From positions 1 through 35,437 of IMG/VR virus record IMGVR_UViG_3300046003_001479: a DNA stretch of 35,437 bases; one strand, written 5' to 3'. How positions within the stretch are numbered: position 1 is the stretch's first letter; each line of letters begins with the position of its first letter. The notes beneath the pieces were generated by a model, which saw only the letters and a list, made by a program, of their open reading frames with translations, was not told where the DNA came from and ran no database searches. The DNA comes from a virus. Positions 1 to 35,437 of this stretch are shown piece after piece. A program made the position numbers and the translations under genes.

Positions 1-65
1 GCGTTTACTCGCTAACTTTTCAGCACAACAACAACACCGTAAAATTTCAAACCATAATATTATGA
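1..65 (+). CDS. 3' end of the 84-residue gene (other copy at 34792-35046)
   Basis: Only the last 20 or so codons are present, in frame with a TGA at 63-65. The sequence is identical to the end of the complete gene at 34792-35046, which shows that the window start lies inside that gene. Its stop overlaps the ERF start codon (ATG at 62-64), so the two genes are translationally coupled. The product has no family I recognise. Confidence 0.8.
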   Translation, partial: VYSLTFQHNNNTVKFQTIIL

Positions 66-456
66 GCATTTACAAAAAACTACTTACAATTCAGCAGCAC
101 GTTAACGGGCTAAAAAAGAACTCTAAATCGTTTGGTTACGAATTTGTGTCAGGTACTAAGGTACTAAGCGAGATAAAGCCTCTAATGAACGCGCAAGGGC
201 TTCTATTGAAACAAGAGGTATTAAGCTGCCATAACCAACGTATTGATTACACGGTTAAGAGTGGCGCAAAGTCTGAAATGTTTTCAAGTGTTGCCTTGAG
301 GTTTACTTGGGTTGATTGCGAAACTGGCGAAAAGGATGAAAATCTATTTCATGCCAACGGTCAAAACGATTGGGAAAAGGGATTAGGTTCTGCGCTTACC
401 TATGCCGAACGCTACTTTCTTTTAAAGTATTTTCACATTGCAACGGACGAAGATGA
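1..456. repeat. Left copy of imperfect terminal direct repeat
   Basis: This stretch matches 34982-35437 over its full 456 bp with 20 substitutions and no gaps. Positions 1-105 and 338-456 are identical and all differences lie between 106 and 337. Eighteen of the differences are synonymous in the ERF gene; the other two give Ser21/Ala and Ala69/Ser. This is what a circular or terminally redundant genome gives when a contig closes through two strain variants. A true tandem duplication of the gene is less likely, because the right copy simply runs off the window end. Confidence 0.95.
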
Positions 457-664
457 CATAGACAACCCCGAACGAAAAACAAGCGCACCAGTTCAAGTTG
501 CTGCACCTGTACCAACTCCAAAGGTGAAAGCCGACCTTAACCCATCGCATCCAAAATGGGAAGCCGCAAAGAAAGCCGTAAGCGAAGGCAGCACGACCGT
601 AGCAGATATTGAGAAAGCCTATACACTAACCGCAGCAAACGCTGAATTACTTACATCGAAATGA
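62..664 (+). CDS. erf: ERF-family single-strand DNA annealing protein
   Basis: The 200-residue product fits the phage ERF recombinase family (Pfam ERF). It has the N-terminal helix followed by a Tyr-Glu-Phe-Val segment near residue 27, a central beta-rich part (FTWVDCETGEK) and the family-typical GSALTYAERYFLLKYF helix followed by acidic residues (about 109-131). The C-terminal third is low in order, rich in Ala, Pro and Lys. ERF proteins anneal complementary single strands during phage recombination and genome circularisation. It overlaps the Gp157-like gene by 4 bp, and an OB-fold SSB-like gene follows, a usual ERF neighbourhood. A variant copy of its 5' part lies at the right end of the window. 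Family call is sure; activity is inferred. Confidence 0.93.
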   Translation: MSIYKKLLTIQQHVNGLKKNSKSFGYEFVSGTKVLSEIKPLMNAQGLLLKQEVLSCHNQRIDYTVKSGAKSEMFSSVALRFTWVDCETGEKDENLFHANGQNDWEKGLGSALTYAERYFLLKYFHIATDEDDIDNPERKTSAPVQVAAPVPTPKVKADLNPSHPKWEAAKKAVSEGSTTVADIEKAYTLTAANAELLTSK

Positions 665-1149
665 GCAAATCACTTTACCACATCGAACAGGAATATCTTG
701 ACCTTGCAAACCAACTGGAGCAAGGCGAACTAACAGCGGAATTAGAAACCGCGCTATCTATTAACCAATCGGAGTTACAAGGTAAGGCAATAGCCTATGC
801 CTACGTGATTAAAGATGCGCTTGCAACCGTAGACATTATTGATGCTGAGATAGCGCGGCTGATGGCACGTAAAAAGACGGAGCAAGCCAAAGCGGAAAAG
901 CTAAAGGAAACGATAAGTAACGCCATGCAGTTCTACGGGATTACGGAGGTCAAGAGCGAATTGGTTAAACTATCTTTTCGCAAGTCAAAACAGACCGTTG
1001 GAAGTAGCGAAGGACTGGACAAGGAATTTCTAACTGTGAAGCCCGAAAGTTACAGCCCTAATTTGACCGCAATCAAAGCGGCTATTGAGGAAGGTCGCGA
1101 AGTTAAAGGGTATCAAGTTTTGGAGAAACTTAGTTTGCAAATCAAATGA
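661..1149 (+). CDS. Siphovirus Gp157-like protein
   Basis: The 162-residue product has the Gp157 pattern: an N-terminal helical part, a long charged coiled coil with many Lys, Glu and Ala residues (about 55-100), then a short beta segment that reads KLSFRKSKQTV, and a C-terminal stretch ending in KGYQVLEKLSLQIK. Gp157 proteins were first noted in Streptococcus thermophilus phages, where a link to phage resistance was suggested; in many phages they sit beside ERF or other recombinases, as here. The start overlaps the ERF stop (ATGA). The molecular role is not known. Confidence 0.85.
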   Translation: MSKSLYHIEQEYLDLANQLEQGELTAELETALSINQSELQGKAIAYAYVIKDALATVDIIDAEIARLMARKKTEQAKAEKLKETISNAMQFYGITEVKSELVKLSFRKSKQTVGSSEGLDKEFLTVKPESYSPNLTAIKAAIEEGREVKGYQVLEKLSLQIK

Positions 1150-1277
1150 GTTACTCGACAGAAACCGTAGGCCGTCCGCTACCCCGTCAATGGATTATAG
1201 GCAAGAAATTAGTAGATGGGCAATTTGAAACCAAAAAAGTAGTAAATTCGCAAAAACAAAACAAACCATGCAAGTAG
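1146..1277 (+). CDS. Small 43-residue protein of unknown function
   Basis: An ATG at 1146 overlaps the preceding TGA, and the frame stays open for 43 codons to a TAG at 1275-1277, 10 bp into the next gene. The product begins MSYSTETVGRPLPRQWIIGK and is basic. It fills an otherwise empty 118-bp gap and keeps the tight overlap style of the operon, which is the main reason to accept it. No family is recognised. Confidence 0.55.
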   Translation: MSYSTETVGRPLPRQWIIGKKLVDGQFETKKVVNSQKQNKPCK

Positions 1278-1615
1278 AAGGTAAAGTGGCTCACATCGGG
1301 CAAACAGAAACAGTAGGAGCAAACGGATTCACCAAGCGGCTATTAGTGGTCGACACGGGTGCGCAATACGATGCACTAACGCCAATCGAATTTAAGAAGG
1401 ATAAGGTTGCCTTATTGGACAACTTGAAGGTTGGGCAAACCGTAAAAGTATCAATCAATCTTGGCGGTCGAGAATATAGCGGCAAGTACTACCCAAGCAT
1501 TACGGGTTGGAAAATAGAAGCTACTACGATTGCAGCAAGTAACCAACGGGCTAATCCAACACCCGTAATGGTTGCATTTGTAAAGGACGTAGATAGTGAT
1601 TCATTACCTTTCTAA
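1268..1615 (+). CDS. DUF3127 OB-fold protein, likely phage SSB
   Basis: The 115-residue product fits DUF3127, an OB-fold family common in Bacteroidetes. Visible hallmarks are the MQVEGKVAHIGQTETVGANGF start, a KRLLVVDTGAQYDALTPIEF strand pair, and KVGQTVKVSINLGGREYSGK followed by the ITGWKIE strand. The protein ends DVDSDSLPF, which is an acidic tail closed by Pro-Phe, the hallmark of bacterial SSB C-termini that recruit replication partners. Together with ERF and Gp157 upstream this points to a phage single-stranded DNA-binding protein. ssDNA binding is inferred. Confidence 0.85.
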   Translation: MQVEGKVAHIGQTETVGANGFTKRLLVVDTGAQYDALTPIEFKKDKVALLDNLKVGQTVKVSINLGGREYSGKYYPSITGWKIEATTIAASNQRANPTPVMVAFVKDVDSDSLPF

Positions 1616-2034
1616 TGCCAGTACTATCCAACAAAAGCCGCGAAAGGCTTGAAGGAATTAAACCCGTTCTAATCGAGATAATCGAAAGGGCAATAATTGA
1701 CACGCCAATAGACTTCGGCATTCCTCCTGATGGGGGATTGCGGACTGCCTACCGACAAAATCAACTGTATGCCAAAGGGCGAACCGAAGCTGGGCAGATA
1801 ATTACATGGGTGGATGGAATGAAGAAACGCTCACGCCACCAAGATGGAGATGCCTTTGACATTTACGCATTTGTAGACGGCAAGGCTTCGTGGGATGCAA
1901 AGCATTACGAACCGATTGCACGACATTTACAAGGCATTGCTTGGGTGGAATTTGGGGTTGTGCTAACTTGGGGAGGTGATGGATTGGGTAAAAACAAAAC
2001 GATTGACCGACCACATTTCGAGATTAAGAAATGA
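1615..2034 (+). CDS. Endolysin, M15-family peptidoglycan peptidase
   Basis: The 139-residue product has the M15 (VanY/L-Ala-D-Glu endopeptidase-like) zinc site: SxHxxGxAxD at residues 73-82 with ligands His75 and Asp82, and the second His in RPHF (His134). A typical GLRT.YRQNQLYAKGRT segment precedes the site. It would cut the peptide stems of peptidoglycan. No signal peptide is visible, so release should need a holin; the best holin candidate (32121-32348) lies more than 3 kb upstream on the circular map. It starts on the TAATG overlap with the SSB-like gene, an unusual place for an endolysin, inside a recombination operon. Confidence 0.9.
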   Translation: MPVLSNKSRERLEGIKPVLIEIIERAIIDTPIDFGIPPDGGLRTAYRQNQLYAKGRTEAGQIITWVDGMKKRSRHQDGDAFDIYAFVDGKASWDAKHYEPIARHLQGIAWVEFGVVLTWGGDGLGKNKTIDRPHFEIKK

Positions 2035-2333
2035 CACCCGAACGTTATTTCACACTCGCCTTAATCATTGCGGTTGCCATCCTTAGCTGGATTGCATTCG
2101 GTAACCCATCGCAAGATGTGCCAGTAATTGACCCCGAAACGTACCGCATCGAAGAACGGCAAAGGATTAGGGACTTGGAAGTAATACCAGCGCAGATGGC
2201 GTTGGATAGCGTGGTGAAACTATTGGAGTTAAAGCCGACCATTCGCTACGTTAGGGCGAAGAAACAAACGAAACAACGAGCAGAATTGAGTGATAGTTTG
2301 CAGGCTAAATTGTTAATTGATAGATTGAAATGA
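2031..2333 (+). CDS. Small membrane-anchored protein, possible inner-membrane spanin
   Basis: The 100-residue product has a short N-terminus, one strong transmembrane segment (about residues 6-24, LALIIAVAILSWIAFG) and a charged, helix-prone remainder rich in Arg, Lys and Glu. That N-in topology with an outer helical tail, next to an endolysin, resembles Rz-like i-spanins. No partner lipoprotein with a lipobox is visible nearby, so the spanin call is only a suggestion. It overlaps the endolysin stop by 4 bp. Confidence 0.6.
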   Translation: MTPERYFTLALIIAVAILSWIAFGNPSQDVPVIDPETYRIEERQRIRDLEVIPAQMALDSVVKLLELKPTIRYVRAKKQTKQRAELSDSLQAKLLIDRLK

Positions 2334-2401
2334 TGGAAGATGAACGCGAAAGAATCAAAGATATGTCTGTCCCAAACAAAGTGGATATTTGGGACAAATG
2401 A
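2330..2401 (+). CDS. Possible 23-residue peptide coupling to the methyltransferase
   Basis: An ATG at 2330 overlaps the preceding stop and a 23-codon frame ends in a TGA that overlaps the methyltransferase ATG (2398). The peptide (MMEDERERIKDMSVPNKVDI...) is charged. It may be a real micro-gene, or only a device that carries ribosomes across to the methyltransferase. The short length gives little coding evidence. Confidence 0.3.
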   Translation: MMEDERERIKDMSVPNKVDIWDK

Positions 2402-3060
2402 GTAAACCGACTTCGGAGGTTTATTTGGAAGATTGTGTAAAGGCATTAAAACGCTATGCAGATAACCATTTTGACTTAGCAATAGTTGACCCGCCTTATG
2501 GGATTGGCGAAAGTTTGAAGAAAAGAGAAAATACGACAAGCGACAAATGGAAAGCACCAACAAAGAAAATACACAACCCGAAAGATTGGGACAAATCAGC
2601 ACCCGATAAAAGTTATTTTGATGAACTTATAAGAGTATCTAAAAATCAAATTGTATGGGGAGCAAATCACTTTATAAGCCGGTTGCCTTACGATAGTAGT
2701 TGCTGGTTAGTTTGGGATAAAAAAAATGGCGAAAGTGATTTTGCAGATTGTGAATTGGCTTGGACTTCATTTGATAAAGCAGTAAGAAAATTTGAATGGT
2801 TATGGAATGGTTTTCAAAAACAAAGACCAGAAGTAAGAATACACCCAACCCCAAAACCTGTGGCTTTATATGATTGGATTTTGCACAATTACGCAAAGCC
2901 AAATGATTTGATTTTAGATACCCATTTAGGAAGTGGAAGCAGTAGGATTGCAGCGTATAAAGGCGGATTCAACTTTATAGGATTTGAAATAGACCAAGAA
3001 TATTATGAGAAACAAGAAAAAAGGTTTAACCAATTCAAATCCCAACTAACTTTATTCTAA
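2398..3060 (+). CDS. Site-specific DNA methyltransferase (amino-methyltransferase, beta-type order)
   Basis: From the ATG at 2398 the product is 220 residues. The catalytic DPPYG motif is at residues 31-35 and the SAM-binding LDTHLGSGSS motif at 173-182, followed by GFEIDQEYYEKQEKR. Catalytic motif before SAM motif is the beta-group order of N6-adenine/N4-cytosine methyltransferases. It is small, with little room for a target-recognition domain, and no restriction enzyme gene adjoins it, so it is best seen as an orphan enzyme protecting phage DNA. The gene is clearly more AT-rich than its neighbours, suggesting recent acquisition. A TTG nine bases upstream could also start it, but the ATG overlaps the preceding stop. 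Confidence 0.9.
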   Translation: MSKPTSEVYLEDCVKALKRYADNHFDLAIVDPPYGIGESLKKRENTTSDKWKAPTKKIHNPKDWDKSAPDKSYFDELIRVSKNQIVWGANHFISRLPYDSSCWLVWDKKNGESDFADCELAWTSFDKAVRKFEWLWNGFQKQRPEVRIHPTPKPVALYDWILHNYAKPNDLILDTHLGSGSSRIAAYKGGFNFIGFEIDQEYYEKQEKRFNQFKSQLTLF

Positions 3061-3428
3061 TGAAAACTCTTCTACTCCTATTCCTACCCTTCGCATCTAT
3101 TGCACAGGTTCACTTAAACGCTACTCAGGTGCGATTGGTTAACACGCTACTCGATGAACGTGAGCAGCTACTCGAATCCAGCACAGAGGTGCAAGAGTGG
3201 CGAGATGTATACTATGAATGCGATAGACTTAGCGCAATACAGGATAGCAGCATAGTGGAGTTAAAACTACTCGCAGACCTCCACACCAAACGGTCAGCAG
3301 CCTTTGAAAAGCTAAACGCAAAGGAACGGGTAAAATCACAAAGACGGGCGCGGACTGCGTGGATACTGGGCGCAGTCGTGGTAGTTGAAACGGTTATCAT
3401 TACCGTAGTAGCCGCAACCCTTCGCTAA
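3060..3428 (+). CDS. Exported or membrane protein with coiled coil and C-terminal membrane segment
   Basis: The 122-residue product starts with a classic signal peptide (MKTLLLLFLPFASIAQ, probable signal peptidase I cut after Ala), then about 75 residues of charged helix likely to form a coiled coil, then a strong transmembrane segment (about residues 99-120, AWILGAVVVVETVIITVVAA). Mature topology would be periplasmic coiled coil anchored in the inner membrane. Signal plus coiled coil plus C-terminal anchor is the plan of unimolecular spanins, but a lipobox Cys is absent. It starts on the methyltransferase stop and closes the operon. Confidence 0.65.
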   Translation: MKTLLLLFLPFASIAQVHLNATQVRLVNTLLDEREQLLESSTEVQEWRDVYYECDRLSAIQDSSIVELKLLADLHTKRSAAFEKLNAKERVKSQRRARTAWILGAVVVVETVIITVVAATLR

Positions 3429-3456
3429 ACTTATTTAGAATAAATTAATTTTGGCG

Positions 3457-3485
3457 TTGTGGTAACGAATTTATGTATATATTTG
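3457..3485 (+). promoter_or_regulatory. Bacteroidetes-type promoter for the 3.5-4.36 kb operon
   Basis: A TATATTTG box (3478-3485) fits the Bacteroidetes -7 consensus TAnnTTTG, with TTG at 3457-3459, 18 bp upstream. The spacer contains GTAACGAA, and the whole element agrees at 25 of 29 positions with the promoter at 34457-34485. A TTATTTAGAAT sequence (3431-3441), a half of the palindrome found at the other promoter, lies 15 bp upstream of the TTG. It would start transcription about 15 bp before the 3508 gene. Confidence 0.75.
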
Positions 3486-3507
3486 CAGCACATTAAACCA
3501 CATCAAA

Positions 3508-3699
3508 ATGAGAACATCACACGTACTATCGCTACTCCGTTCGGGTAGTTACTCAAAACAATCAATTGCGCTGCTTGTAGGTCAGCAAATGGGGCGCAAA
3601 TGGAGTATATCAGTTATTGAATCCGACCTTAAAGAACTAAAGAAAATCTATCACGTTGAACAGGATGGCAATTTGTATACGATAACTAACCAAGACTAA
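3508..3699 (+). CDS. Small HTH-like protein, candidate regulator
   Basis: The 63-residue product has two helix-prone stretches followed by SISVIESDLKELKKIYHVEQDGNLYTI. The pattern of a helix with the S.xxIExDLkxL signature followed by a short beta wing resembles winged-helix DNA-binding domains, and a similar pattern recurs in the protein at 4075-4356. It is the first gene after a strong promoter. DNA binding is inferred from pattern only. Confidence 0.6.
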   Translation: MRTSHVLSLLRSGSYSKQSIALLVGQQMGRKWSISVIESDLKELKKIYHVEQDGNLYTITNQD

Positions 3700-3711
3700 A
3701 ACCAAACCACA

Positions 3712-3924
3712 ATGGAATTTGAAAAAGTAGTAACCGTTTTTGATGACATCCAATTACTTGTTAAGGGTAATTACGAATCTTCTAAAGGCAGCAGAGATGA
3801 ACCGCCTTACTTTGAGTGCGATGTATATGGCGTTTACGCAATAAGCGGCCAAGAGATTACCGACATCGTGAGCGAACGTGTGATGAAAATGATTGAATGC
3901 AAATTAGCCGAGATACTGCCATGA
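3712..3924 (+). CDS. Protein of unknown function, 70 residues
   Basis: This acidic product (MEFEKVVTVFDDIQLLVKGN...) has an apparent beta-rich first half and a C-terminal helix (residues about 47-69, ITDIVSERVMKMIECKLAEI). An A-rich leader (accaaaccacaATG) precedes it and its TGA overlaps the next ATG. No family is recognised. Confidence 0.6.
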   Translation: MEFEKVVTVFDDIQLLVKGNYESSKGSRDEPPYFECDVYGVYAISGQEITDIVSERVMKMIECKLAEILP

Positions 3925-4088
3925 GGTCGATATTCCTAACCTATTACATTACGTGCCTACTATGCCCGATTTTAGCATACGAGCCGCACGTTTGCAAAGA
4001 AACGCATGAGATACCAACGCACGTTAAAATATTTACGTTGAAGCAACAACGAATGTTTTACAAGGATATAAACGATGCCAGCCAATAA
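3921..4088 (+). CDS. Small protein with signal-peptide-like N-terminus, unknown function
   Basis: From the ATG at 3921, which overlaps the preceding TGA, the product is 55 residues. Its start (MRSIFLTYYITCLLCPILAYE) looks like a short signal peptide or membrane segment, and the rest is polar with HVCKETHE. It overlaps the next gene by 14 bp. An earlier in-frame ATG at 3897 would add eight residues inside the upstream gene and is less likely. Confidence 0.5.
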   Translation: MRSIFLTYYITCLLCPILAYEPHVCKETHEIPTHVKIFTLKQQRMFYKDINDASQ

Positions 4089-4356
4089 GTCAGCGTTCAA
4101 ACGTTACCTTGTAATCATTCGCGAGCTGCGTGCTGCGAGTTATGACCAGCCACTTACGCGGTTTGCCTTAGCCAATAAGGTTAATTTTTTCCTGGGAAAT
4201 AACACCAGCGCGGCAACCGTTGAAAAGGACATCCATACGCTGCGGCATGATAGCGACCTTGCTTTCTTCGTGCCAATACGTGCAAGAAGAAATGGCTATT
4301 GGATTGAGGACGACTACCTACTATCTGCACACATTGCCAAAACGTGGAGGATATGA
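4075..4356 (+). CDS. HTH protein resembling the N-terminal domain of WYL-type regulators
   Basis: The 93-residue product reads RYLVIIRELRAAS...TRFALANKV, then NTSAATVEKDIHTLRHDS and a basic wing RARRNGYWIEDD. In WYL-family regulators the N-terminal winged helix has the same arrangement: S.xTIxRDI..L followed by I....GYxI. The ligand-binding WYL domain is missing. It is the last gene before a strong terminator and next to the GTGTACA array, so it is a good candidate for the protein that reads those sites. This is inference. Confidence 0.65.
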   Translation: MPANKSAFKRYLVIIRELRAASYDQPLTRFALANKVNFFLGNNTSAATVEKDIHTLRHDSDLAFFVPIRARRNGYWIEDDYLLSAHIAKTWRI

Positions 4357-4377
4357 CCCAAACCAAACGATTCAAAG

Positions 4378-4410
4378 AAGCCCTTGCATTTAGTTGTGAG
4401 GGCTTTTTTT
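4378..4410 (+). terminator. Intrinsic terminator of the small regulatory operon
   Basis: A perfect 7-bp stem AAGCCCT (4378-4384) and AGGGCTT (4399-4405), with a 14-nt loop, runs straight into seven T residues (4404-4410). It begins 21 bp after the stop of the HTH gene and separates this operon from the repeat array. Confidence 0.9.
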
Positions 4411-4419
4411 ATGTCCAAA

Positions 4420-4665
4420 GTGTACACACGTTTGTACAGTACGTGTACACGTCAAACCCTTATAAACATTGGAAAAACGTAGTGTGTAGTGTACAAACAC
4501 ACTAAAAACAGTTTTGGAAAATTATTATAAAACTAATAGTAAAAATCAATTTTGAGTGTACAAAAGTGTGTATTTTAACGTAGAACCGCGCTACCATTGG
4601 GTTTGACGTGTGTTTGAAGTGTACAAAAAGTGTACAAAAGTGTGTATTTTCTTTTTTTGTGTACA
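4420..4665 (+). repeat. Array of seven GTGTACA sites (operator or iteron array)
   Basis: GTGTACA occurs at 4420, 4443, 4489, 4556, 4619, 4630 and 4659, all on the + strand. Three GTGTGTA half-like sites accompany them at 4482, 4566 and 4640. A 22-bp block is exactly repeated at 4555-4576 and 4629-4650. The second site forms a perfect 12-bp palindrome, ACGTGTACACGT (4441-4452). An inverted repeat AGTGTGT/ACACACT (4481-4503) flanks the third. The last site overlaps the -33 element of the next promoter. No convincing gene lies in this 440-bp gap. It is either a repressor operator array or replication iterons. Confidence 0.85.
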
Positions 4666-4688
4666 ATTAAAAAAAAGTTGTATATTTG
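4656..4688 (+). promoter_or_regulatory. Promoter of the replication operon
   Basis: TTTG (4656-4659) and TATATTTG (4681-4688) are separated by 21 bp, matching the Bacteroidetes -33/-7 consensus. The TTTG runs into the last GTGTACA copy, so a protein bound there would block the promoter. Predicted transcription start is near 4695, about 100 bp ahead of the first gene. Confidence 0.85.
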
Positions 4689-4735
4689 CCATCGTTCAAT
4701 CGGGTAGCAGACCGATAAACAAAAAAGAACTTATT

Positions 4736-4784
4736 AACCCATTCGAGGGAGGAGCTGCTACTCCAAACTCGGCTGGGTTTTTTT
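4736..4784 (+). terminator. Leader terminator (attenuator) upstream of the 4796 gene
   Basis: The outer stem pairs AACCCA (4736-4741) with TGGGTT (4774-4779), a second stem pairs CGAG (4744-4747) with CTCG (4768-4771), and an inner GGAG/CTCC hairpin (4751-4764) caps it. Seven T residues follow at 4778-4784. It lies between the promoter and the start codon at 4796, so full transcription of the replication operon needs read-through. A smaller hairpin ATCGG/CCGAT (about 4698-4715) precedes it in the leader. Confidence 0.8.
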
Positions 4785-4795
4785 ATTGCTTAAAA

Positions 4796-5089
4796 ATGGA
4801 AGAATTAAACGAAAATTTGTCATCATTATTTAATGAAAGCATTTGGTTAAATGATGTGTCGCAAGCTGAAAAGTCATTTGATGAACTAATGTATTTAGTT
4901 GAACAGCAAAAAGAAAAACCACAAGAATATGATTACTATGATGATTTTGGTAAGAATGCCGAAATAGAAATCAAAGAGGTCAAAGAGTTTGCCGATGCTA
5001 TTTGGGTTAATTTAATTAGCGGAGAATGGAAGTTGAGCAAGACCCCTAAAGAATTGTGGATTGAAGCCTATAAGTCTACAAACAATTAG
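4796..5089 (+). CDS. Acidic protein of unknown function, 97 residues
   Basis: I start this at the ATG at 4796, just after the leader terminator, rather than at an earlier in-frame codon that would lie upstream of the promoter. The product (MEELNENLSSLFNESIWLND...) is strongly acidic and helix-prone with a Tyr/Asp-rich middle and ends with a Trp-containing helix (KELWIEAYKSTNN). Small acidic first genes of early operons are often DNA mimics or host-take-over proteins, but nothing specific supports that here. The gene is AT-rich. Confidence 0.65.
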   Translation: MEELNENLSSLFNESIWLNDVSQAEKSFDELMYLVEQQKEKPQEYDYYDDFGKNAEIEIKEVKEFADAIWVNLISGEWKLSKTPKELWIEAYKSTNN

Positions 5090-5092
5090 GTT

Positions 5093-5587
5093 ATGGAAAA
5101 AGAATTAGTTGAGTTTTACAAAGAACTACTTTTGCCCGAATGGGATATTTGGCAAGAAGTAAAAGGGGTTAATCCTAGAACTGGTGAACGCAGACGAATT
5201 GACTTAATAATACGACATAAGGAACGCCACAATTTTACCTTTGGTGTAGAGTGTAAGCGTTTAGACTTAAACGGATATAATCAATACTCTGACTGGTTAA
5301 AGCAAATGATAGTATACACTCAGGTTGAGTGGGGTGAAAGAAAGCAACGTCTTCCAATTTTATCATGCCCATCTTTAGCTGGTGGTGACGATGCCTGTGC
5401 TTATTACGCATTAAAACGCATAGCTGGTAAATTTGGACTTGGTGAACTATGCAGCGAGAAAAGATACAACAGCGATGAGCATTTATTGAAAGTTATGATG
5501 TCGGACACTATTCTTTGGAGGACTGACAACGGATTTAATGAGGGGCAAAAAAACAGAGATTTCACAAAACTAATAACATCACTATGA
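5093..5587 (+). CDS. PD-(D/E)XK-fold nuclease-like protein
   Basis: The 164-residue product carries RRIDLIIR (Asp37) followed 16 residues later by FGVECKR (Glu53-x-Lys55), the spacing and strand context of a PD-(D/E)XK active site. An upstream Glu22 could complete it. The C-terminal half is helical and has two Cys residues but no clear zinc site. It overlaps the primase start by 4 bp, so a role in replication or DNA processing fits. The exact family is not recognised. Confidence 0.65.
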   Translation: MEKELVEFYKELLLPEWDIWQEVKGVNPRTGERRRIDLIIRHKERHNFTFGVECKRLDLNGYNQYSDWLKQMIVYTQVEWGERKQRLPILSCPSLAGGDDACAYYALKRIAGKFGLGELCSEKRYNSDEHLLKVMMSDTILWRTDNGFNEGQKNRDFTKLITSL

Positions 5588-7854
5588 GCAAGTACATCAA
5601 ATTAGAACGCGGCAAACAATTGTTAGCCGCTGGTTATTCCTTAATAGTAGCTGGGGAAGATAAATTACCATGTCACTCATGGAAACAATTAATGAGTAAA
5701 GCGTGGACGGTAGATGAACTTGAAAAGAACATAGACAATCCAAAAGCATTTAGGTACGGTTATCCAACAGGATTTAACGACATACTTGTTATTGATATTG
5801 ATTTAAAGGTTTTACCTATGGAGTTACGCGCTCCGTTCTTCGATGAATTTATAGCTTTTGTACGTGATAATGTAGACGGTTTTGATAAAAAGGTGGCTTT
5901 ACATAAGACTATGAACTACGGGTATCACTTGACATACCGAACCAAGTTAATGATGGGTAATGAAAAGATTGCCGTTCCTGTTTTAACTGGAATACAATTG
6001 AACGGTAAAACGCAAGCCTTAATTGAGTCAAGAGGTACGGGAGGTTATGCGATGCTGTACGATGAATGCGCTAACGAATTAGACTATACGGCTATCCAAT
6101 ACCTAAGCGATGAAGAAAATAACACATTGCTTGCCATTTGTAGAATGTACGATGAACGAGTCGAAGAACAAGAAATTGAGCAACCAAAAGCCGAAAAGGT
6201 AAAAGCTAACGGAGTAAGCCCGTGGCAAGATTACAACCAAAGGCATACGGTTTTTGATGTTGTTGGTGATGAATTTAAGGTAATAAGAAACCTTGCAAGT
6301 AAAACCGTTATTAAGCGACATGGGGCAACGTCTGTGCATAGCGGTTACGTGTTTAAGGATAGTGGTTGTATGTATCTATTTAGCACAGGAACGGCATACC
6401 CTAACGAAAAGCTATTAAGCCCGTTTGCCCTGTTTGCATACAAGCACCACAGGGGCGATATGAGTAGCGCAGCTAAAGAGTTGTATGCAAGCGGTTACGG
6501 TGATAGGGTTAAAGTTGAACCTCCTATTGTATTAACAAACGAAACAAAACCAATAATTGAGCGGAGTGAGTTTCCTTTGGATGTATACCCGCTATCAATA
6601 CGGAATTACATAACTGAATGCAATAGGACGTTAGGGCATAGCGTAGATTACATGGGTAGCGGTTTACTTTGGATGTTATCGGTAATTATTGGCAACAGTC
6701 AAAAGGTAAAAGTTAAAAACGGTTGGACTGAATGCGTGGTTATTTGGATTGCGGTTGTGGGTCGTGCTGGTGTTGGTAAGACCCCAGCCATCAATAGTAT
6801 TATTAGCCCCTTAGTAGATGTTAACAGCCGAGAAATACGCGAATATAGGAAGCTAAAAGAGAAATATGAAGCCTACGAAAAGCTAAATAAAGATGACAAG
6901 GCTAACGCGGTGGAGGTAAGAAAACCTAATCGCGGTCAATTTATTGTGAACGATGTAACTATTGAAGCCCTTGTAGAATTGCATGATGAAAACCCTAACG
7001 CGGTCGGAGTGTTCAAAGATGAATTAGCGGGATGGATTAAAGACATGAATAAGTACCGCGCTGGTGGTGACTTGGAGTTTTGGCTTTCATCATTTAGCAA
7101 TAGCCCAGCATACACAACCCGTAAAACAGTAAGGGATAATTATATCCATAGCCCTATTATTCCTGTGCTTGGTGGTATACAACCAGCGGTATTAAACCAA
7201 GTGTTTACAGATGAATATAGGGATAACGGTTTTAGTGATAGACTACTACTTTGCTATCCCGATACGCAAGTAGAAAGATGGAACGAAAACGAATTGAACG
7301 ATGAATTGCTGCAATGGTATAGCGATTACATACTAAGCCTGTACGGTCACATTCGAAGTGAAATAAAAATGAATGAGGACGGTGATGTAATGAGTAATTA
7401 TGTAAGATTTAGTAAGGGGGCAAAAGTAGAACTTGCCCGTATTATGAATAAGATTACAGACCGTCAAAATAGCGAAGATGAAACGGAAGCAACAAAGACC
7501 ATACTTCCAAAGCAAAAGACCTATTTACCACGTTTCTCAATCCTGTTGCACGTTTTAGATTGCTACGATAACGGAGTAGATTTTAACAGCGAAATTGAGC
7601 AACAAACTATTTTGAATGCTGAAAGGTTAGTAGACTATTTTATTTGCATGGCTGAAAAGGTAATGCAAGACGGGCAAGCATACAGCAAGCTAAAGGCAAG
7701 CGCAAACGATAAGGTTGTTAAAACAGATGCCGACAAATTCGCAACCATGTACGCGGCTAATCCAAAGCTAAACAGAGTAGAAGCCGCTGGATTATTAAAG
7801 GTAAGCCGCTCACAGATTTACAACTGGATAAAGCAAATAGACAATGCAGCTTAG
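5584..7854 (+). CDS. Primase-polymerase fused to DUF3987-type ATPase (primase-helicase)
   Basis: The 756-residue product looks bifunctional. The N-terminal part fits an archaeo-eukaryotic-type primase/polymerase domain: acidic motif VIDID (Asp71, Asp73), GYHL (His115) and ALIESRG (Glu148). A linker domain of about residues 210-300 follows. The C-terminal half fits DUF3987 helicase-like ATPases: Walker A GRAGVGKT (393-400) and an acidic VGVFKDE Walker B (479-480). The tail has an HTH-like NRVEAAGLLKVSRSQIYNWI. It would make primers and unwind at the phage fork. Overlap with the helicase gene downstream (11 bp) supports one replication operon. Confidence 0.85.
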   Translation: MSKYIKLERGKQLLAAGYSLIVAGEDKLPCHSWKQLMSKAWTVDELEKNIDNPKAFRYGYPTGFNDILVIDIDLKVLPMELRAPFFDEFIAFVRDNVDGFDKKVALHKTMNYGYHLTYRTKLMMGNEKIAVPVLTGIQLNGKTQALIESRGTGGYAMLYDECANELDYTAIQYLSDEENNTLLAICRMYDERVEEQEIEQPKAEKVKANGVSPWQDYNQRHTVFDVVGDEFKVIRNLASKTVIKRHGATSVHSGYVFKDSGCMYLFSTGTAYPNEKLLSPFALFAYKHHRGDMSSAAKELYASGYGDRVKVEPPIVLTNETKPIIERSEFPLDVYPLSIRNYITECNRTLGHSVDYMGSGLLWMLSVIIGNSQKVKVKNGWTECVVIWIAVVGRAGVGKTPAINSIISPLVDVNSREIREYRKLKEKYEAYEKLNKDDKANAVEVRKPNRGQFIVNDVTIEALVELHDENPNAVGVFKDELAGWIKDMNKYRAGGDLEFWLSSFSNSPAYTTRKTVRDNYIHSPIIPVLGGIQPAVLNQVFTDEYRDNGFSDRLLLCYPDTQVERWNENELNDELLQWYSDYILSLYGHIRSEIKMNEDGDVMSNYVRFSKGAKVELARIMNKITDRQNSEDETEATKTILPKQKTYLPRFSILLHVLDCYDNGVDFNSEIEQQTILNAERLVDYFICMAEKVMQDGQAYSKLKASANDKVVKTDADKFATMYAANPKLNRVEAAGLLKVSRSQIYNWIKQIDNAA

Positions 7855-9076
7855 ACTCTATCAAACGGAAATAAGCAACCAAGCGGCAACCATACTACAA
7901 AGCCGTAAAATGGTTTACTTGTCGATGGAAGTGAGGACTGGTAAAAGTTTGACCGCTTTTGCAACGCTTCAAAATGTAGGCGCAAATAGATGCTTATTTG
8001 TAACCAAAAAGAAAGCAATACCCAGCATACAAAACGATGCGGAGTTAATCGGGTTTGATGCGGAGGTGGTGAACTATGAAAGTTTGCACAAAGTAAAAGA
8101 ACGATTTAAGTATATCGTGATAGATGAAGCACATTGCATTGGAGCGTTTCCAAAGCCATCAATACGTGCCAAGCAATTACGGTCAATGATAGACCAAAAT
8201 AGCTACGTGATTCTGCTTAGCGGTACGCCAAGCCCCGAAAGTTACAGCCAGCTATTCCATCAATTTTGGGTGCATCCACTTAACCCGTTCGCAGCATACC
8301 CAAACTTTTACAAGTGGGCTAATTCCTTTGTAAACAAAAAGGTGAAATACATAGGCACAGGGCAAACCACGAACGATTACAGCGATGCACGTTGGAAGGA
8401 CATTGCAATGTATGTCAAGCCTATAATGCTAACGTATACTCAACAGCAAGCTGGCTTTACTACTACCATTATTGAGGACATTCTAACCGTTCAAATGAAA
8501 CCATGCACGTACGCGATGGCTAAGGCGGTAATGTCTAACGGCATTTATGAAGGTAAGACCGACGTAATACTTGCCGACACGGGCGTTAAGATGCAGTCTA
8601 AAACGCATCAAATTTATAGCGGTACTGTGATAGGTGAGAACGGTACTTACTCTTTTGATGACACTAAGGTCAAAGCAATACAGCGAAAATTCGCTAATAG
8701 GAAAATTGCCATCTTCACAGTTTACCAAGCGGAAGCCGACATGATTAGGTCGCTTATTCCTAATTGCGTGAACACACCCGAAGCGTTCAATGAAGACCCA
8801 ACCGCAACCTATGTAGGTCAAATAAGGTCGAGCCGCGAGGGGGTAAACTTATCCTCCGCTGACTGCTTAGTGTACTACAATATAGAGTTTAGCAGCCTAA
8901 GCTATTTGCAAGGGCGCGATAGGGCAACAACTAAAGACCGTACTATTCCGCCTGAGGTTTGGTTTATTATGGCGGAGAATGGTATTGAGTTAAAAATATA
9001 CAACACGGTTATGAATAAATCAGATTTCACCCATGCTCATTTTAAGAAATGGAAAGCCACTACCAACGTAAGCTAA
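7844..9076 (+). CDS. SF2 DEAD/SNF2-like helicase
   Basis: The 410-residue product has the motifs of superfamily 2: N-terminal RLYQTE, Walker A RTGKS (31-35), DEAH (94-97), SGTP (126-129), motif V SSREGVNLSSAD (about 329-340) and motif VI QGRDR (356-360). The layout is that of compact phage SNF2-like helicases. It would act in replication, recombination or branch migration together with the adjacent VRR-NUC protein, whose gene overlaps it by 28 bp. Confidence 0.9.
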   Translation: MQLRLYQTEISNQAATILQSRKMVYLSMEVRTGKSLTAFATLQNVGANRCLFVTKKKAIPSIQNDAELIGFDAEVVNYESLHKVKERFKYIVIDEAHCIGAFPKPSIRAKQLRSMIDQNSYVILLSGTPSPESYSQLFHQFWVHPLNPFAAYPNFYKWANSFVNKKVKYIGTGQTTNDYSDARWKDIAMYVKPIMLTYTQQQAGFTTTIIEDILTVQMKPCTYAMAKAVMSNGIYEGKTDVILADTGVKMQSKTHQIYSGTVIGENGTYSFDDTKVKAIQRKFANRKIAIFTVYQAEADMIRSLIPNCVNTPEAFNEDPTATYVGQIRSSREGVNLSSADCLVYYNIEFSSLSYLQGRDRATTKDRTIPPEVWFIMAENGIELKIYNTVMNKSDFTHAHFKKWKATTNVS

Positions 9077-9330
9077 AGACCAAAGCTGAAAGTTTAGGCT
9101 GGTTGGTTATAAAGATAATTAGATCAAGCGTAAACGGCTATCCCGATTTGATGCTATTGCACCCCAACAGACCAACGATATTTATTGAGGTAAAAGATAC
9201 GGGCGGCAAACTATCACCAGTACAGGAGTACAGGATAAAGGAACTACAAGCTAAAGGGTTTATCGCATTGGTAAGTTATCCCGAAACGTACGAAGAAACT
9301 TTATTTTCAATTTTGTCACATTCGCGCTAA
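9049..9330 (+). CDS. VRR-NUC domain nuclease
   Basis: This 93-residue protein is a stand-alone VRR-NUC domain, a PD-(D/E)XK family. It has GYPDLMLL (Asp33), FIEVKD (Glu47 and Lys49) and the typical LSPVQEYRIKELQAKGF helix with a final VSYPETYEETL. Phage VRR-NUC proteins are small structure-specific nucleases usually next to an SF2 helicase, as here. Intergenic space of 31 bp follows. Confidence 0.9.
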   Translation: MESHYQRKLKTKAESLGWLVIKIIRSSVNGYPDLMLLHPNRPTIFIEVKDTGGKLSPVQEYRIKELQAKGFIALVSYPETYEETLFSILSHSR

Positions 9331-9361
9331 CTACTAACTAATTAAGACCTAAATTCGCTGA

Positions 9362-9544
9362 ATGAAACTTAAAGACATAACAGACCCAAAATATGGAAGC
9401 TACAAGGTTGGCGTACCGTTTCAACACGGCAACGGAAACGTGTACGAAATACACGGCTACAACATTAAGCACAAATGCCATAGCTTGCTGAATGTAGGCA
9501 CAGGAAAATTTGAAGTAATGAATGATAACGAAATAACCAAATGA
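9362..9544 (+). CDS. Protein of unknown function, 60 residues
   Basis: The product (MKLKDITDPKYGSYKVGVPF...) appears as a small beta-rich domain: alternating hydrophobic strands around VYEIHGYNI and FEVMNDNEITK. It ends four bases into the DnaA-like gene. No family is recognised. Confidence 0.6.
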   Translation: MKLKDITDPKYGSYKVGVPFQHGNGNVYEIHGYNIKHKCHSLLNVGTGKFEVMNDNEITK

Positions 9545-9969
9545 CACAGGAAAGCAAAACGCAGCTTGTCACAATTCTGCACAACCTTGAGATTGAAACT
9601 GGCGCAAATCTGCGCAAACTAATTCAAGAAGTGGAAGCCATTAAGGTAGAACCAATTTACTCACGAGAAGATGTCGATATGAAAATCTTTGACGCAGTAG
9701 AAAAAGTGACTGGAATTAACGCCATTCGTTTAATATCAAAAAACCGCATACGAAAATACTCCGACACGAGAGCAATGGTGGTATTCTTTTTGCGAGATTA
9801 CGGTTTTACGTTTATGGAAATTGGAATGATACTGAACAGGCACTATTCAACCGGGATACACTTGAATACCGTTCACAACGTAATGGTTAAGCAAGACAAA
9901 GAATACTTCGAAACATTTAATCAAATCGCTGCACTAATCAACAAAAAAAATACTAATTTAGCCAAATGA
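9541..9969 (+). CDS. DnaA domain IV-like DNA-binding protein
   Basis: The 142-residue product has an N-terminal helical coil, then a region resembling the C-terminal DNA-binding domain of DnaA: a basic helix (LISKNRIRKYSDTRAMVVFFLRDY), a FTFMEIGMIL helix, and a HLNTVHNVM recognition helix. There is no AAA+ domain. Such DnaA-C-like proteins occur in Bacteroidetes phages and could bind the phage or host origin. The match to the DnaA signature is partial, so DNA target is unknown. Confidence 0.65.
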   Translation: MTQESKTQLVTILHNLEIETGANLRKLIQEVEAIKVEPIYSREDVDMKIFDAVEKVTGINAIRLISKNRIRKYSDTRAMVVFFLRDYGFTFMEIGMILNRHYSTGIHLNTVHNVMVKQDKEYFETFNQIAALINKKNTNLAK

Positions 9970-10181
9970 AAAGAGGAAGAAAAAAATACGCCTATGCTGC
10001 AAGCAAGCATGGACACCAACCAATTCAATTTGAGGGCAGTTTAAAGGACTTTGCACGTATGGTTGGAGCAACGGCACACGTGACCGCCTTTCGGTTCTTT
10101 CCATGTCAGGTTAACGGGTGGAATTGCAGCAGAATTCAGTACGTTCAAAAGTGGGTTAAAACAGAAACCGATAACGATTAA
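9966..10181 (+). CDS. Small basic protein, unknown function
   Basis: The 71-residue product begins MKRGRKKYAYAASKHG and continues with a helix-turn pattern (LKDFARMVGATAHVTAFRFF). The basic start suggests nucleic-acid contact, but no family is recognised. It overlaps the DnaA-like gene by 4 bp. Confidence 0.55.
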   Translation: MKRGRKKYAYAASKHGHQPIQFEGSLKDFARMVGATAHVTAFRFFPCQVNGWNCSRIQYVQKWVKTETDND

Positions 10182-10184
10182 ACC

Positions 10185-10502
10185 ATGCACCCAATAATTC
10201 TACTCATTCCAATTTCAGTAGCCGCCATTGCTTCGGTTATTGCCGTAGTTCAAAGGCTGGAGATTGATAGCCTAAAAAGAAAGCAACACGAACTGAGAAA
10301 GGCAAATGATGACTTGACCTTTACGGCAAACGTGGCTAAGTTTGGAAACAGCGAACTAAAGAAGTTACTCGAATCGTCAAACCTAGCCATCAAATCTTTG
10401 GAGTTCAAATGCAAAGAAAGCAGACAAGACTACAAAGACCTTATTGCCATGCCAAGACGTGAACGGGATGCTTTGATAAAGGAATTGAGGGCTAAAAAGT
10501 GA
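10185..10502 (+). CDS. Membrane-anchored coiled-coil protein
   Basis: The 105-residue product has one N-terminal transmembrane segment (about residues 3-22, PIILLIPISVAAIASVIAVV) and a long charged helix rich in Lys, Glu and Leu to the end. It resembles phage i-spanin-like or membrane-tethered coiled-coil proteins in shape only. It lies between DNA-binding genes, away from the endolysin. Confidence 0.55.
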   Translation: MHPIILLIPISVAAIASVIAVVQRLEIDSLKRKQHELRKANDDLTFTANVAKFGNSELKKLLESSNLAIKSLEFKCKESRQDYKDLIAMPRRERDALIKELRAKK

Positions 10503-10981
10503 TTGAACAACTCTACAACACTCTGCGAAATGACCGCGAGCTGATGACGTTTGCTAAGCAAATTGCTGGCGATAAGTGGGAGGACGTTGTACAGGAAATA
10601 GGAATAGTATTGTGCGCCAAAACAGAACCAGAATTGCAAAAGCTAATTCCTTATTATCGCTTTTGGTGCATACGAACTATGTCCAACATGATAAGCCCAA
10701 CTGGAATAATAGGGCGCAAAGAATCAAAGATTGACCGCAATGTAGACGTTACTAATCTGTTTGAATCGTTACAAGATACGGATGCCAGCGAGGACATTGA
10801 CACCGCTAAACAGGCCAATGTAATACTCGACACGTTTACATGGTACGAACGGGAACTGTTTAGAGAATACGCTTTGCAGGGTTCGCTTCGCAAAGTATCT
10901 TTAGCAACCAAAATACCGCTAATGTCGGTGCATCAAACCGTTTACAAAGTGAAAACTATAATCAAAAAGAAATTAAAATGA
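10499..10981 (+). CDS. Sigma-70-like transcription factor
   Basis: The 160-residue product starts at a GTG that overlaps the preceding TGA. The N-terminal half has KWEDVVQEIGIVL and YYRFWCIRTMSNMI, resembling sigma region 2. The C-terminal half (TWYERELFREYALQGSLRKVSLATKIPLMSVHQTVYKVKTIIKK) resembles a region 4 helix-turn-helix. Such short sigma-like proteins occur in Bacteroidetes phages and likely direct host RNA polymerase to phage promoters. Its place between the replication genes and the late genes fits a middle-to-late switch. Promoter choice is not shown. Confidence 0.7.
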   Translation: MIEQLYNTLRNDRELMTFAKQIAGDKWEDVVQEIGIVLCAKTEPELQKLIPYYRFWCIRTMSNMISPTGIIGRKESKIDRNVDVTNLFESLQDTDASEDIDTAKQANVILDTFTWYERELFREYALQGSLRKVSLATKIPLMSVHQTVYKVKTIIKKKLK

Positions 10982-11205
10982 TACTAATTTTAGCAGGGGC
11001 ATTGATGGCAATTGTCGCAATGGCAATTACCCAAGTCACAAAGCAAATACCCTACAAGCCTTTTAACTGCGAGATGTGCATGACCTTTTGGCTATCTACT
11101 ATCTTTGCAGTATTGAACTACCTACCTACTGAATGCGTTGTGTTTATAGGCATGGCATTATTAACCCGTCAAACACTTTGGAGATTATGGCCTACGATGT
11201 TTTAA
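10978..11205 (+). CDS. Small two-helix membrane protein with CxxC motif
   Basis: The 75-residue product has an N-terminal membrane segment (ILILAGALMAIVAMAITQV), then YKPFNCEMCMTFWLSTIFAVL with a CxxC in a second hydrophobic stretch. The NCEMCMTFW motif recalls DUF1360-like membrane proteins, whose function is unknown. It starts on the ATGA overlap with the sigma-like gene. Confidence 0.6.
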   Translation: MILILAGALMAIVAMAITQVTKQIPYKPFNCEMCMTFWLSTIFAVLNYLPTECVVFIGMALLTRQTLWRLWPTMF

Positions 11206-11420
11206 CGGAGGAAGAAATGCAATGGTTGGAGGAACACCGCGAAACGATACTATTGTTTGCAAGTGGTGATTTTTCTGGTCACGTTAGTATTGATGACAGG
11301 GGCATCTATCACAATTTGGCGCAAAGGATTGTAAAGTTTAATTTTATGGTGTGTTGGACTTGTGGTTCAAGTATTCAGCACATAGGTAACTATATTAAAA
11401 ACGGATTACAATGGCGCTAA
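11187..11420 (+). CDS. Protein of unknown function, 77 residues
   Basis: I prefer the ATG at 11187, which gives MAYDVLTEEEMQWLEEHRET and only a 19-bp overlap with the upstream gene. The product has an acidic helical start and a CWTCGSS motif near the C-terminus that might bind a metal. It overlaps the glycosyltransferase gene by 10 bp. No family recognised. Confidence 0.55.
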   Translation: MAYDVLTEEEMQWLEEHRETILLFASGDFSGHVSIDDRGIYHNLAQRIVKFNFMVCWTCGSSIQHIGNYIKNGLQWR

Positions 11421-12175
11421 TTGCAATGGCCGTATTTGATACGGAGGAAAACGGGAGGACTGAATACACTGCCAAAACATTAGAAACACTTTACTTAACG
11501 GTCAACACCCGTAAGCACCGCATTGTAATAGTAGACAATGGCAGTTGCGAAGCAACCCAAAATCTACTAACAAAAACCGCACGCATTGAAGTGATACGCC
11601 TGCATGAGAATATCGGAACTGCTAAGGCGGTCAACAAGGCATGGCAGCTACGCAAAGATGGCGAGCATTGCATTAAGATGGATAACGATGTTGTGATACA
11701 TCAAAGCGGATGGGTAGACCAAATGGAGCGAGCAATTGCAATAGATCCTACTATTGGCATTATCGGGCTAAAGCGAAAAGACTGCTGGGAAGAACCAAGC
11801 CGCACAGACTTTTACCAAAGCAAGCTGCAAATGTTGCCGCACGTGCCAGGCGAACCGTGGCTAGTTGTTGAACGGGTCAATCACGTGATGGGTACGTGTC
11901 AAATGTTTAGCAGCGCACTACTGGACAAAATAGGCTACCTTTACCAGCCGCGTCTGTACGGATTTGATGATGCGCTTGCAGCGGTTCGATGCCAACAGGC
12001 AGGCTACTACTCTTGCTTCTTACCACATATTGAGATTGACCACATTGACACGGGTGCAACGGCATACCAAGGATGGAAAGAGAAACACGCAGGCGAGGAC
12101 ATGGCAGAATTTAACCGATTAAAACACGGTTACATGGATGGTTCAATTAGTATTTATTCAGACGCGACATGGTAG
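11411..12175 (+). CDS. Family 2-like glycosyltransferase
   Basis: The 254-residue product has the GT-A fold marks of family GT2: nucleotide-binding VIVDNGS near residue 41, the metal-binding MDNDV (DxD-like) near residue 90, and the acceptor-side LYGFDDALAAVRCQQAG segment. It would transfer a sugar from a nucleotide donor to a phage or host acceptor. It heads a run of three sugar-related genes ahead of the terminase genes. Confidence 0.85.
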   Translation: MALIAMAVFDTEENGRTEYTAKTLETLYLTVNTRKHRIVIVDNGSCEATQNLLTKTARIEVIRLHENIGTAKAVNKAWQLRKDGEHCIKMDNDVVIHQSGWVDQMERAIAIDPTIGIIGLKRKDCWEEPSRTDFYQSKLQMLPHVPGEPWLVVERVNHVMGTCQMFSSALLDKIGYLYQPRLYGFDDALAAVRCQQAGYYSCFLPHIEIDHIDTGATAYQGWKEKHAGEDMAEFNRLKHGYMDGSISIYSDATW

Positions 12176-12849
12176 TAATTACAAACATTTACAAACCGTT
12201 TGCAGGAACGGATAGAATGATTGCATCGTTTGAGAAAAACGGGCATGAGGTAGCCGTTAACACTATTCCAACAGGCAACGGTGCGATTATGCGCGGCCTA
12301 TACGAATGCTACAAACGGGCGGTAAGCGGTCACGAGCATTTCATTTATGCAGATGCAGCGGATACTATTTGCCAACGCAACTTTGATGGCGAACTACCAA
12401 ACGATTACTTACTATGGTCAACAGAGAAAGCCTGTTATCCTTACGAAGATAGGGCAGCATTATACAAGTTCGCACCAAAAATGAAAAGCCCGTGGAGGTA
12501 CTTAAACAACGGTATATATGGAGGTCGTTTGGATATGGCTATCGAGTTCTTTGAGCGTTACGGATTGCACAAACTCCACGACCATGCAAATGGGCAAGCG
12601 GAGGTTATGGACGCTTACCTACAAGCGCAAAAGGACAATTTTCCTATTAAGTTGGACACGTCATGTAAGCTATTCCAATCAATAGCATTTGACCACGACC
12701 CGAAACGCAACGGACACCCAATCCACGAACACGGCTATGAGGGTATTGACTTCAAAATAGAACAAGGATTAGTTAAAAACGTGCTAACTAAAACAACGCC
12801 AGCGGTTCTGCATGGCAACGGGTTAACGCCAATGGGATGGATACTATGA
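12169..12849 (+). CDS. PLOD-type glycosyltransferase-like protein
   Basis: The 226-residue product has HFIYADAADT, YLNNGIYGG and VLHGNG, an order seen in the glycosyltransferase domain of procollagen lysyl hydroxylases (PLOD family) and related phage and viral enzymes: acidic metal motif, a YLNxG segment, and a C-terminal HGNG. The substrate could be hydroxylated or other protein side chains, or a glycan. It overlaps both neighbours, so it is translated together with the GT2 and acyltransferase genes. Confidence 0.75.
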   Translation: MVVITNIYKPFAGTDRMIASFEKNGHEVAVNTIPTGNGAIMRGLYECYKRAVSGHEHFIYADAADTICQRNFDGELPNDYLLWSTEKACYPYEDRAALYKFAPKMKSPWRYLNNGIYGGRLDMAIEFFERYGLHKLHDHANGQAEVMDAYLQAQKDNFPIKLDTSCKLFQSIAFDHDPKRNGHPIHEHGYEGIDFKIEQGLVKNVLTKTTPAVLHGNGLTPMGWIL

Positions 12850-13439
12850 AAGAAACAGCAATAATAGGAGCAGGCGGCTTTGGCAAGGAAGTAAAGGAAT
12901 GGGCATTAAGTTCGCAGCTTATCCCTTGCCGTCCTTTTTTGTTCTACGTTAGTGACCACATGGCAAAAGCACCTAACAGACCATTGTCGCAGTTAGACTT
13001 TGAAAGGTCAAACGCGGTTATAGCAATAGGCGACCCCAAAGCACGTAAGGCAATAGCCCTATCAATACGACCACAGCAAAAATTTGTAAACGTTATTCAC
13101 GACACGGCTATAATCGCAAGTAAACACGGAGATGGTTGCGTGTTTTGTCCTTACTCCGTTATCACAGTAGACTGCACAATAGGCAACCACGTACAGTTGA
13201 ACCTACACAGCGACATTGGACACGACTGCGTTATAGGTGACTACGTAACGCTTGCACCCAGCGCGAGGGTATCGGGTAGGTGCAACATAGGCGAGGGGGT
13301 TTATATCGGTTCTAATGCAGTAATTCGCGAAGGGGTTAGTATTGCAGCTTGGTCAATTATTGGAGCAAATTCCGTAGTTTTGCATAATATTACGGAACAG
13401 GGTACTTATGTAGGTTCACCAGTTAAGCGAGTAAAATAA
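12846..13439 (+). CDS. NeuD/PglD-like sugar acyltransferase
   Basis: From the ATG at 12846, overlapping the previous TGA, the product is 197 residues. It begins with a Rossmann-like AIIGAGGFGKEV and has a left-handed beta-helix of hexapeptide repeats (VIGDYVTLAPSARVSGRCNI, GEGVYIGSNAVIREGVSI), ending GTYVGSPVKRVK. This is the two-domain plan of NeuD/PglD acetyltransferases, which acetylate amino-sugars or sialic acids. With neighbouring glycosyltransferases it suggests an acetylated sugar. An upstream in-frame ATG (12837) would add three residues. Confidence 0.88.
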   Translation: MKETAIIGAGGFGKEVKEWALSSQLIPCRPFLFYVSDHMAKAPNRPLSQLDFERSNAVIAIGDPKARKAIALSIRPQQKFVNVIHDTAIIASKHGDGCVFCPYSVITVDCTIGNHVQLNLHSDIGHDCVIGDYVTLAPSARVSGRCNIGEGVYIGSNAVIREGVSIAAWSIIGANSVVLHNITEQGTYVGSPVKRVK

Positions 13440-13444
13440 TAGCT

Positions 13445-13885
13445 ATGCACCCAACACGGATATTTAAGCACCCAGACGAGCTACTCGAAGCCTTTAGGGG
13501 TTATGTGGAAAACTTGAAATTAGAAGCGCATAGCTGGCCTAAAGTTCAGTATGTCGGAAAAGATGGGGCGCAAGTAATTGACTATCCTAAAATGCCTTTT
13601 ACGTTTGAAGGGTTCAAAAGATATTGCTATTTTAATCATGGCGATGTTAGTGAGTATTTCCTCAATAGAGAGGGGTATTACAACGACTTTACCACTATCT
13701 GTTCACGTATAAAGGAATGGATACGCGAAGACCAAATAACAGGAGGGCTACTTGGTAACTACAACCCAAGCATAACCCAACGTCTAAACGGGCTATCTGA
13801 AAAGACGGAGGTAAACGCTACCATTGAACAAAGCCCGTTCAAATCATTGCTACTAGATGTTCCAACGGACAACAGCACAAAGTAA
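13445..13885 (+). CDS. terS: Terminase small subunit
   Basis: The 146-residue product matches the gp3-like DNA-packaging (small terminase) pattern: an N-terminal FKHPDELLEAFRGYVENLK, a central FTFEGFKRYCYF... helix pair, and a C-terminal GLLGNYNPSITQRLNGLSEKTEV, the last being typical of these proteins. It recognises phage DNA and starts packaging. It overlaps the large subunit gene by 29 bp, which supports the assignment. Confidence 0.88.
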   Translation: MHPTRIFKHPDELLEAFRGYVENLKLEAHSWPKVQYVGKDGAQVIDYPKMPFTFEGFKRYCYFNHGDVSEYFLNREGYYNDFTTICSRIKEWIREDQITGGLLGNYNPSITQRLNGLSEKTEVNATIEQSPFKSLLLDVPTDNSTK

Positions 13886-15014
13886 AATAGCAGCCTTACG
13901 TAAGCGCGTAAGGGTAGTACAAGGCGGCACAAGTTCGAGCAAGACGTTTACCATAATACCGATGCTAATTACCTATGCCATCGAAAACAAGGGCGTGGAA
14001 ATTAGCGTAGTATCTGAATCAATACCACATTTACGAAGGGGGGCAATACGTGACTTTTTAAAAATTATGGTAGACATTGGCAACTACAAAGAAGCCAACT
14101 GGAATAGGACAACGTTAACCTACGTATTTAACAGCGGTTCGTTTATCGAGTTCTTTAGTGCAGACCAAGGCGATAAGCTAAGAGGTGCAAGACGTGACGT
14201 TCTGTTCGTGAACGAAGCGAACAACATAAGCTGGGAAGCATACCACCAACTAAGCATTAGGACAAGGCGGTTTATCTACATTGATTACAACCCGACCGCT
14301 GCATTTTGGGCGCATACCGAATTGATAGGCAAGCCCGATACCGACTTTGCCATCCTAACCTATAAGGATAACGAAGCGTTAGAGCCTGCCATCGTTAAGG
14401 AAATTGAAGCGGCAAGGGACAAGGGGGCAACGTCAAGCTATTGGGCGAACTGGTGGAGGGTATACGGGCTTGGTGAGGTAGGCAGCTTGCAGGGCGTTGT
14501 GTTCAAAGAATGGCAGCAGGTAGACAAGATGCCCACGACATACAAGTGGAAGGCATACGGGTTAGACTGGGGTTTTACAAACGACCCTACCAGCTTTGTG
14601 GAGGTATGCGAATTTGAGGGCAAGATATATCTAAACGAAATCCTGTACGAAACAAGCCTAACCAATAGCGACATTGCGGCTAAGCTATCTAACTACAAGC
14701 AATGGGAGATTATCGCAGACAGCGCAGAACCTAAAAGCGTGGAGGACTTGCGTAGGCATGGCTTTAGAATTAGAGGGTGCAAAAAGGGAGCGGACAGTAT
14801 TCGCATAGGCTTAGACAAGATGCAACAGCAACCGCTAATGGTTACCAGCAGCAGCCTTAACCTAATCAAAGAACTACGGGGCTACATTTGGCAAATGGAT
14901 AAGACAGGGGCAACTACTAACGACCCGATAGGCTTAGACCATGCTATTGATGCTGCGAGGTATTGCATAATGGAGAAACTAAACGCCAGAAGCGGCACAT
15001 ATTCAGTCAGATGA
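13857..15014 (+). CDS. terL: Terminase large subunit
   Basis: The 385-residue product has the packaging ATPase: Walker A GGTSSSKT (23-30) and Walker B DVLFVNE (114-120, catalytic Glu120). The RNase H-like nuclease follows: LDWGF (Asp237), IIADSAEPKS (Asp288) and DHAIDAARY (Asp361/Asp365). It resembles PBSX-type (Terminase_3) large subunits. It cuts concatemers and pumps DNA into the prohead. The ATG at 13857 places Walker A at the usual distance from the N-terminus. Confidence 0.95.
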   Translation: MFQRTTAQSKIAALRKRVRVVQGGTSSSKTFTIIPMLITYAIENKGVEISVVSESIPHLRRGAIRDFLKIMVDIGNYKEANWNRTTLTYVFNSGSFIEFFSADQGDKLRGARRDVLFVNEANNISWEAYHQLSIRTRRFIYIDYNPTAAFWAHTELIGKPDTDFAILTYKDNEALEPAIVKEIEAARDKGATSSYWANWWRVYGLGEVGSLQGVVFKEWQQVDKMPTTYKWKAYGLDWGFTNDPTSFVEVCEFEGKIYLNEILYETSLTNSDIAAKLSNYKQWEIIADSAEPKSVEDLRRHGFRIRGCKKGADSIRIGLDKMQQQPLMVTSSSLNLIKELRGYIWQMDKTGATTNDPIGLDHAIDAARYCIMEKLNARSGTYSVR

Positions 15015-15955
15015 AAATAGGTTACATAACACATAGTGAAGACGTAGGAGGAGTTGAATACCACAGGCTATACAAACCGCTATCCCTTTTAGGCTTAGAC
15101 GTTACGCGGTGCATTGGAGTAGACAAGGACATACTACTACAGGGGTTTGACGTGATAGTATTTAACCGTTGTATGCCATGCGTTAAGCAGACCGAACTGA
15201 TAAACGACTTAAAGCGCGAAGGGGTGTATGTCATTTGCGACTTAGACGATACTTGGGTACTAGATGGCGGTCACTACCTAACCAAAGAATGGGAAAGGGG
15301 CAATCTTAAATCCCGTATTATTGGGGCGGTTTTAGAATCGGACGAAATTTGGGTAACGCATCAACACCTTGCTAACCAAGTTAAGAGGGTTAACGGCAAC
15401 GTTCACATCATGCCCAATGCTATTGACACGACCGACACGCAATGGCAACCGCACCACAACGGTAACGGGCGCATTGGATGGGTTGGAGGTATTACGCACG
15501 TGAACGACCTGCTCAAAACGATTAAAGCGTGGGGCGAAGTTGAGCCTGTTATTTGCGGCTACCAGGAGAGTGAACCCGAATGGCAAAGGTTAAGCGACAA
15601 ACTGCCTGCTACCTACGTGAAGGGTTTAGACGTATGGAACTACTCCCAACTATACGAGCAGTTTGATATAGCAATTGCACCGTTAACAGGGTCAAAGTTC
15701 AACACGTACAAAAGCAATTTGAAGATACTCGAAGCTGGGGCAAAGGGCAAGCCGATATTTGTGCAGGATATGCACCCGTATACGGATAAGACCGTAGGCG
15801 TTCACCACGTTACCAACTGGACTGATGCAATAGCAGAAGCTAAAGCTATGAGCAGCCAACAGATACAAGAGGAGGGGGCTGCACTACGTGAATATGTCGT
15901 GACAAATTACGACCTTTGCAAAATTAACGAACTAAGATTAAGCCGATTACTATGA
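15011..15955 (+). CDS. GT-B fold glycosyltransferase (GT4-like)
   Basis: From the ATG at 15011, overlapping the terL stop, the product is 314 residues. It has N-terminal MKIGYITHSEDVGGVEYHRL, an ICDLDDTW segment, a VHIMPNAIDT hinge motif, GRIGWVGG, and the donor-site SNLKILEAGAKGKPI (E-x7-E-like loop of GT4 enzymes). It is an inserted sugar gene between packaging and tail genes, and overlaps the next gene by 4 bp, so it is co-translated with virion genes. Confidence 0.87.
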   Translation: MKIGYITHSEDVGGVEYHRLYKPLSLLGLDVTRCIGVDKDILLQGFDVIVFNRCMPCVKQTELINDLKREGVYVICDLDDTWVLDGGHYLTKEWERGNLKSRIIGAVLESDEIWVTHQHLANQVKRVNGNVHIMPNAIDTTDTQWQPHHNGNGRIGWVGGITHVNDLLKTIKAWGEVEPVICGYQESEPEWQRLSDKLPATYVKGLDVWNYSQLYEQFDIAIAPLTGSKFNTYKSNLKILEAGAKGKPIFVQDMHPYTDKTVGVHHVTNWTDAIAEAKAMSSQQIQEEGAALREYVVTNYDLCKINELRLSRLL

Positions 15956-16623
15956 AGATTAGCGTACCTAAAGCATGGAGTGGGGTTACTGTTGGGGAAT
16001 ACCAATCGATTAGGCAGCTACTCAAAGAAGATGCAGACCCGTACTTAACAGAATGCGCTATAATTAGCACGTTGTCCAACACGGATATGGATGACGTTAT
16101 GAAGTTAACGCGAGATGCACACGGTAAGCTAATGACTAAACACCTTGCATTCCTGTTTACAGAGGTGACTGGCAAGCTAAAGAACCGGGTTAAGTTAGCT
16201 GGCAAGTGGTACTACATCGAAACAGACCTTAAGAACATCACAGGAGGGCAGTACATCGACCTTACGCATTTCATGAAAGATGAGAATGTAGACGGCAACC
16301 TACACAACCTTATTGCCTGCCTGTGCGTTCCATTAAAGTGGGGCATTTGGAAACAACCATACAACGGAAAGAATCACAGCGAAGTAGCTAACCATTTGCG
16401 CGGACTGCCAATTACCTACGTGAAACCAATAACCGATTTTTTTTTATCCAGTTACATAGACTTGTTGAAAAATATCGCGGCCTATTTAATGCGAACGGGG
16501 AAGGAACTACAATCAAAGGCAATGGCGCAGCAGACCAATTCATCAACACCTACGGATGGCTTTACTCAATACACGGCCTCACGAACGGCAGGCGTGAACT
16601 TTGGGACTTCTACCTTAACATGA
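15952..16623 (+). CDS. Putative tail assembly chaperone, zero-frame (short) product
   Basis: The 223-residue product has an N-terminal helical domain with ITGGQYIDLTHFMKD and NLHNLIACLCVPLKWG, then after residue 165 a low-complexity Ser/Thr/Ala tail (NSSTPTDGFTQYTASRTAG). T9 at 16437-16445 forms a TTTTTTA slippery heptamer in the correct phase; see the alternative product. Siphovirus tail chaperones (G/GT type) also exist as short and frameshifted long forms. The gene sits at the head of the tail block. Family identity is inferred from position and frameshift, not from a recognised domain. Confidence 0.65.
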   Translation: MKISVPKAWSGVTVGEYQSIRQLLKEDADPYLTECAIISTLSNTDMDDVMKLTRDAHGKLMTKHLAFLFTEVTGKLKNRVKLAGKWYYIETDLKNITGGQYIDLTHFMKDENVDGNLHNLIACLCVPLKWGIWKQPYNGKNHSEVANHLRGLPITYVKPITDFFLSSYIDLLKNIAAYLMRTGKELQSKAMAQQTNSSTPTDGFTQYTASRTAGVNFGTSTLT

Positions 16624-16715
16624 ACGTGATTGAGTTGTTTAATACTATGACATTCTTTAAGCACATGGGTATTTACGAGCGGCAAAACGAAAGGAAGCAT
16701 GGCAAGGGAATTTAG
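15952..16715 (+). CDS. Predicted -1 frameshifted long form of the tail chaperone candidate
   Basis: If ribosomes slip -1 at T TTT TTA (16440-16446), translation continues in a frame open from 16392 to a TAG at 16713-16715, adding 89 residues to the shared 165 (254 total). The extension reads IQLHRLVEKYRGLF..., FINTYGWLYSIHGL and LNMNVIELFNTMTFF, rich in aromatic and hydrophobic residues like real protein. No start codon lies in this frame ahead of the slip site. The extension fills the 75-bp gap after the zero-frame stop and overlaps the next gene by 17 bp, in the style of this genome. Confidence 0.7.
16437..16446 (+). other. Programmed -1 frameshift slippery site
   Basis: Nine consecutive T and an A give zero-frame codons TTT TTT TTA, i.e. 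the X-XXY-YYZ heptamer T-TTT-TTA, one of the most shift-prone sequences known (the HIV-1 site is the same). It is placed where the two frames both remain plausible. A homopolymer length error is the alternative explanation. Confidence 0.7.
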
Positions 16716-17199
16716 GAACATACAGGCTCAAATAGATATTTACGCTTCGCTAATCGTTCAAAGGTTAGGTGACCAATTAGATGCGAATAACACCAATGCA
16801 AGCAGTTCTCTAAAGGGAAGTATTGATTTTAAATTAAAGCCCGAAAGCAAAGGGTTTATTGTAGATGCTTTAGATTATTGGAAGGCTGTAGATGGAGGGA
16901 CTCGACCGCACACGCCACCAAGAAGCGCAATATTGAAATGGCTTTCATATCCAAACGTAAGGGATAAACTACAAAAAGGTGCAAGTGATAAGGCATTTGG
17001 AGAACGTGAAGCAAACTCAATAGCTTTTTTAATACAGCGCAAAATAAGACGCGAAGGAACGAAAGGAACTAACTTTGTAAAGAACGTACTTGATACGGAT
17101 TTAATAGACGAAATGGTAGGCGCAATAGCGGACGGTGCGCTACTTGACTACACGGCTATTCTCGATGGAATTATAGAGAACTACAACAGAAACAGATAG
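16699..17199 (+). CDS. Neck/tail completion protein (HK97 gp10-like)
   Basis: The 166-residue product has a central ALDYWKAVDGGTRPHTPP...AILKWL motif, the hallmark pattern of HK97 gp10-like tail-completion proteins (a Y...V..GT..H.PP turn followed by I..W). It would join head and tail. It overlaps the predicted long chaperone form and precedes the tail structural genes. Confidence 0.7.
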   Translation: MAREFRNIQAQIDIYASLIVQRLGDQLDANNTNASSSLKGSIDFKLKPESKGFIVDALDYWKAVDGGTRPHTPPRSAILKWLSYPNVRDKLQKGASDKAFGEREANSIAFLIQRKIRREGTKGTNFVKNVLDTDLIDEMVGAIADGALLDYTAILDGIIENYNRNR

Positions 17200-17221
17200 C
17201 TGCATTCTTATATTTAGGAGT

Positions 17222-18484
17222 ATGCTGATATTAGAACAAGAGCCAAGCGAATACACGCCTGCCTACAATCAAAGTCCGTGGGTAATTAGGGAATCGGATA
17301 CATCTGGAACACTTAACGATTGGCGTATGTTAATCGAAGTGTATGATGCTAACGAACCGTTAGGCGTATTGGCGGCAACCTTTACTATTCGATTTAGGGC
17401 TGGCACAGATAGGCGCGTTGTGTTTGACCCGTCACGCATATTGCAGAATATGCTAAGCTATGACCATGCGCCTTTAACATCGACCTATGCCCCGTGGGCT
17501 ATTTGCGAGAATAGCATCCAATGGTATGCCCTACTTTTTTCTTCACAGAAGTACATTGCCGGTAAGTGGGTTACTCAAAACCAATTTACAAGAGGGCGAA
17601 AGTGTGTTTATAATGCTTCGATGCCTGTTTATGCTTTTATTGGCATGAGCCCAAACGAGCATGTATCATATCAAGGCAGTTCACCTGTTCCACTTACATC
17701 ATACTTGCCAACTATTCGCGACATAAGCAGTACTGAAAGTATGTATGTTCACTTCCTTAGCGGAGATGAGCAAGCACCGTTAAGCATGACTTTGACCAAG
17801 TACCCATTACCTAATTTGCAAGGCACACCGCTACCTGCAGACCCCACTTGGATTAACACCTTTGGATTTACATTTACTGGGTTTCCTACGGTTGATGGTA
17901 ACGAATTTACACGCAGACGGATAAGGGCAGGCGTTGGAACTAAAGACTTTGATGCAATACTTTCTCCGCCATCATTTGTAGGCGTTCAGTCTTATAAAGT
18001 GGACTTTCTAAGCACAGGGTCGGCAACACCTACTACATTCGCCTTTAACATTAACAACTGCTCAAAATACACTCCAACTCGCCTACATTGGCTTAATACG
18101 TTAGGTGGGTTTGATGCCTATACCTTTAAGCTGAAAAGCAGCGTAGAAGATGACATTAAGCGTGAAACTTATGTTCAGCAGCCCAATGTGCTAAGTAGTA
18201 CGGGCAATTATGGGTATGCCTACCAAAGCAGAGGGCGCACTGAATACCATACAAGAATAGAATCTACCCAAACGATTAACAGCGACAACCTAACCGATGA
18301 CGAAATGATTTACTTGCGTGGGTTAATTTCTTCGCCTGTTGTGTTTTTGGAATTTCAAACTGTATTTATAGCGGTTAATTTGGAAACAAAAACATGGAGG
18401 GAACTTCGAGGTGTGCAGGATGGCGTGTTCCAAATTGAAGTTAAGTTTAAAGCAGCGTTGGATAGCTATACACAAGCGCAATGA
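17222..18484 (+). CDS. Tail-associated virion protein
   Basis: The 420-residue product (LILEQEPSEYTPAYNQSPWVIRE..., later RVVFDPSRILQNML and RLHWLNTLGGFDAYTFKLKS) belongs to a type of protein found in tail modules of Bacteroidetes phages. It is beta-rich with many aromatic residues and no enzyme motif. Position between the neck and baseplate-like gene suggests a distal tail or baseplate part. An AGGAG lies just before the ATG, too close to be a normal Shine-Dalgarno site. Overlaps the next start by 4 bp. Confidence 0.65.
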   Translation: MLILEQEPSEYTPAYNQSPWVIRESDTSGTLNDWRMLIEVYDANEPLGVLAATFTIRFRAGTDRRVVFDPSRILQNMLSYDHAPLTSTYAPWAICENSIQWYALLFSSQKYIAGKWVTQNQFTRGRKCVYNASMPVYAFIGMSPNEHVSYQGSSPVPLTSYLPTIRDISSTESMYVHFLSGDEQAPLSMTLTKYPLPNLQGTPLPADPTWINTFGFTFTGFPTVDGNEFTRRRIRAGVGTKDFDAILSPPSFVGVQSYKVDFLSTGSATPTTFAFNINNCSKYTPTRLHWLNTLGGFDAYTFKLKSSVEDDIKRETYVQQPNVLSSTGNYGYAYQSRGRTEYHTRIESTQTINSDNLTDDEMIYLRGLISSPVVFLEFQTVFIAVNLETKTWRELRGVQDGVFQIEVKFKAALDSYTQAQ

Positions 18485-21450
18485 TAGGCACCGAGGTATT
18501 TGTGGAGGGGTATCGCTTAGACGTAGCCACAGGATTAGACTTTTCGTTTAACTATTCAGTGAGCGATGTACGCGACCCTGACAAGCGGCAAACGGAGTTC
18601 ACCAAAACTATACGATGCGTTGGAACGTCAAACAATAACGTGCTATTTGGCAACTTGTTTGAAGCTGACATAAGCAACCCGTTTGATATTAACACGCCAA
18701 ATGCAGGAGCCAATTTTAACCCCAACAAAAAGGCAAGCGTCCAAGTATTCCACAATAGCCTACCACAGTTAGACGGGTCAATGCAGCTGCGAAATATCAA
18801 AATCACGCAGGGAAAAATTGAATATGAGGTAGTATTCATAGGGCGGTTAATCGACTTGTTTGGAGTGTGGGGTGACCAACAGCTAAACGGGCGAGATGAA
18901 GCTGGCAAACCTATAATTGACCTTCGCGACTTAAACCACGATTTAACAGAAGGCAACCAAAGTGCTACGTGGTATGCGCCTGTTGGTGTTGGCTACGTTT
19001 ACCCTATGATTGACTACGGGCGAAACACTACTTTAGTTACAACATACGGCCAAAGGATATATCCAGTAGTTGACCTTCGACCTGCGCTATACGTTAAGGA
19101 GTTATGGAATAGGATATTTGCCTATGCCGATGCTACCTATGATGGGGCATTCTTTACGGATGGCGTGTTTGAACGTTTGTGTTTGCCGTGGGTTGCTGGC
19201 TTTGAATTAAGCGAAGAAGATATTTACTCTCGAAGTATATACGCAAGGCTATTCTCAACTTCGCCTATTATTTGGGACGTTGATTATACATCTGAATTGT
19301 TTCTTTTTTCCGGATGGAATCCAGTAACACAGACTCCAAGCCCGATGCCACCGGGCACATATCTATCGCATAGTGTTTTAGTATGTGATGAAGAGATAAC
19401 AGACCCATCAAACCAATACACAACAAGCAGCGGTACTACTATAATAAACAAAACAGGAAAATATGTTTTAAGCGGATACTATAAAGCAAAGGCAACTCGC
19501 ATAGCTTACATAGGCCCACTATTTGACAACTACATTAGTTGGGCTGCGGTTTTTGTTAATGGAGTGGTTAGAGAAAACTTAAGTTTTTGCATTATGGATT
19601 TGCCACTAACAATTTTAGAGGGTGGGCCACAAAGCGGAGAATCCATTAACAATTATACAAGTAGCGAATTAGAACTAAATGCAGGGGATTCGGTACAAAT
19701 TCTTATGTACATGCAAGGCTTTCCAGGCATTGAGAATGAGTTTGATTTTCGTTTATTAGATGGAGATTATCACTTAGATGCCGTACATACTGATTTAGCT
19801 TACGGTAATACCGTATACATGAATTTCGGGATGCCAGAGGTTACCATTAAAGACTTCTTTTTGGGCATTCTCAAAATGTTCAATCTGTACATGACCCCAT
19901 CAAAAACAATTGATAGGCATTACACATTTGAAACCCGTGACCAATTCTATAATAACGGGGTTCTGTTAGATTGGACATACAAATTAGACCGTAGCAAAAC
20001 CGTTACCACTACTCCTATGGGTTTGCTTTCGGGTCGTGAGTACGTCTATACATATTCAGAAGATGGGGACTACTACAACCAACGCTACCAAAACAACTAT
20101 GGCAAGGTATACGGTAATAGAACGCTGAATATAGATAACGACTTTGTTCCAGAGCAAAAGGAAACAAGTGTAGTATTTAGTGCCACCCCGTTGGTTAACG
20201 ATGGAATAACCAGCCGCATCATTCCTAAAATATACGATGCCGACATAAGCGAAGGGGCAAAGCAAACCGATGCCAACATTCGTATTTTGTATTATGGCGG
20301 CATGATTACAAGCGAACCAACGTGGGCGCATCAAATAGTTACAGGCACAGTAATAAGCTACGATAACTACCCATACGCTGGGCATTGGGACAACCCGATA
20401 ACGCCAACATTGGATATTAACTTTGGGATGTTGCAAGAGTTGTTTTACCAATCAAACGGTTCAACAGGAACGGTGCAAGTAACCAACAATAACCTATTCA
20501 AAGCCTACCACGAAAGGCAGTTTCTTGAAATAGCAAGCAAGGATAGCAAGCTAATTTCTGCGATGTTCTATTTAACCGAATTGGACATTCAGCAACTTGA
20601 CTTTAGGAATACGATACTAATTGACCAAACCTACTACAGGCTTAACAAGGTAATTGACTACAACCCATTTAAGACGGGGCTAACTAAGGTCGAACTATTT
20701 AAGGCAGGGGATATTACTATTGAAGATGCGCAGGCTGAAAACATAAACGATGCAGGGCAGTTTGGTTTTGGCAAGATGGCTGAGAACGCACCCAAGCAAG
20801 CAAGCAAGCGGCTACTTAACGGCAACCAATACGAACCGTTTCAAGGCAAGGTAATCGGGCGCGAAAACGTAGTAAGTCCTAACGCGTCAGGCTTTTTTGT
20901 GCAAGGTGACAATAACAAGGTAGGCGCAAGTAAGAACGTCACTCTAATTGGCTCAAATAACGTGATAGCTAATGGCGTGGAGAACGTGACCGCTATCGGA
21001 GTAAGCAACCAAAATATTACGCAAAGCAATACGGTAATCAATGGTAGCGGTGGGGTGCAGGTGGCAACGCTTGAATTAACAAGCGCACAGATATTAGCAC
21101 TAAACACAACGCCTGTTTCTTTTGGAATTACCGTTCCATCGGGTTACTATTTACGTGTGTTGGGGTGTGATGGGTATTTAGACTACAATACAATTACCTA
21201 CGCAACTAACGGAAATTTACTAATTAGAACCGTTGGAACTACTGATCCACAAGCTGGATGGACTGCCATTCAATTTCTATTTGCGACAACAGACCGATAT
21301 TCAACAAGCACGTTAACATCGGGAACAAGCATAACGTCAAACCAACTAATAAGCGGTGCAGACGTTGAAGCGTTCGTATCAATAGGTAACCCGTTATTAG
21401 GAAATAGTACCGCTAAACTTTATTTAACCTATATGCTAATTCCTATCTAA
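18481..21450 (+). CDS. Large tail-tip/baseplate protein with C-terminal trimeric-coiled adhesin-like repeats
   Basis: The 989-residue product starts with LDFSFNYSVSDVRDPDKRQTEF, seen in Bacteroidetes phage baseplate or tail-tip proteins. A more AT-rich block (DNA about 19260-19830) encodes an apparent beta-sandwich insert, perhaps carbohydrate-binding. The C-terminal part has YadA-head-like repeats (VTLIGSNNVIANGVENVTAIGVSN) followed by a compact beta domain. It likely combines baseplate structure and receptor contact. It abuts the tape measure gene by one shared base. Confidence 0.7.
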   Translation: MIGTEVFVEGYRLDVATGLDFSFNYSVSDVRDPDKRQTEFTKTIRCVGTSNNNVLFGNLFEADISNPFDINTPNAGANFNPNKKASVQVFHNSLPQLDGSMQLRNIKITQGKIEYEVVFIGRLIDLFGVWGDQQLNGRDEAGKPIIDLRDLNHDLTEGNQSATWYAPVGVGYVYPMIDYGRNTTLVTTYGQRIYPVVDLRPALYVKELWNRIFAYADATYDGAFFTDGVFERLCLPWVAGFELSEEDIYSRSIYARLFSTSPIIWDVDYTSELFLFSGWNPVTQTPSPMPPGTYLSHSVLVCDEEITDPSNQYTTSSGTTIINKTGKYVLSGYYKAKATRIAYIGPLFDNYISWAAVFVNGVVRENLSFCIMDLPLTILEGGPQSGESINNYTSSELELNAGDSVQILMYMQGFPGIENEFDFRLLDGDYHLDAVHTDLAYGNTVYMNFGMPEVTIKDFFLGILKMFNLYMTPSKTIDRHYTFETRDQFYNNGVLLDWTYKLDRSKTVTTTPMGLLSGREYVYTYSEDGDYYNQRYQNNYGKVYGNRTLNIDNDFVPEQKETSVVFSATPLVNDGITSRIIPKIYDADISEGAKQTDANIRILYYGGMITSEPTWAHQIVTGTVISYDNYPYAGHWDNPITPTLDINFGMLQELFYQSNGSTGTVQVTNNNLFKAYHERQFLEIASKDSKLISAMFYLTELDIQQLDFRNTILIDQTYYRLNKVIDYNPFKTGLTKVELFKAGDITIEDAQAENINDAGQFGFGKMAENAPKQASKRLLNGNQYEPFQGKVIGRENVVSPNASGFFVQGDNNKVGASKNVTLIGSNNVIANGVENVTAIGVSNQNITQSNTVINGSGGVQVATLELTSAQILALNTTPVSFGITVPSGYYLRVLGCDGYLDYNTITYATNGNLLIRTVGTTDPQAGWTAIQFLFATTDRYSTSTLTSGTSITSNQLISGADVEAFVSIGNPLLGNSTAKLYLTYMLIPI

Positions 21451-23339
21451 TGGCCGAAACTAAAACAATAATTATTGACTTACAATTAGACAGCTCGGAG
21501 GTAAAGAGCGAGTTTAAGGTAGTTGATAAGCAGCTAGATGAAACGAAAGACCGAGTAAAAAAGCTAAAGACCGAAACGGATAAGACTTCGCAGTCTATGA
21601 GCCAAGGCTTTACAGCAGGCGCAGGCGCAGCGGCTTTAATACCGGGCCCGATTGGACAAGCGGCAGCGGCAGTAGGTGGGTTAAAAACTGCTTTTGATGC
21701 AGTAAAGGCTTCACTTGTTGGCGTTCGCATTGCATTGGTTGCTACGGGAATAGGTGCGTTTGTGGTAATTGTTGGAACGTTGGTAGCCTACTTTATGAAT
21801 ACCGAAAAGGGAGCGCAGTCTTTACGTGTGGCAATGGCTGGGCTTGGTGCTGTTGTAAGCAATTTAGTAGACGGATGGCTTGGGTTTGTTAAGGCCGTTG
21901 GTTCCTTTTTAACCCTAGACTTCAAAGGTGGCATTGATAACATCAAACAATCCTTTAATTCATTCACCGTTGGATTAGTTGAAAATACAGCAGCAGCCGT
22001 AAATAATGCAAAAGCCTTAAATGATATTGGAGTTGCTGAAGGTAAATTAAATGAAACAAGGGCAAAGTCTAATTTAAAAATAACCGAAGCGCGACTAATT
22101 GCGGACGATTTAACCAAGTCTACTGAAGAACGAATTGAAGCCATTAAACGTGCTGCTGAATTTGAAGAAAAGGTTGCTGCGCAGGAGTTAAAAATTGCCG
22201 AACAAAAAGCTAAAATATTAGCTGCCAATGTAGCAGCGCAAGTAGACGCTGGAGAAGAAGAAAAAAGGATTGCAAGCGAAGCTGCTGTTCGTGTTTACCA
22301 ACTTCAAAATGAAGGATTAAAAAGAGAAAAGAGTCTTAATTCTGAAATACAAGGATTAAAAAATGAACAGGAAGGCAAGGATAGGGAACGGGATGCATCG
22401 AGGTTAGCAAAAATAAAAGAACGGAATGATGCTGAACTAGCACTAGCTAAAAAACTAGAAGAAGAAAAAGCGGCTATAGCAGAAAGTAATTATAAAATAG
22501 CTGAAAAGCAAGCTGAAAACGCGGTTAAAATTGCTGAATATACAGCAGAAAGGTTAGCTATTACAGAAGAAGAAGAATTAAAGCTTAAAATACAAAGGGC
22601 TTTAGATGCTGAAAAATTAAAGTTTCAAGCGGTAAATGAGGCCATAATGCAACAGCAAGGAGACAGGCAGTTGATACTTGATGAAGCAGAAGCAGCGGAG
22701 GAGTTATACCTACGTGAGCGAATGATTATAAAGGGTGAAATTGAAACCGAGTATTATGCAAAAAAGCTAGCTGAAGCAACTAAAAATGCAGATGATATAG
22801 CAGCAGCAGAAAAAGCAGCGGCAGAAAAGTCATTAGCAGCAACACAAAAGATTAACGCGGCAAGGATAAGCGCGGCAACTAACGTAGCAGGGGCATTGGG
22901 TGCAATTGGTCGCTTAATGCAACAACAAGGGCAAGAAAACACGGCAGCAGCTAAAACGTTGGCAGTTGCTGAAATTGCCATAAGTACAGCAGTAGCGATT
23001 GCAGGGGCGATAAAAACAGCAACTCAAGGAAGCGCAACCCCGTGGGATATGATAGCAGGCATTGCAGCAGGCATTGCAGCCGTAGTTGCTGGCATAGCTT
23101 CGGCAACGGCTATACTTGACACAGCAGACGTTCCTGGCCCAAGCGCGGCAGGTGCAATGAGTTCAGTTGCCGCATCAGCCCCAACCATAACCCCCGTTAC
23201 AACTAACACGACCCAATTAGGCAACACGCAGCAGGCAGAACTACAACCAGTGCAAGCCTACGTAGTTGAAACGCAGATAACAGGCTCACAAACAAACATT
23301 AACCAAATTGAATCACAGTCCACTTTCGGAGGTGGGTAA
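21450..23339 (+). CDS. Tape measure protein
   Basis: The 629-residue product has an N-terminal helical part, an Ala/Gly-rich hydrophobic segment (GAGAAALIPGPIGQAAAAVGG), a transmembrane-like stretch (VRIALVATGIGAFVVIVGTLVAYFM cut short here, about residues 93-117), then a long Lys/Glu/Ala coiled coil to about residue 430, and a second Ala/Gly-rich hydrophobic end. This is the standard tape-measure layout. At about 0.15 nm per residue the tail would be roughly 94 nm, which suggests a siphovirus with a medium tail. Confidence 0.88.
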   Translation: MAETKTIIIDLQLDSSEVKSEFKVVDKQLDETKDRVKKLKTETDKTSQSMSQGFTAGAGAAALIPGPIGQAAAAVGGLKTAFDAVKASLVGVRIALVATGIGAFVVIVGTLVAYFMNTEKGAQSLRVAMAGLGAVVSNLVDGWLGFVKAVGSFLTLDFKGGIDNIKQSFNSFTVGLVENTAAAVNNAKALNDIGVAEGKLNETRAKSNLKITEARLIADDLTKSTEERIEAIKRAAEFEEKVAAQELKIAEQKAKILAANVAAQVDAGEEEKRIASEAAVRVYQLQNEGLKREKSLNSEIQGLKNEQEGKDRERDASRLAKIKERNDAELALAKKLEEEKAAIAESNYKIAEKQAENAVKIAEYTAERLAITEEEELKLKIQRALDAEKLKFQAVNEAIMQQQGDRQLILDEAEAAEELYLRERMIIKGEIETEYYAKKLAEATKNADDIAAAEKAAAEKSLAATQKINAARISAATNVAGALGAIGRLMQQQGQENTAAAKTLAVAEIAISTAVAIAGAIKTATQGSATPWDMIAGIAAGIAAVVAGIASATAILDTADVPGPSAAGAMSSVAASAPTITPVTTNTTQLGNTQQAELQPVQAYVVETQITGSQTNINQIESQSTFGGG

Positions 23340-23350
23340 TACTTAACAAC

Positions 23351-23920
23351 ATGGAAAAGAAATTAGTACACCTGACTATTGACGAATTAGACGATGAAAC
23401 ACGCGTTGAAAAGGTATCGTTTGTAGATGACCCTGCGATTAAGCGCGACTGGATGGCGTTCAGCAAGCAGCCGCACCAATTCAAAATACAGGACGCAAGT
23501 AGGCGCATAGTATCGGGCGCGCTAATGGTAGCAGGGCAACCCATCTACAGGCGTTCAAAGGATGGTGAAGAATACTACGTGCTATTTAGTGAAGATGCTA
23601 TTAAGAAGATAGTATACAAGTTTATGCGCGAAGGGCGGTTATCGGAGGTCAATCAAATGCACGACACCGATGTAAAAGACGTTTTCATGTTTGAAAGTTT
23701 CATCATTGATAGCACACGCGGAATTAAGACTCCAGAGGGGTTTGAAGCCTTGCCAGACGGATCGTGGTTTGGTTCGTTCAAAGTGGACAATGATGACACG
23801 TGGGCAAAGGTAAAAGATGGCACGTTTCGCGGCTTTAGCGTGGAGGGCATATTCGATGAAGCTGTAGAACGCACACTCGATGAAAGCATCATTCGCGAAA
23901 TAATGGAGCAAATCAAATAG
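23351..23920 (+). CDS. XkdF-like prohead serine protease
   Basis: The 189-residue product matches the phage serine protease XkdF type: N-terminal VEKVSFVDDPAI, SGALMVAGQPIYRR, a MHDTDVKDVFMFESFIID central part (candidate catalytic His/Asp region) and GSWFGSFKVDNDDTWAKVKDGTFRGFSVEG. It would process scaffold and capsid protein during head maturation. It is followed by the scaffold-like and capsid genes, the usual order. Confidence 0.85.
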   Translation: MEKKLVHLTIDELDDETRVEKVSFVDDPAIKRDWMAFSKQPHQFKIQDASRRIVSGALMVAGQPIYRRSKDGEEYYVLFSEDAIKKIVYKFMREGRLSEVNQMHDTDVKDVFMFESFIIDSTRGIKTPEGFEALPDGSWFGSFKVDNDDTWAKVKDGTFRGFSVEGIFDEAVERTLDESIIREIMEQIK

Positions 23921-23968
23921 GCAAATGGTACACTTAGCAAGTTTTATCTATTTACAAAAAAACAGACC

Positions 23969-24571
23969 ATGAACATAAGCGAAGAAATAAAGGCAAAAAT
24001 GCCCTTGATTAAGAAGCTACTGTTTGGCAACGTGGAGAAATTCATTGATGCAAAACTTGTAGATGGCACGTTAGTACGTATTGAACCCGAAGTAGCGGTA
24101 GGCGCAATGGTTCAAGTTATTGGAGCAGATGGCGAGTTATTGCCTGCACCCGATGCACAACACCAACTCGAAGATGGCAGCGTAGTAGTAACAGAGGGAG
24201 GTTTGATTCTTGAAATTATCGCAGCACCCGAAGAAGTGGTAGAAGTGGATGAGGTTATGGAAGCTGCACCTGCTGCACCTGCGCCATCGTTTAACATGGA
24301 GGACATCCAAAAGGCTGTGATGGGCAAAGTTGCAGGAGCAATTACCGAGCGCATCAACAACCTAAAATTTGCAAGCGTTAACGAGGTGGCTACTTTGAGA
24401 AAAGAGAATGCCGACCTTAAAAGCGCAGTGAGTGAGTTGGCTAGTTTGTTTGAAAAGTTCGTTGCAACACCAACAGAACAACCAACCAAAAAGGTAGCTA
24501 ATTACTTCAAGACTGAAGAACCAAACGACAACTTAAACAAATGGCTTGCAATGCGTAAGCCTAAAAACTAA
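23969..24571 (+). CDS. Scaffold-like head protein
   Basis: The 200-residue acidic product has a helical start (EEIKAKMPLIKKLLFGNVEKF), repeats of LVDGTLVRI, DGELLPAPDAQHQLEDGSVVV and a Pro/Ala linker, then a coiled coil (EVATLRKENADLKSAVSELASLFEKF). Position between protease and capsid and its coiled-coil, Pro-rich build fit a scaffold. A 48-bp gap before it holds only an A-rich leader. Confidence 0.7.
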   Translation: MNISEEIKAKMPLIKKLLFGNVEKFIDAKLVDGTLVRIEPEVAVGAMVQVIGADGELLPAPDAQHQLEDGSVVVTEGGLILEIIAAPEEVVEVDEVMEAAPAAPAPSFNMEDIQKAVMGKVAGAITERINNLKFASVNEVATLRKENADLKSAVSELASLFEKFVATPTEQPTKKVANYFKTEEPNDNLNKWLAMRKPKN

Positions 24572-24592
24572 CAATATAAAAAACAAGAAAAC

Positions 24593-25561
24593 ATGGCAAG
24601 TGCTTTTAATGTAGCTGGTTTGGTTAACTATATCGAAGAGAATGCGTTTCCTTTGATGGCAGCAACCGTTAACTCTGCTAAAATGATGAATTTGGTTGAG
24701 GTAATTCCTAACGTGAAGACCCAAACAAAACTACCTTTGCTTTCGCAATCGGTATATTTCCAAGCTGACGGATGTTCTTTTGATGCAAGCGGTACTACCG
24801 TTTTCACACAAAGAACATTGACTCCTGGAAAGTTTAAGGTTAACGTTGAATGGTGTCCAAAAGATTTGGAAACTAAATTCTTCGCAACCAAAATGAGAGC
24901 AGGTTCGCACATGGAATCTGTAGAGCCTGCAGAGGTTTTCGCTAAGATGACCGAGAACTTGCTTGCTCAAGTTGGTTCTGAAATCGACAAGTACATTTGG
25001 CAGGGTAGCGTTTCTGCACCAAGCGCAAACAATGGCGCGTTTTGGGATGGTTTCATTACCACCATCGGGTCGGGTTACATCAATGCAAACCTTGGAGGTA
25101 CTCCATTGACAACTGCATTCACAGCAACCAACGCACAGGAGATGGCTTTCCGTTTGTACAACTCACTTGCCACAGCAGGTTTGACTTCAAAGGATGACCT
25201 TATCGGATTCGTTGGATATGACACTTACGCGGTATTGGTTCAAGCTTTGGTAGTAGGCGGTTCAACTTACGGTACTGTTCTTAATGCAGGCGTTAAAGGT
25301 TCTGTTGACACGGACGCAGCCGAAGGTCTTATCTTCAACGGTATAAACCTGAAATTCATTCCAGTTCAAGGATTGACGGGAACTAAGAAAGTGTACGCAG
25401 GTTCTGCATCACAGTTCTTCATCGGTGTTGACGCTGAATCAGACTTCTCTTCTTTGGAGGTATGGTACTCGAAAGATGACCGTAAAGTAAAAGCTGCATT
25501 GGAAATGAAGGTAGGCACACAGGTTGCTTTCCCTGCTGAAATTGCTGCAATCGTTCTTTAA
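24593..25561 (+). CDS. Major capsid protein
   Basis: The 322-residue product has the HK97-type layout with N-terminal AFNVAGLVNYIEENAFPLMA, a central P-domain region and a C-terminal EVWYSKDDRKVKAALEMKVGTQVAFPAEIAAIVL. It is preceded by protease and scaffold genes. Codon use shifts to frequent Asn AAC, Phe TTC and Gly GGT relative to its neighbours, as expected of a very highly expressed gene. A G/C-rich hairpin follows 9 bp after the stop. Confidence 0.9.
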   Translation: MASAFNVAGLVNYIEENAFPLMAATVNSAKMMNLVEVIPNVKTQTKLPLLSQSVYFQADGCSFDASGTTVFTQRTLTPGKFKVNVEWCPKDLETKFFATKMRAGSHMESVEPAEVFAKMTENLLAQVGSEIDKYIWQGSVSAPSANNGAFWDGFITTIGSGYINANLGGTPLTTAFTATNAQEMAFRLYNSLATAGLTSKDDLIGFVGYDTYAVLVQALVVGGSTYGTVLNAGVKGSVDTDAAEGLIFNGINLKFIPVQGLTGTKKVYAGSASQFFIGVDAESDFSSLEVWYSKDDRKVKAALEMKVGTQVAFPAEIAAIVL

Positions 25562-25569
25562 TTAACACA

Positions 25570-25597
25570 GGGGTCGGGCTACGGTTCGACCCCTATT
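25570..25597 (+). terminator. Hairpin after the capsid gene
   Basis: GGGGTCG (25570-25576) pairs with CGACCCC (25587-25593), a perfect 7-bp stem with a 10-nt loop, followed by a short TATTT tract. It may terminate part of the transcripts or protect the 3' end of the capsid mRNA. Confidence 0.65.
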
Positions 25598-25612
25598 TAA
25601 ACACCTAAAAAA

Positions 25613-26131
25613 ATGTGCTTATTAACACAGGGATTTACCTTAGGCTGCAAAGAGGATATAGGTGGTATTAAATCTATTCGCTTTGCTACTTATGCAAATT
25701 ACATCGCAATGAATGCATCCGTAACTACTGGAGCGATAACATCGTTTTCAGCGGCTACTCAATCATTCAGAAAGTACGAATTGACAAAAGAGGAGAGTAT
25801 GTTTAGCGATGACCCAACAGCAGGCAATCGTAACGGATCACTTCACTACGTGCCATCTTTGACTTTTATCCTTCGCAAGCTGGATGTAGCCAAGCGTAAC
25901 GAAATGCAACTACTTGCAAAGAATCGCGTGGTAGCTATTATCGAAACAAACGAAGCAACCCCTCAGTATTGGGTGGCAGGATACGCAAACGGATTGGACT
26001 TTGCAAGCGGTACGGGTTCCACAGGAACGGCCTTTGCAGATTTGAACGGTTACACTATGACGTTTAACGGCTTAGAACCGAATCCAATGCTATCTATACC
26101 GTCTACTCTATTGGCAAGTATTACCGCCTAA
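25613..26131 (+). CDS. Putative major tail tube protein
   Basis: The 172-residue product (LLTQGFTLGCKEDIGGIKSIRF..., later FSDDPTAGNRNGSLHYVPSLTF and WVAGYANGLDFASGTGSTGTAFADLNGYTMTFNGLEPNP) shows the structure of tail tube proteins of Bacteroidetes phages: a beta-rich start, a helix LDVAKRNEMQLLAKNR and a final ltfng strand. It is ended by a strong terminator, and with the capsid it forms the best-expressed stretch. The tube call is inference. Confidence 0.6.
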   Translation: MCLLTQGFTLGCKEDIGGIKSIRFATYANYIAMNASVTTGAITSFSAATQSFRKYELTKEESMFSDDPTAGNRNGSLHYVPSLTFILRKLDVAKRNEMQLLAKNRVVAIIETNEATPQYWVAGYANGLDFASGTGSTGTAFADLNGYTMTFNGLEPNPMLSIPSTLLASITA

Positions 26132-26153
26132 ACGGTTACAAATACACTAAAAG

Positions 26154-26183
26154 AAGCCCTGCTATTAGTGGGGCTTTTTTTTT
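26154..26183 (+). terminator. Intrinsic terminator after the tube-like gene
   Basis: AAGCCC (26154-26159) pairs with GGGCTT (26171-26176) around an 11-nt loop and runs into nine T residues (26175-26183). Its stem-loop resembles the terminator at 4378-4410. Confidence 0.9.
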
Positions 26184-26211
26184 GAAACAGAAAGCAACTT
26201 TTTTATATTTA
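26181..26211 (+). promoter_or_regulatory. Promoter for the second virion operon
   Basis: TTTG (26181-26184) and TATATTTA (26204-26211) are 19 bp apart, at the Bacteroidetes optimum, with one mismatch in the -7 box (final A for G). It sits directly behind the terminator, so the terminator T-run and the -33 element share bases. The 26226 start lies 14 bp downstream. Confidence 0.75.
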
Positions 26212-26225
26212 CTCAAAACAACCCA

Positions 26226-26663
26226 ATGGCAACTACAATAACAAACGCTACTTTGACCGTAACAATTACGGAAGCGGTTAGCCTTAACAACAAAAGCTAC
26301 GGCAACTCTAATACGCTTACCATTCCAAGCATAAACGAAGTTGACCAACGCATTCTAACCATACCAACCAGCGAGGTGACCGTGGTTAAATATGACACGG
26401 CAAATGCCGCTGGTACATTTGTGAGAACAGCGGTTAAATACCTTCGCATTACGAATAAAGATGACACCAATTTCATTAGCTTAAATATATCAGATGGTTC
26501 TGATCACTATTGGGTTAAACTCGAAGCTGGCAAATCGTTTGAACTACACAACGGACTTATTGAAACGTCTAACACCTTCAGCGCGTGGGCAAACATTAGC
26601 GAAATTAGTGCAATAGCAGACACCGCAGCAGTTGATATTGAGTATTTCATCGCGTTAACCTAA
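26226..26663 (+). CDS. Virion-associated beta-rich protein, 145 residues
   Basis: This product is Thr/Ile/Asn-rich with regular alternating strands and no enzyme motif (VKYLRITNKDDTNFISLNISDG, FELHNGLIETSNTFSAWANIS). It is placed between tube and portal, suggesting a head decoration or tail-associated protein. No family is recognised. Confidence 0.55.
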   Translation: MATTITNATLTVTITEAVSLNNKSYGNSNTLTIPSINEVDQRILTIPTSEVTVVKYDTANAAGTFVRTAVKYLRITNKDDTNFISLNISDGSDHYWVKLEAGKSFELHNGLIETSNTFSAWANISEISAIADTAAVDIEYFIALT

Positions 26664-27052
26664 TGGTTAGGATAACTAAAGGGCAAGCGAATTTGGTAAT
26701 AGTAACCACGACCGAGAAAGGAAGTGCAGCACATTACTTGTTTGCCTTTAATAACCTAACTTCTAACCAAACGAAATACTGCATTGCAGACGATACAAGC
26801 GCGTTTCAGGATAGGTATAATGCTTTTACAATAACGGAAACGGCAACGCCAACGCCTACTAATGCACAGGTTACTTTGACTTTGGAGGGCGAATATAAAT
26901 ATACTATCTACGGGCAAGCAAGCGCAAGCAACTTAAACCCAGCAGGATTAACAGCATTTGAAACTGGTATGTGCATAGTCACAGGAACAACAACAGCAAC
27001 CCCGACATATACGGGCAACGATAACCAAGTAATAAGCGTGTACAATGGGTAG
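26663..27052 (+). CDS. Virion-associated beta-rich protein, 129 residues
   Basis: The product begins MVRITKGQANLVIVTTTEKG and is rich in Thr and aromatic strand residues, with a C-terminal LNPAGLTAFETGMCIVTGTT segment. Its start shares a base with the stop before it and it overlaps the portal gene by 8 bp. A small structural role is likely; the family is not recognised. Confidence 0.55.
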   Translation: MVRITKGQANLVIVTTTEKGSAAHYLFAFNNLTSNQTKYCIADDTSAFQDRYNAFTITETATPTPTNAQVTLTLEGEYKYTIYGQASASNLNPAGLTAFETGMCIVTGTTTATPTYTGNDNQVISVYNG

Positions 27053-28925
27053 GACAGCCGTATCAGTATTGGAGTTTGCAGCTCACAAAGTTCCCGAATT
27101 TAAGGAGCAAGCTACCAAAGATTGGATTTTGTACGGTACTGACCCGGAATGGTTAAACCGCTATCCTGACTACCTACTCTACATTTACGACCGTTCAGCT
27201 AAGCACTACGCTATTGTGAACGGCAAAGTAGACTACGTTATCGGGCAAGGTGTGAGCGTTAACGATAGGGGCTTAAACACGGAACAAGTTGCTAAACTCA
27301 ACAAGTTTATTGAAGAACCAAACCCGATGCAGAATCTTAATGAGATTATTGCACAATGTTCTTTAGATTTGGAGATTTTCGGAGGGTTTGCTTTGGAGAT
27401 TTTGTACGATAAGAAAGGAAACATGGCTGAAATATACCATGCTGAATTTGCGAAGTACAGAATAAGCAAAGACTACAACACATTCTACCATTGCGCGGAC
27501 TGGAAAAAACCAAAGGCCGACAACATAACGTCAATTCCTGCCTTTGATTGGAACAAACCAAGCGGCAAACAATTACTTTATATTAAGGCATACCACCCAA
27601 AAGCTGACTACTATCCTTTGCCGCCTTATTTGGGTGCAATACCTTACATTGAGTTGGATAGTGAGATTGCTAACTTCCATTTAAACAGCGTTAAGAACGG
27701 GTTTATGGCTGGCACAGTGTTCAGCTTTAATAACGGGCAACCAACGGAAGAAGAACAGGAGAATATTGAGGAGAAGATAGAAGCTAAATTTAGCGGCACG
27801 GATAACGCCAACAAGATACTCTTACTATTTAACGATGCAAAGGAGCAAGGCGTTGAAATTGCCGCCTTAAATTCTAACGGGTTTGAAGATAGGTTTGATA
27901 TACTAAACAAGACCGTACAGCAAGAGATATTCAGCGGCCATAGGGTAGTAGACCCTGCGCTGTTTGGCATCAAGGAAGAAGGAGTGTTTAGCGGTCGCAC
28001 ACAAATACGCGATAGCTATGAACTATTCAAGAACACGTACATACGTGCAAGGCAGTTGTTTATTATTGACATCTTTAATGAGTTAGCAGCGTTAAATGGC
28101 TTTGAAAAACGCCTATCTATCATTGAAAGCGAACCAATTTCGGAGGGTTATAGCGAGCAGACAAAGGTTAGCGTTATGACACGTGATGAGATTAGGCAGG
28201 CAGTAGGTTTACCGCCTTTAGAGCCTGCTCAAATTGCCACGGAATTAAAACTTGCAGCTGAAGATAATGATGGCGAAAACCGAATAGCAGAAGCATTTGG
28301 CGCAACTGGCATATTGTTAAGCGAATGGGAGGTAGTAAAGCCACTTAGACATTGCCATTTCCAAAACGAAAAGGAATGGATGGCTTTCGAAGATAACGTT
28401 AAAAAATACGGGTTCGAATCCGACCCCTTTTTAATGGGCATATTAGACCAGATTAAAGAAAACCCGATAGTAACCTACGCGGCTATTGCTGAATTGCTTG
28501 GCACTTCTGTTGATGTTGTAGCGCAGGGTGTGATAGAATTAGCGCGGCAAGGTTTGTTATCCGTTGGCAGTCAAACAATCGCAGGTAGTTCGCAAATAGC
28601 CTATGAGGTTAGTAAGAACGGCCTACGTGAGCTTGCAACGTCAAAGCCTTTGGGTGTTTCATTCAAAATCGCTTATAGGTACGTTAGAAGTCAGGAAGCA
28701 GAAGGCCCGATTCTTATTCCATCAAGCCGAAAATTTTGCCGTGATATGGTAGCTTTTGGACAAGAAAAAGTATGGACATCGGAGCAAATACAAGCTATTG
28801 CAATGCGCGAAGATAGGAACGTGTGGCTAAGACGTGGTGGCTTTTGGACAAGAGCAAAAACGAACATCACTACAGCATATTGCCGCCATGCTTGGGAATC
28901 AGTAATTGTAAAATCTAAAGCATAA
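27045..28925 (+). CDS. Portal protein with C-terminal winged-helix and Cys/His domains
   Basis: Residues 1 to about 395 resemble PBSX-type portal proteins: YVIGQGVSVND, FGGFALEILYDKKG, a GVFSGRTQIRDSYELFKNTYIR stretch and REIRQAVGLPP-like ending (DEIRQAVGLPPL). After a linker, residues about 471-507 (ENPIVTYAAIAELLGTSVDVVAQGVIELARQGLL split around a turn) read like a winged helix. The C-terminus has FCRDM (Cys565) and TAYCRHAW (Cys613, His615), like the end of MuF-type head proteins. So one chain appears to join portal and head-morphogenesis functions. Domain borders are approximate. Confidence 0.8.
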   Translation: MGRTAVSVLEFAAHKVPEFKEQATKDWILYGTDPEWLNRYPDYLLYIYDRSAKHYAIVNGKVDYVIGQGVSVNDRGLNTEQVAKLNKFIEEPNPMQNLNEIIAQCSLDLEIFGGFALEILYDKKGNMAEIYHAEFAKYRISKDYNTFYHCADWKKPKADNITSIPAFDWNKPSGKQLLYIKAYHPKADYYPLPPYLGAIPYIELDSEIANFHLNSVKNGFMAGTVFSFNNGQPTEEEQENIEEKIEAKFSGTDNANKILLLFNDAKEQGVEIAALNSNGFEDRFDILNKTVQQEIFSGHRVVDPALFGIKEEGVFSGRTQIRDSYELFKNTYIRARQLFIIDIFNELAALNGFEKRLSIIESEPISEGYSEQTKVSVMTRDEIRQAVGLPPLEPAQIATELKLAAEDNDGENRIAEAFGATGILLSEWEVVKPLRHCHFQNEKEWMAFEDNVKKYGFESDPFLMGILDQIKENPIVTYAAIAELLGTSVDVVAQGVIELARQGLLSVGSQTIAGSSQIAYEVSKNGLRELATSKPLGVSFKIAYRYVRSQEAEGPILIPSSRKFCRDMVAFGQEKVWTSEQIQAIAMREDRNVWLRRGGFWTRAKTNITTAYCRHAWESVIVKSKA

Positions 28926-29479
28926 TGGCAACGGCTCTATTTTTATCGGAGGACTTTCTAAAAGATAACACGCAGGTATCTAAGAATGTAGACATCAAAT
29001 ACATTAAGGAAGCGATACTTTGGGCGCAAGATTCAGAGATTCAAACCGTAGTTGGAACGACATACTATAATGCGCTAATTGCCGACATCATTGCAGGCAC
29101 ATTAGTAGGCGTGGATAAGGCTTTGATGGACAATTATATCCAGCCCTGTTTGAAGCATTACGTGACAAGTGAGTGCATTAGAATGGCGCACTACAAGATA
29201 ACCAACAAAGGCTTGCAGATTCAGAACAGCGAGCAGAGTAGCCCAGCGTTTAAATCAGACGTGGACTACATTTGCGAAAGTGAGTTAAACAAAGCGCAAT
29301 GGTATAAGCAAAGGCTAATTAACTACCTATGCGAGTACTCAAGTTTGTTTCCTGACTACGCCAATCCTGCAAGCGGATTGGATGTAATACAGCCAAGTGA
29401 TAACGCTTTCAAATCGCCTATATTTCTGGGGCGTACTCGAAGAATTGAATCCTTACAAATGAAATACTTAGATGAATAG
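28925..29479 (+). CDS. Head-tail connector protein (DUF6712/gp6-like)
   Basis: The 184-residue, mostly helical product begins ATALFLSEDFLKDNTQVSKNVDIKY cut short here and has the AILWAQDSEIQTVVGTTYYNAL motif typical of Bacteroidetes phage connectors, followed by a LKHYVTSECI helix. It would bind below the portal. Its start shares one base with the portal stop. Confidence 0.75.
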   Translation: MATALFLSEDFLKDNTQVSKNVDIKYIKEAILWAQDSEIQTVVGTTYYNALIADIIAGTLVGVDKALMDNYIQPCLKHYVTSECIRMAHYKITNKGLQIQNSEQSSPAFKSDVDYICESELNKAQWYKQRLINYLCEYSSLFPDYANPASGLDVIQPSDNAFKSPIFLGRTRRIESLQMKYLDE

Positions 29480-29526
29480 ACGCGGCAAATCTGTCAAGAA
29501 TATCCAACTCCTAAAAACTTACCTAA

Positions 29527-31962
29527 GTGCTACTAACCCTCAACCAAGTAATAAGCCAAATAACGACACTTGCCGCGGCTCACAACCAAATAGCGGCAAG
29601 CGGAGTAGGTGACTTTGCGGAGTGGCAAGCGGAGGAGCGAAACTACCCTTTGCTTTGGGTGTTCCACGAAACCACAAGCGTAGGCAACCGCGAGCTGGTT
29701 TTTTCAATTCGCCTTATTTGCGCGGATAGGGTAATTGTAGGCGAGGAGGGTGAGGACACGGACGGCATGGAGCAAGAGGTATTGAGCGACACGATGCTTA
29801 TCCTTTTAGACTTCCTTAGCTACTTTATGCAACAGCACAGCCAAAGCTATACAGTTGTGCCATCTGCTACTATTGACCCTTACACGGAAAGGCTGAATGA
29901 TAGGTTAGCAATGAACTCTACCATCATTCAGATACGGCAACCGTTCACGTGGGATGCGTGCCAAATCCCACAAACAGGCGCAACAATCCCACCTAGTGTA
30001 GATGGGTTAACGCTTTACGATTTTTGCGACCCTTCCGTAATTGCACGCTTGACACCTGCCCAAGTGGTGTGTTTGGAAGCTGAGTATGGCGTTACCTGCT
30101 TAGATGGTACTGTAACTCAAAACGGTTCGCCTTTCTTTACGGTTGCATCTGGTGCAACATATCCACTAATTACCAAATTAGACGGGACAAATAACGCTGG
30201 CTCGTTTAATTCTGGAACTAAAACATTAAGTTTTACAAGCAACTCATCCAATCTACAAATTAACGGGGCACAATCGGAGATTATACCAGGCAACTCCACG
30301 TTTAACCTGTTGGCGAAATTGGATGGCGTGGCTGGTGGAGTGTATAACGCTGGACTTGACACGCTAAATTTCACCACAACTCCTGCGATTCTGCAAAGGA
30401 ACGCAATACAAATTAAGACGTTAGCCAATGCGTCTACGTTTAACTTAATCACAAAGCTGGACGGGGCTGCAAACAACGGCACATGGGATGGCGTAGACAC
30501 TTTAGACTTCACCTCCGCTGCCTGTTCACCCGTTACGTTTCAGATTAACGCGGTTAACAAGGAATCCTTGTCGAGTGGATCTACGTTTAACCTTATCACA
30601 AAGCTGGACGGGGCGGTTAATTCGGGTAGTTACGATGCGCCTACTGACACGCTAAGCTTTACAAGTGCGGCCTGTTCACCCGTAGCCCTACAAATTAACG
30701 GAACACCACAGGAAAGCATCGCAGCTGGGGCAACCTTCAATCTTATCGCCACATTGGATGGCGTGGCTGGGGGTACTTACACGCCAGCCACCGACACGCT
30801 TGCGTTCACCTCAAATAGTGGATGGATTAGACCCTCTTTTTGGCCAGCATTGCCAACGATAACCGCGGCATATCAGGGTGGAAATATACTTGTGCAAGTA
30901 TATGAGAATAGATTAAACAGATTTACGCTGCAAATCAATAATAGCACAGTAAGCTGGGGCGATGGTACTACAACCGCGCCAAGTGGAGGTGTCAGAACTA
31001 AAACATATACCTACTCTACATTATCAGGAACGGTTTATGTAGATGCGTTAACAGGTGAGAATTACAAATTTGCCATAATTAACATTGTCAATACTGCTGG
31101 GAATATAACTTTTGCATACTTTAGTGTTATGCCAGCAACTTCACCTTTAAGGGCTGCGCCTTTTGCTTTGGATTGGGATTTGTCGCTACCATTTTCAGTT
31201 GACACTTATATTCAGTCGGGCACAACTAACATAAACCAAAATTATATCAAACAATTAAAATTGTGGGCTATTGGGGGGGGCACTTTAATTATACAACATT
31301 TACGCAGCATTGAATCGCTTCAATTACCAGCAAGTTTTCCGTCTATGTCTTTGTCGGGAACTTTTAGGTCTACTGGCTCGGTTATCCTAGGTAATTTAAA
31401 CTTTGGATTGGCAACTAGCTTGCAACAGGCTTTTATTACTTCTACTATAAAAAGCATTGGCAATATCAGCGGAAGTTCAATTACATCTATGTCAGAAGCG
31501 TTTTCCGACAACCCATCTCTTGAGTCTGTTGGAACTATAACGCTTCCGTCTTGTGCGAATTTTATTTATGTTTTTTCTGGCAATAACAATTTAAAATCAG
31601 TTGGGTTAATTACGGCAAATTCAATTACGGATGTTCAATTTTGTTTTGCAAACTGTTTGAGCCTAAATGCAATAAGATTTGCAAACTGCGCACTAATAAC
31701 AAGCACTACCAATATGCTCTTGAATTGTTATTCTTTGCAAGTGTTGGATATGCCTAACCTAACAAGGGGCGTAAATTTCACGAACACCGCAATAGGTAAC
31801 TACGGCATGAATATCTTTGCCAACGGAATAGGTACAGCAAGCGGTGCGCAAACCATAACAATTACAGGAACTCCATTTGGGGCATTGGTTACGGCAGCAG
31901 ATGCAACGGCATTAGCTATACGAGCGGTCATGACAGGCAAAGGTTACACAATAGCAAACTAA
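29527..31962 (+). CDS. Fused tail-completion domain, repeat stalk and LRR-like adhesin
   Basis: The 811-residue product starts at GTG. Residues 1 to about 150 resemble a tail-completion-like protein of Bacteroidetes phages (YPLLWVFHE, DTMLILLDFLSYF, STIIQIRQPF). Residues about 205-430 hold five repeats of about 48 residues with the core FNLITKLDG...DTLSFTS. The C-terminal third has Leu/Ile-rich repeats like BspA-type LRR (SLESVGTITLPSCANF, LKSVGLITANSITDV). It would be a receptor-binding fibre built onto a neck or tail protein. The LRR part is more AT-rich, pointing to module exchange. Confidence 0.75.
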   Translation: MLLTLNQVISQITTLAAAHNQIAASGVGDFAEWQAEERNYPLLWVFHETTSVGNRELVFSIRLICADRVIVGEEGEDTDGMEQEVLSDTMLILLDFLSYFMQQHSQSYTVVPSATIDPYTERLNDRLAMNSTIIQIRQPFTWDACQIPQTGATIPPSVDGLTLYDFCDPSVIARLTPAQVVCLEAEYGVTCLDGTVTQNGSPFFTVASGATYPLITKLDGTNNAGSFNSGTKTLSFTSNSSNLQINGAQSEIIPGNSTFNLLAKLDGVAGGVYNAGLDTLNFTTTPAILQRNAIQIKTLANASTFNLITKLDGAANNGTWDGVDTLDFTSAACSPVTFQINAVNKESLSSGSTFNLITKLDGAVNSGSYDAPTDTLSFTSAACSPVALQINGTPQESIAAGATFNLIATLDGVAGGTYTPATDTLAFTSNSGWIRPSFWPALPTITAAYQGGNILVQVYENRLNRFTLQINNSTVSWGDGTTTAPSGGVRTKTYTYSTLSGTVYVDALTGENYKFAIINIVNTAGNITFAYFSVMPATSPLRAAPFALDWDLSLPFSVDTYIQSGTTNINQNYIKQLKLWAIGGGTLIIQHLRSIESLQLPASFPSMSLSGTFRSTGSVILGNLNFGLATSLQQAFITSTIKSIGNISGSSITSMSEAFSDNPSLESVGTITLPSCANFIYVFSGNNNLKSVGLITANSITDVQFCFANCLSLNAIRFANCALITSTTNMLLNCYSLQVLDMPNLTRGVNFTNTAIGNYGMNIFANGIGTASGAQTITITGTPFGALVTAADATALAIRAVMTGKGYTIAN
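30150..30815 (+). repeat. Five coding repeats in the adhesin stalk
   Basis: Five units of about 135-150 bp each encode a variant of TFNLITKLDG followed by a turn and DTLxFTS. The LDG codons recur near 30180, 30319, 30454, 30604 and 30754. Units 3 and 4 are most alike at DNA level, so recent duplication or gene conversion is likely. Confidence 0.8.
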
Positions 31963-31963
31963 G

Positions 31964-32131
31964 ATGTGGTACAACGAAGAACAGCAAGCAAGGGGGTATA
32001 CGGTAACTTTCCCCGATGGCACAGAAATAACAGCATCAGATGCTGGTCAGTCACCTATTAACGGGTGGGAATTTAACAGCGACCCGCCAGCTTGGTGGGA
32101 TGCTTTATATCCAATCCCAAATGAAATTTAG
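31964..32131 (+). CDS. Small 55-residue protein, possible fibre accessory
   Basis: An ATG two bases after the adhesin stop opens a 55-codon frame ending in a TAG at 32129-32131. The product begins MWYNEEQQARGYTVTFPDGT, and is rich in Trp and acidic residues with PPAWWDALYPIP near its end. It overlaps the holin-like gene by 11 bp. Coding is supported by the tight overlaps and its composition. It may be a fibre-assembly or virion part. Confidence 0.65.
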   Translation: MWYNEEQQARGYTVTFPDGTEITASDAGQSPINGWEFNSDPPAWWDALYPIPNEI

Positions 32132-32348
32132 TAGCCACTACATTCGTTTCACACTTGCATTTATCGTCTACATTAGCGCGATGGGTTACGTGTTCGCAGC
32201 TTCATTCTTAACCATACCAACCGAAAACCAGCGCACTATTGATACGGCTATCGGGTTTGCGTTTGGCATAGTTACAAGCGTAGCATCATATTATTTCGGC
32301 AGCTCACAGGGTTCAGCCGACAAAGACAAACGAAATGGAACACTTTAA
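32121..32348 (+). CDS. Holin-like membrane protein
   Basis: From the ATG at 32121 the product is 75 residues with two transmembrane segments (about residues 8-28 and 43-60) and a basic, polar tail ending DKDKRNGTL. The second segment closes with SYYFGSSQGSADK, a pattern common in Bacteroidetes phage holin-like proteins. An earlier in-frame codon would start inside the preceding gene. It lacks a signal peptide and has the size of a class II holin. It lies next to the adhesin, away from the endolysin. Confidence 0.7.
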   Translation: MKFSSHYIRFTLAFIVYISAMGYVFAASFLTIPTENQRTIDTAIGFAFGIVTSVASYYFGSSQGSADKDKRNGTL

Positions 32349-32646
32349 GACGATGGAAGCAGAGGGAATAGCGGCAATAGTTTCAGCGGTTGTAGGGCTT
32401 GCTGGTGGTAAATTTTGGGGCAAAAGTCAACAACTTGACGAGGTTAAGCTATTGATTAGTGAATACCAAGAAGCACATAAGCTAACAAAGGAAGATTTGT
32501 CCGATATTCGAGCAGAATTAGAGAGGTCTAAAAAAGCCGAAGAAATTTGTTTCCAACAGCATAGAGAAGCAATGCACAGAATAGACGAATTAGACCGTGG
32601 CATTCGCTCATTTACAGGAATACCAACTAAACCGAATAAGGAATAA
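32335..32646 (+). CDS. Membrane-anchored coiled-coil protein, lysis-associated candidate
   Basis: The 103-residue product has a hydrophobic N-terminus (GIAAIVSAVVGLAGGKFWG) and a charged coiled coil (DLSDIRAELERSKKAEEICFQQHREAM cut at its middle). It sits directly after the holin-like gene with a 14-bp overlap. An i-spanin or antiholin role is possible, but no motif proves it. Confidence 0.6.
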   Translation: MEHFKTMEAEGIAAIVSAVVGLAGGKFWGKSQQLDEVKLLISEYQEAHKLTKEDLSDIRAELERSKKAEEICFQQHREAMHRIDELDRGIRSFTGIPTKPNKE

Positions 32647-32759
32647 TGGCAAAGATAACCGTATGGGGCAAATTTAAGCCCCGTGTTAAGCGCAAACTTC
32701 GCAGACATAGTAAGAGTAGGGCGAAGGGGTTTAAAGCGTACAGGGGTCAAGGGCGTTAA
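32646..32759 (+). CDS. Small, strongly basic 37-residue protein
   Basis: An ATG at 32646 sits in the TAATG overlap, and the product (MAKITVWGKFKPRVKRKLRR...) has about 15 Lys or Arg among 37 residues. This composition suggests binding to nucleic acid or to acidic surfaces. It fills an otherwise empty 128-bp gap before the exonuclease. Function is not known. Confidence 0.6.
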   Translation: MAKITVWGKFKPRVKRKLRRHSKSRAKGFKAYRGQGR

Positions 32760-32774
32760 CCTTACAACATAAAA

Positions 32775-33584
32775 ATGTTCAATATCCAATTTGCGTTACC
32801 ACCTAAAGGATTTAAGCGACTTTTTTACGATATTGAAACAAGCCCAAACGTCGGTTTCTTTTGGCAAGCTGGCTACAAGCTAAACATACCACCCGAAAAC
32901 ATAATAAAAGAGCGTGCCATCATTTGCATTTGTTGGAAATGGGAGGGGCAAAAAGTAGTGCATAGCGTGGAATGGCAAGAGGGTTGCGACATTGCAGCCC
33001 TTTCGGCATTTATGGCTGTGGCATTAGAAGCAGATGAAATAGTAGGCCACAACGGGGATAATTTTGACGAAAAATGGATTCGCACCCGTTGCTTAATTCA
33101 CGGCATTCAATGTCCTCCAAAGTTTACCAGCTTGGACACGCTAAAGAAAGCCCGTACGCATTTCCGATTCAACTCTAATAAGTTGGACTACTTAGGGCAG
33201 CTACTTTTGGGCAAGGGCAAAGAGAGCGTTTCGTGGGGCGATTGGGTGGCTATCGTGCTGCATAACGACCGCGATGCTTTAGATAAGATGGTAGCATATT
33301 GTAAGGTAGATGTAGAGGTATTAGAGGGGGTGTTCCATAAGTTACAACCCTACGTCACAAGCAACTCACACGCTGGGGCTGCAACTGGGCATGGTAGGTA
33401 TAGTTGCCCAGCTTGCGGATGCGAGGAAACTATAAATAGGGGCACACGTTACACGGCCGCTGGATTACCACGCCATCGGATTACTTGCACAAATAAACTT
33501 TGCGGTAAGCATTTCACCGTAAGCACTAAAGTGTTGCAAGACAAGATTGCAGACGACTATATCAAAGCTAAACGAGCCGAATGA
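32775..33584 (+). CDS. DnaQ-like 3'-5' exonuclease with zinc ribbon
   Basis: The 269-residue product has the DEDDy exonuclease motifs: FYDIETSP (Asp19, Glu21), IVGHNGDNFDEKW (Asp98) and YCKVDVEVL (Tyr175, Asp179). It resembles the exonuclease domain of family B polymerases or YprB-like proteins. The C-terminal part adds CPAC (Cys211, Cys214) and CTNKLC (Cys238, Cys243), a likely zinc ribbon. It would trim or proofread DNA or RNA ends. No DNA polymerase gene is present in the genome, so it may work with the host polymerase or in recombination. Confidence 0.87.
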   Translation: MFNIQFALPPKGFKRLFYDIETSPNVGFFWQAGYKLNIPPENIIKERAIICICWKWEGQKVVHSVEWQEGCDIAALSAFMAVALEADEIVGHNGDNFDEKWIRTRCLIHGIQCPPKFTSLDTLKKARTHFRFNSNKLDYLGQLLLGKGKESVSWGDWVAIVLHNDRDALDKMVAYCKVDVEVLEGVFHKLQPYVTSNSHAGAATGHGRYSCPACGCEETINRGTRYTAAGLPRHRITCTNKLCGKHFTVSTKVLQDKIADDYIKAKRAE

Positions 33585-33760
33585 CAAAACAAGAAGCCAC
33601 ACTTTTTGCGAAGGATATGTATCAGGCATTCAATACTATGGACAGAAATTCTTGGCGTTCACACGTACGGAATGAAGCCCAAAAAAAAGGTGAAGATGAA
33701 GGATGGGTATTGACGGCAACTATGTGGCTGGAGCAAATGTTTAGTATGTACAGAAAATGA
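33581..33760 (+). CDS. Small protein of 59 residues, unknown function
   Basis: An ATG overlapping the exonuclease TGA starts a 59-codon frame that ends on the ATGA of the next gene. The product (MTKQEATLFAKDMYQAFNTM...) is helix-prone, with a Trp/Arg-rich RNSWRSHVRNEAQKKG middle. The double overlap makes it a credible gene. No family recognised. Confidence 0.65.
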   Translation: MTKQEATLFAKDMYQAFNTMDRNSWRSHVRNEAQKKGEDEGWVLTATMWLEQMFSMYRK

Positions 33761-33957
33761 GCCTACGTTATGAGCAGCACGCATCTTTGCTAATCACCCG
33801 TGAGTTTCTATTGGACTTACTGAATACAAGCACCCGACCAAAGACCGTGAAGGAATTGAAGGAACGGGCGCGAAGGTGTTTAAGGCACTATCCACCGTTG
33901 GATGTTGATGGTTTGCCTATCTTTTCAAAAGATACTTTCGGGCGCGATGCGAAATAA
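33757..33957 (+). CDS. Small basic protein, unknown function
   Basis: The 66-residue product (MSLRYEQHASLLITREFLLDLL...) has two helix-prone stretches and a basic PKTVKELKERARRCLRHYPPLD middle. It is the last gene of the late operon before a 570-bp non-coding region. No family recognised; a regulator is possible. Confidence 0.6.
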   Translation: MSLRYEQHASLLITREFLLDLLNTSTRPKTVKELKERARRCLRHYPPLDVDGLPIFSKDTFGRDAK

Positions 33958-33967
33958 ATAGGCGCGA

Positions 33968-33983
33968 ATGATAAGTTTATCAT
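33968..33983. promoter_or_regulatory. Palindromic site ATGATAA-GT-TTATCAT
   Basis: Two 7-bp arms flank a 2-bp centre, the shape of a dimeric protein-binding site. It is AT-rich with no T-tract, so a terminator is unlikely. It opens the non-coding region. Confidence 0.55.
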
Positions 33984-34049
33984 ACCTTAACGGGTATATC
34001 ATTCTCGAATATAGCGTATTTCATGCGTTTTTTGACCTTATCGGGTATA
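33984..34049 (+). repeat. Pair of ACCTTAwCGGGTATA direct repeats
   Basis: ACCTTAACGGGTATA (33984-33998) and ACCTTATCGGGTATA (34035-34049) differ at one base and are spaced 51 bp apart. Paired direct repeats in an intergenic region can be regulator sites or iterons. Confidence 0.65.
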
Positions 34050-34053
34050 AATA

Positions 34054-34104
34054 GTAAGGGTATAGGCTTACTTTTTTAGCTACAAAGTAAGTTCATAGGC
34101 TTAC
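34054..34104. promoter_or_regulatory. Tandem GTAAG-N8-CTTAC palindromic operators
   Basis: Two 18-bp sites, GTAAGGGTATAGGCTTAC (34054-34071) and GTAAGTTCATAGGCTTAC (34087-34104), share 10 bases of their right halves and both pair GTAAG with CTTAC. They are spaced 33 bp, about three helical turns, which suits side-by-side binding of one protein. The second ends 6 bp before the -7 box at 34111, and would control it. Confidence 0.75.
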
Positions 34105-34110
34105 GTTTAC

Positions 34111-34118
34111 TATTTTTG
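34111..34118 (+). promoter_or_regulatory. Candidate promoter -7 box for the structured RNA region
   Basis: TATTTTTG fits TAnnTTTG. No TTTG lies at the usual distance upstream; instead the tandem operators take that place, as expected for an activator-dependent or repressor-covered promoter. Transcription would start near 34125. Confidence 0.5.
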
Positions 34119-34217
34119 CAGCAACAGTACCCGAACGCTTACCATTCAGAACAGCGTACCAGTCAGGGTCGTTTACCGTTGCATTGGACTGGGGTGTCCC
34201 CAATCGGCAACATTTAG

Positions 34218-34261
34218 CCCGTTGTAAGGTTTGTGGTTATCCTTGCAACGGGTTTCTTTTT
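34218..34261 (+). terminator. Terminator-like hairpin A (shared-loop hairpin)
   Basis: A 12-bp stem (one U-G pair) at 34218-34229/34241-34252 with loop TTTGTGGTTAT is followed by TTTCTTTTT. It has the form of an intrinsic terminator in the middle of the predicted RNA. Confidence 0.75.
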
Positions 34262-34323
34262 ATCTTTGTAATAATCAAACCCGACACGCCTCTGATTCAA
34301 GCGCACTTTGTCGGGTCATTTCA

Positions 34324-34371
34324 GCCAGTCGTAAGGTTTGTGGTTATCCTTGCGGCTGGCTTCCTTATTTG
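34324..34371 (+). terminator. Terminator-like hairpin B (shared-loop hairpin)
   Basis: A 13-bp stem with two U-G pairs at 34324-34336/34348-34360 has the same 11-nt loop as hairpin A. It is followed by TTCCTTATTT, a weaker T-tract. It may end the RNA before the next promoter. Confidence 0.65.
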
Positions 34372-34415
34372 TTCAAAGTGCACCAGTTAGGTAGTGTACT
34401 GCACCACCTCCGTTA

Positions 34416-34432
34416 TTTAGAATCATTCTAAA
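34416..34432. promoter_or_regulatory. Palindromic operator TTTAGAAT-C-ATTCTAAA
   Basis: A perfect 17-bp inverted repeat with a single central base lies 24 bp upstream of the -33 element of the next promoter. A half copy of it (TTTAGAAT, 3434-3441) lies upstream of the related promoter at 3457-3485, which suggests that one protein reads both. Confidence 0.75.
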
Positions 34433-34456
34433 TTAGATTTATTTTTCATTGCTTTG

Positions 34457-34485
34457 TTGTAGTAACGAAATTACGTGTATATTTG
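34457..34485 (+). promoter_or_regulatory. Promoter of the recombination operon
   Basis: TTG (34457-34459) and TATATTTG (34478-34485) are 18 bp apart and the spacer begins TAGTAACGAA. It matches 25 of 29 positions of the promoter at 3457-3485. It would drive the 34526 and 34792 genes and, across the genome joint, erf and its neighbours. Confidence 0.8.
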
Positions 34486-34525
34486 TCGAACCGAAAGCAA
34501 CAACGCTGAGGCAAAAACAACCACG

Positions 34526-34738
34526 ATGAACTTCAACTTACCAACACCCGAACAAACTGCAAAAAGACTTCAATACCTTAACAGCGTTACAATGGCTGCG
34601 AAGAAAAAATCAATCAATGCTGACATTGCTTGGTACGAAAGAACTGCAAAAGCAAACGAAGTAGTTGCGCCTTCTTGGTCTAAGCATTGCTTTGAAATGG
34701 TGGAATCGCTTAAAATAAAATTAGCTAACGTTTATTAA
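34526..34738 (+). CDS. Small protein of 70 residues, unknown function
   Basis: I start this at the ATG at 34526 (MNFNLPTPEQTAKRLQYLNS...), since the earlier in-frame ATG overlaps the -7 box of the promoter. The product is helix-prone and basic, with AKKKSINADIAWYERTAKAN and a C-terminal helix. It is the first gene of the recombination operon. No family recognised. Confidence 0.65.
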   Translation: MNFNLPTPEQTAKRLQYLNSVTMAAKKKSINADIAWYERTAKANEVVAPSWSKHCFEMVESLKIKLANVY

Positions 34739-34746
34739 CTCACTTA

Positions 34747-34776
34747 GCGGTCGGGGCGAGAAATCAAACCGACCGC
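34747..34776 (+). other. Intergenic hairpin in the recombination operon
   Basis: GCGGTCGG (34747-34754) pairs with CCGACCGC (34769-34776) in a perfect 8-bp stem with a 14-nt loop. No T-tract follows, so it is not an intrinsic terminator. It lies 15 bp ahead of the next start and may affect mRNA stability or translation. Confidence 0.6.
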
Positions 34777-34791
34777 ATAAAACCAAACCAC

Positions 34792-35046
34792 ATGACCTAC
34801 TCACTCCAAAAACTCGAAAACGCTATTGAGGTAGCGAATTTCAAAAAAAATGACGATTGGCAAATAATCGTGTCAGGCTCTGACATTCTCCACGCCAAAT
34901 GTTCTGCTATCATTAAAGTTAGCAGCGTTCAACTTGGTACATTAGCGCGTGCAATGCAAGTCAATTGCGAAGAAAACGATGGCGTTTACTCGCTAACTTT
35001 TCAGCACAACAACAACACCGTAAAATTTCAAACCATAATATTATGA
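34792..35046 (+). CDS. Protein of unknown function, 84 residues
   Basis: The product (MTYSLQKLENAIEVANFKKN...) has a helical start and then regular strands ending DGVYSLTFQHNNNTVKFQTI. Its TGA overlaps the ATG of the second erf copy. Its 3' end is also the left edge of the window, which fixes the circular join. No family recognised. Confidence 0.65.
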   Translation: MTYSLQKLENAIEVANFKKNDDWQIIVSGSDILHAKCSAIIKVSSVQLGTLARAMQVNCEENDGVYSLTFQHNNNTVKFQTIIL

Positions 35047-35437
35047 GCATTTACAAAAAACTACTTACAATTCAGCAGCACGTTAATGGGCTAAAAAAGA
35101 ACGCCAAATCGTTTGGATATGAATTTGTGTCAGGTACTAAGGTACTAAGCGAGATAAAGCCGCTAATGAACGCGCAAGGGCTTCTATTAAAGCAAGAGGT
35201 ACTAAGCTGCCATAACCAAAGGATTGATTACACGGTTAAAAGCGGGTCAAAGTCCGAAATGTTTTCAAGTGTTGCTTTGCGGTTTACTTGGGTTGATTGC
35301 GAAACGGGCGAAAAGGACGAAAATCTATTTCATGCCAACGGTCAAAACGATTGGGAAAAGGGATTAGGTTCTGCGCTTACCTATGCCGAACGCTACTTTC
35401 TTTTAAAGTATTTTCACATTGCAACGGACGAAGATGA
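34982..35437. repeat. Right copy of imperfect terminal direct repeat
   Basis: Matches the first 456 bp at 436 positions without gaps, and ends because the window ends. The difference pattern, nearly all third-position changes, shows genuine strain variation rather than sequencing error. Confidence 0.95.
35043..35437 (+). CDS. erf: ERF annealing protein, 5' part (variant copy, cut by window end)
   Basis: About 131 codons of a second erf allele are present. Compared with the left copy the protein differs only at residue 21 (Ala for Ser) and residue 69 (Ser for Ala). It is most likely the same gene seen again where the circular genome overlaps itself. Confidence 0.9.
   Translation, partial: MSIYKKLLTIQQHVNGLKKNAKSFGYEFVSGTKVLSEIKPLMNAQGLLLKQEVLSCHNQRIDYTVKSGSKSEMFSSVALRFTWVDCETGEKDENLFHANGQNDWEKGLGSALTYAERYFLLKYFHIATDED

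Follow-up and report, generated by a model that had tools for sequence, protein, structure and literature searches.

Gene layout in the window

The DNA analysed here, called the window throughout, comes from IMG/VR and spans the 35,437 bp of one virus record. The features that bear on this study are listed in Table 1. The central one is an open reading frame (ORF) of 223 codons, a candidate tail assembly chaperone gene, which contains a run of nine T's (T9). The codons over the run in the zero frame are GAT TTT TTT TTA, and two heptamers are in phase at the same T9: T TTT TTA, and T TTT TTT at 16437-16443. An earlier note on this DNA had proposed a programmed -1 frameshift on T TTT TTA. When the window was rechecked, the coordinates that it gave for the zero frame, the correct phase of the heptamer in the zero-frame reading and the 17-nt overlap of the -1 frame with the next ORF were all reproduced. 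The -1 frame was likewise open from 16392 to 16715, with 89 codons past the slip and no usable start; that is, it holds no ORF of at least 50 amino acids beginning with ATG, GTG or TTG. The plus strand of the window has only one other T9, at 26175, which is intergenic and terminator-like.

Table 1. Features of the window around the candidate chaperone gene.
Feature	Coordinates	Strand	Remarks
Terminase large subunit (TerL), upstream	13857..15014	+	PHROG terminase, E 7.3e-32; Pfam Terminase_3C
Zero-frame ORF, 223 aa; predicted short product (candidate tail assembly chaperone)	15952..16623	+	Homologues along whole length
T9, putative slip site	16437..16445	+	Exactly T9 in 164/166 unique junctions and in 39/40 of the held-out lineage
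In-phase heptamer T TTT TTA	16440..16446	+	Relatives in other codon phases have T TTT TTT only
-1 frame extension past the slip, 89 residues and stop; C-terminal domain of predicted long product	16446..16715	+	Domain conserved in relatives; coding substitution pattern
Stretch coded in both frames	16446..16623	+	Zero-frame codon positions 1/2/3 carry 114/229/229 substitutions; stop-free in both frames in 47 pairs
Next ORF, 166 aa	16699..17199	+	17-nt overlap with -1 frame; adjacency kept in relatives
Neighbour gene, 420 aa	17222..18484	+	Served as query to reach distant relatives
629-aa ORF, candidate tape measure protein	21450..23339	+	Weak match to PHROG of unknown function

Several other observations were made in the window. 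Sugar genes are interspersed among the structural genes in two stretches, 11411-13439 and 14963-15955. They comprise two glycosyltransferase-like genes with PHROG matches, of which one separates TerL from the chaperone candidate, and an ORF at 12837-13439 that was named acyltransferase-like by eye. A run of eight G's (31273-31280) inside a repetitive, fibre-like ORF of 811 aa (29527-31962) might vary in length. The Bacteroidota-type promoter pattern occurs 5 times in the window against 2.46 expected, a count equalled or exceeded in 11 of 100 shuffles and hence not above chance.

Conservation of the T run and of both reading frames

To gather relatives, we scanned viral contigs seven times, the queries being members either of the gene or of the syntenic 420-aa neighbour, and the loci recovered reach down to about 20% identity. 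Profiles of the N part and the C part of the predicted long product were built from 25 seeds and run on 322 loci. Both parts were matched in 296 of these, and the second part lay in the -1 frame in 294 of the 296. The 26 loci that did not give both matches, not all of which were inspected, were left out of the counts.

Removal of duplicate junctions reduced the 296 loci to 166, of which 164 have exactly nine T's. One of the two exceptions has eight T's (L246) beside a near-twin with nine (L245); in the other, the junction has been lost by deletion (L293), and its near-twin is normal (L294). The T9 of the window is backed by many separate contigs with the same run, and its recurrence together with both frames is beyond chance. 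One locus was left out of an earlier set as its ambiguous sequence breaks the frame (L169), and the remaining 96 of 96 loci of that set had T9. The pair was not found in 9 of the 37 loci of a narrower scan, mostly through missing upstream sequence, nor in 8 loci of a further scan; three of the loci that were pairless in narrower scans (L238, L270 and L181) were later matched by the profiles with the second part in the -1 frame. The proteins form 77, 50, 33 and 26 clusters at 95, 70, 50 and 40% identity, respectively. When 52 zero-frame proteins were aligned, the mean column identity was 29%, and the only invariant columns were the two Phe residues encoded by the run.

The pattern of substitutions was then compared in 47 pairs of relatives, every sequence being used once. 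Upstream of the run, substitutions fell 478/190/1514 on codon positions 1/2/3. On entering the overlap, the rate decreased from 0.155 to 0.101 per nucleotide and the distribution became 114/229/229 in zero-frame numbering; that is, the peaks stand where either frame is at its third position, and the minimum is the position at which both frames are constrained. Past the zero-frame stop, the counts were 143/65/469 in the numbering of the -1 frame. The overlaps of these pairs contained no stop in the zero or the -1 frame and 502 stops in the third frame. Two of the findings that the earlier note had named as speaking against it were not encountered: none of the 296 loci in which both profiles matched has fused frames without a slip site, and coding constraint is present in the -1 frame. 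From this comparative evidence we regard it as well established that this is a real two-product gene, in which each of the two frames codes for protein and is conserved.

When predicted viral proteins were searched by structure, the cultured Nonlabens phage P12024S came up. Its genome was not among the seeds of the profiles and therefore served as a held-out test. The profiles match this genome with E 4.7e-13 for the N part and E 2e-6 for the C part, and its junction, CTT TTT TTT TAT, is again T9. The last scan recovered 63 loci of this lineage; all 63 match the profile of the N part, and 61 match that of the C part. When phage P12024L was added, T9 was present in 63 of 64 loci and in 39 of 40 unique junctions; the sole exception (L339) has ten T's and retains the zero frame. 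Over both sets, 203 of 206 unique junctions are T9. A search of INPHARED with the P12024S protein recovers P12024S and P12024L, and the window protein gave no matches there, nor did six further queries from the family or its neighbours. The two cultured phages (Inhavirus) thus belong to the same family as the gene in the window, as both parts are matched by the profiles and the run is T9. Their records annotate two separate hypothetical proteins and do not mention a frameshift, and therefore the predicted long protein has been missed.

The bases past the run are near-fixed in this lineage (L328-L391): almost all loci have TAT CAT TTA, which reads YHL in the zero frame and LSF in the -1 frame. 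Dual coding may suffice for this, and an extra signal is possible.

The hosts of the cultured members are Persicivirga/Nonlabens. One relative sits on a contig of a Chitinophagaceae metagenome-assembled genome, and 3 of 395 whole genomes of the phylum to which the latter belongs match the neighbour-gene family.

Flavobacterium phage 6H (R9VW65, L326), a structural match, was considered as a further member. Neither profile matches its genome; the corresponding place has six T's followed by C, an immediate -1 stop and no T9, and the phage was left out of all counts. Next comes, on the minus strand of the record (10048-10351), a stretch without annotation in which one frame is open and protein-like. 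Either recoding or a sequence error is possible at this site, the latter because the record contains an N.

The run does not keep one codon phase. Its first T is the second base of a codon in 116 junctions, the third base in 47 and the first base in a single one, and the codons that flank the two Phe codons co-vary, with the result that the total of T's stays at nine. The tree implies only about 2-3 switches of codon phase, and the covariation of the flanking codons therefore represents few independent events. A stronger argument is that runs of 7, 8, 10 or 11 T's are almost never seen across deeply separated lineages. Moreover, the silent sites that a minimal heptamer would leave free are always T, and the background products for these T's are 10^-6.7 in 16 phase-2 clusters and 10^-5.6 in 33 phase-1 clusters when clusters are treated as independent. 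Thus, the run keeps its length of nine while its codon phase differs.

We compared this with 285 other ORFs of the representative contigs. Long runs are avoided in this other coding sequence: runs of at least nine A's were absent against 17.9 expected, and runs of at least nine T's were absent against 2.0 expected, a difference that is weak on its own. Phe-Phe was written TTT TTT in 51 of 203 cases. Runs of seven T's were also rarer than expected in these ORFs (17 against 46.4).

Identity of the gene as a candidate tail chaperone

We think it quite likely that the gene encodes a tail chaperone, on the basis of context, two-product architecture and weak homology. The order TerL, (glycosyltransferase), chaperone candidate, gene of about 170 aa and gene of about 400 aa recurs in four loci (L001, L021, L068 and L171), and the gene order around the candidate is common to the relatives. 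A short product together with a longer one whose C-terminal domain comes from the -1 frame is the architecture of the G/GT pair, and it is predicted here from the sequence. Chaperones of this type bind the proteins of the tape measure and the tail tube and are not part of the virion. A G/GT chaperone gene usually directly precedes the tape measure gene, although this is not absolute. In the window the candidate tape measure ORF starts 4.7 kb downstream, at 21450.

AlphaFold modelled the zero-frame protein with a mean pLDDT of 82. When its structure was compared with known ones, the HK97 tail assembly chaperone (2OB9) was second in the list with a Z of 3.4, which is far below significance; the superposition covers 61 residues of the N part at 3.1 A with 10% identity. 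No match was obtained by a profile search of PDB sequences or by Foldseek against the PDB at E 0.001, and a structure comparison of the C domain, in which 8 chains were aligned, gave no useful match. The family Phage_TAC_7 was matched in 2 of 52 members with E 0.0016, below the family cut-off, and the window protein itself matched no Pfam or PHROG family. The reading as a tail chaperone given in the earlier note is therefore plausible by the recurrent synteny and the weak matches to 2OB9 and Phage_TAC_7, but it is not proven by them.

Proposed slippage on the run and comparison with known systems

That the run is fixed at nine in very distant phages suggests that the RNA polymerase, and not the ribosome, slips on it. 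We favour slippage of the polymerase on T9 over ribosomal -1 frameshifting, because the ribosome could slip on six or seven T's and would have no need of nine. Conserved runs of nine A's or T's at overlapping ORFs have been described as a pointer to transcriptional slippage (PMC1088944), and the present T9 is such a conserved homopolymer at a frame transition. In E. coli, slippage of the polymerase is reported to need a T run of at least seven, with T favoured over A (PMC6260861). Of the claims of the earlier note, a programmed short and long product through the -1 frame is strongly supported, but T TTT TTA is not the best supported slip signal. Both frames are conserved in the relatives and T9 is kept, whereas T TTT TTR is absent from most of them; T TTT TTA was rejected as a ribosomal slip signal conserved in the family, because the T9 of relatives sits in other codon phases.

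The two products may be made as follows. Most mRNAs would keep U9 and give the short protein of 223 aa. At times the polymerase would realign on the T9 of the coding strand and insert one U, and ordinary ribosomes would translate such U10 mRNAs into the long protein, which would consist of the first approximately 164 residues and the 89-residue domain of the -1 frame. If one U were lost instead, translation would end early. In the +1 frame the median distance from the run to a stop is 6 codons, and in the window it is 3 codons, so that this product would be roughly the short form. The pair is most likely gpG/gpGT-like: the shared part would bind the tape measure protein, and the tail tube protein would be recruited by the domain that only the long, less abundant form has. 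We infer both the transcriptional nature of the slip and the role in tail assembly, and consider it probable that polymerase slippage on T9, yielding such a pair, is the explanation of this locus. We also propose that selection acts on the length of the run and not on its codon phase, because the length would set the slippage rate and hence the ratio of short to long product.

The most serious alternative is programmed -1 ribosomal frameshifting, as in lambda G/GT, on T TTT TTT or T TTT TTR within the T9. Known tail chaperones, including the lambda type, are described as using ribosomal frameshifting (PMC5009743), and frameshifting of 6-7% has been measured for two HK97-type genes (PMC3711429). 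An in-phase heptamer of the form X XXY YYZ lies inside the T9 of the window and of its relatives, in all three codon phases. This explanation would account for the number nine by dual coding together with the best slipping by overlapping heptamers, and the -1 frame's own amino acids do fix part of the run. The first T of the phase-2 lineages had been considered as a clean discriminator between the mechanisms; this is weakened, because the same T is also the first base of the second in-phase heptamer, T TTT TTT. The T8 of L246 and the T10 of L339 further count against a strict nine. However, six or seven T's would be enough for the ribosome, and the other lengths from 7 to 11 are almost never seen. 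The silent sites beyond a minimal heptamer also remain T. Moreover, no structural stimulator was found: RNA structure beside the run, taken as pseudoknot-free folds, gave no signal, with a mean z near 0, in 50 representatives compared with mononucleotide shuffles. A conserved stimulatory structure 3' of the slip site is common in ribosomal frameshifting, although some sites do without one. We therefore regard ribosomal frameshifting as possible but rather unlikely here.

Two further explanations can be considered. The T9 might be a switch of replication slippage (phase variation), in which a population mixed of T9 and T10 genomes yields both proteins, and the single T8 (L246, beside its T9 near-twin) and the single T10 (L339) would fit it. 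Such a switch should leave T8 and T10 frequently, but 203 of 206 unique junctions are T9, and the T10 arose by substitution with the zero frame kept, not by an indel; this makes the switch very improbable. Homopolymers are error-prone in general, but a sequencing error or a decayed gene is scarcely credible when 294 of 296 loci, as well as two cultured isolates, have the same layout and both frames are under coding constraint.

Returning to slippage of the polymerase, we are inclined to extend it to the tailed phages of a large group in which the cultured members have Flavobacteriia as hosts. In this group the chaperone pair may be made by polymerase slippage on an invariant T9, not by a ribosomal frameshift as in lambda-type phages, with the length of nine as a selected dial of the ratio of short to long product. 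Ribosomal recoding has a textbook example in the frameshifting of tail chaperones. If the proposal is true, one conserved requirement for two products is served by two different machines. The family would also supply numerous natural slip sites with a single fixed length, and slippage of the polymerase could be measured directly in the cultured phages P12024S and P12024L. Searches of the open-access literature gave no account of a phage tail chaperone made by transcriptional slippage and no earlier report of conservation of the T9 length.

The present gene resembles lambda gpG/gpGT (PMC5009743) in that it has a short and a predicted long product, a C-terminal domain in the -1 frame and a place in the structural gene region. 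No significant sequence homology to lambda gpG/gpGT was found. Unlike in lambda, a T9 of fixed length stands at the slip, and the candidate tape measure gene is not adjacent. The run of Shigella mxiE consists of nine T's. In mxiE (a U run) and in Thermus dnaX (nine A's), transcriptional slippage on the run is described as leading to two products, and in mxiE the inserted nucleotide joins two overlapping ORFs (PMC1088944). These two are bacterial genes, whereas the gene studied here is a candidate phage tail gene whose run is kept throughout a phage group.

Follow-up and report, generated by a model that had tools for sequence, protein, structure and literature searches.

What RNAs might a phage make from a stretch of DNA that carries two hairpins with the same loop and different, still complementary arms, and what could they be for? 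We addressed this question in the window, meaning the whole stretch of 35,437 nucleotides that was analysed (IMG/VR record IMGVR_UViG_3300046003_001479, positions 1 to 35,437). Its last 456 bp (34982-35437) repeat the first 456 (1-456) with 95.6% identity, over the ERF recombinase gene, so the record is a nearly complete genome whose ends mix strains; in record G003 a 45-bp end repeat is perfect. The closest terminases are those of Flavobacterium psychrophilum phages (49%), and a sequence-only reading made earlier was correct in assigning the phage a Bacteroidota host.

Two hairpins and the predicted RNA units that end in them

That reading had reported a repeated 23-base core, which we found exact at 34224-34246 and 34331-34353 (GTAAGG-TTTGTGGTTAT-CCTTGC); a search of both strands revealed no further copy elsewhere in the record. 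As it had described, the outer arms differ between the copies and are complementary in both, and the stems proved longer than it gave, with 14 pairs each. Hairpin 1 (34216-34254, + strand) has the arms AGCCCGTTGTAAGG and CCTTGCAACGGGTT, and hairpin 2 (34323-34361, + strand) the arms AGCCAGTCGTAAGG and CCTTGCGGCTGGCT. They fold at -22.1 and -24.3 kcal/mol (z -5.9 and -6.6, respectively), and 0 of 200 shuffles folded as well; the whole 176-nt stretch gave a z of -6.6. G-U pairs make the + strand fold better than the - strand. Among related phages, the stem has several sequences (CCCGTTG.., CCCGTC.. and CCAGTCG..) and 12 or 14 pairs, with pairing kept in all of them, and the loop is nearly constant (TTTGTGGTTAT, with the variants -GTAAT, -GTGAT and -GTGAC). 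Compensatory changes are found both within and between genomes, which bears out the proposal that the structure is selected.

Both hairpins are the 3' parts of repeats spaced 107 nt. Each repeat reaches upstream of its hairpin into a second structured domain and then a promoter box, a part that had been missed before. The locus is a gap of ~570 nt between a gene end at 33957 and the start of the early operon at 34526, and it holds two homologous units, A (34111-34262, -7 box included) and B (34261-34372, likewise). Each consists of a TAnnTTTG box, ~10 nt, a bulged hairpin, a G(G)GTCNTTT trailer and a terminator-type hairpin. From this arrangement we predict that A and B are back-to-back small RNA genes of ~105-150 nt, each with its own Bacteroidota -7 box (TAnnTTTG).

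The box of unit A (TATTTTTG, 34111-34118, + strand) keeps its spacing in all unit A relatives. The predicted RNA (34119-34262, + strand) contains an antitoxin-like hairpin at 34129-34169, with an outer stem (34129-34132/34166-34169), an inner stem (34135-34139/34153-34157) and the loop TACCATTCAGAAC; an extra hairpin at 34177-34211, seen on folding and, by sequence comparison, present in some relatives only, L024 among them; and hairpin 1 as its terminator-type 3' end, followed by TTCTTTTTATC. The box of unit B (TATCTTTG, 34261-34268, + strand) overlaps the U-tract of unit A, and the predicted RNA (34269-34372, + strand) carries its bulged hairpin at 34279-34316 and hairpin 2 as its terminator-type 3' end. 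The bulged hairpin of unit B is essentially the minimum-energy fold, and the minimum-energy fold of unit A competes with other pairings. The stems and U-rich tails suggest intrinsic termination of both units, with a weak U-tract in unit B. With their 11-nt loops, both hairpins escaped a consensus terminator scan, which accepts loops of no more than 8 nt.

Pattern scans of IMG/VR yielded 17 different sequences of unit A and 12 of unit B, and some phages have A without B (for example L004, L011, L017, L024 and L030). Three pairs of the unit B hairpin are altered on both sides (C-G/U-A, A-U/G-C and C-G/U-A), and 95.8% of cells are paired, a value reached in 0 of 500 shuffles. Unit A is more uniform: 98.7% of pair cells are paired across the 17 sequences, and one pair changes from U-A to A-U in 5 of them. 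In one relative (L008) unit A bears the stem usually found in unit B, which suggests exchange between units. Blastn searches for isolated-phage homologues of the unit gave chance matches only. For unit B they returned nothing in phages and only short chance matches in plasmids, so that a structural model was needed.

The surroundings of the units vary among relatives. Two palindromic 28-nt repeats (GTAAGNNNATAGGCTTAC, 34048-34108), detected by a repeat search, lie directly upstream of the unit A promoter as a possible operator. Their arms vary jointly in relatives (GTAAG/CTTAC to GTCAG/CTGAC), and in some relatives a different inverted repeat, GTTCATATTTTGTGAAC, stands at this position. To judge from these sequences, the palindromes are likely binding sites of exchangeable regulators. 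A further repeat, ACCTTAACGGGTATA or ACCTTATCGGGTATA, lies in the same intergenic gap at 33984-33998 and 34035-34049 and is found in many relatives. At the junction between the unit A hairpin and the terminator, the inserts differ between the window (34177-34211), L014, L019 and L036; in L030 (8030-8130, - strand) an extra bulged hairpin at this place, CCCGTAGGCTAAAAAGCACACTATCGGG, resembles a further abiF-type motif. Downstream of both units, a third -7 box (TATATTTG, 34478-34485, + strand) belongs to the next (early) transcription unit, which is variable among relatives. The first gene 3' of the RNA units (34526-34738, + strand) encodes 70 aa of no family, is not Abi_2 and is replaced by a different gene in several relatives.

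The loop sequence recurs elsewhere. Its 17-19-mer core also matches the phage and bacterial contigs L009, L018, L020, L022, L023, L025-L029 and L032-L035, where the rest of the unit is absent, and we treated these loci as unrelated. Unrelated phages also have AAAACCAC within 3-30 nt downstream of the core GGTTYGTGGTNAYCC, an arrangement that permits an H-type pseudoknot (GTGGT with ACCAC) with an A-rich third loop. Such loci (L022 4037, L026 3445, L029 435, L032 2547, L063 5821, L065, L067, L068, L070 and L071) are often situated immediately 5' of a gene or amid tRNA genes. Of ~10 independent core loci in the first set, 4 had the pseudoknot partner, where the base rate is 1.15% per 45 nt. Their geometry is similar to that of preQ1-I riboswitches, but there is no RF00522 match there, and the pseudoknot-capable core is possibly a separate, undescribed RNA element. 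We also rejected a preQ1-I riboswitch as a reading of the terminator loop in the window, where 34216-34361 has no RF00522 match.

Likeness to AbiF antitoxin RNAs

AbiF has been reported as the ancestor of Cas13. The abiF RNA (RF03085) is the antitoxin of AbiF, a HEPN ribonuclease of the Abi_2 type, and in C. difficile the RNA RCd22 acts in trans by binding the toxin (PMC12373285). For PbAbiF, from Prevotellaceae, the complex with its RNA, AbiFr, has been solved (PDB 8VZ6; PMC12737573). At gathering scores, Rfam gave no match in the window or in 10 relatives, and abiF RNA surfaced in E-value mode only. In that mode unit B matched RF03085 over its full length (positions 1-37) at 34280-34316, with 31.2 bits and E 9.7e-4; in a genome search the match had E 1.6e-5, and there were matches in 9 of 18 family records. 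The score lies below the curated gathering score (31.2 versus 37 bits). As a calibration, two experimentally proven phiC2 abiF motifs scored 37.6 and 19.5 in the same RF03085 search. Unit B fits the bulged-hairpin anatomy of abiF RNA exactly, with a 7-bp outer stem, a 1-nt bulge, a 3-bp inner stem, an 11-nt loop starting CUCU and a 6-nt 3' bulge, and it shares the conserved loop letters. It also has a promoter box just 5' and a U-rich trailer 3', as Bacteroidota abiF leaders do. Unit A has no Rfam match; the two stems and the 3' bulge are present, but the loop is different. In both units the informative part is thus the 5' half, and the terminator-type hairpin is only one portion of the feature.

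We then compared the units with host loci by means of covariance models built from phage sequences only, R1 from unit A and R2 from unit B. The host AbiF loci were fetched from plasmid records with PbAbiF as query and came from five Bacteroidota species, in genera other than the phage's own host; the AbiF proteins that were checked have the RNxxxH-type HEPN motif. R1 gave three matches below E 10 in 80 kb, all of them abiF leaders. The best was in Chryseobacterium shandongense (33.0 bits, E 1.6e-5), and the other two, in B. fragilis (18.8 bits), are both scored as abiF RNA by Rfam (40.1 bits). R1 also matched the Prevotella nigrescens abiF leader with 26.6 bits, ending immediately 5' of the start codon. 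When complete replicons were searched, the abiF leader was its sole match both in the Chryseobacterium plasmid (68.8 kb) and in the Prevotella replicon (568 kb). R2 matched the AbiF leaders of Phocaeicola (39.4 bits, 2.4e-8), Hymenobacter (31.0 bits, 6.1e-6), and B. fragilis and Acinetobacter (both ~24 bits, ~6e-4). Common descent or mimicry with Bacteroidota abiF leaders is thus detectable by phage-only models, and the earlier statement that no known family is recognised has to be revised: unit B is an abiF RNA whose match is significant although it scores below the threshold, and unit A has matches in the abiF leaders of hosts.

A blastn search of 72,556 plasmids with unit A returned a single match, the Chryseobacterium abiF leader, and a -7 box precedes the Chryseobacterium abiF RNA at the same distance as in unit A. 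In the apical 18 nt, two relatives (L011 and L017) match Chryseobacterium at 17/18 positions and another (L004) matches Prevotella at 17/18, including a compensatory GCT..AGC / GCA..TGC stem change. Within the plasmid set, the Chryseobacterium toxin is most similar to the AbiF of P. nigrescens (41%), and the motif RNIVAHH is common to both; unit A therefore appears to follow one toxin subtype. An RF03085 scan of the Chryseobacterium locus listed no match. By sequence, the Chryseobacterium and P. nigrescens leaders (L055 1089-1138 and L059 1138-1187) define an AbiF-antitoxin RNA subtype, and unit A is a predicted orphan member of this subtype outside Rfam coverage.

Two features of the host loci were seen besides. 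In the Chryseobacterium locus the GGGTC arm could instead pair with AGACCC just downstream, as a possible attenuator. In a Phocaeicola massiliensis plasmid (L051), abiF RNAs flank the abiF gene on both sides (1100-1136 and 2127-2186; 59.1 and 44.0 bits).

The phage units also differ from abiF RNAs. The 3' bulge of unit A is longer than in host RNAs, and both units have in addition a strong, separate hairpin of terminator type, constant in its loop, which has no counterpart in the host leaders examined, indicating that the phage RNAs are not simple copies. Furthermore, there is no toxin gene downstream of them. A search for Abi_2 (PF07751) found no copy in the window or in 22 further phage records that belong to the family or to its look-alikes, and an HMM of eight host AbiF proteins found none in 2,700 ORFs of phage loci, although it found the control loci at ~1e-120. 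The units thus have neither the toxin gene that stands beside the RNA in a type III toxin-antitoxin system nor the position directly upstream of an abiF/Abi_2 gene that is the context of RF03085. What units A and B do present is an RNA like a host antitoxin in a phage from which the toxin is missing.

Competing explanations

Because the RNAs resemble AbiF antitoxins and the phage is without an AbiF gene, they are probably decoys preventing host suicide. We consider it likely that units A and B are orphan RNA antitoxin mimics of two subtypes that would neutralise host AbiF ribonucleases. The sequence-only reading had suggested an antitermination RNA with two hairpins, such as HK022 put, or a protein-bound decoy; its guess of a decoy agrees with this explanation, and that of antitermination does not.

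Regulation of early genes is an unlikely explanation, in which the loop GTGGTT would pair with AACCAC near early start codons or the hairpins would attenuate the early operon. The loop is nearly invariant, the next gene has the loop complement ATAACCACAAA in its 5' leader in L004, L006, L011, L021, L030 and others, and of the 10 + strand copies of AACCAC in the window, 4 are no more than 15 nt away from a start codon. However, the next leader is without a site in L003, L036 and L038, and AACCACA is not over-represented in the window (8 found versus 6.6 expected). A separate promoter box stands between the hairpins and the gene, and regulation of this kind leaves the abiF-type 5' domains unexplained.

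It is very unlikely that the units are the relic of a phage-borne AbiF module, whose toxin gene was lost and whose RNA was left by chance with no present function. AbiF modules do exist on phages (phiC2), and the leaders of genuine abiF genes are similar to the phage RNAs. Against a relic, the promoter box, hairpin and terminator are retained, with compensatory changes, in at least 17 distinct phage versions, a second unit of the other subtype is present, and the toxin ORF has left no trace.

We give hardly any credence to an antitermination RNA acting on RNA polymerase. Like HK022 put, the locus has two stem-loops per transcript right after a promoter and ahead of early genes, but it has no sequence link to put, and Rfam matched it to none of the antitermination families. 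In each unit the second stem-loop itself resembles a terminator, and the hairpins lie in two separate units, both with a -7 box and a conserved 5' domain of their own; only one unit is present in many relatives. The likeness is instead to the leaders of toxin genes, upstream of which the host copies sit. Small ORFs without a known function flank the units, and could suggest a split toxin-antitoxin system of which the units are the active half, the toxin being some phage protein not related to Abi_2, but this is extremely improbable, as the gene after the units differs between relatives, no ORF is HEPN- or Abi-like and PADLOC reported nothing relevant.

Orphan abiF RNAs and a proposed counter-defence

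Antitoxin mimicry by units A and B would have parallels in other phages. Two unrelated phages (L037, 75 kb, and L040, 53.5 kb) carry abiF hairpins that R2 scores at 45-46 bits, and neither has Abi_2. In the cyanophage S-CREM1 (OP535465) an abiF sRNA is annotated (PMC9964418), and we found no Abi_2 in its 178-kb genome. This is again a phage abiF RNA without an Abi_2 gene, but it is a single copy within a tRNA cluster with an Rfam match above the cut-off, and the accessible text of PMC9964418 does not read it as an antitoxin mimic. Orphan abiF RNAs therefore occur in at least three phage lineages besides this one. The AbiF system of the C. difficile phage phiC2/phi027 (PMC12373285) also has two tandem abiF motifs in a phage; unlike here, both are on one RNA directly upstream of the abiF gene (Abi_2, 168 bits). 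As a further case we considered the Lactococcus phage sk1, in which a region protects against AbiF, to judge from the title of Rince 2000 as cited in PMC12737573. It has no RF03085 match, and we took no support from it.

The nearest functional precedent is phage PhiTE, which defeats a type III system by carrying an antitoxin RNA, pseudo-ToxI (PMC3475682). There too, a tandem-repeated phage RNA resembles a host type III antitoxin and the toxin is absent. The target differs (ToxN versus AbiF/HEPN), as does the fold (a pseudoknot versus the bulged hairpin here), and the repeats here are two subtypes, each with its own promoter box and terminator. The function of pseudo-ToxI has been demonstrated; that of the present units is predicted.

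On the host side, the mimics would face Bacteroidota AbiF toxins (Abi_2, HEPN ribonuclease) whose own leader encodes an RNA of this kind; in AbiF systems studied elsewhere, the leader RNA binds and silences the toxin. Each phage RNA would comprise an AbiF-antitoxin-like 5' hairpin (AbiFr/RCd22), followed by a G(G)GUCNUUU trailer and a hairpin of the intrinsic-terminator type. Units A and B are probably transcribed early in infection, for which we infer promoter use, abundance and timing. As host transcription drops and the host antitoxin is depleted, the phage RNAs would bind AbiF and keep it neutralised, so that abortive infection would be blocked. The two subtypes would cover two subtypes of AbiF, A that of Chryseobacterium and Prevotella nigrescens, and B that of Hymenobacter, Phocaeicola and B. 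fragilis. Strong terminators would yield short free RNAs, whereas the host leaders must permit some readthrough into the toxin gene.

More broadly, we lean towards the view that Bacteroidota phages carry an RNA-only anti-defence cassette, in which two tandem mimics of different AbiF subtypes are exchanged and recombined as modules and unit A represents a subtype not yet in Rfam. Orphan abiF RNAs, in at least four lineages, would then be a general phage counter-defence that pre-emptively silences the Cas13-ancestor AbiF. The literature that we searched described no phage counter-measure against AbiF, and few cases are known in which an RNA mimics the antitoxin of a toxin, among them the pseudo-ToxI of PhiTE. 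If this proposal is true, it would offer a directly testable inhibitor set together with a new antitoxin RNA subtype, and a route to further anti-defence RNAs, namely antitoxin RNAs without a toxin in phage genomes. It would also provide physiological evidence that AbiF serves as a phage defence in Bacteroidota.
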